Assembly: GCA_028280115.1 (NCBI GenBank)
Contig: JANQMJ010000016.1
Coordinates: 62,001 to 126,000 of the forward strand
Source of the DNA: Parvularculaceae bacterium
Lineage (GTDB): Bacteria; Pseudomonadota; Alphaproteobacteria; Caulobacterales; Parvularculaceae
Direction of reading: 5' to 3'
DNA length: 64,000 nucleotides
Part shown: piece after piece, positions 1 to 64,000 of the stretch
Layout: every line of letters starts with the position of its first letter
Position numbering within the stretch: the first letter of the stretch is position 1
Made by a program: the position numbers and the translations under genes
The notes under the pieces: model-generated
The model's database searches: none
What the model was told of the DNA's origin: nothing
What the model saw: the letters and a program-made list of their open reading frames with translations, nothing else

Positions 1-285
1 GCCGTCGATGACAAAGCCGGCTTTGACGAATCCGGAAAACCGCAGCGAATCCTTTTGATGTTTGGCCTCGGCCAGAAAGCGCGTGAGCACGTTGACCGAC
101 TGGAAGTTGAACACCCCGTCGACGAAGCGGACATAGGCTTCGATAAGAACGATGACGCCGAGGGCGGCGATATCGAGCGCCTGCGCGGCGATCACAAAGC
201 CGATCAAACGCAGGACCCCGGCCGCAACATTGCCGCTGACAAGCTTTGACCATCCAACCAGCAGCGATCGATCAATGCGCATCAT
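1..285 (-). CDS. Polysaccharide/oligosaccharide flippase, N-terminal part (runs off window)
   Basis: This is the first 95 codons of a minus-strand gene that continues past base 1. Translation begins MMRIDRSLLVGWSKL and runs into a hydrophobic helix (NVAAGVLRLIGFVIAAQAL), a second one rich in Ile/Leu/Val, and then FVDGVFNFQSVNVL. Amphipathic start followed by closely spaced helices, and the 'GVFNFQSVN' type loop, resemble the Wzx/MATE-like flippases that move lipid-linked sugars across the inner membrane. Two adjacent ATGs (285 and 282) could start it. It is divergent from the GT-C glycosyltransferase at 421, which fits a surface-sugar context. The family call rests on only the first two helices, so it is tentative. 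Confidence 0.55.
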   Translation of the reverse strand, partial: MMRIDRSLLVGWSKLVSGNVAAGVLRLIGFVIAAQALDIAALGVIVLIEAYVRFVDGVFNFQSVNVLTRFLAEAKHQKDSLRFSGFVKAGFVIDG

Positions 286-420
286 CGAACTCTGTGCAAT
301 TGCGATTGGCGACGCGAAACATCGGTTGAAAGCCCGTCGGCGGCCGCGCGTTAACCATTGCGCGCCGGCGATTCTGGGCCGTAAACCCTCTATTCTTCAT
401 TAACGGCTAGAAGGCCGACA

Positions 421-2415
421 ATGAGCCAAGACACGACGTTCGATCGCGATTTTACCGGTTTTGCGCCGCTCACACGCGGCCGCAGGCAGTTCCTGTGCGC
501 AGCGGTCTTGCTGTTCCTTTTAGCCGGCGTTTTTTTCACGCCGCCCATGCCGTTCACGCAGGATGACGCAATCTATCTCGCCATGGCCGAAGCCATGGCC
601 GAAGACGGCGCGCTGTCCATCGCGGACAATGGCGGCGTTGAAGGCGCACCGCCGCTGACGAAAATTTTATCGCGCGCCGTCGACGGCGCGGTCATGCCGC
701 AATATCCCAGCGGCTACGCCCTCATCGCCGCGCCGTTTTACGCCGTTTTCGGGACGCGCGGGCTCATGCTGATGAACGCGCTCGCAGTCGCACTGTCCTT
801 ATGGCTGACCTTTCGTCTGGCGCGGCGGCTTTATGACGCGGAGATCGCGCGCCTTGCCGTCCTCATCCTTGCCGGCGCAACCTTCCTTCTCAATTACACC
901 TTCGCCATCTGGCCCCATGCGCTCGCTCTCGCCTTTACGCTGAGCGCGGCGGCCTGTGCGGTTGAGGCCGTCCAAGGCGACAACGCGCGGCGCAGAAACC
1001 TTTTTCTCGCCGGCGCCGGCGCGCTGATCGGCGCCGGGGTCAATATTCGCGTCGATTTGATCTTAATGTTGCCGGCCCTGTTTGTCTGGCTCAAAGTTTT
1101 CGCCCGCCCGCAGGACCGGCTCGGCCCGCTATGGCTGCTCCTCGGCATGGCGCCGGGACTGTTTCTGGCGGCCTGGCTCAACATGCTCAAATTCGGGACC
1201 TTCACGCCGCTGTCCTACGGATCGGACGGCCCCGGGACGGACAACGCCGCGCATTATCTGCCGCTCATGCTCGCCGGTCTGGCCGGCCTTGGCGCCCTGT
1301 GGATCGCCAACGCGCCGGCGCTGTTGCAGGCAGCGGCGGACCGGTTGGACCGCAAGGCGATGATGATCGGCGTTGCGCTCGGCGCAATCGCGGCGATTGT
1401 CTTGGCCGGCGATTTTTTCCGGCAAACCCTTTACGGGGTTTACGTCCTGACGATTAATCTGCAGGCCCATAACGCCTATGAACAGGTTGGCGTGGCGCGC
1501 AACGAATTCGGCCAGCTGATGTTCTGGGGCTATCCCAAAAAAGCGCTGATTCAGAGCGTTCCGTATTTGCCGCTTGCCTTGATTCCAATCATTGGCTTCT
1601 TCCGCGGCAAGAAAAGCGAACAAACCGCGCTGTGCCTCCTGGCGATCGCAGCGACGGTGGTGTTTTACGCCATCAACCAGTGGCATGGCGGCGGCAGCTA
1701 CAACATGCGCTATTTCCTGCCGACAACACCCTTTATCGCGATCCTCGCCGCAGCCGGACTTGCGCCCGTCATTACGGCGGCGCAGGGCCCAGCGCGGCGC
1801 GTCCTCCTGTTCGCGCTGGTCGCAGCGGGGATCGCGTATTTTTCCCTCACGGAATTCGGCCGCGCCGTTCCCGTCCTATTCGCCCCGACGGCGCTTTATC
1901 CGCAATGGCTGATCGCCGGCGCTTGCGGACTTTGCGCTTTATACTTTCTCTGGCGTCCCCGATCGAAACAGGCGGCGAACGCGGCGCGCGCCGCAGCACT
2001 ATTCGCGCTCGCTTATGCGGGATTCGTCAATTTTTCAGATGAAGTCGGCTATGAAAAAGCGCGGAGCGAACAATACGCCATGGCGCGCGACATCGACGCA
2101 GCGCTCTCCGGGCGTCCCCTGGTGCTGACCAAACTACCCGTCTTCACGCTGCACGCCGAGGCGTCCGGCGCCGCGATTATGATCCCGAACGAAGACAACG
2201 CCGCCAAGGCCCGTGCGGCGGCTCTCGCCTTCGCCCGCGCAGGACGCTGCGTTTATTTCCACAACAGCCTGGTGCGCAATCTCATGGCGCCCCATCTTCC
2301 CCCCGGCGCCATCGACCCCGCGCCGCAATTGGCCAAGAGCGCGCGCTTTCCGGACGATCCGCGCCTTGCGTTCTTCACGCTCGCAGATCAGGCCGGCCGC
2401 TGCACCCTCAAATGA
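421..2415 (+). CDS. GT-C fold membrane glycosyltransferase (GT39/ArnT-like)
   Basis: A 664-residue, highly hydrophobic protein with about a dozen predicted membrane helices. After the first helix comes a periplasmic-loop acidic pair in PFTQDDAIYLAMAEA (Asp48, Asp49), the position where GT-C enzymes carry their catalytic or metal-binding acidic residues. These enzymes use polyprenyl-phosphate-linked sugars and transfer them to lipid, glycan or protein acceptors on the periplasmic side. A soluble C-terminal part (about 560-664) follows the last helices. It lies next to a probable flippase gene, consistent with cell-surface glycan assembly. Donor and acceptor cannot be read from the sequence. 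The ATG at 421 begins before the first helix and no better start is visible. Confidence 0.7.
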   Translation: MSQDTTFDRDFTGFAPLTRGRRQFLCAAVLLFLLAGVFFTPPMPFTQDDAIYLAMAEAMAEDGALSIADNGGVEGAPPLTKILSRAVDGAVMPQYPSGYALIAAPFYAVFGTRGLMLMNALAVALSLWLTFRLARRLYDAEIARLAVLILAGATFLLNYTFAIWPHALALAFTLSAAACAVEAVQGDNARRRNLFLAGAGALIGAGVNIRVDLILMLPALFVWLKVFARPQDRLGPLWLLLGMAPGLFLAAWLNMLKFGTFTPLSYGSDGPGTDNAAHYLPLMLAGLAGLGALWIANAPALLQAAADRLDRKAMMIGVALGAIAAIVLAGDFFRQTLYGVYVLTINLQAHNAYEQVGVARNEFGQLMFWGYPKKALIQSVPYLPLALIPIIGFFRGKKSEQTALCLLAIAATVVFYAINQWHGGGSYNMRYFLPTTPFIAILAAAGLAPVITAAQGPARRVLLFALVAAGIAYFSLTEFGRAVPVLFAPTALYPQWLIAGACGLCALYFLWRPRSKQAANAARAAALFALAYAGFVNFSDEVGYEKARSEQYAMARDIDAALSGRPLVLTKLPVFTLHAEASGAAIMIPNEDNAAKARAAALAFARAGRCVYFHNSLVRNLMAPHLPPGAIDPAPQLAKSARFPDDPRLAFFTLADQAGRCTLK

Positions 2416-2522
2416 CCCCGCGATGAAGGCGATAGGGTTAATTTTACAGGTTCCTTAAGCGTGCTTTTACGGGCGGGCCGTAAGATCAATCGTCGTTAAC
2501 GATTGCAACAGGACGCGCATTG

Positions 2523-3308
2523 ATGCGCATGGATTTCGCCACGATCGGCGGCATTGTCGCCGGGTTTTTCGTCATCGGGCTCGCCATCGCCATGGGCGGC
2601 GCGGTTGGGGTTTTCTTCAACCTGCCAAGCTTTTTCATCGTCATCGGCGGCGCGGTCTCAGCCACGGTTCTGCGTTTTCCCATCGGACAGGTGCTCGCCG
2701 CGCTGCAGACCGGCGCGCGCATCGCCTTTCTCGACCATCAACGCGAACCGCGCGAACTGCTTGAGGAAGTCCGCACCCTCGCCAATGTCGCCCGCCGTCA
2801 GGGCCCCATGGCGCTTGAACGCGCGCCGGTGTCGGACCCGTTCCTCGCCCGCGGCAAGCAGATGATCGCCGACGGCCTGCCCACGGACCTGTTGCGCGAG
2901 CAGCTCATCCGCGAACGCGAGCTTGAAATCCGCCGCCTGGTGGAAGGCGAAAAGATCTTCCGCGCCATCGGCGAAGCCGCGCCCGCCTTCGGCATGATCG
3001 GCACCATCGTCGGCCTCGTTAAAATGCTCTGGACGATGGACGATCCGTCGACCATCGGCCCGTCCATGGCGATCGCGCTTTTAACGACGCTTTACGGCGC
3101 GCTGACGGCCTATGTCGTCGCGCTTCCGATCGCCGACAAGCTGTCGCTCAAACTCGAGGCGCAGGAAATCAACCTGTCGCTGATCATCGACGGGCTCTGC
3201 CAGGTCGCCGACCGCAAGTCGCCCGATGCGATCACCGACATGCTGATCGTTTATCTGCCTGAAAAGTCGCGCGGACCGTTTTCGCCGGCCCCGGCCCTGG
3301 GCGGCTAG
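2523..3308 (+). CDS. motA: Flagellar motor stator protein MotA/PomA
   Basis: A stator subunit that, with MotB, forms the ion channel driving flagellar rotation. The 261-residue protein has two N-terminal helices (DFATIGGIVAGFFVIGLAIA and NLPSFFIVIGGAVSATVL), a charged cytoplasmic domain (about 70-150) and two C-terminal helices containing the family signature PAFGMIGTIVGLVKML and ALLTTLYGALTAYVVALPIADKL. Length and layout match the short PomA-type members (about 255 residues) rather than the E. coli MotA type. The reading frame opens with TTG at 2520, but ATG at 2523 (MRMDFATIGG) is the likelier start. motB follows after 9 nt, so the pair is cotranscribed. No other flagellar genes are in the window. 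Confidence 0.88.
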   Translation: MRMDFATIGGIVAGFFVIGLAIAMGGAVGVFFNLPSFFIVIGGAVSATVLRFPIGQVLAALQTGARIAFLDHQREPRELLEEVRTLANVARRQGPMALERAPVSDPFLARGKQMIADGLPTDLLREQLIRERELEIRRLVEGEKIFRAIGEAAPAFGMIGTIVGLVKMLWTMDDPSTIGPSMAIALLTTLYGALTAYVVALPIADKLSLKLEAQEINLSLIIDGLCQVADRKSPDAITDMLIVYLPEKSRGPFSPAPALGG

Positions 3309-3317
3309 GGGATCGCC

Positions 3318-4145
3318 ATGTTCAAGACAAAAAGACCCGCCGGCGGCTGGCTTATCACCTACGCCGACCTGATGACCATCCTGGTCTGTTTCTTTGTACT
3401 GATTATTTCCTATTCGATCCAGGACCAGGTCAAGATGGAAGTCGTCGCCGGCTCCATGCGCGACGCGTTCGGCGTGGCGGAAAAACGTCGCTACGCCGGC
3501 GACATCGCGCTTGACGGAACGCCGGAAAAACGCCAGCCCGGCAATATCCGGCCGTCGGTTTCTCCAAGCGCCGACGCCACGACGGAAACGCTGACCGCAC
3601 GGCCCGCCGCCGGGGATGTCGGCCGCGACGGCGCGTTTAAGGCGCCCAACGCCGACCGGCGCCGCCTGCGCGAGACCAAGGAGGCGCTGGAAAAGGCGAT
3701 CCTCACCCACCCCTTGCTAAAGGATTCCGCCGACGCCATCACCGTCAACCTGATCGACGACGGGCTGCAACTCATCATGGTGGATACGGCCGGCGCGCCC
3801 ATGTTTGCGCTCGGCGAAACAGCGCCGACGGCGCGGGCGAAGGCGTTGCTCGAAGAAACCGCCAAGGCGATTATTCCGCTGCCCAACAGGATCACTATCG
3901 AAGGCCATGCGGACGCCATCGGCGTCGCCGACTGGTCGCCCTTCGACCTGACCGCCGGGCGCGCCAACGCCGCGCGGCGCATTTTAGAAGCGGCCGGTTT
4001 TCCCGAAGACCGCATTACCGGCGTTGTCGGCCGCGGCACGGCGCGTCCGCTCTATCCGGAAGACCCTTACGCGGAAGGCAACCGGCGCATTGAAATCACG
4101 CTGGAACCGGCCGCCCCCCTCCTGCCGCCGGAAAGATCGCTTTGA
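3318..4145 (+). CDS. motB: Flagellar motor stator protein MotB (OmpA-like C-terminus)
   Basis: Partner of the upstream MotA. A single helix near the N-terminus (GGWLITYADLMTILVCFFVL) carries the conserved ion-carrying Asp17, in the ITYADL context typical of MotB/PomB. A long linker (about 45-170) leads to an OmpA-type peptidoglycan-binding domain (about 165-265) with TIEGHADAIGV, LTAGRANAARRIL and the closing NRRIEITL. The protein therefore anchors the stator to the cell wall. At 275 residues it is of normal length. It is downstream of and coupled to motA. Which ion is used cannot be settled from these residues. Transcription probably ends in the hairpin-rich repeat element just downstream. 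Confidence 0.88.
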   Translation: MFKTKRPAGGWLITYADLMTILVCFFVLIISYSIQDQVKMEVVAGSMRDAFGVAEKRRYAGDIALDGTPEKRQPGNIRPSVSPSADATTETLTARPAAGDVGRDGAFKAPNADRRRLRETKEALEKAILTHPLLKDSADAITVNLIDDGLQLIMVDTAGAPMFALGETAPTARAKALLEETAKAIIPLPNRITIEGHADAIGVADWSPFDLTAGRANAARRILEAAGFPEDRITGVVGRGTARPLYPEDPYAEGNRRIEITLEPAAPLLPPERSL

Positions 4146-4245
4146 GACACGGATGCCTAAAGCTGAACTGAATAGTGCATCACGCTCCGCTTAAGGCCAA
4201 TTTTTTTGTCTTTTTTGTATATGATTTGAATCGCCTACAGCAGGT

Positions 4246-4365
4246 TACCTCTCCCCTTCGGGGAGAGGTCGGATTTTGCTTGCAAAATCCGGGTGAGGGA
4301 GAAGAATCATCGCATAAGCCGCGCCGTCCCACCCCCTAACCCTCTCCCCCAAGGGGGAGAGGGGA
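4246..4365. repeat. Intergenic palindromic mosaic repeat, type A (copy 1)
   Basis: Three perfect inverted repeats in tandem lie between the convergent motB and polA genes. A 10-bp stem (acctctcccc/ggggagaggt, 4247-4269) is followed directly by a second 10-bp stem (cggattttgc/gcaaaatccg, 4270-4291). After about 50 bp a third stem follows (cctctccccc/gggggagagg, 4341-4362). The ctcccc...gggag ends with a 'gggtgaggga' bridge are typical of REP/RPE-like elements scattered in alphaproteobacterial genomes. It may also work as a bidirectional terminator. A second element of the same architecture lies at 58224-58367. Confidence 0.75.
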
Positions 4366-4397
4366 TGAGTGATGCACCGCTTCAACAAATCTAAAAG

Positions 4398-7166
4398 TCA
4401 ATGCGCTTCGTCCCAGTTCTTCGCAGCCCGCGCCTCAACATCGAGGGGAACGGAAAGCGCGACCGCCGGCGCAGGCGCGTCTTTCATGATCTCGATGGCG
4501 ATCGCGCAGGCCTTGTCGGCCTCGTCCCTGGGCGCCTCGAAGATCAGTTCGTCATGAACCTGCAAGAGCATCTTCGCCGACAGCCTCGCCTTTTTCAGCG
4601 CCGGGGGCATGCGTATCATGGCGCGGCGAATGACGTCGGCGGCGGCGCCCTGGATCGGCGCGTTAATCGCCTGACGCTCAGCGTAGCTGCGCATCGCCGG
4701 GTTCTTGTCGTTGATCGCGCCGACATAGGTGCGCCGGCCGAAAACCGTCTCGACAAACCCGTTCGCCTTGGCGAACGCTTTGGTTTCGTCCATATACTGA
4801 CGGATGCCGGGGAATTTTTTGAAATAGGCATCGATATAGTCCTTCGCCTCGCTGCGCGCGATGCCCAGCTGGTTGGCGAGGCCGAAGGCGGAAATGCCGT
4901 AAATGATCCCGAAATTGATCGCCTTGGCGCGCCGGCGCACCATGGGATCCATGCCCTTGACCGGCACGCCGAACATTTCCGACGCCGTCATGGCGTGAAT
5001 GTCGACCCCGTCCGCAAACGCCTGCTTCATGGATTTCAAATCGGCGATATGCGCCACCAGGCGCAGTTCGATCTGGCTGTAGTCCGCGGAGATGAGAACG
5101 TTTCCTTTTTCAGGAATAAAGGCGGTTCTGATCTTGCGTCCGTCTTCGGTTCGAATGGGAATGTTCTGCAAGTTGGGATCGGTCGAGGCAAGCCGGCCCG
5201 TGGTCGTCGCCGCCAGCGCATAGGAGGTGTGAATGCGTCCGGTTTCCGGATTGATCTCTGTTGGCAGGGCATCCGTATACGTACTTTTAAGTTTCGAAAG
5301 CCCGCGCCAGTCGAGAACGACCCGCGGCAATTCGTGGCCGCCTGCGGCGAGTTCCTCCAAAATATCCGCCTTGGTGGACCAGGCGCCTTTCGCCGTCTTG
5401 CGCCCGCCGGGCAGGCCGAGCTTGCCGAACAAAAGCTCGGAAATCTGCTTGGGCGATCCAAGATTGAATTCTTCGTCGGCGAGCTTGTGCGCTTGCGCTT
5501 CCGACGCCGCCATGCGCTGGGCGAACGCGCCGGATAGTTTCGACAGCGTCATCGGCTCGACTTTGACGCCCTCGCGCTCCATGGCGACGATGACCGGCGC
5601 CAAAGGACGCTCAAGCGTTTCATAAACCGTCGTCTTGCCTTCCGCGGCGAGACGTGGCTTCAACACTTCATAAAGACGCAGCGTAATGTCGGCGTCTTCG
5701 GCCGCGTAATTCGCCGCGTCCTTTATGGGAATCTGATCGAAGGTTTTTTGCGCCTTGCCGCTGCCGGCGATATCGGAAAACTTGATCGTCTCATAATCAA
5801 GATGACGCCTGGCCAGTTCGTCCATGCCGTGGCCGCCCCTGCCGCAGTCAAGCGCATAGGAAATCAGCATGGTGTCGTCGAACGGCGCGATCGTAACGCC
5901 GTAGCGCGACAACACCAGCGCGTCATATTTCAGATTCTGGCCGACCTTGAGGACGGCAGGATCTTCCAGGAGCGGCTTTAACAGCTTGAGCGCTTTTTCC
6001 AGCGGCAATTGTTTTTCGACATCCGCATCGTCCAGCGCGAGACCCTCGCCGCCATGACCGAGCGGGATGTAGCACCCGTTTCCGGCGCGGGTTGACAACG
6101 ACACCCCGACAAGGGCGGCGCGCATGGCGTTCAGGCTGGTCGTTTCCGTATCGACGGCGACGAGGCCCCGTTCGCGCGCCGCATCAATCCATTTTGTGAG
6201 CGTCTTTTCGTCAAATATGGTTTCGTATGCCGCCTCGCCGGCCGGCGCCGCCGGCTCGGCCGCCGCGCCCTCCTCGCCGAGATCGGCAAGGACGCGGCGC
6301 GTGAGCGTCGAGAACTCCATCTCCTTGAGGAAAGCGAGGGCCTTGTCTTTCTCAATCGGGCGAATGACGAAGTCGTCGATCCTGTCCTTGACCGGTGCAT
6401 CGGTCTTGAGCGTCACCAGGTCTTTGGAAATCCGCGCCTGTTCGGCGAACTCGATCAGGTTTTCCCGGCGCTTTTTCTGTTTGATCTCTTCAGCGCGTTC
6501 AAGCAGCGCGTCGAGATCGCCATAGTCCCCGATCAACTGCGCCGCCGTTTTAACGCCGATCCCCGGCACGCCGGGCACATTGTCGGTGGAATCGCCGGCC
6601 AGCGCCTGAATGTCGATGACATGTTCCGGACCCAGACCGAATTTCTCGACGACCTCCTCGCGGCCGATCCTGCGGTTCTTCATCGTATCGAACATGGACG
6701 TCCTGTCGGTGACAAGCTGCATCAAGTCCTTATCCGACGAGATGATGACGACCTCGCCGCCGGCTGCCTCGGCCTGGCGTGCATAGGTGGCGATGAGATC
6801 GTCGGCTTCATATCCTTCCATCTCAATGCACGGCACGTTGAACGCGCGCGTCGCGTCGCGCACCAGGGGAAATTGCGGGATCAGGTCTTCCGGCGGCGGC
6901 GGCCGGTTTGCTTTGTATTCGGCATAAATCTCGTTGCGGAAGGTTTTCGCCGAATAATCGAAAATAACCGCAAGATGGGTCGGGTCGTGCTCGTCCTTCA
7001 TGTCGGCGAGCAGCTTGTAGAGCATGTTCGAAAAACCCGAGACCGCGCCCACGGGCAGGCCGTCGGACTTGCGCGTCAGGGGCGGCAGCGCATGATAGGC
7101 GCGGAAGATATAGCCCGATCCGTCGACCAGATAGAGGCGGATCGGCGTTTTGGATGTTGCGGCCAT
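4398..7166 (-). CDS. polA: DNA polymerase I
   Basis: Fills gaps and removes RNA primers during replication and repair. All three domains are present: an N-terminal 5'-3' nuclease (PTHLAVIFDYSAKTFRNEIY, EMEGYEADDLIATYA, SSDKDLMQLV, helix-hairpin-helix PGVPGIGVKTAAQLI); a 3'-5' exonuclease with the catalytic Asp/Glu of VAVDTETTSL kept; and a family A polymerase with motif A SADYSQIELRLVAHI, motif B RRRAKAINFGIIYG and motif C LLQVHDELIFEAP. Proofreading is therefore probably active. The start was taken at the ATG giving MAATSKTPIRLYLVDGSGYI (922 aa); the frame stays open for 12 more codons to an ATG at 7202, which would add a non-conserved leader. Confidence 0.95.
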   Translation of the reverse strand: MAATSKTPIRLYLVDGSGYIFRAYHALPPLTRKSDGLPVGAVSGFSNMLYKLLADMKDEHDPTHLAVIFDYSAKTFRNEIYAEYKANRPPPPEDLIPQFPLVRDATRAFNVPCIEMEGYEADDLIATYARQAEAAGGEVVIISSDKDLMQLVTDRTSMFDTMKNRRIGREEVVEKFGLGPEHVIDIQALAGDSTDNVPGVPGIGVKTAAQLIGDYGDLDALLERAEEIKQKKRRENLIEFAEQARISKDLVTLKTDAPVKDRIDDFVIRPIEKDKALAFLKEMEFSTLTRRVLADLGEEGAAAEPAAPAGEAAYETIFDEKTLTKWIDAARERGLVAVDTETTSLNAMRAALVGVSLSTRAGNGCYIPLGHGGEGLALDDADVEKQLPLEKALKLLKPLLEDPAVLKVGQNLKYDALVLSRYGVTIAPFDDTMLISYALDCGRGGHGMDELARRHLDYETIKFSDIAGSGKAQKTFDQIPIKDAANYAAEDADITLRLYEVLKPRLAAEGKTTVYETLERPLAPVIVAMEREGVKVEPMTLSKLSGAFAQRMAASEAQAHKLADEEFNLGSPKQISELLFGKLGLPGGRKTAKGAWSTKADILEELAAGGHELPRVVLDWRGLSKLKSTYTDALPTEINPETGRIHTSYALAATTTGRLASTDPNLQNIPIRTEDGRKIRTAFIPEKGNVLISADYSQIELRLVAHIADLKSMKQAFADGVDIHAMTASEMFGVPVKGMDPMVRRRAKAINFGIIYGISAFGLANQLGIARSEAKDYIDAYFKKFPGIRQYMDETKAFAKANGFVETVFGRRTYVGAINDKNPAMRSYAERQAINAPIQGAAADVIRRAMIRMPPALKKARLSAKMLLQVHDELIFEAPRDEADKACAIAIEIMKDAPAPAVALSVPLDVEARAAKNWDEAH

Positions 7167-7257
7167 GTTGCGTCGCGTTCCTTCAACACTCGCCCCTTGC
7201 ATAGAAAAGACGCAGCGAAAGTTCTAGGGTCGGTTGCGGATCGCGTACAGGCTCTAC

Positions 7258-8559
7258 CTACTCCGCCGCCATGCGCCGCGGCGCGCGGCCTTCCGCCTTC
7301 GCGTCGGCCATGCGGATAAACTTGGCCACGCGCGGCTGGATTTCATTGCGCCAGCGCGAGCCGTTGAAGACGCCGTAATGGCCGACGCCGGGCTGAACAT
7401 AATCGACCTGCATGTCGGCGGGGATGTTGACGCATATATCGTGGGCGGCCTGGGTCTGGCCGACGCCGGAGATGTCGTCGTTTTCCCCTTCGACGGTCAT
7501 GAGCGCAATGTCGCGCATGGCTTCCGGCTTCACACGGCGGCCATGATGGATGAACTTGCCTTCGGCGAGCGAATGTTCCTGAAACACTTCGCGGATGGTT
7601 TGCAGATAAAACTCCTCGGTCATGTCCATGACGGAAAGATATTCGTCGTAAAAGGCGCGATGCTTTTCCGCGCTGTCGCCGTCGCCGGCGACGAGGTTTT
7701 CGAAATAGTCGTATTGGGCGTTGAGATGGCGATCGGAGTTCATCGCCAGGAACGAATAAAGCTGCACGAAACCGGGATAGACCCGGCGCAAGACCCCCGC
7801 ATAAGGCGGCGGCACCGTATAGATCATGTTCTGTTCGAACCAGGCATACGGCCGCTCTTGAGACAAAAGATTCGGAACCGTCGGCGAGCGCCGCGCATCG
7901 ATCGGGCTGCCCATCAGCGTGATCGAGGCCGGACGGAACGGATCCCCATCTTCCGCCATCAACGCGGCGGCCGATAAAAGCGCCGGGCCGGGCTGGCACA
8001 CCGCGATGGCGTGCGGGCGAACCATCGGCGCGGCCCCGCCGATATGCCTCATAAAGTCTGTCAGATAATCGATATAATCATTGAGATCGAACCGCCCGGA
8101 CGCCAGAGGAACATCGCGCGCGTCGGCCCAGTCCGTGATGTAAATATCGTGGGCCGGCAACAACGCCTCAACCGTGCCGCGCAGCAGCGTTGCATAATGA
8201 CCGGACAGCGGCGCGATAAGCAAAACCCGCGGATCGGGCTTTTCCGAACCGCGGGCTTTTTGAAGGCCGTCTTTGTCGCGCTTAATGTGAAGCAGCGTAC
8301 AGAAATCTTTTTGAACGACCGGTTCGACCATCACCGGAACGTCAACGCCGTTAATCACGGTCGACTCGATTCCCCATTCCGGTTTGGGATAGCGGCGCAT
8401 GACGTTTTCAAAGACGTCGAGCGCCGCCGCCGTCGAGCGCCCCAGCCAGGTGTCCGCCGCCGGATTTAAGGGCGAGCGCCAGAATTGAGCGCCAATCCCC
8501 GCCGCGACCCGCGCCGGCGACACCGCCATATAGGCCAACTCATATGCTGAATAGAGCAT
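7258..8559 (-). CDS. phaZ: Intracellular polyhydroxyalkanoate depolymerase
   Basis: Breaks down stored PHA/PHB granules to hydroxyacids for use as carbon and energy. The 433-residue alpha/beta-hydrolase fold protein starts MLYSAYELAYMAVSPAR, a typical N-terminus for this family. It carries the cysteine lipase-box variant AIAVCQPGPALLSA, where Cys replaces Ser as nucleophile, plus the oxyanion region LLIAPLSGHYATLLRG and the C-terminal catalytic His in QPGVGHYGVFNGSRW. Length matches the PhaZ1 group. A longer reading frame begins 17 codons upstream, but that leader lacks conservation-like features. The hydroxybutyryl-CoA dehydrogenase at 59.8 kb could act in the same metabolism. Confidence 0.9.
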   Translation of the reverse strand: MLYSAYELAYMAVSPARVAAGIGAQFWRSPLNPAADTWLGRSTAAALDVFENVMRRYPKPEWGIESTVINGVDVPVMVEPVVQKDFCTLLHIKRDKDGLQKARGSEKPDPRVLLIAPLSGHYATLLRGTVEALLPAHDIYITDWADARDVPLASGRFDLNDYIDYLTDFMRHIGGAAPMVRPHAIAVCQPGPALLSAAALMAEDGDPFRPASITLMGSPIDARRSPTVPNLLSQERPYAWFEQNMIYTVPPPYAGVLRRVYPGFVQLYSFLAMNSDRHLNAQYDYFENLVAGDGDSAEKHRAFYDEYLSVMDMTEEFYLQTIREVFQEHSLAEGKFIHHGRRVKPEAMRDIALMTVEGENDDISGVGQTQAAHDICVNIPADMQVDYVQPGVGHYGVFNGSRWRNEIQPRVAKFIRMADAKAEGRAPRRMAAE

Positions 8560-8751
8560 GGAAAACGCTGCCGCCCCTGAACTTTCGGACACTCTTGTTG
8601 CATAGCACAAAAGGCGCCCGAATGCTTAAAAAAACCGACTATGCGCCAGCTTCATGGGCGAAATCAATGATTTATAACAATGGCGTAATCTCGCCCGCCC
8701 CGCCCGGGCGCCTTGTCGGCGCGGACTGATCGAGGTTAATGCGGGAGCGCG

Positions 8752-9351
8752 TCAAAACTCGGAGATAGTGCGCCGCAAGATCGCCGTCAGCGCCTCGGGC
8801 CCGATCCCGCCGATCACCGCGTAGCGCGGCTGGCCCATGCGGTCGGCGATGTAGAAAAACCGGCTGTGGTTAATGGTGTAGGCAAGCGCGCTGTCGGGAA
8901 GCGGCTGTTTTTGCGCGGACACTTTAAATCCCGCCCGCGCCGCCTCCGCCGCTTCGGGCGTTCCGGTGAGCGCAATGATGCGTTCGTCAAAGGCGAAATA
9001 GTCGGCGAGCGCCTCCGGCGTATCGCGTTCTGGATCGACGGAGATGAAAACCGGCGCGATTTTCCCGGCATCCTCGCCAAGCGCGTTCAGCGTCGCGCTC
9101 ATCACGCCGACATCGCCGGGACACACATCCGGGCACAGGGTGAAACCGAAATAGACCAGCATGAGACGGCCTTCAAAATCCTCATCGGCGACGGCCTCGC
9201 CATGCTGGTCGATCAGCGCGAAATCGCCGGTAAATTGCTCGGTAAGCGGGATGAGGTCGTTGGCGGGAAAGGGCTGCGCCGGCTCGCGCCCGCAGGCCGC
9301 AGCGGCCAGGACCATGACGCCGGCGAAGACGGTTTGTCGCAACATTGGCAT
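8752..9351 (-). CDS. senC: SCO1/SenC/PrrC copper chaperone lipoprotein
   Basis: A membrane-anchored thioredoxin-fold protein that helps load copper into the CuA site of cytochrome c oxidase. The N-terminus has a lipobox (VLAAAACG), so it is probably a lipoprotein facing the periplasm. The copper/redox motif is GFTLCPDVCPG, and the third ligand, His in INHSRFFYIAD, is present. In Rhodobacter and relatives senC/prrC lies next to regA/regB; here it is divergent from regB, with about 85 bp between them. Two nearby ATGs (9351 and 9345) are possible starts; an ATG at 9378 is less likely. Its probable client, CtaC, is encoded about 20 kb away. Confidence 0.9.
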   Translation of the reverse strand: MPMLRQTVFAGVMVLAAAACGREPAQPFPANDLIPLTEQFTGDFALIDQHGEAVADEDFEGRLMLVYFGFTLCPDVCPGDVGVMSATLNALGEDAGKIAPVFISVDPERDTPEALADYFAFDERIIALTGTPEAAEAARAGFKVSAQKQPLPDSALAYTINHSRFFYIADRMGQPRYAVIGGIGPEALTAILRRTISEF

Positions 9352-9435
9352 ACCGGGCGTTTCCTGTGCATTTCCCACGAAAACTGCAATCTAATCGCCT
9401 TCCGTCGACATGCCCAGTCGCGCTAGAAATGCAAA

Positions 9436-10776
9436 ATGCCGCACGCCCTCGCCGACAGTCAGGCCGCCATAGACGCACTGCGCGGCCCGGTGCGCCTGCG
9501 CACGCTGACGGCGCTGCGCTGGCTCGCCGTGCTCGGCCAGCTCACGGCGATTGCGCTGGTCCATTTCGGGCTCGGCTTCCCGACCCCTTTGGGGCTGTGC
9601 CTCGGCGCGATCGCCGCCAGCGCCTGGCTCAATCTCTTCACCATGCTGCGATTTTCGCCGCAGCGCTTTTTGAGCGACCGGGAGGCGGCCGCCTATATGG
9701 CGTTCGACATTGTCCAACTTTGTTTGCTGTTGTCTTTCACCGGCGGGCTGCTCAACCCATTTTCAGCGTTGATTATCGCGCCGGTGACGATCGCCGCCAG
9801 TTTCCTGCCGCTGCGCCTGACCGTGCTGATCGGCATGCTCGCGGTCGCCGGCATCAGCGTATTATCGCTTTATCACATGCCGCTGCCCTGGCGTCCCGGC
9901 GAGGCCTTAACGCTCGCGCCGATCTATAAGGCCGGCGTCTGGGCGGCGCTTTGCTTTACCGTGTTGTTCTTCGCCGCCTACGCCCACCGCATCGCCGCCG
10001 AGTCCGCGCAAATGAGAAGCGCGCTGGCGGCGACGCAACTGGTGCTCGACCGCGAACAGCGGCTTTCCGCGCTGGGCGGGCTCGCCGCGGCGGCCGCCCA
10101 TGAACTCGGCACGCCGCTGGCGACCATCCAGCTGACGGCGAAGGAAATGCAGCGCGAGCTTGAGGACCATGATCTGCGCGAGGACGCCGCCCTGCTGGTC
10201 AGCCAGTCCGAGCGCTGCCGCGATATCCTCGGCCGCTTGTCCCGGCATGGAGAGGCGGGCGACGCCATGCACGACCGGCTCGGCGTCGAGGCGCTGCTGA
10301 CAGAGGCGGCCGATCCGTTCCTCGAACAGCGCGGCGGGCCGGAAATCCGCATCGAGACGAATAGCGAGGACGGCGCGCCGGAACCGGTGCTCCAGCGGCG
10401 CCCGGAGATTGTCTACGGGCTGCGCAATCTCATCGAAAACGCCGTCGGATTTGCGCGCAGCGAAGTGCAGATCGCCGCGCGATGGAGCGCGCAGCAACTG
10501 TCGATTGTGGTTAATGACGACGGTCCGGGCTTTTCACCGGAAATTCTCGCCCGTCTCGGCGAACCCTATGTCAGCGCCCGGATCGGTTACAGCGCGCCGG
10601 GCGAGCGCAAATCCGGCATGGGGCTGGGTTTTTTCATCGCCAAGACCCTGCTTGAGGGGGCCGGCGCGAAAATCGACTTCAAGAACCGCCAATGGGGCGA
10701 AACGCCTGCGCAGCGCGGCGCCAGCGTCGCCGCCATATGGCCCGCCGGGGCGCTTCCAACGGCGCCGGTTGCTTGA
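9436..10776 (+). CDS. regB: Redox-sensing histidine kinase RegB/PrrB
   Basis: Membrane sensor of the RegBA two-component system that tunes respiration, carbon and nitrogen fixation genes to redox state. Six helices cover about residues 20-185. The quinone-binding heptapeptide GGLLNPF is at 103-109, in the loop where RegB proteins bind ubiquinone. The phospho-acceptor H-box AAAHELGTPLATI puts the histidine at 222. The redox-active cysteine of RegB is matched by Cys261 (SERCRDILGRLS). The ATPase domain has NLIENAV, DDGPGFS and GMGLGFFIAKTLLEGAG. Both redox switches known for the family are thus kept. It is followed by regA and divergent from senC. Confidence 0.93.
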   Translation: MPHALADSQAAIDALRGPVRLRTLTALRWLAVLGQLTAIALVHFGLGFPTPLGLCLGAIAASAWLNLFTMLRFSPQRFLSDREAAAYMAFDIVQLCLLLSFTGGLLNPFSALIIAPVTIAASFLPLRLTVLIGMLAVAGISVLSLYHMPLPWRPGEALTLAPIYKAGVWAALCFTVLFFAAYAHRIAAESAQMRSALAATQLVLDREQRLSALGGLAAAAAHELGTPLATIQLTAKEMQRELEDHDLREDAALLVSQSERCRDILGRLSRHGEAGDAMHDRLGVEALLTEAADPFLEQRGGPEIRIETNSEDGAPEPVLQRRPEIVYGLRNLIENAVGFARSEVQIAARWSAQQLSIVVNDDGPGFSPEILARLGEPYVSARIGYSAPGERKSGMGLGFFIAKTLLEGAGAKIDFKNRQWGETPAQRGASVAAIWPAGALPTAPVA

Positions 10777-10840
10777 ATTTCCGGGCATAAATGCGCATTT
10801 TAGGGATCGAACATCCCCTCCACCTACATGCGGAAAAGTG

Positions 10841-11410
10841 ATGACCAATCTTGATCAAGCGCGCGCCGAAAATCGCAGTCTGCCCGACGATGCAACGCTC
10901 CTGATCGTCGACGACGATGAACCGTTTCGCATTCGCCTTGGACGCGCGATGGAAAAGCGCGGCTTCCAGCCAGTGCTCGCGGCCGGCGCGAACGAGGCCG
11001 GGCAAATCCTCCAGGATATGGCGCCGGCCTTCGCCGTGGTCGATCTGCGGCTCGAAGACGGCGACGGCCTTCAGGTGGTCAACAAAATCCATGACAAGCG
11101 CGAAGACTGCCGCGTCGTCATGCTCACCGGCTACGGCAATATCGCAACCGCGGTTGCGGCCGTCAAAGCCGGCGCCATCGATTACCTGCCCAAACCGGCG
11201 GATGCGGACGATGTCGAAAAAGCCCTGATGGCGAAACCGGGCGAGCGGCCGGCGCCGCCGGAAAATCCCATGTCCGCCGACCGCGTGCGCTGGGAGCATA
11301 TCCAGCGGGTTTACGAACTGTGCGATCACAACGTTTCGGAAACCGCGCGGCGCCTCGGCATGCATCGCCGCACCCTGCAACGCATTCTCGCCAAACGCGC
11401 GCCGCGCTAG
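10841..11410 (+). CDS. regA: Response regulator RegA/PrrA
   Basis: DNA-binding partner of RegB, 189 residues. The receiver domain has the acidic pocket LLIVDDDEPF, phospho-acceptor Asp68 (FAVVDLRLEDGDG), the Thr of VVMLTGYG and Lys118 of LPKPA. A proline-rich linker leads to a Fis-type helix-turn-helix (about 163-186) whose core, NVSETARRLGMHRRTLQRIL, is almost invariant across alphaproteobacterial RegA/ActR/PrrA. The same targets, such as oxidase genes, are therefore plausible. ATG at 10841 directly follows an in-frame GTG at 10838; the frame stays open well upstream, but that part only overlaps regB. It starts 64 nt after regB, probably in the same transcript. Confidence 0.95.
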   Translation: MTNLDQARAENRSLPDDATLLIVDDDEPFRIRLGRAMEKRGFQPVLAAGANEAGQILQDMAPAFAVVDLRLEDGDGLQVVNKIHDKREDCRVVMLTGYGNIATAVAAVKAGAIDYLPKPADADDVEKALMAKPGERPAPPENPMSADRVRWEHIQRVYELCDHNVSETARRLGMHRRTLQRILAKRAPR

Positions 11411-11548
11411 GCTTTCTTCCACCGCCGCGCGACGGACCGGCAAGCTCGCGCGCCGGACCGATGCGGCGGCGCTTGACGCATCCGCCTGCCCCGGAAACTA
11501 TGGCCTGTTGTTCTGGCCCCAACGTCCAGCCATTGAAGAAGGTTTTTC

Positions 11549-14281
11549 ATGCGCAGTTTCACCGCCGCAGCCGCCATCGCCGCTGCAACCCTGCTGTCGA
11601 CGGCAAGCGCCGCCGAGATTGAGCTTCCTTACGACAAATTCAAGCTCGACAACGGTCTTACGGTCGTCGTCCATGAGGACCGCAAAGCGCCCCTGGTCGC
11701 GGTTTCGGTCTGGTATCATGTAGGATCGAAAGACGAACCGCCCGGCAAGACGGGTTTTGCGCACCTCTTCGAGCATCTCATGTTCAACGGCTCGGAGCAT
11801 TATGACGGCGAATGGTTCACGCCCCTTGAGGACGTCGGCGCCACCGATCTTAACGGCACCACCTGGTTCGACCGCACCAACTATTTCCAGACCGTGCCGA
11901 CCCCGGCCCTTGAAATGGTGCTGTGGATGGAATCGGACCGCATGGGCCACCTTCTCGGCGCCGTCACTCAGGAAAAGCTCGATAATCAGCGCGGCGTCGT
12001 CCAGAACGAAAAACGCCAGGGCGACAACCGCCCCTACGGGCGCGCGGAATATTCCGTACTCGCCGGATTGCTGCCCGCCGGGCACCCTTACGCCCATTCC
12101 ACGATCGGTTCGATGGAAGACCTCGAGGCGGCGGCTCTCGACGACGTCAAGGAGTGGTTCCAGCAATATTACGGCGCAGCCAATGTCGTACTCGCGCTCG
12201 CCGGCGACATCGACGCCGAAACGGCGCGTGCGCTGGTTGAGAAATATTTCGCGCACATCGACGCCGGCCCGCCGCTTACCCGGGCCAGGGCCAACGCGCC
12301 GAAACTCGACGTTAACAAGCATGAAACGATGCTCGACCGCGTGCCCCAGCCGCGCATCGACCGCAATTGGGTCGCGCCGGGCCGCACCACGCGCGAGGCG
12401 GTGCTCTTAGAGCTCGCAACGACCGTTCTCGGCGGCGGCAAGACGTCCCGGCTTTATCGGCGGCTTGTAGACGATCTGCAGATCGCCACGTCGGCGACCG
12501 CCAATCTGCAGGACCATGAGTTGATGAGTTTTTATTCCGTCACCGTCGACGCCAAGAAGGACGCGGATCTCGACCGTGTTGAGGACGAAATGGAAGCGGT
12601 GATTGCATCGTTTCTCGACCGCGGACCGACCCAGGGCGAACTCGACCGCGCCAAAACAGGCATCAAGGCAAGCGTCATCCGCGGCCTCGAGCAGGTCGGC
12701 GGATGGAGCGGCAAGGCGGTGACGCTGGCGCAGGGCGAACTTTACGCCGGCGATCCGGGATTTATCCTGACCCAGCTTGACTGGCTTGAAGGCGCGACCC
12801 GCCAGGACGTGCTCGATGCGGCGCGCAACGTCATGAGCGCCGGTTATTACCAGCTCGATATTCTTCCCTATCCGGAATATACGACGACCCCATCGACCGT
12901 CGACCGCACGGCCGGGCTGCCCACAGTCGAAAATACGCCGGACCTGATCTTTCCGGCGATTGAGGAAGCCAGGCTTTCCAACGGCGTCAAGGTCGTGCTG
13001 GCCGAACGCCGCGCCGTTCCCGTTGTGGAGATTTCGGTTCGGTTCGACGCCGGTTACGCCGCCGATTCGATTGACGGCGGCGTGCTCGGCGGCCTGTCCT
13101 TTACCGGCGCCATGCTGGACGAGGGCACCGCCAGGCGGTCCGCGCTCGACATCGCCGAAGAACTCGACGCGCTCGGCGCGGAAATGGGCGCGTCGTCGAA
13201 CCTCGACGCAAGCGGCGTATCCATGTCGGCCCTGAAGGAAAACCTGCGCGCGTCGCTGGACATCCTCGCCGACGTGGTGCGCAACCCCGCCTTCAAACAG
13301 GAAGAAATCGACAAGCTGCGCGGGCGCTGGCTCGCCGGCATCGCCCAGGAAAAAGCCAATCCCGTACAGCTGGCCCTGCGCATGCTGCCGCCGGAGATTT
13401 ACGGAACCGATCACGCCTATGGCGTTCCGCTCACCGGTTCGGGTACGGAAGAATCGATCAACGCGCTGACGCGCGACGATCTCGTCGGTTTTCACCGGAC
13501 CTGGATGCGGCCCGACAATGCGACGATTTTTGTCGTCGGCGACGCGACGCTCGATGAAATCATACCGATGCTCGAACGGGCGTTCGGCGACTGGCGCGCG
13601 CCGAACAGACCGGTCCCGGAGAAAAATATCGCGCAACTCGAACGCCCCGCCGCCGGCAAGGTCATCATCGTCGACAAGCCCGGCTCGCCGCAGTCGCTCA
13701 TCCTGGCGGGCCATCTGGCGCCGCCCACCAATGCGCCGAATGCGATCGCCATCAACGCCATGAACGATATTCTCGGCGGCCAGTTCACGGCGCGGGTCAA
13801 CATGAACCTGCGCGAAGAAAAGGGCTGGGCCTACGGCGCCTTTACGTTCCTGCCGGGCGCGCAGGGCCAGCGGCCCTTTATGGTCTATGCGCCGGTGCAG
13901 ACGGACAAGACGTCGGAGTCGATCGCCGAACTGATCCGCGAACTGAACGCGATCAAATCCGACAGGCCGGCGACCGGCGCAGAATTGCAGCGCGCGGTGT
14001 TCGCCAACACGCGCTCCCTTCCCGGCGCGTTCGAAACCGCCGGCGCCGTCCTGGGCAGCCTGATTTCCAGCGCGCGCTACGGTCGGCCGTGGAATTATCC
14101 GGCGACCCTGAAGGATAAATATGACGCGCTGACGCAATCGGACATCGCCGCCGCGGCGGATGAAGTCGTCCATCCGGAAAGCCTGATCTGGGTGATCGTC
14201 GGCGACCGGGAGAAAATCGAGGCGGGCGTGCGCGCGCTCGATATCGGCCCGGTCGAGATTCGCGCGCTCAGCGATCTTTAA
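11549..14281 (+). CDS. Secreted M16 family zinc peptidase (pitrilysin-like, double domain)
   Basis: A periplasmic or outer-membrane-associated zinc protease of 910 residues. A signal peptide (MRSFTAAAAIAAATLLSTASA) precedes the first M16 domain, which carries the inverted zinc motif HLFEH (His72, Glu75, His76) and the distal zinc ligand Glu154 (VVQNEKRQGD). A second M16-like half begins near residue 470 (LSNGVKVVLAERRAVPVVEI); it has no HxxEH and so is the structural, inactive half. Both halves show the R/Y region near their ends (MNLREEKGWAYGAFTF in the second). Such proteins degrade peptides in a closed chamber. It stands alone, with its own start 138 nt after regA. A hairpin lies downstream. 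Confidence 0.88.
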   Translation: MRSFTAAAAIAAATLLSTASAAEIELPYDKFKLDNGLTVVVHEDRKAPLVAVSVWYHVGSKDEPPGKTGFAHLFEHLMFNGSEHYDGEWFTPLEDVGATDLNGTTWFDRTNYFQTVPTPALEMVLWMESDRMGHLLGAVTQEKLDNQRGVVQNEKRQGDNRPYGRAEYSVLAGLLPAGHPYAHSTIGSMEDLEAAALDDVKEWFQQYYGAANVVLALAGDIDAETARALVEKYFAHIDAGPPLTRARANAPKLDVNKHETMLDRVPQPRIDRNWVAPGRTTREAVLLELATTVLGGGKTSRLYRRLVDDLQIATSATANLQDHELMSFYSVTVDAKKDADLDRVEDEMEAVIASFLDRGPTQGELDRAKTGIKASVIRGLEQVGGWSGKAVTLAQGELYAGDPGFILTQLDWLEGATRQDVLDAARNVMSAGYYQLDILPYPEYTTTPSTVDRTAGLPTVENTPDLIFPAIEEARLSNGVKVVLAERRAVPVVEISVRFDAGYAADSIDGGVLGGLSFTGAMLDEGTARRSALDIAEELDALGAEMGASSNLDASGVSMSALKENLRASLDILADVVRNPAFKQEEIDKLRGRWLAGIAQEKANPVQLALRMLPPEIYGTDHAYGVPLTGSGTEESINALTRDDLVGFHRTWMRPDNATIFVVGDATLDEIIPMLERAFGDWRAPNRPVPEKNIAQLERPAAGKVIIVDKPGSPQSLILAGHLAPPTNAPNAIAINAMNDILGGQFTARVNMNLREEKGWAYGAFTFLPGAQGQRPFMVYAPVQTDKTSESIAELIRELNAIKSDRPATGAELQRAVFANTRSLPGAFETAGAVLGSLISSARYGRPWNYPATLKDKYDALTQSDIAAAADEVVHPESLIWVIVGDREKIEAGVRALDIGPVEIRALSDL

Positions 14282-14335
14282 GCGCCGGGGCGCGCTGGCC
14301 GCCGCCGCGGGGGGCGCGCGGCTTCGCCGACCCGG

Positions 14336-14364
14336 CACAATAGCGCACCCAGTGCGCTATTGTG
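14336..14364. other. Perfect 12-bp hairpin downstream of the M16 peptidase gene
   Basis: cacaatagcgca (14336-14347) and tgcgctattgtg (14353-14364) are exact reverse complements around a 5-nt loop, cccag. No T-run follows on either strand, so it is not a classical intrinsic terminator. It could stabilise the 3' end of the peptidase mRNA or act as a protein-binding site before the next operon. Confidence 0.55.
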
Positions 14365-14459
14365 AAAGATTGCGCCTCTTTCCGCCATCGGCTTTGGCGC
14401 GGCCCCGTTTTTGAATTAAGCTAAGGAAACGCCGGGGCTGGTTCAGTAAAGGGGATTTC

Positions 14460-15407
14460 ATGGCGCGCTCGCTCGAACGGTCGGTCAAATTTACCGGGCC
14501 CGGCCGCTACATCCTGAATATGCTGCTGTTTTTGCTCATTGTGGGCGCGGCGGTGTATTACCTTTCACCCTGGAGTCCGCAGCCGACGCCGCTGCTGATT
14601 GACGCCTTTAACGCCAATCCGGCGCTGAACGGTCTTATTCTCGGCGTGCTCGCCATCGGCCTGATCTACAATATGCGCCAGGCCGGGGTGATCTCGCCGG
14701 CCGTGCGCTGGGTGGAGGCGTTTCGCGAGTCGGTCGATCCTTCCCGCTCGCGCCTGCCCCGGGCGCCGAGCCTCATCAAGGCGGTCGCCAAGCTTCTCCT
14801 CGACGCGGATACGCGTTCGAGCCGCCTGTCGCCGGAATCGACGCGGGCCATTCTCGATTCCATCGGCACACGGATGGACGAAGGCCGCGAGATGGGCCGC
14901 TATATCATGAACCTGCTGGTCTTTCTCGGCCTGCTCGGCACGTTCTGGGGCCTGCTGCAGACGGTCAACGCCGTCGCCGCCACCATCAACGGCCTTGCGG
15001 TGACCGGCGGCGCGGCCGAAGACGCCGTCAAGCAGCTGATCGCCAACCTGCAACAGCCCCTGTCAGGCATGGGCACGGCGTTTTCGTCGTCCCTGTTCGG
15101 GCTCGGCGGCAGCCTGATTGTCGGCTTTCTCGACCTTCAGGCCGGCCAGGCGCAGAACCGTTTCTATACGGACCTTGAAGACTGGCTCGCCGGCATGACG
15201 GAAACCGTGCGCAGCCGCGCCGGCGACGGCGCCAGGCTCGCCGACGGCGAGGAGGAAGACCTGCTCGCCGCGATCCAGAACCTCGAAGCCGCTCTCGCCG
15301 CCAACACCGAAACCCAGATCAAGGCGCAGGCGGAACAGACCGCGGCCCTCAAGGACGAAATCCGAGCGCTTAACCGCACCCTGATCCGCGTCGGCGGCGG
15401 GGACTAG
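14460..15407 (+). CDS. MotA/TolQ/ExbB-type proton channel protein (second stator-like pair)
   Basis: A 315-residue membrane protein of the MotA/TolQ/ExbB superfamily. Helices are at about 18-37 and 55-75, followed by a cytoplasmic stretch, and then the two conserved channel helices (MNLLVFLGLLGTFWGLLQTV and GMGTAFSSSLFGLGGSLIVG). The layout is closer to TolQ/ExbB-like proteins than to the flagellar MotA at 2.5 kb. The C-terminal 70 residues (LAAIQNLEAALAANTETQIK onward) are predicted to form a coiled coil in the cytoplasm. A good ribosome site (aaagggga) precedes ATG 14460. It is the first gene of a four-gene operon with a MotB-like partner, a secreted unknown and an M23 peptidase. It probably supplies ion-driven force to an envelope process other than motility. 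Confidence 0.8.
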   Translation: MARSLERSVKFTGPGRYILNMLLFLLIVGAAVYYLSPWSPQPTPLLIDAFNANPALNGLILGVLAIGLIYNMRQAGVISPAVRWVEAFRESVDPSRSRLPRAPSLIKAVAKLLLDADTRSSRLSPESTRAILDSIGTRMDEGREMGRYIMNLLVFLGLLGTFWGLLQTVNAVAATINGLAVTGGAAEDAVKQLIANLQQPLSGMGTAFSSSLFGLGGSLIVGFLDLQAGQAQNRFYTDLEDWLAGMTETVRSRAGDGARLADGEEEDLLAAIQNLEAALAANTETQIKAQAEQTAALKDEIRALNRTLIRVGGGD

Positions 15408-15412
15408 CCCGG

Positions 15413-16459
15413 ATGGCGCGCCGGCGCACCAGAAGCGAGGCCAATATCTGGCCGGGCTTCGTCGATGGCCTGTCGACGCTGCTCTTGGTGTTGATGTTCG
15501 TTTTATCGATTTTCGTCGTCGCGCAGTTTTATCTCGGCGAACGGGTGCAGATCTTCAAGCAGGAGATTGCCTCGAAAGACGAAGAACTTGCCCGGTTGAT
15601 CGCCCAGATCGATACGCTCAACGAACAGCTTGGGCTGGCTGCGGCCGAGCGCGACCGATTGGAAACGCAGATCCTGTCGCTTGAAGCCACGATCGATCAG
15701 AAAGACGAGCAGCTTGCGGGCCTTAGCGCCGCCGTCGCCGCATCCGCCGCGGAACTTGAAGCGGAAAAGTCGCTTTCCGAAGAACAAAGAAGCGAGATCG
15801 CGACACTGAACGCCCAACTCGCCGGATTGCGCCGTCAATTGGCCAGCCTGCAGGAAGCATTGGACGCGGCCGAGGCGAAAGCCGTCGAACAGCAACTGCA
15901 GATCGAAAATCTGTCGACACGGCTGAATGCGGCGCTCGCCGGCAAAGTCCAGGAGCTACAAGAGGTCCGTTCGCGGTTTTTCGAAGAAATGCGCCAGGCC
16001 TTGCAGGGTCTTGAAGGCATTCGGGTCGAGGGCGATCGGTTTTTGATCGGCGGCGACGCGCTGTTCGGTCCCTGCGATACGACCATCTCTCCCCAGGGCA
16101 TGCTGGCGCTCGACAAAGCGGCGAGCGCGATTTTGGAGATCGACCGCCGCATCAAGGCGCAAATTGCCGGGCGCGAGGACGACCCGCAAACGCAAGCCAT
16201 TCAGGACTGGGTCGTGCGCGTCGACGGTCATGCGGACAGCACGCCGCTGGGGCCGTCCTGCGCCGCGAAATATGTCGACAACAAAGGCTTGTCGACGGCG
16301 CGGGCGTTGTCGGTGACGCGCTATCTGGAAAGCCGCGGCGTGCCCTCCCGCCGGCTCGTCGCAAGCGGTCTGGGCTCGGATTTCCCGCTGGTCGCAGGCT
16401 TTTCCGCTGAGGCGCTGGCCCAGAACCGGCGCATCGAATTCAAGCTGACGGAGCGGTAA
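15413..16459 (+). CDS. MotB-like protein with long coiled coil and OmpA domain
   Basis: A 348-residue partner of the preceding channel protein. One N-terminal helix (PGFVDGLSTLLLVLMFVLSI) carries an Asp at 18, the place of the ion-carrying aspartate in MotB/TolR/ExbD. A long heptad-rich region (about 45-185, many Glu/Gln/Leu) is a predicted coiled coil that would span the periplasm. The C-terminal OmpA-type domain has VRVDGHADSTPLG, STARALSVTRYLESRGV and NRRIEFKL, so it should bind peptidoglycan. Conserved cysteines (FGPCDTTIS, GPSCAAKY) could form a disulfide. It begins 5 nt after the channel gene. The layout resembles MotB and ZorB, but no Zorya effector genes are nearby. Confidence 0.82.
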   Translation: MARRRTRSEANIWPGFVDGLSTLLLVLMFVLSIFVVAQFYLGERVQIFKQEIASKDEELARLIAQIDTLNEQLGLAAAERDRLETQILSLEATIDQKDEQLAGLSAAVAASAAELEAEKSLSEEQRSEIATLNAQLAGLRRQLASLQEALDAAEAKAVEQQLQIENLSTRLNAALAGKVQELQEVRSRFFEEMRQALQGLEGIRVEGDRFLIGGDALFGPCDTTISPQGMLALDKAASAILEIDRRIKAQIAGREDDPQTQAIQDWVVRVDGHADSTPLGPSCAAKYVDNKGLSTARALSVTRYLESRGVPSRRLVASGLGSDFPLVAGFSAEALAQNRRIEFKLTER

Positions 16460-16483
16460 GAACCGTTCCAAGGGGGGCGCCAT

Positions 16484-17290
16484 ATGAAACCGATGCTGAT
16501 TGGCGCGGCGGTCATGCTCGCCGCCGGCGCGGTTTACGCCCAACAGCCAAGCGCGCCGCCGCCCCCGGACCGTGAAACCGGCGAGGCGCTGCAGCGCCGG
16601 CTTGAAGAACGCGCCCAGCAGATACCCGCGAGCGGGCTCGCCGCCGCGATGCGCGCCGCCCGCGACGGCCGCACCCAACGCGCAAGGGTCGTCGCCGGCG
16701 CGCCCGACCTTGCCGCCTTGCGCGCGGAACTGCAGCGCACCCGGGAGGAAGACGCCGCTCAAGACCGCGCGGCGCTGACACGCCTGGCGGCCGGGCCCAA
16801 TCTGCGACGCCCGCCGCCGCCCGGTCTGCGCGCGCTTCGTCCGGAGACGTTGCAGCGCGTTCCCCGTTCTGAAATCGACCGGGTGCGCATTCCGGTCCTT
16901 GCGCCCAACGTCGCCGGCGTGCGCGATACGCTCAAAGTCTACGGCCAGGAGAACGCCTATACAGCGACGGCGCGGATCGACGAGGAGACGCTTTTGTCGA
17001 TCAGCGGCACCTGTCACCGCGTTATCGGCGGCGATCCCAATATCGTCGCTTTCCGCCGGCGTTTGGCGGAAAGCCCGCCGCGCCTTCGCGGCGGCGCCGG
17101 CGCGCCCTATTTCATCGGCCGCAATCCCCTGGGACTCGACATCAGCTTTGCAAAATTCGGCTGCGGCTATGTGATGACCATCGAATGCGGCGATCCGGAT
17201 CGCGATCCGCGTTGCGTCGAAGACGACTACGCCGCCGGACTCGCCGATTCCATGGTCCTTATCAATCCGGCCCTGGCGGGAGGCGAATAA
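16484..17290 (+). CDS. Periplasmic protein of unknown function in MotAB-like operon
   Basis: A 268-residue protein not recognised as any family. It has a clear signal peptide ending near VYAQ-Q (residue 20). A Pro/Ala/Arg-rich helical segment (about 20-120) includes repeated acidic-basic helices. The globular C-terminal part carries four cysteines (SGTCHRVIGG, KFGCGYVMTIEC, DPRCVEDD) that are likely to pair as disulfides. It starts 24 nt after the MotB-like gene, and its TAA stop overlaps the ATG of the M23 gene by one base (taATG), so translation of the two is coupled. Its location suggests an accessory subunit or regulator of the envelope machine formed by its neighbours; this is inference from context only. 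Confidence 0.72.
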   Translation: MKPMLIGAAVMLAAGAVYAQQPSAPPPPDRETGEALQRRLEERAQQIPASGLAAAMRAARDGRTQRARVVAGAPDLAALRAELQRTREEDAAQDRAALTRLAAGPNLRRPPPPGLRALRPETLQRVPRSEIDRVRIPVLAPNVAGVRDTLKVYGQENAYTATARIDEETLLSISGTCHRVIGGDPNIVAFRRRLAESPPRLRGGAGAPYFIGRNPLGLDISFAKFGCGYVMTIECGDPDRDPRCVEDDYAAGLADSMVLINPALAGGE

Positions 17291-18171
17291 TGCGCTGTCC
17301 TGAACATCTTATCGCCGCCGGCGCCCTGGCGCTGATCCTTGCCGCTTGCGAAGAGCAGCCAATGGCGCCGCCGAGCCCGGAAGAACCGGCTGGAGAGACG
17401 CCGCCGCCGGAAGAGCCGGCTTCCGACGAACCTGAGGGCGAAGAGCATGGCGCCGAAGAGCCCGAGGACGACGACGCGGATTATCTTGCCGACCAGGAGG
17501 GCCGCATTTTCAGCTATCTGCCGGTCGGCGACCTCTTGCCCGATTCCGGCCCAGGCAATGTCGACGCGACCATCTATCAGCCGGACATCGCATTCCCGCT
17601 GGAAGATGCAGCGTTCCTGAACAGCCAAGTCTATCGCTATGGCGGCGGGCAGGGCAGCGTCAACGGCATGGAAGGCGGCCAGTGCGAGCCTTCCAATTAC
17701 GATTATCCCTGGCAGGACACGTTTTGCGAATCGCGCGCGCGCCAGCAGATCATGTGTCCGGACGGCGGCCATGAGGGCGTCGACTTACGCGCCGCCAGCT
17801 GCATTCCCGAAAGCGGCGTCAGCCATTGGGCGGTCGCGGTCGACGACGGCCGCATCGTCGGGCTGGCGGAGTCGAAATACACCGTGAAACTTCAGACCGC
17901 GGACGGCACGCTTTACCGCTATCTTCATCTCAAGATGGACGAGCTGGCGGTGAGCGACGGCGAGACCGTCGTCAAGGGTCAGCGCATCGGCAAGGTGTGG
18001 AACGATTTTTTCAATGCATCAGGCGAGAGGGTCCCGACCACCTATCATCTCCATTTCGAGATGTATCAGAACTACGCCCCCGACGAGACAACGGACCCCG
18101 TCTTCGACCAGGTCAATCCCTATATGACCCTGGTCAACGCCTATGAGAGAAAACTGCGCGGCGAGGAATAA
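17290..18171 (+). CDS. M23 (LytM) family peptidase, lipoprotein
   Basis: A probable peptidoglycan hydrolase or regulator, 293 residues. A lipobox (LILAAC, Cys20) makes it a lipoprotein. A highly acidic, Pro/Glu-rich linker (about 21-65) leads to the M23 fold (about 155-260). The zinc ligands are all present: His161 and Asp165 (GGHEGVDLR), His213 (YRYLHLK), and His253 and His255 (YHLHFEMYQ). This argues for an active metallopeptidase rather than an EnvC/NlpD-type degenerate domain. Six cysteines around the domain suggest disulfides. It overlaps the upstream unknown gene by one base and is the last gene of the MotAB-like operon. A longer frame upstream only overlaps that gene. The stop lies 3 nt from the convergent small gene. 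Confidence 0.86.
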   Translation: MRCPEHLIAAGALALILAACEEQPMAPPSPEEPAGETPPPEEPASDEPEGEEHGAEEPEDDDADYLADQEGRIFSYLPVGDLLPDSGPGNVDATIYQPDIAFPLEDAAFLNSQVYRYGGGQGSVNGMEGGQCEPSNYDYPWQDTFCESRARQQIMCPDGGHEGVDLRAASCIPESGVSHWAVAVDDGRIVGLAESKYTVKLQTADGTLYRYLHLKMDELAVSDGETVVKGQRIGKVWNDFFNASGERVPTTYHLHFEMYQNYAPDETTDPVFDQVNPYMTLVNAYERKLRGEE

Positions 18172-18174
18172 GCC

Positions 18175-18453
18175 TCAATCGCTAAAGGGGCGCACGGTCA
18201 CTGTAACGGCGATGTCGTCCGGCAACCCCGCGTCACCGACCGGGACCATGCCAAACCGGAGCGCACAGCAAACACGCCCACTCTCCAGCGGCGCAAGGCG
18301 CACCGTGAAGGCGCTGTCTTGATCGGCCGGAAATGGCGTCAGCCACGCAATGGATTTCCAAGCGCCGACGCCGTCTTTCTGCTCGACCACAACGACAAAG
18401 GCGGCGAGCTTCGTATTCGTAATATCGGATAGTTCCACGAGCATGACCGACAC
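18175..18453 (-). CDS. Small secreted or membrane-anchored protein next to tyrosinase (start unclear)
   Basis: An unrecognised small protein downstream of the tyrosinase gene. The only standard start in frame is GTG at 18453 (92 aa), but the same frame stays open upstream to 18630. There it reads like real protein: an Ala/Leu-rich anchor or signal segment (AIKGGLAAAALWIAGG) followed by DTLCESVRLDPHTLQAAAS. That stretch has no ATG, GTG or TTG; ATA 18582 or ATT 18573 would be candidates, giving about 132-135 residues. The rest is beta-rich (AAFVVVVEQ, AFTVRLAPLESGRVCCALRF). Position and size recall a helper for tyrosinase, as caddie proteins are in Streptomyces, but no sequence likeness is claimed. 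Confidence 0.6.
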   Translation of the reverse strand: MSVMLVELSDITNTKLAAFVVVVEQKDGVGAWKSIAWLTPFPADQDSAFTVRLAPLESGRVCCALRFGMVPVGDAGLPDDIAVTVTVRPFSD

Positions 18454-18596
18454 GTCTTCAGAAAGACATGACGCGGCCGCTTGCAGCGTATGCGGATCAA
18501 GACGAACGGACTCACACAGCGTATCGCTGCCTCCGGCGATCCATAAGGCCGCCGCCGCAAGCCCGCCCTTAATGGCGCTTATGACGAGATTAAAAG

Positions 18597-20057
18597 CTAC
18601 TGCACCCGCCTTTCTTTGATTCTGACGCCTTCATCATCAACTTCCGGAATCGCGCGTCGCGGAATCGTCACAGGCTGAAGCGCGCCTATAGTCAGATTAG
18701 GATTTCGCACTTCGCGTCCTTCTTCAATCGGCACGGCGACCAGCGTCACAACCGGCGCCTCGCCAGTCGCGCGTCCTGCAGCACGCAGTTTTTGCAGCGC
18801 GCTATCGAGGCTGACGTAATAGTTCCTGGTCGTATGATGCGACGACGGATCGGTGAAGAACGCAAAGCTTCCCGCATAGGAAGGCGAACGCGGGTTCGCC
18901 GCCTCGTCCTCGCCCAGGTCCACATATACTTGCACGTAAAAGTCCTCATCCGCCGGCGGTGCGACATCGTCGAGGCGCAGGAGAAGGCGGCTTTCGCTGT
19001 CCACACTTTCCATCGCGGCTGCTTCGCGGGGTATTGTGAGCCGGGCTCGCAGCGGCTGGCCGACCGCCAACCGCAAATCGCGCTGGGGTTCAAATTCAGT
19101 GTTAGGTTCGAACCGGATCGCCGCGCCCCTTTCAAGGAATTCCCGCAGCCATGCTCTTTCCACCAATTGAAAGTTCAATAACCCGCAAGGGCCGGGCGGC
19201 ACGAACTGATAGGACAAGAGCGGGGCAAGAATCATCGAGTCAACACGGTAGGTGACCGGATTCCCGGCACCGTCCACCATTTGCCCGGTAATATCGAAAT
19301 TCGTGTAAAGAGGATCGTTGGTGTTGGCGTTGCCGCGCTGATTCCATTCAAACCAGAAATAGTCAATCACATTGTGATGAGTCCAAAACACCGGATCGAG
19401 CGGCGACATATAGCTGCCCATCGTGCCGCCAACAAAGCCGTGAATGTAATTGTGCGGATTTTCAAGCGCGCCAGTGCTTCCTTGGAAATCCGGCCCGTCC
19501 GCCAGGATCGGCCGCAGGCGCTTGGCCTTGCCACTGGCGAACAATTCGAAATCGGTCTCGTTCAGAATCGCGTCCATAGCGTCGCCGCCGACGATCGTTT
19601 CGGACGCCTCACTTGAAGAGGTTGCGGTTCTCGGCGAGTGAAATAAAGAGCTTCCGCCGACCCAGAACGGCGCGGGAATTTTGCGACTGCACGACCAATT
19701 CCAATACGGCAAACCGAAATCTGCATCGCCTAGCAGCGACTGACATATACGCTCAAACGACAATAGATAGGCCCGATGCCAGGGTAAAAAGAACCAATTG
19801 CCGTGTGGACAAAAATTCTGATGGATTTCCGCCTGACGCGTCCAGTTGCGTGGGTCAGAGTTCGGCAGCGCTTTCATCTGCGCCACTGCGTCGCGATAGG
19901 CCTGCACGATGGGATGGGTGTTGCTGAGCGTTGAAATGTCGCGGCGGCGCGGCCTATTCTGGATCGCCTCCTTGAGCGACTCGCAACCGCCGAGCGCAAA
20001 GAGAACGGCGAGGCTGCCGCCGCTGTAAAGCAGCGTTCGTCTGTCGACATAGGTCAT
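18597..20057 (-). CDS. Tat-exported tyrosinase/polyphenol oxidase lipoprotein
   Basis: A type-3 binuclear copper enzyme that would oxidise phenols or catechols with O2 outside the cytoplasm. The copper A ligands are His79, His85 and His94 (IHQNFCPHGNWFFLPWHRAY). Cys83 sits in a C-x-H arrangement with His85, as in the thioether-linked fungal enzymes. The copper B ligands are His202, His206 and one of His227/228 (NPHNYIHGF, FWTHHNVIDYFW). The N-terminus MTYVDRRTLLYSGG combines a twin-arginine with a lipobox (ALGGC, Cys25), so it is probably folded and loaded before Tat export and then lipidated. The C-terminal 250 residues form a beta-rich domain. The region upstream is AT-rich, unlike neighbouring DNA. 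Confidence 0.9.
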   Translation of the reverse strand: MTYVDRRTLLYSGGSLAVLFALGGCESLKEAIQNRPRRRDISTLSNTHPIVQAYRDAVAQMKALPNSDPRNWTRQAEIHQNFCPHGNWFFLPWHRAYLLSFERICQSLLGDADFGLPYWNWSCSRKIPAPFWVGGSSLFHSPRTATSSSEASETIVGGDAMDAILNETDFELFASGKAKRLRPILADGPDFQGSTGALENPHNYIHGFVGGTMGSYMSPLDPVFWTHHNVIDYFWFEWNQRGNANTNDPLYTNFDITGQMVDGAGNPVTYRVDSMILAPLLSYQFVPPGPCGLLNFQLVERAWLREFLERGAAIRFEPNTEFEPQRDLRLAVGQPLRARLTIPREAAAMESVDSESRLLLRLDDVAPPADEDFYVQVYVDLGEDEAANPRSPSYAGSFAFFTDPSSHHTTRNYYVSLDSALQKLRAAGRATGEAPVVTLVAVPIEEGREVRNPNLTIGALQPVTIPRRAIPEVDDEGVRIKERRVQ

Positions 20058-20333
20058 TTGTGTCTCTCCTAATAAAATGTGAAAACATACTCAAAAAAAC
20101 AAAGAAATTTACTAGCAGCTACGCTTATCACACAAATATAGTGTCAAGCTCTACAAGTTGTATAGAGATATTCTCTGGCGCTTATAAATATACACTACGC
20201 CGCTAGATTTTTCGGCCATTTTTATACTCGACGGGGCTTTCATATGCGACTGTCAACAGATCGGCGTTTGAGCCCAAATTATCGCCGCCGGGCGGGAACG
20301 CGGCCATCCTGGCTCAGGCGGGAAATGCAATCG
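20058..20333. other. AT-rich intergenic region upstream of tyrosinase gene
   Basis: This gap is strikingly richer in A and T (for example the stretches aaaaaaacaaagaaattt and tataaatatacactacg) than any other non-coding part of the window. It ends abruptly near 20240, where GC-rich sequence resumes. It must hold the tyrosinase promoter, reading leftward, with tctctcctaat complementing an aggagaga ribosome site just before the start. The composition hints that the tyrosinase unit arrived from elsewhere. No gene or tRNA is seen in it. Confidence 0.6.
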
Positions 20334-21287
20334 TTATTCTGCTTCGCAGGCGACAGGCGCTTCGGCCATGCCGGCGCCGAGATAACAGGGCGCGCCGATC
20401 GCGCGATCGAGCGCGGGCCGATGAATGAGATAATGGCTGCCGCCAAAAACAACCAACACATTATCGCCGGCGTTCAAACGCTCAATGATGAGGTTATGAA
20501 GAAACGCTCCCCGCGCGCGAGAAATGGCGGCGGCGATCCGGTTGGACCCGTAAGGACCGTCGGCGAGCGGACCTGCCTCCTCCGACTCAAAGTCGTCGCC
20601 GAAAGGCTTGCCATTGGTCCTGGCGTACCAGGCGTCCCACGCCGCGCTGGTCGGCAAGACGTCGGCGTCCAGGGCGAGCCGCTCTCGGTTGTGCTCGATT
20701 TCGCCTTCGAGCAACGCCGCGATCCGCAGGTCGCTCGCGGCGTTAATTTTTTCCTGCCGGATCCACTGCGGGATGGTGCGGAGCGTATAAAATCCAAGAA
20801 GGTCTTCCGGATCGAAGCCGCTTGACAGGAGCGCATCGCGAATATCGGAATCATCCGGTTCGCCGCCCAGCACCGTTGCGCCCTCTTTCAAGGCGCCAAG
20901 CACCGCCGGCACGGTTTCGCCGCGCGCCTGGAAGCCGTTTTCGGCGCGTGCATTGCGCGCATAGTCAAGCAGCCGCTCTGCATTCGGTCCGCGAGACGTG
21001 GGAAAGCCTTCGACAATCGCTATGTCGAAATCGAACGCCTCATAGGCGTCGTTGATGACCTTAAAAGTCAGACTGTCGGTTTTTGTCGAATGAACCGCCG
21101 CCAGGCAGACGAGCTTTTTGTCGCCCATCGCGTAAACCGCGCCATAGGCGTCCGCAGGCTGGCTGTCGCGCAGCGCAGTCGTCCATGGCGCCAGCATTTC
21201 AGGCGCCGGCGATAATCGGTTCGGCGCGCTTGCAAAAAGCATGAGCGCCACGGCAATGCTTACAGCTGCCAAATACATGTCGGCCAA
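20334..21287 (-). CDS. ChaN/EreA/TraB-like (TIKI superfamily) exported protein
   Basis: A 317-residue protein with an N-terminal hydrophobic segment (MYLAAVSIAVALMLFASAP) as signal or anchor. Motifs resemble the EreA/ChaN/TraB-GumN superfamily: an early VCLAAVHS, an acidic DFDIAIVEGFPT after a strand, LGGEPDD, and near the end DNVLVVFGGSHYLIHRPAL with a conserved His. Members include erythromycin esterases, haem-binding ChaN and metal-dependent TIKI proteases. The residues kept here fit a hydrolase-like core, but the exact subgroup and substrate are unknown. It follows the oxidase assembly genes on the same strand after a 57-nt gap and may or may not be in their transcript. Confidence 0.6.
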   Translation of the reverse strand: MADMYLAAVSIAVALMLFASAPNRLSPAPEMLAPWTTALRDSQPADAYGAVYAMGDKKLVCLAAVHSTKTDSLTFKVINDAYEAFDFDIAIVEGFPTSRGPNAERLLDYARNARAENGFQARGETVPAVLGALKEGATVLGGEPDDSDIRDALLSSGFDPEDLLGFYTLRTIPQWIRQEKINAASDLRIAALLEGEIEHNRERLALDADVLPTSAAWDAWYARTNGKPFGDDFESEEAGPLADGPYGSNRIAAAISRARGAFLHNLIIERLNAGDNVLVVFGGSHYLIHRPALDRAIGAPCYLGAGMAEAPVACEAE

Positions 21288-21344
21288 TCCGCTATAGACG
21301 TCGCTGCTTTGAAACAGCTTGCGAGCCTCTTCGCAAGCGCTGTT

Positions 21345-21764
21345 TCAGCCGCCAAACGCCACTTCGTGCATGATCCGGCCGGGCAGAAAGGCGAACAGGC
21401 CGGCGATGACAAGCGCGCCGATAAAAAGCCCGATGAACGGGCGGGCGTGGTATTTCAGCGCGCCGCCGCCGCGGGCGAGCAGATAAAGACCCTGGGCCAG
21501 TCCGTAAAACGTCAACACCGTAAAAAGATGAATCGGGGTGAACCACTGCGTTATGGGCAGGCCGGGGCGCTGCGACGGCAGGACGAAAATGCTCGAAACA
21601 GCGACCACCATCATGATCAAAACCCATAGGGAACCCAAGCTCTTGTGCGGCAGGGTTCCCTTGGGCGCGACGAGCTGCACGATGCCGAGCACGAAGGCCG
21701 CCATCGCCCCGAAGGCGTGCACCTGAATAACCCAAGGCGCATCCAGCAAGGGCTGCAATGACAA
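21345..21764 (-). CDS. DUF2306-type four-helix membrane protein
   Basis: A 139-residue integral membrane protein with four helices and a histidine in or near each (VIQVHAFGAM, LPHKSLGS, TPIHLFTVL, LKYHARPFIG). This matches DUF2306-like proteins, whose His pattern suggests haem or metal binding, although no function is established. The start is TTG at 21764, supported by a strong ribosome site (gggagg) 6 nt upstream; no ATG lies near. It is transcribed in the same direction as surf1 and the ctaB-ctaG-ctaE genes upstream, so it may belong to the respiratory oxidase transcript. The 136 nt between it and surf1 hold no other gene. Confidence 0.68.
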   Translation of the reverse strand: MSLQPLLDAPWVIQVHAFGAMAAFVLGIVQLVAPKGTLPHKSLGSLWVLIMMVVAVSSIFVLPSQRPGLPITQWFTPIHLFTVLTFYGLAQGLYLLARGGGALKYHARPFIGLFIGALVIAGLFAFLPGRIMHEVAFGG

Positions 21765-21900
21765 TTTCCGCCTCCCTGCTTGCTGCCGCCGAGCGCTGCG
21801 GGCTGGCGCGCGCTGCGATCAACAAGGCCCTGCCCGACGCAAGACGCCGCAAGACACGCCGCCATCCCCGCTTGAGCGCCGCAAAGCGATCTGCTGAGCT

Positions 21901-22659
21901 TTATTTTTTAAAGTTATTTGATTTTGTGTGGACTGGCAAGGAAAATATCAACCAGACAGCGATCAGCGCCCCGGCAAGGCCGAACCAGGTGAGCGCGTAT
22001 TCAAGATGCCGGTTGCTAAATTCAAGGCGCGTTGCGCCGCCCCTGGGCCATGCCGCTGCGTTTTCCGCGCCGTCGCTGTCGATGTAATAGCCCGGCGCGG
22101 CAATGCCTGAAGCGGCGGCGAACCGCGCCGGATCGCGCACCAGCCACAGTCCGCCCTGCGCCTGTGCGTCGCCGCGCACCCACCTGGAAATGCCGGTGAG
22201 ATGTTCAGGCGAACGAAAAAGGCCGCGCACGGTGATATTGCCGGGCGCCTCGCCGTCGGCGCGGCTTTCCCGCAGCGCAAAGGCCTGCGGGGCAAAGCCG
22301 CGATTGACGAACACGAACTGCTCGCCGGCGCCGGACGCCGACGTTTCGATCGGCGTGAACACAAACACGCCAGGCGCGCCGTCATGGGCGCCGAAGACGC
22401 GGACTTCATGATCGTGAGCGTAAACGCCTTTTATTTCGACCGGCGCATAGTCCATCGCCTCGCCAGCCTCGGCGCGCGCGACCGCCTCCGCATAGGCAAT
22501 CGGCGCTGCATCAACGCCCGCCTCCACCTGCGCGATCAGGCCGCGTTTCCATTCAAGGCGCTTGAGCTGCCAGACGCCGAGCGAAACCAGCACGCCCAGT
22601 CCGATCAGCGCGCAACCGGTCAACACGGGAAGAAAACGAAATCGCCGGCCCGACAGCAT
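21901..22659 (-). CDS. SURF1 family cytochrome oxidase assembly protein
   Basis: An inner-membrane factor that helps insert haem a into subunit I of cytochrome c oxidase. The 252-residue protein has the family layout: an N-terminal helix (FLPVLTGCALIGLGVLVSLG) followed by VWQLKRLEWK, a periplasmic domain with PVEIKGVYAHDHEV and QFVFVNRGFAP, and a C-terminal helix (YALTWFGLAGALIAVWLIF) preceded by NRHLEYALTW, which is a SURF1 signature. It lies 2 nt downstream of the DUF983 gene, so translation is probably coupled. It ends a run of oxidase assembly genes (ctaB, coxF, ctaG, ctaE) that usually occur together in alphaproteobacteria. Confidence 0.92.
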   Translation of the reverse strand: MLSGRRFRFLPVLTGCALIGLGVLVSLGVWQLKRLEWKRGLIAQVEAGVDAAPIAYAEAVARAEAGEAMDYAPVEIKGVYAHDHEVRVFGAHDGAPGVFVFTPIETSASGAGEQFVFVNRGFAPQAFALRESRADGEAPGNITVRGLFRSPEHLTGISRWVRGDAQAQGGLWLVRDPARFAAASGIAAPGYYIDSDGAENAAAWPRGGATRLEFSNRHLEYALTWFGLAGALIAVWLIFSLPVHTKSNNFKK

Positions 22660-22661
22660 GA

Positions 22662-23030
22662 TTATTCTTCAAGCCGGCCCTCGGCGGCCTTATGGACGTA
22701 TTGCAGGGCGATCAGCGTCGCCTTGAAGGGCCGCAGCAACGCCAGGGTCAAAACCACCGCCGCGCCGGCGCTGATCAAAAAGGCGAGCCACAAGGGCGCG
22801 TACCACATGAAACGGGCGACGAAGGCGAGGGCCACGGCGATGAAGCCGACAATGAACATCACGAACACCGCCGGTCCGTCGCCGCTGTCCGCCTTGGCGA
22901 AATCGAGCCCGCAAACCTCGCAGGACGAACGCAAGGTGAGAAAGCCGTCAAACAGCGCGCCTTGGCCGCAGCGCGGACATGTCCCCTTCATGCCGGCGGC
23001 ATAGGGCGAAACGGGCGGATAGTCGGTCAT
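22662..23030 (-). CDS. DUF983 zinc-ribbon membrane protein
   Basis: A 122-residue protein with a four-cysteine zinc ribbon at the N-terminus (GTCPRCGQG and SSCEVCGLDF) followed by two membrane helices (VFVMFIVGFIAVALAFVARF and LAFLISAGAAVVLTLALL). DUF983 proteins are regularly encoded beside ctaE in alphaproteobacteria and are presumed to have a role in oxidase biogenesis, but none is proven. ATG 23030 overlaps the stop of a 42-codon upstream gene as ATGA, favouring coupled translation; an ATG two codons earlier (23036) is also possible. surf1 follows after 2 nt. Confidence 0.85.
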   Translation of the reverse strand: MTDYPPVSPYAAGMKGTCPRCGQGALFDGFLTLRSSCEVCGLDFAKADSGDGPAVFVMFIVGFIAVALAFVARFMWYAPLWLAFLISAGAAVVLTLALLRPFKATLIALQYVHKAAEGRLEE

Positions 23031-23155
23031 TCGCATACAGAATATTCCGTCGGCTTCGGCGCCGAACCGAACGGCTCGTCAGAGATGAGACAGCCGCCAG
23101 GCGCGGCCGCGCCGACGCCCGCAAAGAACCATTTCAGGCGATCGAGAGCGCCCAT
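23027..23155 (-). CDS. Small protein gene (42 aa) between ctaE and DUF983
   Basis: A short open frame that is easily missed. The ATG at 23155 is preceded by a perfect gggagg ribosome site with 5-nt spacing, and the TGA overlaps the DUF983 ATG (ATGA). The product starts MGALDRLKWFFAGVGAAAPG and ends PFGSAPKPTEYSVCE. It has one moderately hydrophobic stretch with a Cys at residue 22 and another near the end. It sits 32 nt after the ctaE stop. The ribosome site, the tight overlap and the place inside a conserved assembly operon argue for a real gene. No family is recognised; a role in oxidase assembly is inference. Confidence 0.6.
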   Translation of the reverse strand: MGALDRLKWFFAGVGAAAPGGCLISDEPFGSAPKPTEYSVCE

Positions 23156-23187
23156 GACGCCCTCCCATGGTTTGCCTCACCAAGAGG

Positions 23188-24171
23188 TTAGGACAAAAGC
23201 CCCTGATTGCCGAGCACGTAAACGAAAACGTACAAAAACAGCCAGACGACGTCGACGAAATGCCAATACCAGGCCGCCGCTTCAAAACCGAAATGGCGTT
23301 CCGCCGTAAAATGGCCGGCCATGGCGCGAAACAGGCAAACGGTCAGGAATATCGTGCCGATAATCACATGAAGGCCGTGAAAGCCCGTCGCCATGAAAAA
23401 CGACGAGCCGTATATGCCGCCGCCGGAAAACTGGAACATCCCAAAGTGCAACACCTCGGCGTACTCGATCGCCTGCAGCACGGTGAAAAAGAGCCCGAGA
23501 ATGATGGTCAGGACCAGACCCTGGATGAGGCCTTTCTGATCGTTGTTCTGCACGGCGTAATGCGCCCATGTCACGGTCGTGCCCGACAACAAGAGCACCA
23601 GCGTGTTGAGCAGCGGCAGGCCCCAGGGATTGAGCGGCTCAACGCCGACCGGCGGCCAGACGGCGCCCGTCGAATGAGTGCGGCCGTCATTGCCGAGACA
23701 GGCCGGCTCGCCGGCCGCGTTCAGCATTTGCGTCCCGTCGGCGAGCATCACCGGGTCGCACACCCCCGGAAACAGCGCCGCGCCGAAAAACGCCCAGAAC
23801 CAGGCGGCGAAGAACATCACCTCCGAGGCGATGAAAAGGACCATGCCGTAGCGCAGGCCAAGACGCACGACGAGGGAGGTGTTTTCCCCGGCGAGGCTTT
23901 CCTTAACGACGTCGCGCCACCACCCGATCATGGTGACGAGCAGGCCGGCAAAGCCAAGCCAGAACAGGCCGCTGCCGCTCAGGGAAAACCATTTGGCCGA
24001 GGACTGCCCATCGGGGCCGATCTCTACGCCGCCGATCATCAATCCGCCCGAGCCGGTTTGCATCCACGCCACGGCCCCGATCAGCATCACCCCCGCCGCC
24101 GCCGAACCGACCAGCGGCCAGGGAGAGGGATGAACCAGATGATAATCGTGTTTGACGTCAGCGCCGGCCAT
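23188..24171 (-). CDS. ctaE: Cytochrome c oxidase subunit III
   Basis: Core subunit III of the aa3-type oxidase, 327 residues with seven membrane helices. Early sequence [20 protein letters not shown] is the conserved N-terminus. Other landmarks are [20 protein letters not shown] (with the lipid-contact Glu), [36 protein letters not shown] and the last helix [20 protein letters not shown]. Between helices 3 and 4 a longer periplasmic loop (about residues 140-180) carries two Cys (PGVCDPV, GEPACLG), making the protein longer than the usual 260-275 residues. The gene follows ctaG after 116 nt and precedes the 42-codon gene and DUF983. Confidence 0.95.
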
Positions 24172-24287
24172 ACATCGCCTCGTTGAAAAAGCCCCGATTT
24201 GAGGCGGTTCTATACGGTCGCGCGGAGAAAATCCAAGCGAGCGAAGGCCGATATCCCGCGCTAAAGAGCCGCAGCGGCCCCCGGCCC

Positions 24288-24848
24288 CTAAGGGCCGACC
24301 GCCGCGAGGGGCTCGTCAGTGTCCCAGGGAAAAAACGTATAGGCCAGCGTGATGGTCTCGACCTCGTCGAGATTGCGATTTTCCGCGAGCGCCGGATCGA
24401 TGAAATAGGTCACCGGCATCAAGACCGACTCGCCGGGCTGAAGCGTCTGTTCGGTAAAGCAAAAGCACTCGATCTTGTTGAAATACATGCCGGCCTTGGC
24501 GGGGGAGACGTTGAAGGTCGCCTGGCCGGAGATCGGCTTGTCGGTCAGATTCTCAGCCTCGTAAAAGGCAAGTCCGGTCTCGCCGATGCGCAATGTCTGG
24601 GACGGCTGTTCGGGCTTGAAACGCCAGGCCAGGCCCTTGGAAACGGTCGCGTCAAAGCGCACGACGACCTGGCGCGACAGAGTGCGGTCGGCCTCGGCGG
24701 TTGCGCGCTGGGTAAAGCCGCCCCAGCCCGTCACCTGACAAAAAGCCCGGTAGATCGGAACGGCCGCAAAGGAAAGCCCGATCATGAAGGCGACGAGGCC
24801 GGCGACCAACATGGCCGTTTTGGCGTTTTTTGATGCGGCGATCATCAT
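24288..24848 (-). CDS. ctaG: Cytochrome c oxidase assembly protein CtaG/Cox11
   Basis: A copper chaperone for the CuB site of subunit I. One N-terminal helix ([20 protein letters not shown]) is followed by [14 protein letters not shown] and a periplasmic immunoglobulin-like domain. That domain carries the copper-binding pair in [12 protein letters not shown], with the third Cys in the YRAFC segment. Length (186) is normal. Several Met codons in a row leave the exact start open by two or three residues. The gene begins 9 nt after coxF. ctaB, coxF, ctaG and ctaE occur in this order in Paracoccus and many relatives. Confidence 0.94.
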
Positions 24849-24857
24849 CGGCGCCGC

Positions 24858-25025
24858 CTAAAACGCGCGCTCGGCGACGGAACCGCCGAGCCGCAAGATG
24901 GTGACTAAAAACACCAGCAGGACAAACACCCCGAGGCCCAGCGCGATCGCGAGATTGCGCTGGCCGCGCTTGGTCTTTTCCTCCGGGCTCAGCGCCTCGC
25001 CCGTCATGTCCGCGCGATCAGCCAT
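24858..25025 (-). CDS. CoxF-type small membrane protein of oxidase locus
   Basis: A 55-residue protein: a charged N-terminus ([20 protein letters not shown]) and one membrane helix ([20 protein letters not shown]) ending in a short tail. This is the form and place of the CoxF-like proteins encoded between ctaB and ctaG in alphaproteobacteria; their role in oxidase assembly is presumed. ATG 25025 overlaps the end of ctaB by 8 nt, which supports it over an upstream in-frame start that would lie wholly inside ctaB. Confidence 0.78.
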
Positions 25026-25926
25026 GAAGCCCCGCCAGCCGTTCAAACAAGAGCGCCGCAAATATGCCGAACAGATAGATCATTGAAAAACGGAACAGGC
25101 GCATGGCAGGCTGACGATCGGTTTCCGCCGCGGTCAATACGCGCCAGGCCAGCCATACAAAGCCCGCGCCCAGAACCGCCGCCGCCGCGATGTAAAACGC
25201 GCCCGCCATGCCGATCGCGAAGGGCGCAACACTCGCCGCGACCAAAACCAATGCGTAGATAAAGACCTGCCGCCGAGTCGCGCGCGCGCCTTTAACCACC
25301 GGCATCATCGGAATGCCGGCGCGGGCGTAGTCGCCTTTTTTGAACAGCGCCAAGGCCCAGAAATGCGGCGGCGTCCAGATGAAAATGATCGCGAAGAGAA
25401 CCCAGGCCTCAAGCGGCGCCGTTCCGGAAACCGCAGCCCAGCCGATCACCGGCGGCAGCGCGCCGGCGGCGCCGCCGATGACGATGTTCTGCGGCGTTAG
25501 TCGCTTGAGCCACATGGAGTAGATCACGACATAAAAGAAGATCGTAAAGGCAAGCAGCCCGGCGGCGAGGTAATTCGCCGCGAGCGCCAGCAACGCAACC
25601 GAAAGCGCCGTCAGAAAACCGCCAAGCGCGGCGGCCTCGGCCCGCGGCACGCGTCGCATGGGGATCGGCCGGCTTGCCGTGCGCGCCATCACCGCGTCGA
25701 TATCTGCGTCCCACCACATATTGAGCGCGCCTGAAGCGCCCGCGCCGACGGCGATCGCCAGAAGCGAAATCGCTGCAAGCGCCGGATGAAGCCCGCCGGG
25801 CGCGGCGGCCATGCCGACCAGCGCGGTGAAAATGACCAGCGACATCACGCGCGGTTTTAAGAGCACGATATAATCGCGCGGACCCGCCAGCGCGTAAGTA
25901 TCGCTTTTGATTGCAACCGGTGTCAT
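25018..25926 (-). CDS. ctaB: Protohaem IX farnesyltransferase
   Basis: Converts protohaem to haem O by adding a farnesyl group, the first step to haem A for the oxidase. The 302-residue UbiA-family protein has about eight helices and the prenyl-diphosphate/Mg motif [19 protein letters not shown]. The second conserved region is [30 protein letters not shown]. Length and motifs are normal for CtaB/CyoE. It leads the run ctaB-coxF-ctaG-ctaE and is separated from ctaD by two small membrane protein genes. A haem A synthase gene (ctaA) is not in the window. Confidence 0.95.
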
Positions 25927-26011
25927 CGGCCGGCTTATGCCTCAAAGGCGCACACAAGAAAATAGCGCCGGGCCCGAAACCGCCGCGGCGCGGCGTCGCG
26001 AGGGGCCGGGA

Positions 26012-26383
26012 TTACCGGCCGAACACCGATTTCGCGCCGAACAGCACCAATATCAACAGCATAAAGGCGATAAAATAGGCCAGCAGCGTCGCCGCCGTCA
26101 TTTGCATGAAGACGCCCAGGCTCGATTCGAACTGCGCCGCCAGCCGGCCGCCGGTCACGGAACCGCCCTCGGGCGTGGGCCCGGCGAAGACCCCGCGCAA
26201 AAACCCGCCGATGGCGAAGAGTACCAGCGCCAGAAGCGTCATGGAGCCGATCTGCGTGCCGCGCCGCATCATCAGCGCGGCAATCACAATCGACCCGAAA
26301 GCGATGAGCAGTGAGATCCAGTCGCCCTGCAAAAAGGTCTGACGCAGAATGTCCAGCATCTGGTTCAAAAGGCTCGCAAGCAT
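26012..26383 (-). CDS. Small multi-helix membrane protein, paralogue of the 26503-26862 gene
   Basis: A 123-residue protein of unknown family with about three helices. It resembles the neighbouring 119-residue product along its length: F-L-x-G-D-W-I near residue 17-23, G-x-Q-I near 43-46, and a matching last helix ending VLFGAKSVFGR against VLFLGKSLIFRD. A Gly-rich loop (AGPTPEGGSVTGG) separates helices 2 and 3. The two genes are a tandem duplication between ctaD and ctaB. No metal or catalytic residues are evident. A link with the oxidase is suggested only by location. ATG 26383 has a tcctcc-complement ribosome site (aggaggg) just upstream. Confidence 0.7.
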   Translation of the reverse strand: MLASLLNQMLDILRQTFLQGDWISLLIAFGSIVIAALMMRRGTQIGSMTLLALVLFAIGGFLRGVFAGPTPEGGSVTGGRLAAQFESSLGVFMQMTAATLLAYFIAFMLLILVLFGAKSVFGR

Positions 26384-26454
26384 ATACCCCTCCTAAGCTC
26401 AGCCCCCGCTTGCGCGCCCATTTGCGCCGCGGGTTTTGACCGTCTCAATTGAAA

Positions 26455-26483
26455 GAGCCGGCGCGCCGCGGCTGCGCCGGCTC
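26455..26483 (-). terminator. Hairpin terminator after the upstream paralogue
   Basis: gagccggcgc and gcgccggctc form a perfect 10-bp stem around a 9-nt loop. On the minus strand the stem is followed by a short T-rich tail (ctctttcaatt). It lies 20 nt past the stop of the 26503-26862 gene and would partly separate the two paralogues. The weak T-run makes it a moderate call. Confidence 0.5.
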
Positions 26484-26502
26484 CTCACGCCTCTCCCCAA
26501 AG

Positions 26503-26862
26503 TCAGTCGCGGAAAATCAGCGATTTGCCGAGAAACAAAACGATGATCGCAACCGCAAAAGTGATGAGATAGCTGATCAGTTTAGAGCCCGGCATATCGG
26601 CGAGCGCCGCCCAGCCATCGGTAAAAGTGCTCAGATAGCTCGCCGGATCCGTCGGCGCTTCGCTTTGGACGCCGCCATAGATCAGCAAAATGACGCCGAG
26701 AACGATCATCGCCAGCACGCTGGTGCAAATGATTTGCCCAACGTTTTTCATTGCCGCAACGCCGACCAGCGCGGCGACAATCACCATGCCGAGGAAGATC
26801 CAGTCGCCGCCGAGAAAAATCGACTCCGCAACCGCGCGGATTTCAGCAATAAAAGGTTCCAT
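26503..26862 (-). CDS. Small multi-helix membrane protein, paralogue of the 26012-26383 gene
   Basis: A 119-residue protein with three clear helices. Residues ESIFLGGDWIFLGMVIVAAL and the C-terminal PGSKLISYLITFAVAIIVLF-LGKSLIFRD match the next gene's FLQGDWI and AKSVFGR regions, so the pair arose by duplication. The loop EAPTDPASYLSTFTDGWAAL faces one side. No known family was recognised. It lies after the ctaD terminator, so it probably has its own promoter within the roughly 110 bp upstream, which are T-rich on the minus strand. ATG at 26862 is preceded by aggggcg as a weak ribosome site. Confidence 0.7.
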   Translation of the reverse strand: MEPFIAEIRAVAESIFLGGDWIFLGMVIVAALVGVAAMKNVGQIICTSVLAMIVLGVILLIYGGVQSEAPTDPASYLSTFTDGWAALADMPGSKLISYLITFAVAIIVLFLGKSLIFRD

Positions 26863-26970
26863 GTTTACGCCCCTATTCGCTTTGTTAATCTTTCCTAACA
26901 GAGGTTAACGACATTTTTTTGGCGCCGTCACGCTGCAACGCAACATTTTTTGCGGAAGCATAAGAATAGC

Positions 26971-27003
26971 AAAAACCCGCCGGCGCAGGCGGCGGGTTTT
27001 TCG
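26971..27003 (-). terminator. Strong intrinsic terminator of ctaC-ctaD
   Basis: aaaaacccgccg and cggcgggttttt pair perfectly over 12 bp around a 7-nt loop, 25 nt past the ctaD stop. A-runs on one side and T-runs on the other make it functional in both directions. It separates the ctaCD transcript from the paralogous membrane pair and the ctaB run downstream. Confidence 0.85.
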
Positions 27004-27027
27004 CGTTAAAGCTGTATCGAGCGCTGT

Positions 27028-28707
27028 TTAAAACGCTTTTGCGCCTTTGTCGAAGCGCGGCAGTTCGTTGAACTGGTGGAATGGCGGCGGCGAGGGAAGC
27101 GTCCATTCCAGGGTCGTTGCGCCCTCGCCCCATGGATTGGCGGCGGCCTTTTTGCGGTTGATGAAAAACGCATCGAACATGCAGACGGCGAAAACGACCA
27201 TGCCGGCAAGCGTGATGTAATAGCCGTATGTGGAAACGTCGTTCCAGAACGCGAACGGTTCAGGATAGTCGATATAGCGGCGCGGCATGCCCTGCATGCC
27301 CAAAAAGTGCTGCGGGAAAAACACCATGTTGACGCCGATGAACATGAACGCGAAATGCAGGTTCCCAAGCCACTGGCGATAGACCCTGCCCGTCATTTTC
27401 GGGAACCAGTAATACCAGGCCGCGAAGATCGACCAGACCGCGCCAAGCGACATGGTGTAATGGAAGTGCGCAACCACGTAATAGGTGTCGTGGAAATAAT
27501 GATCGACGCCGGCGTTGGCGAGGACGACCCCGGTGACGCCGCCGACGGTGAACAGGAAGATAAAGCCGATCGCCCAGATCATCGGCGTTTTGAATTCGAT
27601 CGACCCGCCCCACATGGTCGCGATCCAGGAAAAGATCTTGATGCCCGTGGGCACGGCGATGACCATGGTCGCGGCGACGAAATAGGCCTTCATGTTCACC
27701 GACAATCCCACCGTATACATGTGGTGGGCCCAGACGATGAACCCGACGAAGCCGATCGCGACCATGGCGTAGGCCATGCCGAGATAGCCGAAAATCGGCT
27801 TTTTCGAGAAGGTCGACACGATGTGGGAGATCACGCCGAAACCGGGCAGGATCAGAATGTAAACTTCCGGATGGCCGAAGAACCAGAACAGATGCTGGAA
27901 CAGCAGCGGATCGCCGCCGCCGGCCGCGTCGAAAAACGCGGTGCCGAAATTGCGGTCGGTCAAGAGCATGGTGATCGCGCCCGCCAGCACCGGCAAGCTC
28001 AAGACCAGCAAAAACGCGGTCACCAGGATCGACCAGACGAATAGCGGCATTTTGTGCAGCGTCATGCCCGGCGCGCGCATGTTGAAGATCGTCGTGATGA
28101 AATTGATGGCGCCGAGAATCGAAGAAGCGCCGGCCAGGTGAAGAGAGAATATAAGCAAATCCATCGCCGGGCCCGGATGACCCACGGTCGACGATAAGGG
28201 CGGATAAAACACCCAGCTTCCGCCAAAGCCGAGATGGGCGCCGTAGCCCGGCGCGAACAGCGACAGGACGGCCAGGATTCCCGACGCCGCATAGAGCCAA
28301 AAAGAAATGTTGTTCATGCGCGGGAAGGCCATGTCCGGCGCGCCGATCATGATCGGCACGAACCAGTTGCCAAATCCGCCGATCAGCGCCGGCATCACCA
28401 TGAAGAAGATCATGATGAGGCCGTGATAGGTGATCAGGACGTTGTAAAAATTCGACGCCGCTTCGATTTGCGCGGCCTCCGGCAAACTCTGATCCGTAAA
28501 CGCGGTCAGGAACGTCACGCCCGGTTCGGCGAGTTCCAGGCGAACCAGACCCGACATCGCGCCGCCGAGAATCCCGGCGAGGATCGCAAAGATCAGATAG
28601 AGCGTGCCGATATCTTTGTGATTGGTCGAAAAGAACCAGCGCACGAAAAAAGAGGGCGTGTGATCGTCGTGCGCCTTAGCCCCATGCGCGTCGTGTGCGT
28701 CTGCCAT
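27028..28707 (-). CDS. ctaD: Cytochrome c oxidase subunit I
   Basis: Catalytic subunit of the aa3-type oxidase, holding haem a, haem a3 and CuB. Twelve helices. Signature residues are the His-Tyr cross-link and D-channel end in [15 protein letters not shown], the CuB histidines in [13 protein letters not shown], the haem ligands in [12 protein letters not shown], and the N-terminal [15 protein letters not shown]. The GHPEVY glutamate identifies an A1-type oxidase. The N-terminus chosen ([16 protein letters not shown]) is His-rich; an upstream in-frame ATG at 28776 would lie inside ctaC. ctaC ends 17 nt before, so the two are cotranscribed, and a strong terminator follows. Confidence 0.96.
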
Positions 28708-28724
28708 GGATCGATATTCCTTAT

Positions 28725-29900
28725 CTATCGCGCTAGGGCGCCGGCGTTCGCCAGGCGCGCGGCGGCGTCGCCGCAAAGCGGTTCGGCGGCGAGTTCTTCG
28801 GGCGAGCGTTCAACGCCGAATTCGGATTGTTTCGCTCTTATCCAGCGGCAAAACGCCTGGACGGATACGGCCTCCACTGCGATGGGCATAAAGGCGTGCT
28901 TAATCCCGCATATTTCCGAACACTGGCCGTAGTAAACGCCCTCGCGATCGGCTTTGAACCATGTCTCGTTGATGCGCCCGGGAACGGCGTCGATCTTGAT
29001 TGCAAAAGAGGGCAGCGCCCAGGCGTGAATAACGTCGCTCGCGGTCACGGTAACGCGAATGGTTTCGCCGACCGGCACGATAACGCGATTGTCGACTTCC
29101 AAGAGGTAAAGCTCCGGCGTCGTTTCGCTTTCGGGGGCCATGTTGGAAATAAAGTCGAAATCGCCGTATTCGGGATAGGCGTAAGTCCAGTTCCACTGGT
29201 TGCCGGTCACTTTCAGAGTCATGGCGGGCGCCAGCGCGACCTCGCGCTTGTCTTCGCCGAAGAGGCCGAACAGTCCGTTCGGCCCGACGAGGCTGCGGCC
29301 GCCGTTCATGATGACGCGCTCGCCCGCCGCCGGCGGCGCGTTCAGCGAAACGGTCAGTTCTTCTTCACCGAACCCTTCCAGGCTGTAGTCGACGCGGTGC
29401 TGCAATCGGCGCATTTGCGATCCGTCGTCGATGAAGACCTGAAGATGGGCCGGCCGGGCGACTTTGCGGGTCGCCGCTTCAAATCTGTTTTCGAAAATGA
29501 AGTTTGTCGTCCGGCCGTCGCCTTGGCCGATGGACTGCTTGCCGTCAGGAATGACGTCTTCCTTGTAGAGAAGGTCGAAGGACGGCAGCGCGATGACAAG
29601 AAGAATGAGAATCGGAACGCCGGTCCATATCACTTCGACCAGCGTGTTGTGGCTGAACTTGCGGGGCGTCGGATTGAACCTTGCGTTATAGCGCACCATT
29701 ACCCACAGGAGCAGCGCCAGAACGAACAGGCTGATGCCGACGATGACCGGCATCAGGATGACGTTATGGAAAAAGTGGACTTCCTCGGCCAGCGCCGATT
29801 GGGCCGGCTGCAGTGCGATCCCGCCGGGGGTGGCTTGCGCCAGTGCGGCCGCCGACGCCCAGGCGCCCAGCCCTGATAGTCCTGAAATCAGTTTTTTCAT
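28725..29900 (-). CDS. ctaC: Cytochrome c oxidase subunit II with unusual ~100-residue insertion
   Basis: Receives electrons from cytochrome c through its CuA site. A signal peptide ([20 protein letters not shown]) is followed by two helices (about 45-68 and 88-108) and the periplasmic cupredoxin domain. CuA ligands are complete: His292 ([10 protein letters not shown]), Cys327, Glu329 and Cys331 ([10 protein letters not shown]), His335 and Met338. The aromatic electron-entry patch is [15 protein letters not shown]. Between the second helix (LYKEDVIPD) and that patch, where most homologues have only a few residues, lies an extra segment of about 100 residues (118-227). A C-terminal tail with a further Cys ([11 protein letters not shown]) is also present. 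ctaD follows. Confidence 0.94.
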
Positions 29901-30117
29901 TCTGTGGCCCCGCGCCAAACGCACTCGGAGGGAGATCGGCACCTTTCGCGGCTGTTCGATAGGCGCTGCCGCCGCCCAAGGTCAAATTTCCGCCCGCTTA
30001 TAAGCGCTTGCCGCCAGCGCCGTCATCGCAGCGCGGATGGAAAAATGGTCGCAGCGCCGCCGTCGGCTAAGCGGCGCGCCCATTGCCCATCGCCGGTCGG
30101 CCGCTTAAGTCTGCCCT

Positions 30118-31536
30118 ATGACCGATTCTTTCTTCTTCGGCCGCGCCGATCTTGACCGCGCGCGCAGCCAAACCATCCTGGATGACGCGCTCAAGGGCGC
30201 TGACGACGGCGAACTCTACCTTGAATACGCCCAATCCGAGGCCTTCGTTTTCGACGATAACCGGCTCAAAACCGCAAGTTTCAATGTGGATCAGGGCTTC
30301 GGGATGCGCTGCGTCGTCGGCGAGTCGACCGGCTACGCCCACGCATCGGAGCTGTCCGAAGCAGCTTTAAGGCGCGCCGGGGAAGCCGTGCAGGCGGTCA
30401 AGACGGGAAAGGGCGGGCAGTTCGCCGACGGCCCGGCGCGCACCAACGCCAGGCTTTATCCCGACGAAAACCCCCTGGGCGATCTTGGGTTCGAGGCCAA
30501 GACCAGGCTGCTCGAAGACATCAACGCCTATGCCCGCGCCAAGGACCCGCGCGTGCGCCAGGTCTCGACGTCGCTTTCCGGGGAATGGCAGGCGGTGGAA
30601 ATCCTGCGGCCCGGGGGCGAGGTGATCCGCGATTTCCGCCCGCTGGTGCGCCTGAACGTGGCGGTCACCGCCGGCGAGGGCGAACGCCAGGAAACCGGCA
30701 GCCACGGCGCGGGCGGCCGCGAGGGCTATGCGCGCTTCGTCGCCCCGGAAGCCTGGCGGGCCCAGGTCGACGAGGCGCTGCGCCAGGCGCTCGTCAATCT
30801 CGACGCCGAACCCGCGCCGGCGGGCGAGATGGAAGTCGTCCTCGGGCCGGGCTGGACCGGCGTCCTCCTCCATGAGGCCGTCGGCCACGGCCTTGAAGGC
30901 GACTTCAACCGCAAGAAGACATCCGCCTTCGCCGGCCGCCTGGGCGAGAAGGTGGCCGCGCCCGGCGTCACCGTGGTCGACGACGGCACGATCGACGGCC
31001 GGCGCGGTTCGCTGACGGTGGACGATGAAGGCACGCCCACCTCGCGCACCGTGCTGATCGAGGACGGCGTCCTTAAAGGCTATCTCCAGGACCGCCTCAA
31101 CGCCCGTCTGATGGGGATGCGCGCGACCGGCAACGGCCGGCGGGAAAGCTTCGCCCACTGCCCCATGCCGCGCATGACCAACACCTTCATGCTCAGCGGC
31201 GATCATGATCCAAAGGACATTCTCGCATCCGTGAAAGACGGCATTTACGCCGTCAACTTTTCCGGCGGCCAGGTAGACATCACCAGCGGCAAATTCGTTT
31301 TCAACTGCACCGAGGCCTATCGCGTAAAAAACGGCAAGGTCGGCGCGCCGTTGAAAAACGTCGCGCTGATCGGCGACGGGCCGACGGTGCTGACGCGCGT
31401 TTCCATGATCGGCGACGACTTCGCTCTCGATCCCGGCGTGGGCGTTTGCGGCAAGGCGGGACAGGGCGTGCCCGTCGGCGTCGGCCAGCCGACCATCAAG
31501 ATCGACCGCCTTACGGTCGGCGGCGCGGCGGCGTAA
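30118..31536 (+). CDS. tldD: TldD metalloprotease
   Basis: A cytosolic zinc protease that works with TldE/PmbA to process or degrade unfolded peptides. The 472-residue protein has the conserved zinc motif in GVLLHEAVGHGLEGDFNRK (His252, Glu253, His257), followed by SLTVDDEGTPTSRTVLIEDG, NGRRESFAHCPMPRMTNT and the C-terminal ALDPGVGVCGKAGQGVPVGV, which holds the third ligand region. Length and order are normal. No TldE partner is in the window. It is convergent with the ATP-grasp gene, with only 4 nt between the two stops, so the two 3' ends must overlap in transcription. Confidence 0.94.
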   Translation: MTDSFFFGRADLDRARSQTILDDALKGADDGELYLEYAQSEAFVFDDNRLKTASFNVDQGFGMRCVVGESTGYAHASELSEAALRRAGEAVQAVKTGKGGQFADGPARTNARLYPDENPLGDLGFEAKTRLLEDINAYARAKDPRVRQVSTSLSGEWQAVEILRPGGEVIRDFRPLVRLNVAVTAGEGERQETGSHGAGGREGYARFVAPEAWRAQVDEALRQALVNLDAEPAPAGEMEVVLGPGWTGVLLHEAVGHGLEGDFNRKKTSAFAGRLGEKVAAPGVTVVDDGTIDGRRGSLTVDDEGTPTSRTVLIEDGVLKGYLQDRLNARLMGMRATGNGRRESFAHCPMPRMTNTFMLSGDHDPKDILASVKDGIYAVNFSGGQVDITSGKFVFNCTEAYRVKNGKVGAPLKNVALIGDGPTVLTRVSMIGDDFALDPGVGVCGKAGQGVPVGVGQPTIKIDRLTVGGAAA

Positions 31537-31540
31537 TCGT

Positions 31541-32692
31541 TTATTTCAGCTTGAGAAGCTTTTTGGCTTCTTTGAACGCTTTAGGATTTTTTTTCGCCGA
31601 CGGATTGGCGTTGACGCACCATTCGAGGAACTTGCGAAAGTCCGGATCGAACACGCCGCGCCCGGACGCCAGTTGCAAGATATTGAAATTGCCGCCCGGA
31701 TTGACCTCAAGCAGCGTCGGACCGTGATCGCTCAACGCCACGTCCCAGGACTGAATGCGAATGTTCGGATAAACGCCGGCGGCTTTGCAGGCGAGCGCCT
31801 TGGCCGCTGTGAAATCCGGCAACAAGACGCCTTCGATGGCGGCGCCGGTGTCAGGATGCGCCGCCAATATTTCCAGCGCCACGCCGACGCCGCGGCGGGC
31901 GGCGCCGAGAACGCCGCTTTCGATATCGATCGGGGCGGCAAGATTGCCGGCGCGGCGGTAATTGTCGACCCGGTTTTCGCCCGCCGGCAAACGCATGACC
32001 CCATGCCGGACGGTCGGGCCGTCCGGACCCGCCAAGACCAAGAGACGCGCCGTGGCGAGGCGGCCGCCGGTGATCGCGGCGATATCGGCGTGGGGCCGGA
32101 TCGTTCCTTGAAATAAAAACCCGTCGTCTTCGGCAAAAGTCCAGATTTCTTCGGCAAGGTCGTCGATTAAAACCGCATCCGCGCCGTCGAGCATGAGCGT
32201 TTTGCGCTCGCGCGAAAGAATATTGACGGCGCCGTCGCCATGGCTCGCGCGGATCGGCTTGCCGAAAACCGGCAGCGCGCATTGGCCGAGAAACCCGGCG
32301 AGCGCGTCTTTCGTTTTGAGCGGCGCGGCGCCTTGCGCTACGCGCTCGGGATGCGCCACGGCGCGAATGTGCGGCGTCGGCAATCCGGCCGCGGATATGG
32401 CGTCGGCGAAGTTGAGCTTGTCTTCGGCGTCGTTCCAATCGGCCAGATTGTTCGCAACATAAAACGCCGCCCGGGCCCGGTTGTCGCCCATATAGGCGCT
32501 GTAATCCGTATGCGGATGGCTAAACAGGCCGAAATAAAGATATTCGCCGAACGATAGCCCGCCGCCGCTCGCGCGCAGAGCGAGGAAATCGCCGATCTGC
32601 TTGCCGAGACCGGCGCCGAAGCGCTCCTGCGCGATTTTCATGTCGCGCATGAGATCAAGATCGTAAGCGGCGGCCTTTTTCGCGAGCGCCAT
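31541..32692 (-). CDS. ATP-grasp protein of the sugar-transfer-associated type
   Basis: A 383-residue protein with an ATP-grasp fold. Landmarks are ALPVFGKPIRASHGDGAVNI for the ATP-binding lysine and loop, NILSRERK, the mid-domain DIESGVLGAARRGVG, and the metal-binding end GPTLLEVNPGGNFNILQLAS with Glu and Asn ligands. This layout matches the 'sugar-transfer associated' ATP-grasp family, which forms carboxylate-amine or similar bonds; its substrate is unknown. The C-terminus is very Lys-rich (AKKNPKAFKEAKKLLKLK). ATG 32692 (MALAKKAAAYDLD) was chosen; 40 further upstream codons are open but reach into the spacer shared with gluQ. Confidence 0.75.
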   Translation of the reverse strand: MALAKKAAAYDLDLMRDMKIAQERFGAGLGKQIGDFLALRASGGGLSFGEYLYFGLFSHPHTDYSAYMGDNRARAAFYVANNLADWNDAEDKLNFADAISAAGLPTPHIRAVAHPERVAQGAAPLKTKDALAGFLGQCALPVFGKPIRASHGDGAVNILSRERKTLMLDGADAVLIDDLAEEIWTFAEDDGFLFQGTIRPHADIAAITGGRLATARLLVLAGPDGPTVRHGVMRLPAGENRVDNYRRAGNLAAPIDIESGVLGAARRGVGVALEILAAHPDTGAAIEGVLLPDFTAAKALACKAAGVYPNIRIQSWDVALSDHGPTLLEVNPGGNFNILQLASGRGVFDPDFRKFLEWCVNANPSAKKNPKAFKEAKKLLKLK

Positions 32693-32810
32693 GGCGGGTC
32701 TCCGGCTGGGAAATGGCGGCGCGAATCCTAATTTTCCATGGTTAACGCGGTGTTGACGATTGGCGATGGGGCCGTTTCCCGGTCTATGCGATTCCGATAG
32801 CATCCACGCC

Positions 32811-33680
32811 ATGATCGGCTTTGCGACCCGCTTCGCCCCCTCGCCGACCGGGCTTTTGCATCTCGGCCACGCCTATTCGGCGCTGACGGCCTATGACGCG
32901 GCCAGGGCGGCGGGCGGGCGGTTCCTCTTGCGCATCGAGGATATCGACCGGGCGCGCTGCCGGCCGGCATTCGAAGACGCCATCTACGAGGATCTCGCCT
33001 GGCTCGGGCTCGAATGGGAAACCCCGGTGCGGCGCCAGTCAGCGCATTTCGATGATTACGCCGGCGCACTGGAAACGCTAAGAGGGTTGGACGTCGTCTA
33101 TCGCTGTTTCAAAACCCGTAAAGAAATCGCCGACGCCGTCGGCTCGGCCCCCCATTTCGCCGCCGACGGGCCCGAGGGTCCGCAATATGTCGGCGCGCCG
33201 CTTTCTACCCATGACGAAGACGCATTGCTCAAGCAGGATGCGCCCTATGCGTGGCGGCTGTGCGCCCAGCGCGCGGTTCAGATCGCCGAAGAGCGGTGCG
33301 GCCCGCTTTTTTTCGTCGAACAAGGCGCCGGTCCGAGGGAGCAAAGCGGCGACATCAAAGCAACGCCGGAAATTTTCGGCGACCCGGTGATCGCGCGCAA
33401 GGATTTGGCGACCAGCTATCATCTCGCCAGCGTCTGGGACGACGCCCTGCAGGGCGTCACTCACGTCATTCGCGGCGAAGATCTTTTCCACGCAACGCAT
33501 CTGCACCGGCTGCTGCAGGCGCTGTTGGGCCTGCCCGCGCCGGTCTATCGCCATCACAGGCTGATCACCGACGCCCAGGGCAAACGCTTCGCCAAGCGCG
33601 ACCGATCCGCAACGATCCGCGCCCAGCGCGAGGGCGGCGCAAGCCCGCAGGACGTTCGCCAAGGTTTGGGATTCGTCTGA
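32811..33680 (+). CDS. gluQ: Glutamyl-Q tRNA(Asp) synthetase
   Basis: Attaches glutamate to the queuosine base in the anticodon of tRNA(Asp). It is a shortened glutamyl-tRNA synthetase lacking the anticodon-binding domain, here 289 residues. The class I motifs are RFAPSPTGLLHLGHAYSAL (HIGH-type HLGH, residues 17-20) and GKRFAKRDRS as the KMSKS variant. LRIEDIDRAR and VIRGEDLFHATHLHRLLQAL are conserved substrate and tRNA regions. The paired cysteines that bind zinc in E. coli YadB are not obvious; only RCFKTRKE is seen. The start at 32811 (MIGFATRF) gives the usual N-terminus. Confidence 0.92.
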   Translation: MIGFATRFAPSPTGLLHLGHAYSALTAYDAARAAGGRFLLRIEDIDRARCRPAFEDAIYEDLAWLGLEWETPVRRQSAHFDDYAGALETLRGLDVVYRCFKTRKEIADAVGSAPHFAADGPEGPQYVGAPLSTHDEDALLKQDAPYAWRLCAQRAVQIAEERCGPLFFVEQGAGPREQSGDIKATPEIFGDPVIARKDLATSYHLASVWDDALQGVTHVIRGEDLFHATHLHRLLQALLGLPAPVYRHHRLITDAQGKRFAKRDRSATIRAQREGGASPQDVRQGLGFV

Positions 33681-33739
33681 GGTGTACGCGTTCAGGGTTA
33701 AGGACGTGGTTTCCAGTTCGCATTCGCATGTAGCGCGTT

Positions 33740-34342
33740 CTAAAACGCGCCGGTCACGCGATAGCGGCCGGTGATTTTCCAATCGAACAAGACGTCTTCG
33801 AGTTCCGGTCCGGCGCCGATATTGTGCGCGACCATCGGCCTGCCGGAAGGCGCGATGCGATCGGTCACGATTCCAATATGGGGCAGCCAGCCCGCGTCTG
33901 CGCGCAGATTCCAGGCGACGATGTCGCCCGGCCGGTAGTCCGCCGGATCGTCGCTGCGCGGCAGGCGCGCGCCCATCCTGGCGAAGAAGGTTTCAAGATT
34001 GGGCACGCGCCGGTGATCGATATTGCTGTCAGGGCCCGTCATGCCCCAATGGGCCGGATAGGCGGCAAACGCCGCCGTCATGTCCTCATGGACCAGCTGC
34101 TGCAGGTCAAAACCAATTGCACGAAAGGCCCGCACCACAAGATCGGTGCAAACCCCTCGGTCGGGCGCGACATCGCCCATGGGATAGGCGATCCGCCGGT
34201 AGGCGGCGTCATAAACCACATCGTGTTTCGTGCGCTCGACCGCAGCGGCGGCAAGCCGCGCGCCGATATCCGGCGTTTGGGCGAAAGCCGGAAACACCGC
34301 CGCGCCGGCGCAAAGCAAGGCGAGGAAAAACCCGATCCGCAT
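33740..34342 (-). CDS. DUF1287 exported protein (NlpC/P60-like fold)
   Basis: A 200-residue secreted protein with signal peptide MRIGFFLALLCAGAAVFPAFA-Q. The body has the DUF1287 hallmarks: VVYDAAYRRIAYPMGDVA, a candidate catalytic Cys in RGVCTDLVVRAFRAIG, NIDHRRVPNLETFF, PGDIVAWNL and a His in WLPHIGIVTD. The Cys/His arrangement is that of NlpC/P60-like cysteine peptidases or amidases, so a role in peptidoglycan turnover is plausible though not shown. It is convergent with gluQ and stands alone. Confidence 0.82.
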   Translation of the reverse strand: MRIGFFLALLCAGAAVFPAFAQTPDIGARLAAAAVERTKHDVVYDAAYRRIAYPMGDVAPDRGVCTDLVVRAFRAIGFDLQQLVHEDMTAAFAAYPAHWGMTGPDSNIDHRRVPNLETFFARMGARLPRSDDPADYRPGDIVAWNLRADAGWLPHIGIVTDRIAPSGRPMVAHNIGAGPELEDVLFDWKITGRYRVTGAF

Positions 34343-34470
34343 TCGGCAAGCTGAGCATTCAAATGCGGCGAGCGCGTGGCGCTTGCGGCGAACCGGGCCC
34401 GCTGCGCGCCGGAGCGACGTGAAACGGCCTTTCCAGCACCTATATTAGACAGCGCAGAAGGAGACGAACA

Positions 34471-34929
34471 ATGTATCCCGACCACCCCCTGTCCGATGAA
34501 AGCCGAATTACCCCGGCGGCGTTTATTTTAAACGTTCTCTGGTTGGTGCTGGGCGGCGCGGTCGCCGCGCTGGGCTGGTTCGTCGCCGCGCTGATCATGG
34601 TCGTCACCATTATCGGCATTCCCTGGGCGCGCGCCGCCGTCGACAACGGCGTTTACACGCTTTGGCCGTTCGGCACCAAAACCATGGATCGCGAGCGGCT
34701 TTACGGCGACGAGATCGGCACAGGACCGCTCGGTTTTCTCGGCAATATCATCTGGTTCCTGCTCGCCGGCTGGTGGCTGGCGCTGGGCCATCTTCTCGCC
34801 GCCGTCGCGCTGGCGATCACCATCATCGGCCTGCCCTTTGCCTGGGCGCATTTAAAACTCGCCGGCTTCGGCCTGTGGCCCATCGGACGCACGCTCGTTT
34901 CAAGCGGCCTGAGCCGGCGCGCCTATTAA
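34471..34929 (+). CDS. YccF-domain inner membrane protein
   Basis: A 152-residue membrane protein with two YccF repeats. The first helix pair, FILNVLWLVLGGAVAALGWF and AALIMVVTIIGIPWARAAVD, is echoed by GFLGNIIWFLLAGWWLALGH and AAVALAITIIGLPFAWAHLK, each followed by a similar 'LWPFG/LWPIG' motif. This is the classic doubled YccF layout. The function is unknown, although some members neighbour ion channels or stress genes. A ribosome site (gaaggagac) precedes ATG 34471. No partner gene is visible. Confidence 0.85.
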   Translation: MYPDHPLSDESRITPAAFILNVLWLVLGGAVAALGWFVAALIMVVTIIGIPWARAAVDNGVYTLWPFGTKTMDRERLYGDEIGTGPLGFLGNIIWFLLAGWWLALGHLLAAVALAITIIGLPFAWAHLKLAGFGLWPIGRTLVSSGLSRRAY

Positions 34930-34991
34930 AAAATCCAGAAGACCGGGCCGATTTGCTGATCTCGTCAGCACTGCCGTCGGCCCCAGCAATG

Positions 34992-35013
34992 CATGCAATG
35001 CAAGCATTGCATG
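34992..35013. other. Perfect 10-bp palindromic site
   Basis: catgcaatgc and gcattgcatg are exact reverse complements with an AA spacer, and a further overlapping gcaatgcatgc lies just upstream. The rest of the 34930-35204 gap is AT-richer near 35130-35190 and holds no gene. The site could be an operator or a transcript hairpin; it is not followed by a T-run. Confidence 0.45.
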
Positions 35014-35204
35014 TCGCCGCCGCCTGACGGCGCGCCCTTAGCCGGAAGCGGCGCGGCGATCCGACCCGCCAGCACGCTGCCGGAAAGCGGGAATCGCGCG
35101 CGCTCGCCGCTATTACAAAGCAATCTGCCTACGGATCGATTCTATATATTCTGTATAAAGACTATTTCTTTGCGCGCGACAATAAAGAATGCGCGGCGCT
35201 CCTT

Positions 35205-35471
35205 TTACGCCGCCTTGGTTTCGTCAGATCCCAGTATATTGCGCACTTTTTGCAAAGCCTCGCCAGGCGCCGTCGATACGTCTTGCGGCGTCAGCGCAAG
35301 TTCGTCTTCTCCGTCTCGCGGGTTCGCCGCTTGGGCCGAACGTTTTTTGACCGCAAGCGAAAGCAAGACGGCGCGCAGCTCGGCTTCAAGCGAACGCCCG
35401 CTCTTGGCCGCGCGCACGCGCCAGTAACGATGCACGGATTCGGGCACTTTTCGGATCGTAATCGATTTCAT
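35205..35471 (-). CDS. Ribbon-helix-helix regulator, FitA-like orphan antitoxin
   Basis: An 88-residue protein beginning MKSITIRKVPESVHRYWRVR, followed by AAKSGRSLEAELRAVLLSLA: the beta strand and two helices of an Arc/FitA-type ribbon-helix-helix domain. The remainder (about 42-88) is charged and probably disordered, as in antitoxin C-termini that wrap a toxin. FitA-type antitoxins are normally followed by a PIN-domain toxin; none is seen on either side, so this is an orphan or has become a simple repressor. An in-frame start 13 codons further up exists but gives a Cys-rich, unlikely leader. Confidence 0.7.
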   Translation of the reverse strand: MKSITIRKVPESVHRYWRVRAAKSGRSLEAELRAVLLSLAVKKRSAQAANPRDGEDELALTPQDVSTAPGEALQKVRNILGSDETKAA

Positions 35472-35906
35472 CCTCGCCTCGCAGCATTGCTTGCCTTGCA
35501 GCCGTCTCAATCATCGCTGCAGATGTCAGCATAGCCGCGACTGCATGAACTTATGGTTAACGGCGGCAAGGCCGCCCAAGCGGTTTGGCGGACTGTCGGC
35601 CAGCTTGCCTTGACGAACAGCCTGACGCCTTCCATGGGACCCTTCCCTGTCTGGCCAAAGTGATCCGCGCGCTTTTCCCGCGGCGAACGGCGCGCCGCGG
35701 CCCGCCCCTTGTCTGTCGCTTGTTTCGCCAGCGCCCCGCCGCCGTCCTTCGCAATTGCGGGCTAGATGCTTGAAATCCAATCATTTTTCCCGAATTCAGA
35801 GGCCGCGCCACAGACCGCGGCCCTGGCGCCGTGCCGGGCGTTTAAATTTTTGCCTGAAACGGGAAGGCCCCTACCGACTCGATGAACCCGGCGCTAACAT
35901 CGCGCC
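35472..35906. other. Long gap without a convincing gene
   Basis: About 435 nt between the divergent RHH gene and the 596-residue protein gene. Several open frames of 60-85 codons exist on both strands, but all are Arg/Pro/Ser-rich and lack a ribosome site. It must hold both promoters. No repeat, hairpin with T-run or RNA gene was recognised. Confidence 0.5.
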
Positions 35907-37697
35907 ATGGGTGTGGTGTGGAGGCTCGGCCAGTTTTTGGGGGGCGTCGCCGGCGCGGCGGCGTGCAGCCTCGGCGTCGCCTATGGCGAGATTCCTCCCG
36001 CGCTTAATCACGGCGCGGCCTGGGAGGTCTACAAGACGAGTTGGGACCGCGAAGACGAGGCGGGCTATGCCGCGTTCGTCGCCCGCATCGGCAAGTCCGA
36101 CTGCACATCGCTTGCCGCCTGCCTGAAAAGCGAGGCCAATCCCTATCGCTCCAGCGCCGATCCGACGCTGCATGGCGACTGCGCCGATATGGCTTATGTG
36201 CTGCGCGCCTATTACGCATGGAAGAACGGGCTGCCCTTTTCCTATCAGAACGCCATGCGCACCGCCGACGGCGCGCGCGAGGACCTTCGCTATTCCAGCG
36301 GCGGCAATGTCGTCGCCGGGCGCCGGCAGATCATTAATTCCGTGAGCGATGCGCCGGCCTTTTTGCGGCGCATCGGCGGCGAGGTTTCAACCGCGATGTT
36401 CCGCACCCATCCGGAAACCGGCGGCGGACGGCGCCATGACGATTTCTATCCGGTGGAGATCTCCCGCGAGGCCGTGCGTCCCGGCGTCATCGCCTATGAC
36501 ATCTACGGTCATGTGGGCATCGTCTACGACGTCCTCGACGACGGCCGCATTCTGGTCGTCGCGTCACATCCCGACAACACCGTCACGCGCAGCGCCTACG
36601 GGGCCAATTTCATGCGCGCCAAACCGGCGCTGGGCGCAGGGCTCAAAGCATGGCGTCCGATTCACGTCGAAGATGCGGAAACATCCGCTGACGGATCGCT
36701 CCATGGCGGCCGTTTGCGCGCCGTTCCCAATGAGGACATCGAGCATTTCTCGCTTGAGCAGTTTGTCGGCAACATCCCTCATCCATCGGGCGAATGGCAT
36801 TACGGCGAATTCCGGTTTCAGGACCGCACGCTCAAATATTACGATTATGTGCGCCGCAAGCTGGCCGCGCCGGGTTTTGCCTATGATCCGGTCGCCGAAC
36901 TGCGTTTCGGACTTGAGACGATTTGCGGCGCGATCAAGGCGCGCAAGGTCGCCGTCGATCACGCCGTATCCGCGAAAGTTCATCTCAAGCCCCATCCCGG
37001 CAGGCTGCCGCCCAACATCTACGGCACATACGGCGAATGGGAGGAATATTCGACGCCGTCGCGTGATGCGCGGCTCAAAGTCAGCTTCATCGAACTGCGC
37101 CGCGACATGCAAAGCCTGGTGGAGGGCCAGGCGGCGGGCGATACCGGCATCGCCTATGACGGCGCCGATCTGGCGCACGATCTGCTCACGGCGTTCGACG
37201 AGGAAAAAGCCGCCTGCACGATCACCTATCGGCGTTCCGACGAAACCCGCATGCGGCTTAATCTCGCTCATGTCATGGAACGATTATTCGCGCTGTCGTT
37301 CGATCCCTATCATTGCCCGGAAAGGCGCTGGGGCGCGCGCGGCGCCGAGCTTGAGACCTGTACGGACGGCGCCGTCAAGGAACAATGGTACAACGCCCAG
37401 CGCTTTTTGCGCTATCAGGCCGAGCGCACCTATGACGTGCGCATGGATTTCACCCTGAGCGAACTCAAGCCGCCCATGATCGCCCCGCCGGAAGAGGGCG
37501 GTCTGGGCGTCGACGCGCCAGCCGACGCGGATGTCCGGGCCTATCTGACAAGCCTGCAGCCGGCGGTCATGGCGCGCTCGGAAGGCGACGGGGAGCTTGT
37601 CGCCGAAGAGGAATTCGTCCCGGTCGGCTTCCAGGCGGCGGCGCAAACGCCGGTCTTTTTTCCCGCCTGGCACGCGCGGCTGGCGAAACAGCGTTAG
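35907..37697 (+). CDS. Large exported protein with Cys/His protease-like core, unknown family
   Basis: A 596-residue protein with a hydrophobic N-terminus (RLGQFLGGVAGAAACSLGVA) that could be a signal peptide or lipobox around Cys20. The first third has a papain/NlpC-like set: Cys92 in HGDCADMAYVLRAYYAWKNG, and His202 in YDIYGHVGIVYDVLDDGRIL with VASHPDNTV after it. This resembles cell-wall amidase folds. The remaining 350 residues (LEQFVGNIPHPSGEWHYGEF, EWEEYSTPSRDARLKVSFIE) match no family I know and include cysteines at HCPERRW and LETCTDG. It stands alone, with no operon partner. Function is unassigned. Confidence 0.72.
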   Translation: MGVVWRLGQFLGGVAGAAACSLGVAYGEIPPALNHGAAWEVYKTSWDREDEAGYAAFVARIGKSDCTSLAACLKSEANPYRSSADPTLHGDCADMAYVLRAYYAWKNGLPFSYQNAMRTADGAREDLRYSSGGNVVAGRRQIINSVSDAPAFLRRIGGEVSTAMFRTHPETGGGRRHDDFYPVEISREAVRPGVIAYDIYGHVGIVYDVLDDGRILVVASHPDNTVTRSAYGANFMRAKPALGAGLKAWRPIHVEDAETSADGSLHGGRLRAVPNEDIEHFSLEQFVGNIPHPSGEWHYGEFRFQDRTLKYYDYVRRKLAAPGFAYDPVAELRFGLETICGAIKARKVAVDHAVSAKVHLKPHPGRLPPNIYGTYGEWEEYSTPSRDARLKVSFIELRRDMQSLVEGQAAGDTGIAYDGADLAHDLLTAFDEEKAACTITYRRSDETRMRLNLAHVMERLFALSFDPYHCPERRWGARGAELETCTDGAVKEQWYNAQRFLRYQAERTYDVRMDFTLSELKPPMIAPPEEGGLGVDAPADADVRAYLTSLQPAVMARSEGDGELVAEEEFVPVGFQAAAQTPVFFPAWHARLAKQR

Positions 37698-37777
37698 GCC
37701 GCAGCAGCCGGCGTCAAATCCGCCCATGGCAATCGGGCGGGCGAGCGTTTATGATGTCCAGCCGGAAAGGCGACTTC

Positions 37778-37987
37778 ATGAACGGCTTCATATTTTTTCT
37801 TATTCCCGTCGGCTTGGCGGCGACCACCGTCATTCTTGCGGTCGGCATTTATTCGCTTGTTCGGGGCGGCGCCTTCGCCAAGGAAAACGCCAACAAGCTG
37901 ATGCGGTTGCGCGTCTTCGCCCAGGCCGCCACCATCGCGCTGATTGCGCTGTTTCTGCTTCTGAGCGGTCGCGGTCCGGGCGGCTGA
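37778..37987 (+). CDS. HIG1-domain small membrane protein
   Basis: A 69-residue protein with two helices (FIFFLIPVGLAATTVILAVG and RVFAQAATIALIALFLLLSG) joined by the conserved HIG1 loop GIYSLVRGGAFAKENANKLMRLR. HIG1 proteins associate with respiratory complexes in mitochondria and in alphaproteobacteria. ATG 37778 was preferred because it starts at the first helix, with ggaaagg upstream; an in-frame ATG at 37751 would add nine residues. It lies upstream of etfBA, a frequent alphaproteobacterial arrangement, with 176 nt between. Confidence 0.85.
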   Translation: MNGFIFFLIPVGLAATTVILAVGIYSLVRGGAFAKENANKLMRLRVFAQAATIALIALFLLLSGRGPGG

Positions 37988-38163
37988 GGCGGCCTTCGCT
38001 TCCATTTAATTGCGTCCCGCCCCTCGCCCGGTTGGCAGGCGCCCGAACGCATTGAAAGCCCCGTCTCGCGCCGCTATGGTCCGCCGCGAATTGTATTGAT
38101 GCGGCGGTTCTTTCCGCTGCAGCCGTCATTTCTCGCGTTATTACGTCTATGCCAGGAGCTGCT

Positions 38164-38913
38164 ATGAAAATTCTCGTGCCGGTCAAGCGCGTGATCGATT
38201 ACAACGTCAAGGTCCGGGTCAAATCGGACCAGAGCGGCGTCGATCTCGCCAATGTCAAAATGTCCATGAATCCGTTCGACGAGATCGCCGTTGAGCAGGC
38301 CGTGCGCTTGAAAGAATCCGGAACAGCGCAGGAAATCATCGCCGTTTCGATCGGTCCGGAAAAGGCCCAGGACCAGATCCGCCAGGCGCTCGCCATGGGG
38401 GCGGACCGGGGCGTTCTGATCAAGACGGACCAGGAGGTCGAGCCGCTCGCCGTCGCCAAGCTTTTGCAAAAAATTATCGAGGAGGAAAAACCCGACCTCG
38501 TCATTCTCGGCAAACAAGCGATCGACGACGACTGCAACCAGACCGGCCAGATGCTCGCAGCGCTGCTCGGCTGGGGCCAGGGCACCTTCATTTCCAAAGT
38601 CGAACTGGCGGGCGATAAGGTTACCGCCACCCGCGAGATCGACGGCGGGCTGCAGGTCGTGGCCGTGCCCTTGCCCGCGATCCTGACCGTCGACCTGCGC
38701 CTGAACGAGCCGCGTTATGCGTCGCTCCCCAACATCATGAAGGCCAAGAAAAAGCCCCTCGACGTAAAAGACATCGCCGATTTCGGCGTCGATGTCGCGC
38801 CGCGCCTCGAGGTGCTGAAGGTGACCGAACCGCCCAAGCGCGAAGCCGGCGTCAAGGTCGAAACCGTCGCCGAACTCGTCGACAAGCTGAAAAACGAAGC
38901 GGGAGTGCTCTAG
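38164..38913 (+). CDS. etfB: Electron transfer flavoprotein beta subunit
   Basis: Takes electrons from acyl-CoA and other dehydrogenases and passes them, via ETF-ubiquinone oxidoreductase, to the quinone pool. The 249-residue protein begins [20 protein letters not shown] and shows [36 protein letters not shown] (AMP site) and [20 protein letters not shown] (the recognition-loop signature). ATG 38164 follows an aggagct ribosome site; five more upstream codons are open. etfA begins 1 nt after the stop, so the subunits are made together. Confidence 0.96.
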
Positions 38914-38914
38914 A

Positions 38915-39847
38915 ATGGCTGTTCTTGTTGTCGCAGACGTACATGGAAGTTCGCTTGACGATACGACCGCCAAGACCGTAACGGCGGCGCTCGCCATCGG
39001 GGGCGATGTCGATGTTCTGATCGCCGGCGAGGGCGTTGGCGACGCAGCCGCCTCGGCGGCGCAAATCTCCGGCGTGCGCAAAGTGCTCCATGCCGACGAC
39101 GGGGCCTACGCCAATCGGCTCGCCGAACCGCTCGCCGCCCTGATCGTCAAGCTCGCAGATGGTTATGACGCGATCCTGAAGCCCGCCGCCACGACGGGCA
39201 AAAACGTCATGCCCCGGGTCGCCGCAATGCTCGACGTCATGCAGGTTTCGGAAATCGTCGCCGTCGAATCGCCGAACACTTATGTCCGACCGATCTACGC
39301 CGGCAACGCCATGCAGACCGTCAAATCGAACGACGCCAAAAAAGTGATCACCGTGCGCGCCACGGCTTTCAAGGCGGCCGAACAGGGCGGATCGGCGGCG
39401 GTGGAGAAAATCGACGCCGCCGGCGATCCCGGTCTCAGCGAATTCATCAGCGAAGAACTGACCCAGTCGAACCGGCCGGAACTCAGCGGCGCCAATGTCG
39501 TCATTGCCGGCGGGCGCGCGCTTGCCTCCTACGAAAATTTCGAAAAGCTGATCTTCCCCATCGCCGACAAACTCGGCGCTGCGGTGGGCGCGACGCGCGC
39601 CGCGGTCGACGCGGGCTATGTGCCCAACGATTATCAGGTCGGTCAGACCGGCAAGGTGGTTGCGCCGGAACTTTATATCGCCGTGGGCATTTCCGGGGCG
39701 ATCCAGCATCTTGCGGGCATGACAGACTCGAAAGTCATCGTCGCCATCAACAAGGACGAGGAAGCGCCGATCTTCCAGGTCGCCGATTACGGTCTCGTCG
39801 GCGACCTCTTCAAGGTCCTGCCGGAATTAAACGAGGCGCTGGGGTAA
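38915..39847 (+). CDS. etfA: Electron transfer flavoprotein alpha subunit
   Basis: FAD-binding subunit of ETF, 310 residues. The C-terminal FAD domain has [59 protein letters not shown] and [38 protein letters not shown], all typical of EtfA. The N-terminal domain (to about 190) is the adenine-nucleotide-like fold. The gene ends in a hairpin terminator. Together with the hydroxyacyl-CoA dehydrogenase and the PHA depolymerase elsewhere in the window, it points to fatty-acid or PHA oxidation. Confidence 0.96.
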
Positions 39848-39866
39848 ACGCGGCGTATAGAATTAA

Positions 39867-39892
39867 AACACTCCCGCTAAGGCGGGGGTGTT
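39867..39892 (+). terminator. Terminator hairpin after etfBA
   Basis: aacactcccgc and gcgggggtgtt pair over 11 bp with one G-T wobble around a short taag loop, 20 nt past the etfA stop. The following bases (cattgtcc) contain no long T-run, so termination may be incomplete. Confidence 0.6.
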
Positions 39893-39971
39893 CATTGTCC
39901 GCATATGGCGCAAGGCGATCATCCATAGCGTCCGCTGTCCGGGCCTGTCCGAATTGCGCCAGTCCCAGCCT

Positions 39972-40436
39972 ATGAAAACGATCCAGATTTCAACTTACCT
40001 CGACGCACCGCCGGAGACCGTTCGAGACCATGCGCTCCGATCCGAGGTGCTCGAATACATCGCCAAAGGCATGCTGCGCTTCAAGCCCATAGAGCCTGAC
40101 GCTTTTCCGGAAGTATGGCGGCCGGGAAATTATCGCGTGATGATGTATTGGAAAGGCATCTTACCCATCGGTTGGCAGATGATTGTTATCGAACCGCAGC
40201 CGATGCGGGGCGAGGTCTGGTCCATGCGAGACAACGGATATGGCGCGCTCATCAAGACCTGGGACCATATGATCGAAATATCTCCCGATGGGGCGGGTAC
40301 GCATTATGTGGACAAGCTTACAATCGACGCAGGCCTGTTGACGCCTGTGATCGCCATCTTCGCCGGTCGTTTTTATCGACATCGCCAGAAGCGCTGGCGG
40401 CGACTTGTGTCAAATCAGTTCGACTGCAGTCAGTGA
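39972..40436 (+). CDS. SRPBCC-like small protein
   Basis: A 154-residue soluble protein whose opening, MKTIQISTYLDAPPETVRDH, with a beta strand then a helix carrying Arg/His, and later HMIEISPDGAGTHYVDKLTI-DAG, fits the START/SRPBCC (polyketide cyclase-like) fold that binds hydrophobic ligands. A terminal basic patch (GRFYRHRQKRWRRLV) may contact membrane or partner. Exact function is unknown. An in-frame start 28 codons upstream would fall over the etfA terminator and is less likely. Confidence 0.65.
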   Translation: MKTIQISTYLDAPPETVRDHALRSEVLEYIAKGMLRFKPIEPDAFPEVWRPGNYRVMMYWKGILPIGWQMIVIEPQPMRGEVWSMRDNGYGALIKTWDHMIEISPDGAGTHYVDKLTIDAGLLTPVIAIFAGRFYRHRQKRWRRLVSNQFDCSQ

Positions 40437-40461
40437 GCGCTGCTTCGGCCGGCGCGCCGCC

Positions 40462-40959
40462 TTAGGCGTAGCGCCGCGCGCCGAACATCGCGCCGAGCAC
40501 GCCGAAGAGGAACGCCGACAGGCCCCACAAGACGGCGAAGCCGCCGGCGGCGTAAACCGCGCCATGCACTGTGGCCGGCACCGCCGGTTCGAACTGCTTG
40601 CGGGTCGAATCGAAAATCTGCCGATCGTATGTCCGGGCGAGAAGCAACGGACGGACATAATCGCCGGCGGCTTCGAGCTCCGCCAGATGAGTCGTTAACA
40701 TTTCCAGCCGCGCGATCTTGATCATGTCTTCTTCGCAATAGGCATCGAGAACTTTGCTTGTTGATCGCTCGCATTCGGCGACGGCTTGAGCCCGGGTTAA
40801 TCCCCGAATGGCGAGCTGCTCGTCCATCTCGGCGACAGATATTTCGAGCGTATCGACGGCGCTTTGAAGCGCTTGCATATATTGCAAGGTAAAGCCCGGC
40901 CCCTGGGAGCCAATCAGCGCACCGGCGACGCCTAGAAGAAAAGCGAAAAAACGACCCAC
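40462..40959 (-). CDS. DUF2937 membrane protein
   Basis: A 165-residue protein with an N-terminal helix (FFAFLLGVAGALIGSQGPGF), a helical middle with two cysteines (AECERSTSKVLDAYCEEDMI) and a C-terminal helix (AVYAAGGFAVLWGLSAFLFG). The GSQGPGFTLQYMQALQ region is the DUF2937 hallmark. No function is known. The start is GTG at 40959, supported by ggagggg 7 nt upstream. It is divergent from the rimP-nusA operon, so their promoters share the 40960-41155 gap. Confidence 0.78.
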   Translation of the reverse strand: MGRFFAFLLGVAGALIGSQGPGFTLQYMQALQSAVDTLEISVAEMDEQLAIRGLTRAQAVAECERSTSKVLDAYCEEDMIKIARLEMLTTHLAELEAAGDYVRPLLLARTYDRQIFDSTRKQFEPAVPATVHGAVYAAGGFAVLWGLSAFLFGVLGAMFGARRYA

Positions 40960-41052
40960 AGCGCGACCCCTCCGTGACAGCTTGGCTGATCCCCACCGGG
41001 ATTTTGGCCCAGATGGGCGTTAAAATCCATAGGCGATGGGCCCTTTCAGGGG

Positions 41053-41081
41053 CTGACAAAACCGAGCCGGCGCCCTATATA
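41053..41081 (+). promoter_or_regulatory. Probable housekeeping promoter of the rimP-nusA-infB operon
   Basis: A -35-like ctgaca and a -10-like tatata are separated by 17 nt, the optimal spacing for sigma-70. They lie about 75 nt upstream of rimP. Transcription starting near 41088 would run directly into the hairpin at 41110. This is read from sequence alone. Confidence 0.6.
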
Positions 41082-41109
41082 ACCCCTCAAACGCTATCGA
41101 TTTTTCGAA

Positions 41110-41135
41110 AGCGGGCCCCGCGGGGCCCGCTTTTT
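41110..41135 (+). terminator. Intrinsic terminator/attenuator in the rimP-nusA leader
   Basis: agcgggcccc and ggggcccgct form a 10-bp all-GC-cored stem, which can extend with flanking A/T pairs, and is followed by five T residues. It lies between the probable promoter and the rimP start codon, with no gene upstream on this strand that needs terminating. It is therefore best read as a leader attenuator of the operon that encodes NusA. Confidence 0.75.
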
Positions 41136-41155
41136 CGTTACCAGAGGAACGCCGA

Positions 41156-41692
41156 TTGACGCCGCTCGATCAACGCATCCTGGACCTTGTCCGCCCGCTC
41201 GTCGAAGCACAGGGCTTTGACCTGGTGCGCGTGCGGGTGACCGGGACCAAGACCAAGACGCTGCAGGTCATGGCGGAGCGGCCCGACCGAACCATGTCGG
41301 CGGAAGACTGCGCGCGGCTTTCCCGCGCGCTGTCGCCGGCGCTTGACGCAGCCGATCCCATCCCCGGCGGGTATGTTCTTGAAGTTTCATCGCCGGGCAT
41401 TGACCGGCCCCTGGTGCGGCCGCGGGATTTCGAAGACTGGGCCGGGCGGGCGGCGAAAATCGAACTCAACCGGATGATCGAGGGGCGGAAGAATTTCCGC
41501 GGCGTGCTCGCCGGAATCGATGACGGCAAGGTCGCCTTCGACATCGACGGCGAAACCCAAACCGCGCTGTTCCCTTTCGACTGGATCGCCAACGCCAAAC
41601 TCGTCCTCACCGACGCGCTGATTAAGGAAAGTCTTAAGGCAGGCAAAACGCCTACGCACGAACAGGAGACCTCTCATGGAGACCATCGATGA
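41156..41692 (+). CDS. rimP: Ribosome maturation factor RimP
   Basis: Needed for late maturation of the 30S subunit. The 178-residue protein shows the two RimP domains: an N-terminal alpha/beta domain with LVEAQGFDLVRVRVTGT, and then the signature YVLEVSSPGIDRPLVRPRDF and an SH3-like C-terminus (FDIDGETQTALFPFDWIANA-KLVL). The start is TTG 41156, with agagga upstream and no better ATG. The stop overlaps the nusA ATG as ATGA. It is the first gene of the nusA-infB operon, as in most bacteria. Confidence 0.93.
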   Translation: MTPLDQRILDLVRPLVEAQGFDLVRVRVTGTKTKTLQVMAERPDRTMSAEDCARLSRALSPALDAADPIPGGYVLEVSSPGIDRPLVRPRDFEDWAGRAAKIELNRMIEGRKNFRGVLAGIDDGKVAFDIDGETQTALFPFDWIANAKLVLTDALIKESLKAGKTPTHEQETSHGDHR

Positions 41693-43329
41693 CCGCAGTT
41701 AGCTTCAACAAGCTGGAGCTGATACAGATCGCCGACGCGGTGGCGCGGGAAAAATCCATCGAAAAAGCGCTCGTCATCGACGCGATGGAAGACGCCCTCG
41801 CCCGGGCGGCGCGATCGCGCTACGGCCATGAAACCAACATCAAGGCCGAGATTAATCCGCAGACCGGCGAGACCCGGCTGTGGCGGCTGCTTGAGGTCGT
41901 CGAGACAGTCGAAAACGACAGCGCCGAGATCACGCTCGACGAAGCGCGTCACCGCAATCCGGAAGCGGAAATCGGCGATTTCATGTCCGACCCCCTGCCG
42001 CCGATCGATTTCGGCCGCGTCGCCGCCATGGCCGCCAAGCAGGTCATCACCCAGAAAGTGCGCGAAGCCGAACGCGACCGTCAGTATGAGGACTTCAAGG
42101 ACCGGGTCGGCGAGGTCATCAACGGCATCATCAAGCGCGTCGAATACGGCCATGTCATTGTCGATCTCGGCCGGGCCGAAGGCATCGTCCGGCGCGACCA
42201 GCAATTGCCGCGGGAAAACTACCGCAACGGCGACCGGGTGCGCGCCTATATCATGGACGTGCGCCGCGAAGCGCGCGGGCCGCAGATCTTTTTATCGCGC
42301 GCGCATCCGCAGTTCATGGCCAAGCTCTTCGAACAGGAAGTGCCGGAAGTCTATGACGGCGTCATCGAAATCCGCGCCGTGGCGCGCGATCCGGGCAGCC
42401 GCGCCAAAATCGGCGTCATGTCGAACGATTCCTCCATCGATCCCGTCGGCGCCTGCGTCGGCATGCGCGGCAGCCGGGTCCAGGCGGTGGTCAACGAACT
42501 CGGCGGGGAAAAGATCGACATCGTGCCGTGGTCGCCGGACGACGCCACCTTCGTCGTCAACGCGCTCGCCCCGGCCGAGGTCACCAAGGTCGTGCTCGAC
42601 GAAGAACTCGAACGCATCGAAGTCGTGGTGCCCGACGAGCAGCTTTCCCTCGCCATCGGCCGGCGCGGTCAGAATGTGCGCCTCGCCTCGCAACTCAGCG
42701 GCTATGAAATCGACATCATGACCGAGGAGGAAGAAAGCGCCAAACGCCAGGAGGAATTCCGGGTGCGCTCGGAAGCCTTTATGCAGGGCCTTGATGTCGA
42801 CGACATGATGGCCGGTCTTCTGGTTTCCGAAGGTTTCGCCTCGATCGAGGAGATCGCGATGGTCGAGCTTGAAGAGCTCAACGAAATCGACGGGCTCGAC
42901 GAGGAAACCGCCGAGGAGCTTCAGGCGCGGGCGAGAGACTTCATCGAAGAGGAAAACAAAAAGCTCGACGAGAAGCGAAAGGAACTTGGCGTCGAGGACG
43001 CCGTGCTTGAACTCGACGGCCTCGATCTCAAGATGATCGTCAAGCTGGGCGAAAGCGACGTCAAAACCGTCGAGGACGTCGCCGGCTGCGCCACCGACGA
43101 TCTGATCGGCTGGACCGAACGGGTCGACGGCGAGCGCAAACACTTTGACGGCATTCTCGAGGGCTATGGGGTTTCGGCCGAGGAAGCCGAGGACCTGATC
43201 ATGCGCGCGCGGGTCAAGGCAGGCTGGATCACCGAGGAAGATCTCGCCGCCATGCGCGCGGAAGCCGAAGCGGAAGAGGAGGAAGGCGAGGAACAAGAGG
43301 AGGCCGCCGCTGCAGACGCCGTCGTCTGA
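41689..43329 (+). CDS. nusA: Transcription elongation/termination factor NusA
   Basis: Binds RNA polymerase and nascent RNA and modulates pausing, termination and antitermination. Order of domains: N-terminal domain (1-130, FNKLELIQIADAVAREKSIE), S1 (about 135-200, GVINGIIKRVEY-like GEVINGIIKRVEYGHVIVDL), two KH domains (VGACVGMRGSRVQAVVNELG and LAIGRRGQNVRLASQLSGYE), and then the acidic repeats of helix-hairpin-helix type (MMAGLLVSEGFASIEEIAMV) typical of proteobacterial NusA. The last 30 residues are almost all Glu/Ala. Length (546) is normal for alphaproteobacteria. The next gene appears to begin inside its 3' end. Confidence 0.96.
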   Translation: MTAVSFNKLELIQIADAVAREKSIEKALVIDAMEDALARAARSRYGHETNIKAEINPQTGETRLWRLLEVVETVENDSAEITLDEARHRNPEAEIGDFMSDPLPPIDFGRVAAMAAKQVITQKVREAERDRQYEDFKDRVGEVINGIIKRVEYGHVIVDLGRAEGIVRRDQQLPRENYRNGDRVRAYIMDVRREARGPQIFLSRAHPQFMAKLFEQEVPEVYDGVIEIRAVARDPGSRAKIGVMSNDSSIDPVGACVGMRGSRVQAVVNELGGEKIDIVPWSPDDATFVVNALAPAEVTKVVLDEELERIEVVVPDEQLSLAIGRRGQNVRLASQLSGYEIDIMTEEEESAKRQEEFRVRSEAFMQGLDVDDMMAGLLVSEGFASIEEIAMVELEELNEIDGLDEETAEELQARARDFIEEENKKLDEKRKELGVEDAVLELDGLDLKMIVKLGESDVKTVEDVAGCATDDLIGWTERVDGERKHFDGILEGYGVSAEEAEDLIMRARVKAGWITEEDLAAMRAEAEAEEEEGEEQEEAAAADAVV

Positions 43330-43912
43330 CGCAAAAGAGCAACGAACGCGGCGATGCATCGCCACGGGCGAAACCGGCGCGCCGGAGCGCTTCGTTCGTT
43401 TCGTGCTTGATGGCGAGGGCCGGGTGACGCCGGATTTTTCCGGCAAGCTGCCGGGCCGCGGCGCCTGGGTGACGGCGACGGGCAAAGCGCTTGAGGCGGC
43501 GATCAAAAGCCGCGCGTTCGCAAGGTCGTTCAAGGCGGAAGCAATTGCGCCGCAAGACCTTGCCGCAGCGGTCGAGGCGGGCCTTGCAAAGACGGCGCTC
43601 GCCGCGCTGGGACTGGCGCGGCGGGTCGGCGATGCGGCGATCGGTTTCGATCAGGCCAAACGCCTCCTCGAAACCGGCAAGGCGGCGGTTCTGATCGGCG
43701 CCGGCGACGGCGCCGAAGACGGAAAACGAAAACTGAAAAGCGCAGGTTCGGGCATTTCGTTTTTCGGGTTTTTTGACAGCCGCGAGTTGTCGGCGGCGGT
43801 GGGGCGCGAGGGCGTCGTTCATATCGCGCTCAAAAAGGGCCCGGCTGCAGCGCGGTTCGCCCGCGAAGCGCGCAGGCTCGAAGGGTTTCGGACGGCGTTT
43901 TCGTCCGGGTGA
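43310..43912 (+). CDS. YlxR/DUF448 RNA-binding protein with L7Ae-like domain; apparent CUG start
   Basis: The N-terminal DUF448 domain reads RCIATGETGAPERFVRFVLD then DFSGKLPGRGAWV, its full signature. A second, L7Ae-like part (AALGLARRVGDAAIGFDQAK) follows, as in alphaproteobacterial members encoded between nusA and infB. The frame has no ATG, GTG or TTG upstream of the signature; the first standard codon, GTG 43403, would cut the domain in half. CTG at 43310 has a perfect aggagg 6 nt upstream (43298-43303), inside the nusA end, giving about 200 residues and a 20-nt overlap with nusA. I take CTG as the likely start. Confidence 0.82.
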   Translation: MQTPSSDAKEQRTRRCIATGETGAPERFVRFVLDGEGRVTPDFSGKLPGRGAWVTATGKALEAAIKSRAFARSFKAEAIAPQDLAAAVEAGLAKTALAALGLARRVGDAAIGFDQAKRLLETGKAAVLIGAGDGAEDGKRKLKSAGSGISFFGFFDSRELSAAVGREGVVHIALKKGPAAARFAREARRLEGFRTAFSSG

Positions 43913-44048
43913 AACAACAGGGGTTCGCGGTGGACCCCGCCGCTTTGGGGCTGTATGTCCTTGGCGGCTTTCTTAAGACTGTCGGCTTCCGGAGCGATTG
44001 GACCGGCGATGAAAGCGCGCTTTTAGAAAAGCGCAATTTGGAGTTTGG

Positions 44049-46640
44049 ATGAGCGACGACGTCGAAACGGAAGAAAAGGCCAAAACGCGCCGGCGGCCGC
44101 TGACGCTGCGCCGCACCGAAACGGGTGCGGTCAAGCAGAGCTTTTCGCATGGCCGCTCGAAAACCGTCGTGGTCGAGACCAAGCGCCGGCGCGTGCTGAG
44201 CCCGAAAAAGGACGCGGCCGCCGACGGGGCGCCTGAAAAGAAAACCGCCGCCAAGGCGAAAGCCAAGACGGCCGCCCCGGCGCCGGCGGAGGCTGAGGAA
44301 AAGAAAAAAGGCGCGGTCCTAAAGACCCTGTCCGAAGACGAAAAGCACGCACGCGCGCAAGCCCTCGCCAAGGCGCGCAAGGAAAAGGCCGAACGGGAAA
44401 AACGCGAAGCCGAAGAACGCGCCGAACGCGAGGCCCGTGAGGCCGAAGAACGCGCCCAGCTGGAAGTCGAACGCAAGCGGCTCGCCGAAGAAGAAGAAAA
44501 GCGCGCCAAGGAAGCCGAAGAGCGCCGGCGCGCTGAAGATCAAGCGCGCGAAGTGCTTGAGGAAGAAGAACGCGAACGCAAGAAAAAAAGCGCCGCCAAA
44601 GCCGACGCGCGCACCAAAGGCCGCGACGACAAAGACGAACGCAAAGTTGAAGCCGAACCCGACAACCCGCTTGCCCAATTCGGCGGCCGTTTAAAAACCC
44701 GCCGCAAGACCGGCGGCGAGGAACGCCAGTCCAAAGCCAAGGAAGCCCCGCGCCGGCGCACCGGCAAGCTGACCATCGCCAACGCGCTTGACGATGAAGA
44801 GCGCCAGCGCTCGCTGGCCTCGGTCAAGCGCGCGCGCGAACGCGAAAAACTCGCGCGCCAGAAGCGCGGCGAAACCCAGCGCGTCCTTCGCGACGTGACG
44901 ATCCCCGAAACCATCACCGTTCAGGATCTCGCCGCGCGGATGTCCATGCGCGCCGTCGACCTCGTCAAGGAATTGATGAAACAGGGCCAGATGGTGACGG
45001 CCAACGCCGTGCTCGACGCCGACACGGCCCAGCTGGTCGCCGAAGACCTCGGTCATACGGTGCGGCGAGTCGCCGAGGCCGACGTCGAGGAGGGCCTGGA
45101 AGGCGCGCCCGATAAAGAAGAAGATCTCGCGCCGCGCCCGCCCGTGGTCACCATCATGGGCCATGTGGACCACGGTAAGACGTCGCTGCTCGACGCCATG
45201 CGCCAGACCGACGTCGTCGCGGGCGAAGCCGGCGGCATCACCCAGCATATCGGCGCCTATCAGGTGGACCTGGGCAAGAACCGCAAGATCACCTTCCTCG
45301 ACACGCCCGGCCACGCCGCCTTCACCCAGATGCGCGCCCGCGGCGCCAAGGTGACCGATATCATCGTGCTGGTGGTCGCCGCGGACGATTCGATCATGCC
45401 GCAGACCGAAGAGGCGATCAGCCACGCCAAAGCGGCGGAGGCGCCGATCATCGTCGCCATTAACAAGATCGACAAGCCCGACGCCAAGCCGGAAAAGGTG
45501 CGCACCGATCTCCTGCAGCACGAAATCCAGGTCGAGAGCATGGGCGGCGAAGTCCAGGACGTGGAAGTCTCCGCGGTTAAGAAAACCAATCTCGACGGCC
45601 TTCAGGAGGCGATCCTCCTGCAGGCGGAACTGCTCGATCTCAAGGCCAATCCCGACCGGCCAGCCGAAGGCGCCGTCGTCGAGGCGCGGCTCGACAAAGG
45701 CCGCGGCGCGGTGGCGACCCTCCTCATTCAACGCGGCACGCTCAAGCGCGGCGACATTCTCGTGGTCGGCTCGGAATGGGCCAAGGTGCGCGCCATGACC
45801 GACGATCGCGGCCAGCAGGTGCGCGAAGCCGGACCCGCCTTCCCGGTCGAGATTTTGGGCCTTAACGGCGTGCCGGAGCCGGGCGATATGTTCCATGTCG
45901 TGGAAAGCGAAGCCCGGGCCAGGGAAATCGCCGATTTCCGCGCCCGCAAGCGGCGCGAGAAAGACGCCGCGAAATCCTCCGGCACGTCGCTGGAGCAGAT
46001 GATGGCGCAGCTTCAGGACGCGGAGATCAAGGAACTGCCCATCGTCATCAAGGGCGACGTGCAGGGCTCGGTCGAAGCGATCGTCGGATCGCTCGACAAG
46101 CTTTCGACCGACGAAGTGCGCGTGCGCGTTCTGCATACCGGCGTGGGCGGGATTTCCGAAAGCGACGTTATTCTCGCTGGCGCGTCGGGCGCCGCCGTGA
46201 TCGGGTTTAACGTCCGCGCCAACAAGCAGGCCCGCGACGAGGCTGAACGCGCCGGCGTCGAGATTCGCTACTACTCGGTGATCTACGACCTGATTGACGA
46301 CATCAAGGGCGTGCTGTCCGGCATGCTCGAACCGGAACTGCGCGAGACGTTCCTGGGCAATGCGGAAATTCTCGAGATTTTCAACATCGCCAAGCACGGC
46401 AAGGTCGCCGGCTGCCGCGTCACCGAAGGCCAGGTGCGGCGCGGCGCGAAAGTCCGCCTCATCCGCGACGACGTCGTCATTCACGAAGGTGAGCTTTCCC
46501 AGCTCAAGCGCTTCAAGGACGACGTCAACGATGTGCCCATGGGCCAGGAATGCGGCATGAGCTTCGCCAATTACGAAGATATGAAAGTCGGCGATGTCAT
46601 TGAATGCTTTGCCGTCGAGAAAGTTACGCGGACGCTTTAA
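44049..46640 (+). CDS. infB: Translation initiation factor IF-2
   Basis: GTPase that places fMet-tRNA on the 30S subunit. A lysine/glutamate-rich N-terminal region (about 1-270, predicted long charged helices) is followed by the IF2_N domain ([20 protein letters not shown]), the G domain ([48 protein letters not shown]) and domains II-IV ending [20 protein letters not shown]. All GTP motifs are intact and the 863-residue length is normal. It follows ylxR after 136 nt and precedes rbfA by 80 nt, with no sign of a terminator between. Confidence 0.97.
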
Positions 46641-46720
46641 AAACGCCGCCGCGGCGCGTCGACAAATGCGCCGCCGCCCAACCCCGCAGCGCTTCGCTGA
46701 TCCAGTTCCGACTGTCTTCA

Positions 46721-47116
46721 ATGGCCAATCGCTTTTCCCGCTCCAAAGGACCGTCCCAGCGCCAGCTTCGCGCCGGGGAACTGATCCGCCATGCGCTGGT
46801 TGAACTCTTGCAGCGCGAATCCTTTCGCGAGCCGGCGCTGGAGGGCGTTTCGGTGACGGTCAGTGAAGTGCGGGTTTCGCCGGACCTTAAACAGGCAACC
46901 GCTTACGCCGCGCCCCTGGGCGGCGCGCGTCAGGCGGAAGTCATCGACGCGCTCAATCGCGTCGCGCCTTATCTGCGCGGACTGCTAGGCAAAAAAATCG
47001 AGATGAAATTCACCCCCGCCCTCGCCTTTAAGAGCGACGACACCTTCGCCGAAGCCCAGAAGATCGACGCCCTTTTGGCCCGGCCGGATGTCGCCCGCGA
47101 TCTTGATGACGATTAG
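46721..47116 (+). CDS. rbfA: Ribosome-binding factor A
   Basis: A small KH-type factor for 30S maturation, 131 residues. Typical features are the basic N-terminus MANRFSRSKGPSQRQLRAGE, then LIRHALVELLQRE, VSVTVSEVRVSPDLKQATAY, and the end LRGLLGKKIEMKFTPALAFK-SDDTFAEAQKIDALL. ATG 46721 gives the family N-terminus; an in-frame start further up would reach back into infB. Its place between infB and truB is standard. Confidence 0.94.
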   Translation: MANRFSRSKGPSQRQLRAGELIRHALVELLQRESFREPALEGVSVTVSEVRVSPDLKQATAYAAPLGGARQAEVIDALNRVAPYLRGLLGKKIEMKFTPALAFKSDDTFAEAQKIDALLARPDVARDLDDD

Positions 47117-47232
47117 GCGCCCCGGTTGACGGTTCGGCCCATAGCTGGTTGAACGCGCTGGCCGCACGCGTCGTTCGAACCGGCGCCGCGGCCATGCAAC
47201 TGTGCGAAAACAAAAAAGAACAGGAGCCCGTA

Positions 47233-48165
47233 ATGGGCAGGCGACGCAAGAAGGGGCGGCCGATTTCCGGCTGGCTCATTCTCGATAAGGAAAGCGGTCT
47301 CGGATCGACGCAGGCGGTGGCCAAGGCGAAATGGCTTTATCAGGCCAGAAAGGCCGGCCACGCGGGCACGCTTGATCCCATGGCCACCGGCGTCTTGCCG
47401 ATCGCCTTCGGCGAGGCGACCAAGACCGCGCCTTACATCGTCGACGCGGAAAAGCGCTATCGCTTTACCGCGAAATGGGGCGCGGCGACGACCACTGACG
47501 ACGCCGAAGGCGATGTCGTCGCAACATCGGACAAACGCCCGGCGCGCGCTGAGATTGAGGCCGTACTCGACCGCTTCACCGGCGAAATCGAGCAAGTCCC
47601 GCCGCAATTTTCCGCCGTCAAGATCGATGGCGAGCGCGCCTATGACATCGCCCGCGACGGCGAAACGGCGGCGCTTGAACCGCGGACGATTTTCATTCAT
47701 GCGCTCGACGTCGTCGATACGCCGTCTGCGGATGAAACCGTGTTCGAGGCGACGACCGGCAAGGGCGCTTATGTGCGCGCACTGGTGCGCGACCTGGCCC
47801 GCACGCTCGGCGCCGAAGGCCATGTTTCAGCCCTGCGCCGGCTCGCCGTCGGACCGTTCCGCGCCGCGGACGGCGTCACGTTGGCCCAGCTCGAAGCCTT
47901 AACCCTGATGGAGGATCGCGACGCGGCGCTCACGCCGATCGCCGATGCGCTGTCCGGCCTGCCCCATGCGCCGGTCGACGGCCCCCAGGCGGACAAGCTG
48001 CGTCGCGGCCAGGCGGCGATTATCGCCCCGCCGGTCGCCAAAGGCCTGCGCGGCGATCATGCGGGCGTCGCGCCCGCCGTCCTCGCCGTGCTCCACGACG
48101 AGCCCGTCGCCATCTGCGAACTCGACGGGCTGAAGCTCAAGCCGGCGCGGGTGTTCAACCTTTAG
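47233..48165 (+). CDS. truB: tRNA pseudouridine(55) synthase
   Basis: Makes pseudouridine 55 in the T-loop of tRNAs. The 310-residue protein has ISGWLILDKESGLGSTQAVA, the catalytic Asp in KAGHAGTLDPMATGVLPIAF, YRFTAKWGAATTTDDAEGDV, and VPPQFSAVKIDGERAYDIAR. The C-terminus has a short PUA-like part. ATG 47233 follows an aggagcc site; 28 more codons upstream are open but not family-like. In most relatives rpsO and pnp come directly next. Here a repeat element and two minus-strand genes intervene. Confidence 0.95.
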   Translation: MGRRRKKGRPISGWLILDKESGLGSTQAVAKAKWLYQARKAGHAGTLDPMATGVLPIAFGEATKTAPYIVDAEKRYRFTAKWGAATTTDDAEGDVVATSDKRPARAEIEAVLDRFTGEIEQVPPQFSAVKIDGERAYDIARDGETAALEPRTIFIHALDVVDTPSADETVFEATTGKGAYVRALVRDLARTLGAEGHVSALRRLAVGPFRAADGVTLAQLEALTLMEDRDAALTPIADALSGLPHAPVDGPQADKLRRGQAAIIAPPVAKGLRGDHAGVAPAVLAVLHDEPVAICELDGLKLKPARVFNL

Positions 48166-48206
48166 ACCTTCGGGCGATTACTGTGCATCGCTTCGTCCTT
48201 CGTGAC

Positions 48207-48329
48207 GAAATTTTTCCTTCATCCTGAGGGTTGCCCGCGCGCGAAGGCGCGCAAATTATAAATCGGCCGCCTTCGCGGCCGGGGCCGACGTCGCGAAGGA
48301 CGAAGGAAAAATTTCTCCTCAGGATGAAG
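48207..48329. repeat. Intergenic palindromic mosaic repeat, type B
   Basis: Two interlocked long inverted repeats: cttcatcctgagg (48217-48229) with cctcaggatgaag (48317-48329), and gaaatttttccttc (48207-48220) with gaaggaaaaatttc (48302-48315). Inside lie GC-rich stems such as gcgcgcgaaggcgcgc and cggccgccttcgcggccg. The 'tcatcctgagg' ends are typical of palindromic repeats scattered through alphaproteobacterial chromosomes. It lies between truB and the convergent glycosyltransferase gene, just where the conserved truB-rpsO order is broken. Confidence 0.75.
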
Positions 48330-48388
48330 CGATTCCTGCTTTTCGCCCGAAGGTCTGGGCCGGCAAGAAAATTTTTTCCGCCGGCTGC

Positions 48389-49567
48389 TTACGCCCTCGG
48401 CGCCCCACCGCGGCCGTTATCATGCAGCGCAAGCACCTCGCGGTAATTCTCGATCACTTCATCGAGCACCGCGGTCCATGTATATCGCGCCGATTCCTTC
48501 CTTCCCCGCTCGCCCATGCGCGCGCGCAATGGCCCATCGTCGAGAAGCCTGACGATGGCCTCGGCATAGCCCTCATCGGAGGAAGGATCGACGAGAAAAC
48601 CGGTCTTTCCCTCTATGGTAATGGAATTCGCGCCGATCGTATCGGCGCAGACGGTCGGCAGACCAGACGCCATCGCCTCCAGAACGACATTGGGAAAGGC
48701 TTCGGTGATGCTGGGATAAAACAAAATATCGCCCGAGGCATAGGCGGTCGACAAATCGCGCCCGGTCAAAAACCCGGTGAAAACGCCCTCCCCAAGATCG
48801 GCTTCGAACTCCGAGCGCGCCGGGCCGTCGCCGACAATCAAAACTTTTGGATTGCGCCCTTGCGCCCGGATGCGATCGATGACGCGCGCAAATTGCTTGA
48901 TGCCTTTTTCGGCGACGATCCGCGCGACGAACAGGATCGCCAGGTCGTCGTCCCCAATACCAAGGGAACGGCGCCATTCGAGACTGCGGTGGGCGGGATT
49001 GTATTCGTCGCGATCGACCCCACGCGCCCAGCGGCCGATCGATTTGGCCATATCGTTTTCCCGCAGCCACGCTTCGGTTTCGTCCGTGGGCGCAAGAACG
49101 CGGTCGCAGCTGTAATGGATATGACGCAGCCATTTCTTCGCCAGCTTGTCCAAAATGTCGAGCTTATAATATTGCGAATAGGTGTCGTACCGCGTGTGAA
49201 AGGACGCGACGGAAGCCAGGTTGCGTTTCCTGGCGTAATTGACCGCCGACCAGCCGAGAAGATCCGGCGCCGAGATGTGAATAAGGGTCGGCTTAAACGC
49301 GTCGAGTTCGGCTTTCACCTTCGGCGTCAGCCCCATGCCCAACAGATATTCGCCGCGGCCGGGCAAGGGCAGCGCGGGCACGGAAACCACGCGGGCCACA
49401 GGCGGAAAGGCCGCCTCGGGCCGGGTCGGCGAAAACACCGTCAGCTCTACGCCGCGGGCGACAAGATGCGCCGCGAGACGGTTGAGCGCGCGCGCCGCGC
49501 CGTCGATGAGATAATTGAAATTGCCGGAGAAAAGCGCAACGCGCATCGCGGGGCCGTCCTGCGTCAT
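48389..49567 (-). CDS. GT4-family glycosyltransferase (MgtA/SqdX-like)
   Basis: A cytosolic, membrane-associated retaining glycosyltransferase of the GT-B fold, 392 residues. The N-terminal acceptor domain starts MRVALFSGNFNYLIDGAARA. The C-terminal donor domain has ILFVARIVAEKGIKQFARVI, VLIVGDGPARSEFE, DILFYPSITEAFPNVVLEAM (the E-x7-E motif) and ASGLPTVCADTIGANSI. This pattern fits lipid- or inositol-linked mannosyl/sulfoquinovosyl-type enzymes, but the sugar cannot be read. ATG 49567 overlaps the sulfotransferase stop (ATGA), so the two are coupled; ATG 49546 gives a more usual N-terminus. Confidence 0.86.
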   Translation of the reverse strand: MTQDGPAMRVALFSGNFNYLIDGAARALNRLAAHLVARGVELTVFSPTRPEAAFPPVARVVSVPALPLPGRGEYLLGMGLTPKVKAELDAFKPTLIHISAPDLLGWSAVNYARKRNLASVASFHTRYDTYSQYYKLDILDKLAKKWLRHIHYSCDRVLAPTDETEAWLRENDMAKSIGRWARGVDRDEYNPAHRSLEWRRSLGIGDDDLAILFVARIVAEKGIKQFARVIDRIRAQGRNPKVLIVGDGPARSEFEADLGEGVFTGFLTGRDLSTAYASGDILFYPSITEAFPNVVLEAMASGLPTVCADTIGANSITIEGKTGFLVDPSSDEGYAEAIVRLLDDGPLRARMGERGRKESARYTWTAVLDEVIENYREVLALHDNGRGGAPRA

Positions 49568-50391
49568 GCAGTTTCCTTCACGCGATCTATCTCGGGCCTC
49601 GCCTTTTGCGACGCATGATTGGCGGCCCAGGCGCGGCTGTCCTTGATCGATTTGAGTTCGGGAAAATATTTTTCCATCAACGGCCCGGCATATTTGCGCA
49701 CCTGCTCTTCAAGAAAATCTTCGGGGATTTTCTCCAGCAGAAACGACCGGCCAAGCCCGGCGAACTGATGGGATTTCTTCTGGTTCAGCGTCGCCGCATC
49801 GACGCCGGCGAAATCGGCTAGTTCCTGGGTTTTGTTTTTCAGATCCTTAAGCCGGACGATAAAAAGCCGCTCGGGCGGCACCGCGTCGATCACGCGTTGA
49901 TAGGTCCAGGCCCAAAAGGCGAGATAGCCGCGCAGCGTATAGGTGCCGTGGTCCTTCAATATCTGTTCTTCCGGCGTATGCCGGAAATGCGTTGCGCCGA
50001 AACGGTAATCGCGCAGCGCCGTCAGGCGCATGTCGGCGATGCGGTTGAGATCATGATCGATATGGCTGTCGGTCCAGTCATAAGCGTCGCGGAAGGTGAG
50101 AATCACTTTCGCTTCCGGCAGGCGCTCTACGATCGCATCGATGAAATGCACGTTGTGGTGAGAGGAATTGACTTCGAGATTGATATGGTCCTGAAGGTCG
50201 AGCCAGATTTCGTCGGCGCGCGGCTTGCTGATCCAGCCGAACGATTCGGCCATGATGGTTTCTATGACGCGCGCGCGTTTGGGCTCATGCGCCGCACGAT
50301 AGGTCTCGCCGAAAATCGCCTCGACGGAATGCGTGCCGCTTTTCGGCGGTCCTGCGCCGTATAGATGGATGCGCCGGGCGGGTTTGGCCAT
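49564..50391 (-). CDS. Sulfotransferase family protein
   Basis: Transfers sulfate from PAPS to an alcohol or sugar acceptor. The 275-residue protein has the 5'-phosphosulfate loop YGAGPPKSGTHSVEAIF and the 3'-phosphate region VILTFRDAYDWTDSHIDHDL with the conserved Arg and a Ser. Further along, RLFIVRLKDLKNKTQELADF matches the helix after the active site. It is translationally coupled to the glycosyltransferase, so a sulfated glycolipid or glycan is a plausible product. Both genes are on the minus strand inside an otherwise plus-strand ribosomal operon. Confidence 0.85.
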   Translation of the reverse strand: MAKPARRIHLYGAGPPKSGTHSVEAIFGETYRAAHEPKRARVIETIMAESFGWISKPRADEIWLDLQDHINLEVNSSHHNVHFIDAIVERLPEAKVILTFRDAYDWTDSHIDHDLNRIADMRLTALRDYRFGATHFRHTPEEQILKDHGTYTLRGYLAFWAWTYQRVIDAVPPERLFIVRLKDLKNKTQELADFAGVDAATLNQKKSHQFAGLGRSFLLEKIPEDFLEEQVRKYAGPLMEKYFPELKSIKDSRAWAANHASQKARPEIDRVKETA

Positions 50392-50432
50392 TGAACTTCT
50401 TCCTTAACGCAAGGCTTTTCTGCGCGTGCTGA

Positions 50433-50630
50433 CTATTTATCGCGCAAATAGGGCGCAGGCGGCATCAGCGCCCGCAAAATCAGGCGCGAGGGCTGGGGAA
50501 TCATGGTGCGGCGGATCGCCGGCGCGCGCGTGATCTTTCGGTTCAGCGCCAGGACGAACCAGGGAATGGCGAGAATCCACAGAAGCTGAAAAAATGCGGA
50601 AATCCCGATGATGATCAGTCGTTTCGGCAT
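50433..50630 (-). CDS. Small one-helix membrane protein
   Basis: A 65-residue frame on the minus strand starting [20 protein letters not shown] and continuing with [13 protein letters not shown]. It has one or two hydrophobic stretches followed by a basic tail ([20 protein letters not shown]). It lies 41 nt upstream of the sulfotransferase gene and could be the first gene of that transcript. No family is recognised. The reading frame is modest in length, so it may not be expressed. Confidence 0.45.
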
Positions 50631-50876
50631 GTTGAGGCGGTCCGGCGGGGTGCGTTCCCATGGATGAGCGTTGACGGCGCCGCAGCGCTCGCTGGGCGAT
50701 CCCCTCTCCTAAGGGACGAACACGATTTTTCAAGGCCGGATATGGCGCGGCTGGCCGTTTGCGTCCCCACCCTTGCCAGTCGCGGCCTTTTCCCCCATAA
50801 GCCGGCCCGATCCCGACCCCGCTGGACGGCGTCCCGGCGGGGCCGGCACTCTAACGACGCCGCGGAGCTAAATGCC

Positions 50877-51146
50877 ATGTCCATCACCACGGCCCGCAAG
50901 GCCGAACTCATCAAGAAATTTGCGCAGAATTCAGGGGACACGGGCTCTCCGGAGGTTCAGGTCGCGATCCTGTCGGAGCGCATCGCCAATCTCACCGAGC
51001 ATTTCAAGGAGCATGTCAAAGACAACCACTCGCGACGAGGACTGCTCAAGCTGGTCTCCCAGCGTCGCCGACTGCTCGATTACGTCAAGCGTTGCGACGA
51101 GGCGCGCTATCGCAAGCTGATCGAAGAGCTGGGCCTCAGGCGTTGA
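50877..51146 (+). CDS. rpsO: 30S ribosomal protein S15
   Basis: Binds 16S rRNA early in 30S assembly. The 89-residue protein is a textbook S15: [60 protein letters not shown] and [20 protein letters not shown]. The 246 nt upstream contain its promoter and possibly the usual S15 autoregulatory leader, but I could not draw a clear structure. A much longer open frame upstream is not family-like. An SDR gene, rather than pnp, follows. Confidence 0.97.
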
Positions 51147-51236
51147 TCCTGCGCGCGACCGGCCCTTCTACGCCCGCCTCCGCGTGAATGGGCCGTATCG
51201 AATGAACCGAATTTTCACCCGGCCAGGAGAAATCAA

Positions 51237-51998
51237 ATGAGATTATCCGGCGCATCCGCAATCGTTACGGGCGGCGCTTCCGGTCTTGGCGCGGCGACAG
51301 CCGAAGCGCTGGCCGGCGCAGGCGTCAAGGTTGCGCTCTGGGACCTTAATGCGGAAAAAGGGAAGGCTCTCGCGGAAAAGCTGGACGGCATTTACTGCAC
51401 CGCCAACGTCGCAGACGAAGAAAGCATCATGGCGGCGCTTGAAACATCCGTCGCCGCCCACGGAACGCCGCGCATTCTCGTTAACTGCGCCGGGATTGCG
51501 ATCGCCGAAAAAACCCTCGGCAAGCATGGGGCGCACCGGCTTGAAAGCTTCAAGCATGTGCTCGACGTCAATCTCGCCGGCACGTTCAACTGCATCCGGC
51601 TGGTGTCCGCCGAAATGGAAAAGAACGAACCGCTCGAAGACGGCGAGCGCGGCGTCGTCGTCAATACCGCTTCCATTTCCGCTTTCGAAGGCCAGATCGG
51701 CCAGGCTGCTTATGCGGCGTCTAAAGCCGGCGTCGTCGGATTGACCTTGCCGATCACGCGCGACCTGATGAATGTCGGCATCCGCGTCAATACAATCGCG
51801 CCGGGCATTTTCTGGACGCCGATGCTCGCATCCCTGGACCAGAAGGTCCAAGACGCGCTCGCCGCCATGGTCCCTTTCCCGAAACGCCTCGGCAAACCGG
51901 AGGAATTTGCTTCCCTCGCCTTGGAAATTTGCAGGAACACGATGATCAACGGCGCCACGATAAGAATCGACGGCGCCCTCCGAATGCAGCCGAAATAG
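51237..51998 (+). CDS. SDR oxidoreductase, 3-hydroxyacyl-CoA dehydrogenase (HSD10-like)
   Basis: An NAD-dependent short-chain dehydrogenase, 253 residues. The nucleotide site is SAIVTGGASGLGAATAEALA with Asp in ALWDLNAEK (NAD preference). The catalytic set is Ser in NTASISAFEGQIGQ and Tyr/Lys in YAASKAGVVGL. Insertions such as EKNEPLEDGERGVVVNTAS are typical of HSD10/type II 3-hydroxyacyl-CoA dehydrogenases. It would serve beta-oxidation or branched amino acid breakdown, in line with ETF in the window. Its place between rpsO and pnp is unusual. Confidence 0.85.
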   Translation: MRLSGASAIVTGGASGLGAATAEALAGAGVKVALWDLNAEKGKALAEKLDGIYCTANVADEESIMAALETSVAAHGTPRILVNCAGIAIAEKTLGKHGAHRLESFKHVLDVNLAGTFNCIRLVSAEMEKNEPLEDGERGVVVNTASISAFEGQIGQAAYAASKAGVVGLTLPITRDLMNVGIRVNTIAPGIFWTPMLASLDQKVQDALAAMVPFPKRLGKPEEFASLALEICRNTMINGATIRIDGALRMQPK

Positions 51999-52102
51999 GC
52001 ATAAACGCCGCCTGGAGGGCGGCGCCAATCTGTTTTGGCTTCATGCAAGAAGCGCCTACGCGATTCGCGCGGGGCGCATGACCGAAGAAGAAAAGAGAAA
52101 AC

Positions 52103-54226
52103 ATGTTCGAGATTACAAAACGATCGATTGAGTGGGGCGGCCGGACGCTGACCCTCGAATCCGGGCGCATCGCCCGCCAGGCCGACGGCGCAGTCCTCGC
52201 CACCTATGGCGAAACCACCGTGCTCGCCGCCGTGACGGCGGCCAAGGAGCCCAACCCTAACTTCGATTTCTTTCCCCTGACGGTTCACTATCAGGAAAAA
52301 TACTACGCCGCGGGCCGCGTGCCCGGCGGCTATTTCAAGCGCGAAGGACGCCCGACGGAAAAGGAGACGCTGACCTCGCGTCTGATCGACCGTCCGATCC
52401 GGCCGCTTTTCGCCAAAGGGTTTAAAAACGAAGTCCTGGTCGTCGCCCAGGTCTTGTCCCACGATCTTGAAAACGATCCCGACGTCGTGGCGATGATCGC
52501 CGCGTCGGCCGCTTTGACGGTTTCCGGCGTGCCGTTTCTCGGCCCGATCGGCGCGGCGCGCGTCGGCTACATCAACGGCGAATATGCGCTGAACCCGCAG
52601 ATCGACGAGATGGGCGAGACAAAACTCGATCTCGTCATGGCGGGCACGGCGAACGCCGTGATGATGGTCGAATCCGAAGCCAAGGAGCTTTCCGAAGACG
52701 TCATGCTCGGCGCGGTCACGTTCGGCCACAAGGCCGCAAAACAGGCGATCGACCTGATTATCGATTTTGCGGAAGCCTGCGCCAAGGAGCCGTGGGAATT
52801 TTCGCCGCCGGATTATTCCGAGCACGAAGACAAGATCCGCGCGCTGGTCGAGAATGACTTGCGCGCCGCCTACAAGATCGTCGACAAGATGGAACGCCAG
52901 AACGCCGTCGCCGAGGCGAAGAACAAGGCGGTCGAAGCGTTCTGCAACGAAGAAGACGAAACCGCGCCGTCGCAAAGCGTCGTCGGCAATATCTTCAAGT
53001 CGATCGAATCCGACGTCGTCCGCGGCGACATTCTCGAAACCGGCAAACGCATCGACGGACGCGACACCAAGACGGTTCGCCCCATCGTCGCGGAGGTGGG
53101 CGTTCTGCCGCGCACCCATGGCAGCGCGCTGTTCACCCGCGGCGAAACCCAGGCCATCGTCGTCGCCACGCTCGGCACCGGCGAAGACGAACAGTTCATC
53201 GATGCGCTATCGGGCACCTATAAAGAAACGTTCATGCTGCACTACAACTTCCCGCCCTATTCGGTCGGGGAAGTCGGGCGCATGGGCTTTACCGGCCGCC
53301 GGGAAATCGGCCACGGCAAGCTCGCCTGGCGGGCGCTCAAGGCTGTCATTCCGCATCAGGATCAATTTCCTTACGTCATCCGACTGGTTTCGGAAATCAC
53401 CGAATCGAACGGTTCGTCCTCCATGGCGACCGTATGCGGCGCGTCGCTGGCGATGATGGACGCCGGCGTGCCGGTGACGCGGCCCGTCGCCGGCATCGCC
53501 ATGGGGCTGATCCTGGAAGGCGAGCGCTATGCGGTGCTGTCCGACATTCTCGGCGACGAGGACCATCTCGGCGACATGGACTTTAAGGTCGCCGGCTCCA
53601 ATGAAGGCGTCACGTCGCTGCAGATGGACATCAAGATCGCCGGCATCACCGAAGAGATCATGCGGACCGCCCTGGCCCAGGCCAAGGACGGGCGCATGCA
53701 CATTCTCAGCGAGATGGGCAAGGCGCTCGACACGGCCCGCGCCGAGCTCGGCGATTACGCCCCGCGCATCGAGACGATGCAGATCGCCAAGGACAAGATC
53801 CGCGACGTCATCGGTTCCGGCGGCAAGGTCATCCGGGAGATTGTCGAGGAGACCGGCGCCAAGGTCGACATCAACGATGACGGCCTGATCAAGATCGCCT
53901 CCAGCGACAAGACGAAAATCGAAGCGGCCCATAAATGGATTCATTCCATTGTCGCAGAGCCGGAAGTCGGCGAGATCTACAAAGGCAAAGTCGTCAAGAC
54001 GATGGATTTCGGCGCCTTCGTGAATTTCTTCGGCCCGCGCGACGGGCTGGTGCATATCTCCCAACTCAATGACGGACGGCCGGAAAAAACCACCGATGTC
54101 GTCAAGGAAGGCGATGAAGTCTATGTCAAACTTCTCGGCTTTGACGATCGCGGCAAGGTGCGCCTTTCCATGAAAGTCGTCGACCAGGAGACGGGGCAAG
54201 AAAGACAGCGCAAAGGCGACAATTAG
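52103..54226 (+). CDS. pnp: Polynucleotide phosphorylase
   Basis: 3'-5' exoribonuclease that uses phosphate to degrade mRNA, 707 residues. Two RNase PH-like domains ([40 protein letters not shown]) flank an all-helical linker. The catalytic region is [20 protein letters not shown]. The C-terminus has a KH domain ([20 protein letters not shown]) and an S1 domain ([20 protein letters not shown]). All parts are intact and length is standard. A strong terminator follows at 54261. Confidence 0.97.
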
Positions 54227-54260
54227 TAAGCTTCTGAATTCCCTTTGAAAAATTGAAAGA

Positions 54261-54294
54261 AGCGGGCGCATTCAAGCGGCGCCCGCTTTTTTTT
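54261..54294 (+). terminator. Strong intrinsic terminator of pnp
   Basis: agcgggcgc and gcgcccgct form a 9-bp GC-rich stem around a 9-nt loop and run straight into eight T residues, 35 nt past the pnp stop. This is the clearest terminator in the window. Confidence 0.9.
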
Positions 54295-54412
54295 GCGCGC
54301 TGTTGCAAAGAAATCCCGCCGGGCGGTATTTAAACCTGCCGGGCTCGGCCTTTTCGCGCGATCCGGCTAGATTGCCCATAGAATCACGCGTTCTTTGAAA
54401 GGGGAGGCGATC

Positions 54413-56296
54413 ATGCGCGCACTGAAGACAATCGTTCTTGCGAGCGCCGTCCTTGCCGTCGCCGCCTGCGAGGAAAAGCCCGCATCGTCGGAAACCACGG
54501 ATGCACAGGGCACCGCCGCGCCGGCGTCACGATCGGCTTCCGAAGAGCTCCTCGCCATCGCTGACCGCCATGCGGCCCAGGCGCTGAAGGCCGCGCCTGA
54601 ATTCGCCACTTTTCTAGGCGTCGGCGAAGACATCGCCGGCCAAGGCTATAACGGCCGTCTCGGCGGCTACGGCTTCGAGGCCAATCAGCAGGCGCGTCAG
54701 ATGAACGAAACCTTCCTGCAGGAAATCCGCGGGATCGACCGGGACGCGCTCGATGGGCAGGCCGCCATTACCTATGACGTTTTGCGCAACGCTTATGAAA
54801 CCGGCGCGCGGCGCAATCAGTTCGAATTCGGCGGCGCCGTTCCCTGGGGGTCGGCCGGTCCTTATGTCGTCACCCAGCGTTCAGGACCGCATATTTTTCT
54901 GCCGCGGCTGTTGCTCACGCGCCAGCCCCTTACCAGCGCCGAAGATGCGGAGCATTACCTTTCCCGGCTTTCCGAATTCGGCCGTGTCTTCGACGAGACG
55001 ATCGAAAGCCTTAGCGGCGACGCGGCGATCGGGATCGTGCCGCCGATCTTCGCGATCGACGGCGCGGTGGGCGTGATCGAAAGCTTCACGGCGGCGCCGG
55101 CGGCGGCAAATCCGCTGGCGAAGACCTTCGCCGAAAAGCTTCAAGCGATCGACGCGCTCAGCGATGAAGACCGCGCCGCGCTCACCGACCGCGCCGCCTC
55201 GCTGGTGGAAAACGTCGTCTATCCGGCCTATGCGCGCCTCGGCGCGGCGCTTGAAAATCTCTCCGATCAGGCGGGCGAGGATGCAGGCGTGTGGCGTCTG
55301 GGCCAGGAAGGCGAGGCCTATTACGCGCTGGCGCTTTATTCCTATGGCGCGGGCGACATGACCGGCGACGACGTCCATGAACTCGGCCTTGCCGAGGTCG
55401 ACCGCATCACCAAGGAAATGGACGCCATTCTCAGCGCCGAAGGCCTTGCGGACGGCGCCGTCGCGGAGCGGTTCAGAGCCATCGGCGCCCGCGAAGGGAT
55501 GCGCTACCCCAATACCGATGACGGCCGCGCCGCGTTGCTCGCCGATCTCAACGTGCAGGTTGAAGAAATCATGGCCAAGGCGCCCGACTGGTTCGGCGCC
55601 ATCCCCGGCCAGCGCGTGGAAGTGCGCCGGATACCGGTCTACGAACAAGATTCGTCGTCCGGCGGTTATTACACCAGCCCGCCGCTCGACGGCTCGCGGC
55701 CCGGCATCTACTGGATCAATCTTAAAGACACCGCCGACTGGCCCAAACACACGCTCAAAACGCTGACCTATCACGAAGCCGCGCCGGGCCATCACTTCCA
55801 GCGTTCGCTGGAGCGCGCCGCCGACCTGCCGCTGATCCGCAACATGCTCGGCTATTCCGAATTCGCCGAAGGCTGGGCGCTTTACGCCGAACAGGTCGCC
55901 GCCGAAATGGGCATGTATGACAACGACCCGCTCGGCAATCTCGGCCGGCTGCAGTCCGAACTCTTCCGCGCGGCGCGGCTGGTGGTCGATTCCGGCCTGC
56001 ACGCCAAACAATGGACCCGCGATGAGGCCGTCGACTATATGCTCGGCGCCACCGGCGACACCCGCGCCTCCATCGAGCGCGAGGTCGAGCGCTATTCGGT
56101 TTGGCCGGGCCAGGCCTGCGCCTACAAGCTGGGCATGCTGAAGATCAACGCCCTGCGCCGGGAGGCCGAAGAAGCGCTTGGCGAAGACTTCGACATCCGC
56201 GAATTCCACGACGCGGTGCTCCTCACCGGCGCCATGCCGCTGCCGGTGCTTGAGAAAAAAATCAAACGCTGGATCGCCGAGAAAAAAGGCGCGTAA
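54413..56296 (+). CDS. DUF885 family metallopeptidase-like lipoprotein
   Basis: A 627-residue exported protein of the DUF885 family, gluzincin-like peptidases with little known substrate data. The lipobox [10 protein letters not shown] makes it a lipoprotein. The zinc-type motif is [20 protein letters not shown] (HExxxH-like), with the downstream Glu in [20 protein letters not shown]. The typical close [20 protein letters not shown] is present. ATG 54413 follows a ggggagg site; six upstream codons are open. An S10-type peptidase gene follows 30 nt after, so the two are probably cotranscribed. Confidence 0.85.
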
Positions 56297-56326
56297 CAAG
56301 CGCCGCCTGAGAAACGGATATTTCCC

Positions 56327-57844
56327 ATGAAAATAACAACGCTCGCCGCCGCTTTCGTGCTATTCGCCGCCGGCTGCGCCGTCGCGCAGGACGATGAAGA
56401 CGACAAGGCAAAGGCGGCGCAATCCGCTGACGGCGTCGAACCGCGGGTTTACGAAACCGACGCCCGCGTGACGGCGAATGGCGGCCTTGTCCGCTATAAA
56501 GTCATCGCCGGGGAAACCTTCATCAAAAACGAAAAAGGCGAACCGGTCGCATCGATCTTTTCAACCTCTTACATCGCCGAGGGCTATCCCGATCCGCGCA
56601 CCCGCCCGGTCGCGTTCATCTTCAATGGCGGGCCGGGATCGGCGTCCCTGTGGCTGCATATGGGCGTTTTCGGACCCAAGCGGGTGCGCCTGCCGTCCGA
56701 TCCCGATGATGACGGTGCCGCGCCCTACGATCTGATCAGCAATGAACATTCGATCATCGACGTCGCCGATATGGTGTTCATCGACCCTGTGGGCACCGGC
56801 TGGTCGAAAACCCTGGGCGAGGCGAAAACCGACGATTACTGGGGCGTCAAGGAAGACGCAGCCTCGGTGCGCGAATTCATCCGCCGCTGGCTGATGGAGC
56901 ACAAGCGATGGAATTCGCCGAAATACCTGATGGGCGAAAGCTACGGCACGACGCGTTCGGCGGCGCTCTTGGCGGCGCTTGAGGCGGGCTGGACCGACAT
57001 CGCGATGAACGGCGTCGTTCTGATTTCGACCGTGCTTAATTTCGGTCTTGACGCAACCGACGCCGGCAATGACGTCGGCTATGTGGGACTGATGCCCGGC
57101 TATGCGGCGACGGCCTGGTATCATCACCAGGTCGACCACACTCAGTGGGACGGCGATTTCGAACGCTTTCTTGACGACGCCAGACGCTTTGCGACGGATG
57201 AATATATGCCGGCGCTGTTGAAAGGTCAGTTGATGCCGCAAGCAGAGCGCGACGCAGTCGCCGCCAAGCTCGCATCTTTCATCGGCATTTCCCAATCCTA
57301 TGTCAGCCGGGCGCATTTGCGCATATCGCTGCGCCGGTTCATGCGCGAATTGTTGCGCGATGAGGGCCTGTCCGTCGGCCGGCTCGATGCGCGTTTTACC
57401 GGTGTTGAAGCGGACGGCGTCGGCGAAAGACCCGAATACGATCCATCCGCTTACGGCATAGATGCGGCCTATACGGCCGGCATTCTTGACTATTTCAGCC
57501 GCGATCTCGGCGTCGAAATCACTGAGCCCTATGTCACGCTCGGCGGCGTGCGCCGATGGAACTGGGACGCCGAAGACGGCGGCGGCGAAAATTCCTATGT
57601 CAACGTGGCGCCCTGGGTGGAACGCGCCATGCGTCAGAACAAGGACCTGCGCGTGCTTGCCGCCAATGGGTATTACGATCTGGCGACGCCGTTTTTCGCC
57701 ACAGAGCTGACGCTGGCGCAGCCCGGTTTCGACCGCTCGCGTCTGACCCTTACCTATTACGAATCCGGGCACATGATGTATATCCACCACCCGTCCCTGG
57801 AAGCGCTGGCGCGAGACGTACGCGCGTTCGTTCGCGGGGAATAG
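56327..57844 (+). CDS. Exported serine carboxypeptidase (S10 family)
   Basis: A 505-residue S10-type peptidase that would remove C-terminal residues outside the cytoplasm. The N-terminus [20 protein letters not shown] can be a lipobox (Cys17) or an ordinary signal peptide. Family motifs are [20 protein letters not shown] (oxyanion region), [12 protein letters not shown], the nucleophile Ser205 in [16 protein letters not shown], the Asp in [14 protein letters not shown], and His in [17 protein letters not shown]. The catalytic triad is complete. It follows the DUF885 gene on the same strand. Confidence 0.88.
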
Positions 57845-58000
57845 TCTGATGCACGGCTGGAAAGTCGCCGGCGCCGCCGCCGCGTTGGCGGTTCTCGCCG
57901 GCCGGCAAATGCGGGGCGCCATTCGCGCCCTTCGCGTTTGGAGACTTTCCCGGTTTCAAGCGGAAAAATCCCAAATGTGGGGCGCCATTTGACTGTTTCG

Positions 58001-58055
58001 CGTCATCCCGTGTCAGCAGCGCGGCATTTCATGCCGCGCAGCGCACGGGATGACG
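58001..58055. repeat. Nested palindromic repeat, type C
   Basis: cgtcatcccgtg (58001-58012) pairs perfectly with cacgggatgacg (58044-58055), and inside it gcggcat/atgccgc (58021-58037) forms a second stem around ttc. The 'gtcatcccg' ends are typical of scattered palindromes in alphaproteobacterial genomes. No T-run follows. Confidence 0.7.
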
Positions 58056-58223
58056 GCGGGATGTGTTTTAACGTTCGAATTCATCATGGCAGGTATTATA
58101 CGGCCGTTGCGAGGGTGTTCGATATCTATCGACCGAATGCGGGTTTCAGGCCTGAATACCCTCCTGGGGTTGAATCTATTGGCCTATATTCAACTTATCC
58201 TAGTACTGGGTTTGCGCACTTTT

Positions 58224-58367
58224 CCTCCCCCGTTTACGGGGGAGGTGTCGAGCGCGAACGTGTTTCGCGCGAGACGGAGGGGGTAAGGCCCGATGTGAAC
58301 GCACGAACACCCCCTTCGTCGCCCCGGAACGGGTCCGGGGCGACACTTCCCCCGTAAACGGGGGAAG
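58224..58367. repeat. Intergenic palindromic mosaic repeat, type A (copy 2)
   Basis: Three perfect stems: cctcccccgt/acgggggagg (58224-58245), gtcgccccgga/tccggggcgac (58318-58344) and cttcccccgt/acgggggaag (58346-58367). The order of C-rich stems joined by 'ggagggggtaag...acacccccttc' mirrors the element at 4246-4365, although the inner bases differ. It separates the S10 gene from the convergent flavodoxin-like gene. Confidence 0.72.
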
Positions 58368-58473
58368 AAAGTCCGATACGATTTATCCGTGTACTGCGCT
58401 CAGGAGGCCTTCCGCGCTGACTAATCGCGCGAATCTCTAGCCGCCTGTCTTACCCCCGACACACTCGGCAACC

Positions 58474-59223
58474 TCACCGATGTTCCGGATTGGGCGCGTC
58501 GAAATGGCAGCCCGCATCCCAGGCCGAACGCTGGTTGCCGTAAGCCGGCAGGCCGCCTGCATCCTTCAGCATGCGCGCCACATGCATCAGATTCCAGGTC
58601 ATAAAGGTCGTATTGCGCATCGTGAATTCATTATCGAAGCCGGCGCGCGAGCCGTCCTCCAGCTTGTCGCCATAGCTCGGGCCCGGCCCTGCTTCGCCGA
58701 TCCAGCCGCAATCGGCCTGGGGCGGCGTGACAAAACCCACATGCTGCAGCGAATAAAGAACGCTCATGGCGACATGCTTGATCCCGTCTTCATTGCCGGT
58801 GACGACACAGCCCGCCGTCTTGCCGTAATAGATATATTGACCCTTATCGTTCTGCAGGCCTGACTGAGCGTAGAGCCGCTCGATCAATTGCGTGCAGACG
58901 GAGGAATGTTGACCGAGCCAGATCGGCGTGCCGACGACAAGAATGTCGGCGGCTTCGATCAGTTTCCACACCGCCGGCCAGTCATCCCTGGGCCAGCCAT
59001 GTTTGGTCATATCCGGATAGACGCCAAAGGCGATGTCCCGGTCCACAAGACGCACGCTGTCGACGCTTACCCCGTGCTTGACCATGATCTTGCGGGAAAC
59101 ATCCATCAAAATATCCGTATGGGATGCTTCCGGCGATTTTTTCAACGTGCAGTTGACGTACACCGCGCGCAAGTCGTCGTAATTCGCCGGCGGGGCGCTG
59201 CTGCTTTGTCCAGAGTCAGCCAT
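58474..59223 (-). CDS. Flavodoxin-like NAD(P)H-dependent oxidoreductase
   Basis: A 249-residue protein of the flavodoxin/FMN-reductase fold. Features are LRAVYVNCTLKKSPEASHTD (phosphate-binding loop), AADILVVGTPIWLGQHSSVC as the FMN site, GKTAGCVVTGNEDGIKHVAM and TFMTWNLMHVARMLKDAGG. It would reduce quinones or similar compounds using FMN. The start MADSGQSSSAPP leaves a flexible leader. Its 5' end overlaps the stop of the DUF1622 gene by 8 nt, so the two are cotranscribed. Confidence 0.8.
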   Translation of the reverse strand: MADSGQSSSAPPANYDDLRAVYVNCTLKKSPEASHTDILMDVSRKIMVKHGVSVDSVRLVDRDIAFGVYPDMTKHGWPRDDWPAVWKLIEAADILVVGTPIWLGQHSSVCTQLIERLYAQSGLQNDKGQYIYYGKTAGCVVTGNEDGIKHVAMSVLYSLQHVGFVTPPQADCGWIGEAGPGPSYGDKLEDGSRAGFDNEFTMRNTTFMTWNLMHVARMLKDAGGLPAYGNQRSAWDAGCHFDAPNPEHR

Positions 59224-59680
59224 CGCTTTGCTCGTCCTCCTTTCGAATGTCCTTGAGTTCCATATTCAGGAAAAATCCGATCGCCGTGCGCACCGCCACC
59301 AGCAGCGCCAGGAAATAAAGCTCATGGAGCTCGCGCGTCAGCGCCGTCATGATGATGTCCGAAATGATCATGAACTCAAGCGCGGCGAGAATATAGCCGC
59401 CGAGCTCGAGGCGGTTTTCCCGGATCTGATGAAGGCAGGCGAGCCCGCTGAGCCGCCGCATCTCGATCAGAACGGCGCGGGCGGCAAATTTCGCCGCGCC
59501 GATGAGAATGAGCACGATGCCGATATAATCGACAATGATCGAGACGATCGTCAGAATATGCTCGACGCGTTCGATGAGCGTCCTTTCCAGCCGGGACGCG
59601 CCCAGATGGCACACGCCTGGCGGCAAGAAAAGGCGACCGGCGAAAATGTGATCGCGCCGTGAACGCCGCCGCCGCGACAA
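59216..59680 (-). CDS. DUF1622 membrane protein
   Basis: A membrane protein with three helices: TIVSIIVDYIGIVLILIGAA, ELGGYILAALEFMIISDIIM and LYFLALLVAVRTAIGFFLNM. These and the ending ELKDIRKEDEQ match the DUF1622 family of unknown role. The N-terminus is unclear: the frame opens with TTG 59680 and a basic leader (MSRRRRSRRDHI), while GTG 59614 would give a shorter and more usual protein of about 132 residues. The family-like part starts near VEHILTIVS. It is the first gene of a pair with the flavodoxin-like protein. Confidence 0.78.
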   Translation of the reverse strand: MSRRRRSRRDHIFAGRLFLPPGVCHLGASRLERTLIERVEHILTIVSIIVDYIGIVLILIGAAKFAARAVLIEMRRLSGLACLHQIRENRLELGGYILAALEFMIISDIIMTALTRELHELYFLALLVAVRTAIGFFLNMELKDIRKEDEQSDG

Positions 59681-59761
59681 TCCGCCGGACTTTCGCGGTC
59701 CGCCTATTGCGCCATCATCGGCGGCGCGGTTTAAGATCGGGCCGAGGGCGAGGAGCGCACT

Positions 59762-60640
59762 ATGGAAGGACTAAAGACCATCGGCGTCATCGGGGCCGGC
59801 CAGATGGGCGCCGGCATCGCCCATGTCTTCGCCGCAGCCGGTTTTACCGTTTTATTGAACGATATCGACCGCGCGCGCATCGACGCGGCGCTTTCGACCA
59901 TTAAAACCAATCTCGGCCGGCAGGCGGCCAAGGGCCTGATCAGCGAATCGGAAACCGCCGCGGCGCTGGACCGGATAAAGCCCGCCGCGGCCCTTTCCGA
60001 TCTCGCCGAATGCGATCTCGTCGTCGAAGCGGCGACGGAAAATCAGGCGATCAAAAAGGAAATCTTCGCGGAACTGTCGAAGATTCTGAAAAAAGACGCT
60101 CTCATGGCGACCAACACGTCGTCGATATCGATCACCGCCCTGGCCGCCGCGACCGATCGGCCGGATCAATTCATCGGTCTTCATTTCATGAACCCGGCCC
60201 CGGTGATGAAACTGGTCGAAGTGATCCGCGGCATCGCCACCTCGAAGGATACGTTCGAGACCACGCGCGCGCTGATCGAAAGCATCGACAAAACCATGGC
60301 GGTTTCGGAGGACTTTCCCGCCTTCATCGTCAACCGCGTGCTGATGCCGATGATCAACGAGGCGATTTATACCCTTTATGAAGGCGTCGGATCGGTCGAG
60401 TGCATCGACAAAGCGATGAAACTCGGCGCCAACCATCCCATGGGACCGCTGCAACTGGCCGATTTTGTCGGCCTCGACACCTGTCTTGCCATTATGCAGG
60501 TGCTTTACGAGGGGCTTGCCGATTCCAAATACCGGCCCTGCCCGCTCTTGGTGAAATATGTCGAAGCCGGCTGGCTCGGCCGCAAGACCGGACGCGGTTT
60601 TTACGACTATTCCGGCGAGATCCCGGCGCCGACGCGATAG
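59762..60640 (+). CDS. 3-hydroxybutyryl-CoA dehydrogenase
   Basis: Interconverts acetoacetyl-CoA and 3-hydroxybutyryl-CoA with NAD(P). The 292-residue protein has the Rossmann start [20 protein letters not shown], catalytic His in [20 protein letters not shown], the Asn in [20 protein letters not shown], and [20 protein letters not shown]. It belongs to the single-domain Hbd/PaaH type rather than the multifunctional FadB. It links to PHA turnover and ETF-fed oxidation encoded elsewhere in the window. It stands alone here. Confidence 0.94.
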
Positions 60641-60673
60641 CCCGCGACAAATGTGCGCCGCGCAGCGCGCAAC

Positions 60674-60701
60674 CTTGAAGACAATCATCGTCGTTCTACA
60701 T
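60674..60701 (+). promoter_or_regulatory. Probable RpoH-type heat-shock promoter of hsp20
   Basis: cttgaa (60674-60679) and ctacat (60696-60701), 16 nt apart, resemble the alphaproteobacterial RpoH consensus (CTTGAA, then a C/T-A-T-like -10). It lies about 80 nt upstream of the Hsp20 start codon, a fitting distance for a heat-shock gene. Confidence 0.5.
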
Positions 60702-60783
60702 GGATGGTATGAGGCGGGCGGCTGAAGGCGGATGAAAGCCCCGCTTTTCGTCGCCATCGGCTTCAACCTGATGGAGGCACCAC

Positions 60784-61293
60784 ATGTTTTATCCCTTATC
60801 GCTATTTAATCGCAATCGCCGCGCGCCGGCGGTGCGCGAGCAGGCGGGCGCCAGTCCGTTTTTTCGGCTTCAACGAGAAATGAACCGTCTGTTTGACGAG
60901 ACCTTTTCCGATTTCGGCCTGCCGGCCGCATTTGGCGGCGCGTTTTCCGGCGACGGCGCGCCGAACATCGACGTCCGCGAAACCGACACGACCTATGAGA
61001 TCGCGGCCGAGCTGCCGGGCGTCGCCGAAGACGACATCGACGTCGAGCTCGCCGAGAATGTCATTACGCTGCGCGGTGAAAAACGCTTCGAGCGGGACCA
61101 TGAAGACGCCAAGGGCGGATTTCATGTCATGGAGCGCTCTTACGGGTCATTTGCGCGCTCAATCCCGCTGCCTTTCGACGTCGATCACGAAGCCATCGAG
61201 GCGGTGTTTAGAGACGGCGTCCTGCGGCTGACGGTTCCCAAGCCGGCGGAAATTATCGACAAGACGAAGAAGATCCTGGTCAGACGCGCATAG
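60784..61293 (+). CDS. Hsp20 small heat-shock protein
   Basis: An ATP-independent chaperone that holds unfolding proteins. The 169-residue protein has an N-terminal arm (MFYPLSLFNRNRRAPAVREQ), the alpha-crystallin domain from about 60 to 150 (PNIDVRETDTTYEIAAELPG, GGFHVMERSYGSFARSIPLP, VFRDGVLRLTVPKPAEI) and a short C-terminal tail. The signature GVLRLTVPK is present. An aggagg-like site (gatggaggc) precedes ATG 60784. A heat-shock promoter is likely upstream. Confidence 0.93.
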   Translation: MFYPLSLFNRNRRAPAVREQAGASPFFRLQREMNRLFDETFSDFGLPAAFGGAFSGDGAPNIDVRETDTTYEIAAELPGVAEDDIDVELAENVITLRGEKRFERDHEDAKGGFHVMERSYGSFARSIPLPFDVDHEAIEAVFRDGVLRLTVPKPAEIIDKTKKILVRRA

Positions 61294-61315
61294 CGTTTTG
61301 GAAATAACGAACGAT

Positions 61316-61482
61316 GTCATTCCGGGGCGCGCCCCGACCGCGAAGGCGGTCAAATGATAGTTAGCGCGCTTCGCGCGCGGGGGCGCAAACCCGGAATCCA
61401 TGGCGCCGCCTTTCAGCCGTTTCAGCGCCGGTCCATGGATTCCGGATCGGCCTTCCCGTCTGGTCAGGCCGTCCGGAATGAC
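61316..61482. repeat. Intergenic palindromic mosaic repeat, type D
   Basis: Nested inverted repeats: outer gtcattccgg (61316-61325) with ccggaatgac (61473-61482), inner ccggaatccatgg (61391-61403) with ccatggattccgg (61433-61445). GC-rich short stems (ggggcgcgcccc, gcgcgcttcgcgcgc) lie between. The 'gtcattccgg ... ccggaatgac' frame is typical of repeats in alphaproteobacterial genomes. It lies between convergent genes. Confidence 0.75.
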
Positions 61483-61507
61483 GGCGCGTGAAACATGCGA
61501 CGCGAGG

Positions 61508-63151
61508 TTATTTTGACCGCGTCACCGTGAGATTGATGACGTCCGGCAGGCTCTGCGGCGCGGTCTGCATGGTCTGTTGGAGCGTCATCATCAACACCGG
61601 CTCTTCCGGGTCGGCGCTGATCTCCAGCGTGCCGCCTTCGGCCACGAAATCGGCGACCGCGTCGACATAATCGGCGATGCGCGGGTTCATCTGCGCGGCC
61701 TGAGCCCCGCTCAGCCGGATCATCGCCGGCGCCGACTGGCGCAAATCCTCGGCCGTGCCGCCCATCTGCAGCGCCGACAGCGCAAACAGAACGTCAAGCG
61801 CCTGCTCGTCTTCTATTTTGAGGGACAGATTCCGGAACGCGACGGCCGCGGCGATGCTTTCAGCATTGTTTTCCGTCTGCGCTGCAGCGATGTCGTCGAG
61901 CTTAAGTCCTTCAAGGCCGAACGCCATGGAAAGATTCATCAGCTTTTTCGCATTGGCGACGTAATCGAGGTCCGCCTTGCCCCTGTCGGGGTTCCAAATC
62001 CATTCCGCGTAACTGTCGTTGGGCGTTTCATCGAGACCGTACTGTTTTAGAATATCGATGACGGCGGTTTCGGTTTCCGGCACATAAGCGGTGAAATCGG
62101 TCACGGCCCCCTTGGTGTCGATGCGGACATTCGACGGGATGAGCCAGGTGAATTCTGCAGCGGAAACGGTCATCTCCTCCACCGTGGCGGCATGGCGGTC
62201 CTCAATATACGCATCGACGCCCGCGGCCCGGATCGTTCCCAGATCGATAAGATCACGCTCCGTCGCCGGCGGCTCTTCGTCTTTCAGGCCCCATTCCATG
62301 AGGCCCGACATATCGATGCCGCGCCATTCGAAGGACTCCATGGTCGTGCGCTGATTGTTCGGCGCCAGGATCGTCCGCAGCGGACCGTTCATCAGCATCG
62401 CGCCCTGGGGGCCGAACGCATCGGACATGGCGACACGCGACGCGTCGCTTTGGGAAAGGGCGTATTCAAGATCGTTGGCGATGATCGCCGCCAGCTTGCC
62501 GCCGCCAAGGCCGACAAATCTCAAGTCCGGCGCTGACATGACAATGGCAGGCGCCTCTTCACCGCTGGTTTCAAGCGCGATGTCTTTGAAATAGACCCCG
62601 GCAAGCTTGACCGAATTGAAAAAATGCGCGCCCGAATCGCTATCTCCGTGACCGGCGCCTTGGCGCAGATCGAGCCGATCGAACTCAATGCCGCCGATGG
62701 AAAGCGTGCTGTCCTCATCTTCGAAACCCTCGGCCGAGACGTTGAGAAGGCGCACTTTCTCAAACGCCTTTTCGAACGGCGCGTCGGGGCCCGCATCCTG
62801 CGCCGCCTTGACCCGCTCAAGAGCGTCAAGATCGACGCCGTAAAATTCCGCGCGCTCGACAAGAACGCCTTCCCCGTCATCATCGTCGGAAAAACGCAGA
62901 TTGGTCACGACCGTGGCGCCGAGACTCTGGTCGAATTCGGCGCTGTCATAAGTCGGGCGCCGGTCATCCGACATCAGGGCGAACAAGGCGTCGATATCGA
63001 GCGGCGCGCCATCCTCGAACCGGAATGCGGAATCGAGCGGCGAAGCCGCACTGGTTTTCGCCGCCGGGCCGGCGCCCGCTTCGTCTTTTTTACCGCAAGC
63101 GACAAGGGCCAGCGCGGCGGCGAGCGCCAGCGCGATTTTTGAAAGCTTCAT
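61508..63151 (-). CDS. Large lipoprotein of unknown function
   Basis: A 547-residue lipoprotein (lipobox LALVACGKK) that matches no family I recognise. The middle repeats a pattern of beta strands with Asp/Glu-rich turns ([80 protein letters not shown]), suggesting a large beta-rich, repeated domain in the periplasm. No Cys beyond the lipid one and no catalytic signature are evident. ATG 63151 follows a ggagc site; seven codons further up are open. It is followed on the chromosome by the TlpA-like gene, read in the same direction but separated by about 90 nt. Confidence 0.72.
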
Positions 63152-63237
63152 GGATTTGCTCCCTCCTGGCATGCAGACGGCCCCCCATGGCGATCCGCCC
63201 GCATCGTCTTGGCCGAGATCGCCCGCCCGCGCAAGTT

Positions 63238-63840
63238 TTAGGGCTTGGCGGATCGAACCAGCCTTACGGCCTCAGGCGCAATCCAGTCCGCTTCCCCTAC
63301 AAGACGGCCCACCTCTCGTCCGCGCGCGTCGTAGAGAATGCTCACGGGCAGGACGCCCGCGCCCCCGATAGCGGTGGTGAGTGCAAGCGTCGGGTCGGCG
63401 TAAAGCTTGAGATTGTCGATTTCGAGCCGGTCAAGAAACTCCTGCGCGACCGCGGGGCCGCGCGGATCGGCAGCGATAGCCACGACCTCGAAATCCTCAT
63501 CGCCAAGCTGTTCCTGGAGCTTGTCGAGCGAGGGCAGCTCCTTAAGACACGGCGCGCACCAGGTCGCCCAGAAATTCACCAACACCGCCCGGCCGCGAAA
63601 ATCCTGCAGCGTCACCGCGGCGCCGTCATGCTCAAAGGAAATCGGCGGCGCATTACGCGCAAAATAGGCGTATTGAAAATCCGCCATTTCGCCGACCAGG
63701 AGTTCTTGCGCATGATCGAGCGCCGACGGCGGGCCGGCGCGCGGGTTTACGCTGGCCGCCATAATGACGTAGAGGAGGCCGGCCGCGCCGAGTCCGGTCC
63801 AGGTCAGCAGCCAGAATCGCGGCCGTTTTATCGCACCCAC
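63238..63840 (-). CDS. TlpA-like membrane-anchored thioredoxin
   Basis: A periplasmic thiol-disulfide oxidoreductase. One N-terminal helix ([20 protein letters not shown]) anchors a thioredoxin fold with [20 protein letters not shown] (active CAPC) and the cis-Pro region [16 protein letters not shown]. Such proteins reduce disulfides on cytochrome c or on oxidase subunits. The start is not certain; GTG 63840, with ggag about 6 nt upstream, gives a compact leader, while a longer frame to ATG 63906 would overlap the divergent argH gene. Confidence 0.88.
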
Positions 63841-63873
63841 CAATGCGCTCCGTTCAACCTTGTGATCAACGCC

Positions 63874-64000
63874 ATGACAGATAAGCCGGAAGCCAAGGAA
63901 AGCCAAATCTGGGGCGGGCGGTTTTCCCGCGGCCCCTCGGCGATCATGGAGGAGATCAACGCCTCCATCGATACCGACCGGCGGCTTTGGCGCGAGGATA
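63874..64000 (+). CDS. argH: Argininosuccinate lyase, N-terminal part (runs off window)
   Basis: The first 42 codons of a plus-strand gene cut by the window end. Translation [20 protein letters not shown] then [20 protein letters not shown] is the conserved beginning of argininosuccinate lyase, which releases arginine and fumarate in arginine synthesis. The start ATG is divergent from the TlpA-like gene, a common arrangement in alphaproteobacteria. Confidence 0.88.

Follow-up and report, generated by a model that had tools for sequence, protein, structure and literature searches.

A phage-tail-like domain in cytochrome c oxidase subunit II of the Parvularculaceae

Subunit II of cytochrome c oxidase (CtaC) in the bacterial family Parvularculaceae carries a domain inserted between its second transmembrane helix (TM2) and its CuA domain, and this domain is very probably related to domains of phage tails. 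The result is a domain architecture that is new for this well-known enzyme. We consider it fairly probable that the insert is a phage-tail module which was captured once in the ancestor of the family and is now a docking platform in the periplasm; the docking role of the domain, taken by itself, is a possibility that our analysis does not quite raise to a probability. Searches of the open-access literature listed no report of the insert, and a term search of the main text of a paper on alphaproteobacterial oxygen reductases (PMC6431628) returned neither Parvularcula nor CtaC. The gene described here lies in a stretch of 64,000 nucleotides from a Parvularculaceae genome, referred to below as the window; the coordinates of its parts are given in Table 1.

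The subunit II gene and its insert

By every feature tested, the protein encoded in the window is CtaC. It matches the Pfam families COX2_TM (residues 23-110, 77.2 bits against a cut-off of 22.8) and COX2, which covers the CuA domain (residues 227-345, 166.7 bits against 22), as well as the TIGR02866 CoxB equivalog (167 against 147.7), and its nearest solved relative is COX2 of Paracoccus. A preliminary description of this DNA had called the CuA ligands intact; all six (H292, C327, E329, C331, H335 and M338) prove invariant in the 32 aligned CtaC proteins of the family, as do the tryptophans of the heme patch. The gene is the first of a same-strand run that continues with ctaD (COX1), two small membrane proteins, ctaB (UbiA family), ctaG (CtaG_Cox11) and ctaE (COX3), with a SURF1 gene farther along. 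Near the oxidase operon, a protein of the tyrosinase family (PF00264) with a lipoprotein-like start is encoded at window positions 18597-20057 on the minus strand.

Table 1. Parts of the ctaC gene and of its product, in window positions
Feature	Position	Strand	Basis
ctaC, cytochrome c oxidase subunit II, 391 aa	28725..29900	minus	COX2_TM, COX2 and TIGR02866 CoxB above cut-off
N-terminal part with two transmembrane helices, residues 24-116	29553..29831	minus	Pfam COX2_TM 23-110; long helices in the AlphaFold2 model
Insert of CtaC, residues 118-224	29229..29549	minus	Alignment of 32 carriers and 18 non-carriers
Phage-tail-anchor-like beta domain within the insert, residues ~121-199	29304..29540	minus	hhalign probability 97, reverse HMM search, AlphaFold2 fold matches
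N-D-F loop (N-R-F in the window's CtaC), residues 138-140	29481..29489	minus	N and F invariant in 32 carriers; outside the phage consensus
GGRS motif, residues 200-203	29292..29303	minus	Conserved in carriers; past the stretch aligned to the phage domain
Variable linker from beta domain to CuA domain, residues 204-224	29229..29291	minus	36% mean pairwise identity (residues 203-224)
CuA domain with intact ligands, residues 225-356	28833..29228	minus	Pfam and alignment

The extra segment was originally put at about 100 residues between TM2 and the CuA domain, and both alignment and motif spacing bear this out, with a length of about 105 residues; the coordinates and residue numbers first assigned to CtaC and to the insert hold as well. 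In 12 insert-bearing loci of named genomes, 129-143 residues separate the TM2 motif (EVIWT) from the heme-patch motif (KxxGxxW). Among 68 other named loci the separation is 36-37 residues in 54, 47 in one and 70 in seven, the pattern giving no value in the remaining six. The insert thus adds some 93-107 residues to the usual linker. The segment had been described as folded-looking, and structure prediction agrees: in the AlphaFold2 model of the whole protein, residues 121-200 have a pLDDT of 88-97 in blocks of ten, and the insert modelled alone has a mean pLDDT of 89 and seven strands. The alignment of 32 family and 18 other proteins, together with 25 further genes, excludes a mere artefact of alignment, which had been named as a possible explanation. 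An artefact of assembly or reading frame was likewise rejected, the matches of the family being free of internal stops and the 25 further genes being confirmed as CtaC, one of them (L256) without a match to the CuA pattern.

The site of the insert varies in other ways. In 13 of the 32 family proteins (L005, L008, L010, L014-L016 and L019-L025) the linker that follows the phage-like domain is lengthened and bears two cysteines ten residues apart, which perhaps form a disulfide hairpin; the CtaC of the window has [13 protein letters not shown] at this place. A different and shorter extra segment occupies the same site in the seven named loci with a spacing of 70 instead of 36 (L137-L139, L141-L143 and L146), and a different segment of about 20-40 residues is found there in four of the 18 aligned proteins from other families (L054, L055, L058 and L060).

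In the samples searched, the insert is confined to one family. All 32 aligned CtaC proteins of the family have the insert, and none of the 18 aligned proteins from other families of the order has it. The former were drawn from 36 family genomes among 60 relatives, and in the other four ctaC is divided between two contigs (one genome), reduced to a stub (one) or missing (two); the latter were fetched out of 23 matching genomes of other families. In the search that yielded the 60 relatives, matches in genomes of the same family extend across the insert; genomes of other families match piecewise on either side of it. A profile of the insert matches 57 of 62 family genomes, including all 42 good ones and all nine genera, and each of the 57 matches sits in CtaC (32 aligned, 25 checked singly). 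The five remaining family genomes all lack a complete ctaC: three show no match for the gene, one a stub at a contig end and one a distant paralogue only.

Beyond the family, a scan of 249 genomes of the order, in which at most 19 candidates were scored per genome, placed all 47 insert-profile matches in Parvularculaceae. At the level of the class (385 genomes) and of the phylum (398 genomes), where at most 12 candidates were scored per genome, the gene of the window was the only strong match. Among the best 80 of 583 loci in named genomes, 12 have the insert and 68 lack it; 11 of the 12 carriers are labelled as Parvularculaceae or as one of its genera (Parvularcula, Amphiplicatus, Aquisalinus, Marinicaulis), and one as alphaproteobacterium. 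Carriers labelled as Parvularculaceae score identically to genomes of the window's genus (579.4 for L125 and L002, 566.2 for L126 and L003), by which the family of the window would be Parvularculaceae. These carriers include Amphiplicatus metriothermophilus and members of Aquisalinus, Parvularcula and Marinicaulis/Hyphococcus, Marinicaulis being placed under Hyphococcus by NCBI. A widespread insert is rejected by its confinement to one family in the order, class, phylum and named-genome samples. The preliminary description had suggested mapping the insert by clade, and had allowed that many families might prove to carry it and that it might have been described before; the genomes sampled place it in the Parvularculaceae alone.

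Relationship to phage tail proteins

Single sequences give a faint signal that points to phage tails, a relationship absent from the preliminary description. Pfam, applied to the whole protein, places a match to DUF2460 (PF09343) at the insert with an E-value of 0.0022; the insert of the window reaches 20.2 bits against a cut-off of 30.4, and only over profile positions 94-169 of 205. In a scan of 32 inserts, DUF2460 is matched by eight (best E 0.00045) and the next family by two, Phage_T7_tail (PF03906) being matched by one, below its curated cut-off, with an E-value of 0.24. None of the 32 inserts scanned reaches a curated Pfam cut-off. Two PHROGs have the largest numbers of matching inserts (11 and 10 of 32, best E 0.004); neither carries a named function, and the insert of the window itself matches none. 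Tail and virion PHROGs are matched by one or two inserts each.

Comparison of profiles strengthens the signal considerably. The profile of the 32 inserts was aligned by hhalign to the N-terminal domains of 22 putative tail fibre sequences, which are matches to PF03906 in 190 genomes of the class, nine of them above the PF03906 cut-off (a twenty-third, L121, was left out for its internal stops). The alignment has a probability of 97 and a score of 59.9-63.3, and is co-linear over 66-70 columns. Three hundred column shuffles of the same comparison gave a mean score of 11.2 (standard deviation 2.3, maximum 19.7), reversed profiles 12-14, and real-protein controls, taken as windows of the CtaD, CtaE and cytochrome c1 alignments, at most 17.3. 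Against nine DUF2460 domains (one of ten loci, L032, was missed by the extraction pattern and left out) the probability is 78-80 and the score 32-33, with a shuffle maximum of 26.2. Origin of the insert by duplication of the CuA (cupredoxin) domain was rejected, as hhalign of the insert against the CuA domain of the same protein returned a probability of 0.21 over eight columns.

The relationship also holds in reverse. An HMM of the 22 tail fibre sequences, built without any CtaC sequence, was run over 2559 open reading frames and CtaC proteins; ranks 1-38 are all carriers of the insert (E up to 0.36), and the first protein that is not a carrier comes at rank 39 (E 1.1). Up to an E-value of 20 the model recovers 42 of 44 carriers (37 distinct sequences) and misses all 76 of the other CtaC proteins recognised by motif. 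Genome scans with the insert profile gave seven matches outside CtaC in total. The four best are phage tail proteins by PHROGs (G760, E 2.1e-4; G317, 0.0031; G170, 0.0048; G002, 0.0056), and the other three (E 0.0069, 0.045 and 0.048) are a DJ-1 family protein, an ETF alpha and a short open reading frame, the last of which is taken for a chance match. Among sequences of solved structures, the best match of the insert profile (E 0.7) is a tailspike or tail fibre sequence that includes 8ck1, later the first in the fold search, and no COX2 is matched at E-values up to 10. A search for close phage relatives, in which IMG/VR viral contigs were scanned with one insert, confirmed none. The best tblastn match in phage records (E 0.06) is a gene of Nitratiruptor phage NrS-4 which adjoins the tape measure gene and itself matches DUF2460. 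The genome of the window also holds a full-length DUF2460 tail protein (G000:C19:65519-66133, L034), which may belong to a gene transfer agent cluster.

The insert and the tail fibre domain have a common pattern, GDG...F.F, (H/D)LxV, DYxVxG and P..G..(V/I)xI. Outside it, the conservation of N138, F140, R145, H152 and GGRS (200-203) is peculiar to CtaC, and N138, F140, R145 and G201, all outside the phage consensus, are invariant in the 32 carriers. The match, confined to the beta domain, ends at column 68 of the 114 columns of the tail fibre alignment. From there CtaC runs on into GGRS and its linker towards CuA, and the insert has no counterpart to the later part of PF03906. Because single sequences stay below the cut-offs and the rest of PF03906 is missing, we regard the insert as a distant relative of PF03906 and PF09343 and not as a member of either.

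The predicted fold leads to the same proteins. When the insert-only model is searched against the PDB with Foldseek, each of its ten best matches is a chain from a phage tail complex, the best with an E-value of 0.0018 and none below 0.001. In VIA-align, the insert model is matched with 8ck1 at Z 10.0 (5.8 Å over 92 residues), LME-1 at 9.5 (2.5 Å over 73), T7 tail proteins at 9.2 (2.6 Å over 72), the T7 proximal half fibre at 8.5 (1.7 Å over 69), the N-terminal domain of T7 gp17 (7boz_b) at 8.4 (2.0 Å over 71) and a baseplate-tail chain of roseophage R4C at 6.0 (3.3 Å over 71); Z-scores of 8-10 are only somewhat above the 7-8 typical of unmatched models, and unrelated beta domains come next at Z 4-6. 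When the whole CtaC model is compared with viral structures, the top rank goes to a tail fibre protein and rank five to 'Bacteriophage T7 tail fibre protein' (1.6 Å over 80 columns), in a comparison where many rows have an rmsd above 7 Å. Absences from the VIA-align and Foldseek lists were given no evidential weight.

Conservation, possible partners and competing explanations

The insert is less conserved than the parts of the protein that surround it. Mean pairwise identity is 52% in the insert core and 36% in the C-terminal linker, against 70-72% in the transmembrane and CuA parts. For the insert core, the four least-diverged pairs give Nei-Gojobori dN/dS values of 0.34, 0.02, 0.05 and 0.05; three of these pairs lie among L004, L006 and L007 and so share members. 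Among the best 25 of 198 pairs by low divergence the ratio rises to 1.0 (L024-L025), in a set of pairs limited to an overall dS below 1.5 and with dS near saturation in many. The net charge of the CuA domain is -5 to -13, and that of the insert -6 to +3.

Other components of the oxidase display features of their own in this family. The small membrane proteins between ctaD and ctaB, here named SmA and SmB (window positions 26012-26383 and 26503-26862, minus strand), are 28% identical to each other. By tblastn, SmA is present in six of the eight family loci that span the region and SmB at its own place in four; neither turned up among 68 loci from other families, although ctaB is seen in 64 of these. 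Pfam gives no match for SmA and a weak one to Trp_oprn_chp (E 0.0025) for SmB; the two are possible new oxidase subunits. As an obligatory partner of the insert they are rejected, being undetected in two of the eight carriers that span the region (L135 and L136). The product of ctaE (window positions 23188-24171, minus strand) has a conserved family-specific loop of about 15-20 residues, [16 protein letters not shown]-like, after its third helix. The loop is found in all nine family rows and is absent or shorter in the eight listed of 20 other rows; going by solved COX3, we take it to be periplasmic. CtaD has no family-specific insert of at least four columns in a comparison of 11 family and 24 other sequences. 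Cytochrome c1 was compared in 22 of 30 fetched loci, less L214, which was in the wrong frame. A short loop with two cysteines (CPxGxPDxxDC-like) is present in all 12 usable family rows (for example L226, G000:C4:114262-115065) and in none of nine others, and a variable longer loop is partly common to another family; these 12 and nine rows reveal no change of domain size in step with the insert of CtaC.

On the reading that we favour, a beta domain like the anchor of T7-type tail fibres, a relative of which occurs in DUF2460 tail proteins, would have entered the linker between TM2 and CuA once, in the ancestor of the Parvularculaceae, and would have been kept in frame ever since. That the transfer ran from phage to host is suggested by the distribution of the domain, which tail proteins contain widely and in diverse forms and CtaC in one family only. 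By the topology of the subunit, the domain should stand in the periplasm beside the CuA domain. It would leave the acidic docking face for cytochrome c in place, and docking of cytochrome c is probably unchanged, since the CuA domain keeps its acidic charge. A phage anchor domain similar to the N-terminus of the T7 tail fibre attaches the fibre to the virion, as described in PMC6872550, and in CtaC the domain may serve, as in phages, as a platform for docking between proteins. With cytochrome c docking probably unchanged and the related phage domain being one of attachment, it is some other protein that would be docked. The residues conserved specifically in CtaC (NDF, R145, H152 and GGRS) would be the likely contact surface. 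Candidate partners would be, in the first place, the family-specific parts of the same oxidase, namely the extra loop of CtaE and SmA/SmB, and in the second, cytochrome c1 or a membrane-bound cytochrome c in a supercomplex. Taken further, the tail fibre anchor in CtaC might be the docking hub of an enlarged, family-specific oxidase, which would also include the additional loop of CtaE and, in many of the family's members, SmA/SmB; it might organise accessory subunits or a supercomplex; this extension we offer tentatively.

Several other explanations would account for part of these observations. The captured domain might have no partner at all and persist as a stable, self-folding plug in a permissive loop, with selection acting only against misfolding. 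The lower conservation of the insert core and the high variability of the linker would fit such a plug, as would dN/dS near 1 in some of the best 25 of 198 pairs and the tolerance of different extra segments at the same site in other relatives. A neutral insert, however, would be expected to be lost somewhere, and so its retention in all 57 family genomes with an assembled gene, across nine genera, counts against this explanation; the invariance of N138, F140, R145 and G201, which the phage consensus does not account for, opposes it too, and we judge it rather unlikely. Another possibility dispenses with the phage altogether and derives the beta domain independently, its phage likeness being due to convergence or to a very common fold. 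Small all-beta domains do match many unrelated folds at Z 4-6, and single-sequence scores remain under the curated cut-offs. Yet the signal is present in sequence as well as in fold, runs co-linearly and far above both shuffled and real-protein controls, and is strong enough for a tail fibre HMM to pick out the carriers and no other CtaC, which makes an independent origin very improbable.

Two further proposals concern what the insert binds. The preliminary description had suggested a dedicated cytochrome c, an assembly factor or an accessory subunit as what it could bind, a reasonable conjecture with which the possible docking role proposed above agrees. For the first of these, direct docking of a dedicated cytochrome c, speaks its place immediately N-terminal to the heme-patch tryptophans, on what the topology suggests to be the periplasmic side. 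The charge difference speaks against it, the CuA domain being acidic and the insert near neutral, so that the usual docking face seems unchanged; we hold direct docking of cytochrome c to be improbable. Alternatively, the insert could bind a carbohydrate such as peptidoglycan and thereby tether the oxidase. The distal tail insertion domain of RcGTA, which PMC7296036 describes as homologous to a domain with an oligosaccharide-binding fold, is proposed there to bind a sugar receptor. The closer relative of the insert is, however, the T7-type anchor (score 60 against 33), an attachment domain according to PMC6872550, and carbohydrate binding appears very improbable. The capture of a phage module that may now serve in docking accommodates these observations best.

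Comparison with known systems

Compared with CtaC/CoxB of the aa3 type, as in Paracoccus denitrificans (1ar1), the protein of the window has the same two transmembrane helices, heme-patch tryptophans and full set of CuA ligands, and its operon has ctaD, ctaB, ctaG and ctaE in common; it differs by the additional ~105 residues between TM2 and the heme patch. The insert is a simple marker for one bacterial family. Domesticated phage parts are otherwise known from secretion systems, gene transfer agents and tailocins, all of which are still machines for injection or particles. Here a module of virion attachment appears to have become a permanent component of a catalytic membrane complex with a housekeeping role, in the very subunit by which electrons enter. 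It thereby offers a test of the reuse of attachment modules and a natural experiment on docking to cytochrome oxidase.

Among phage proteins, the insert is closest to the N-terminal domain of T7-type tail fibres (PF03906; 7boz for gp17; 8ck1). It shares their beta domain and motif pattern, and several of their chains superpose on its model at 1.7-2.6 Å over about 70 residues. The domain stands at the N-terminus of the fibre in T7, whereas in CtaC it sits in the middle of a membrane enzyme, has a longer NDF...R...H loop and ends in GGRS. The likeness to DUF2460 is weaker (score 33 against 60) and lies in profile positions 94-169; the DUF2460 protein is a separate protein of a virion-like particle, whereas the insert is part of CtaC. 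We take RcGTA g12 (Rcc01695) to be a member of DUF2460, a name that does not occur in PMC7296036, and the matched part to be presumably the distal tail insertion domain of RcGTA.

Enlarged COX2 proteins are also found in ciliates and elsewhere, and they likewise bear in-frame insertions outside the membrane. An insertion in COX2 of Tetrahymena recruits a Tim hexamer (PMC10060162), and such insertions are mentioned also for brown algae and bacteria (PMC5374615). The latter account locates them past the heme patch and before the CuA half, a site other than that of the Parvularculaceae insert, and the descriptions of them drawn on here from the two papers (PMC5374615, PMC10060162) state no relationship to phages, whereas the insert of Parvularculaceae CtaC very probably has one.
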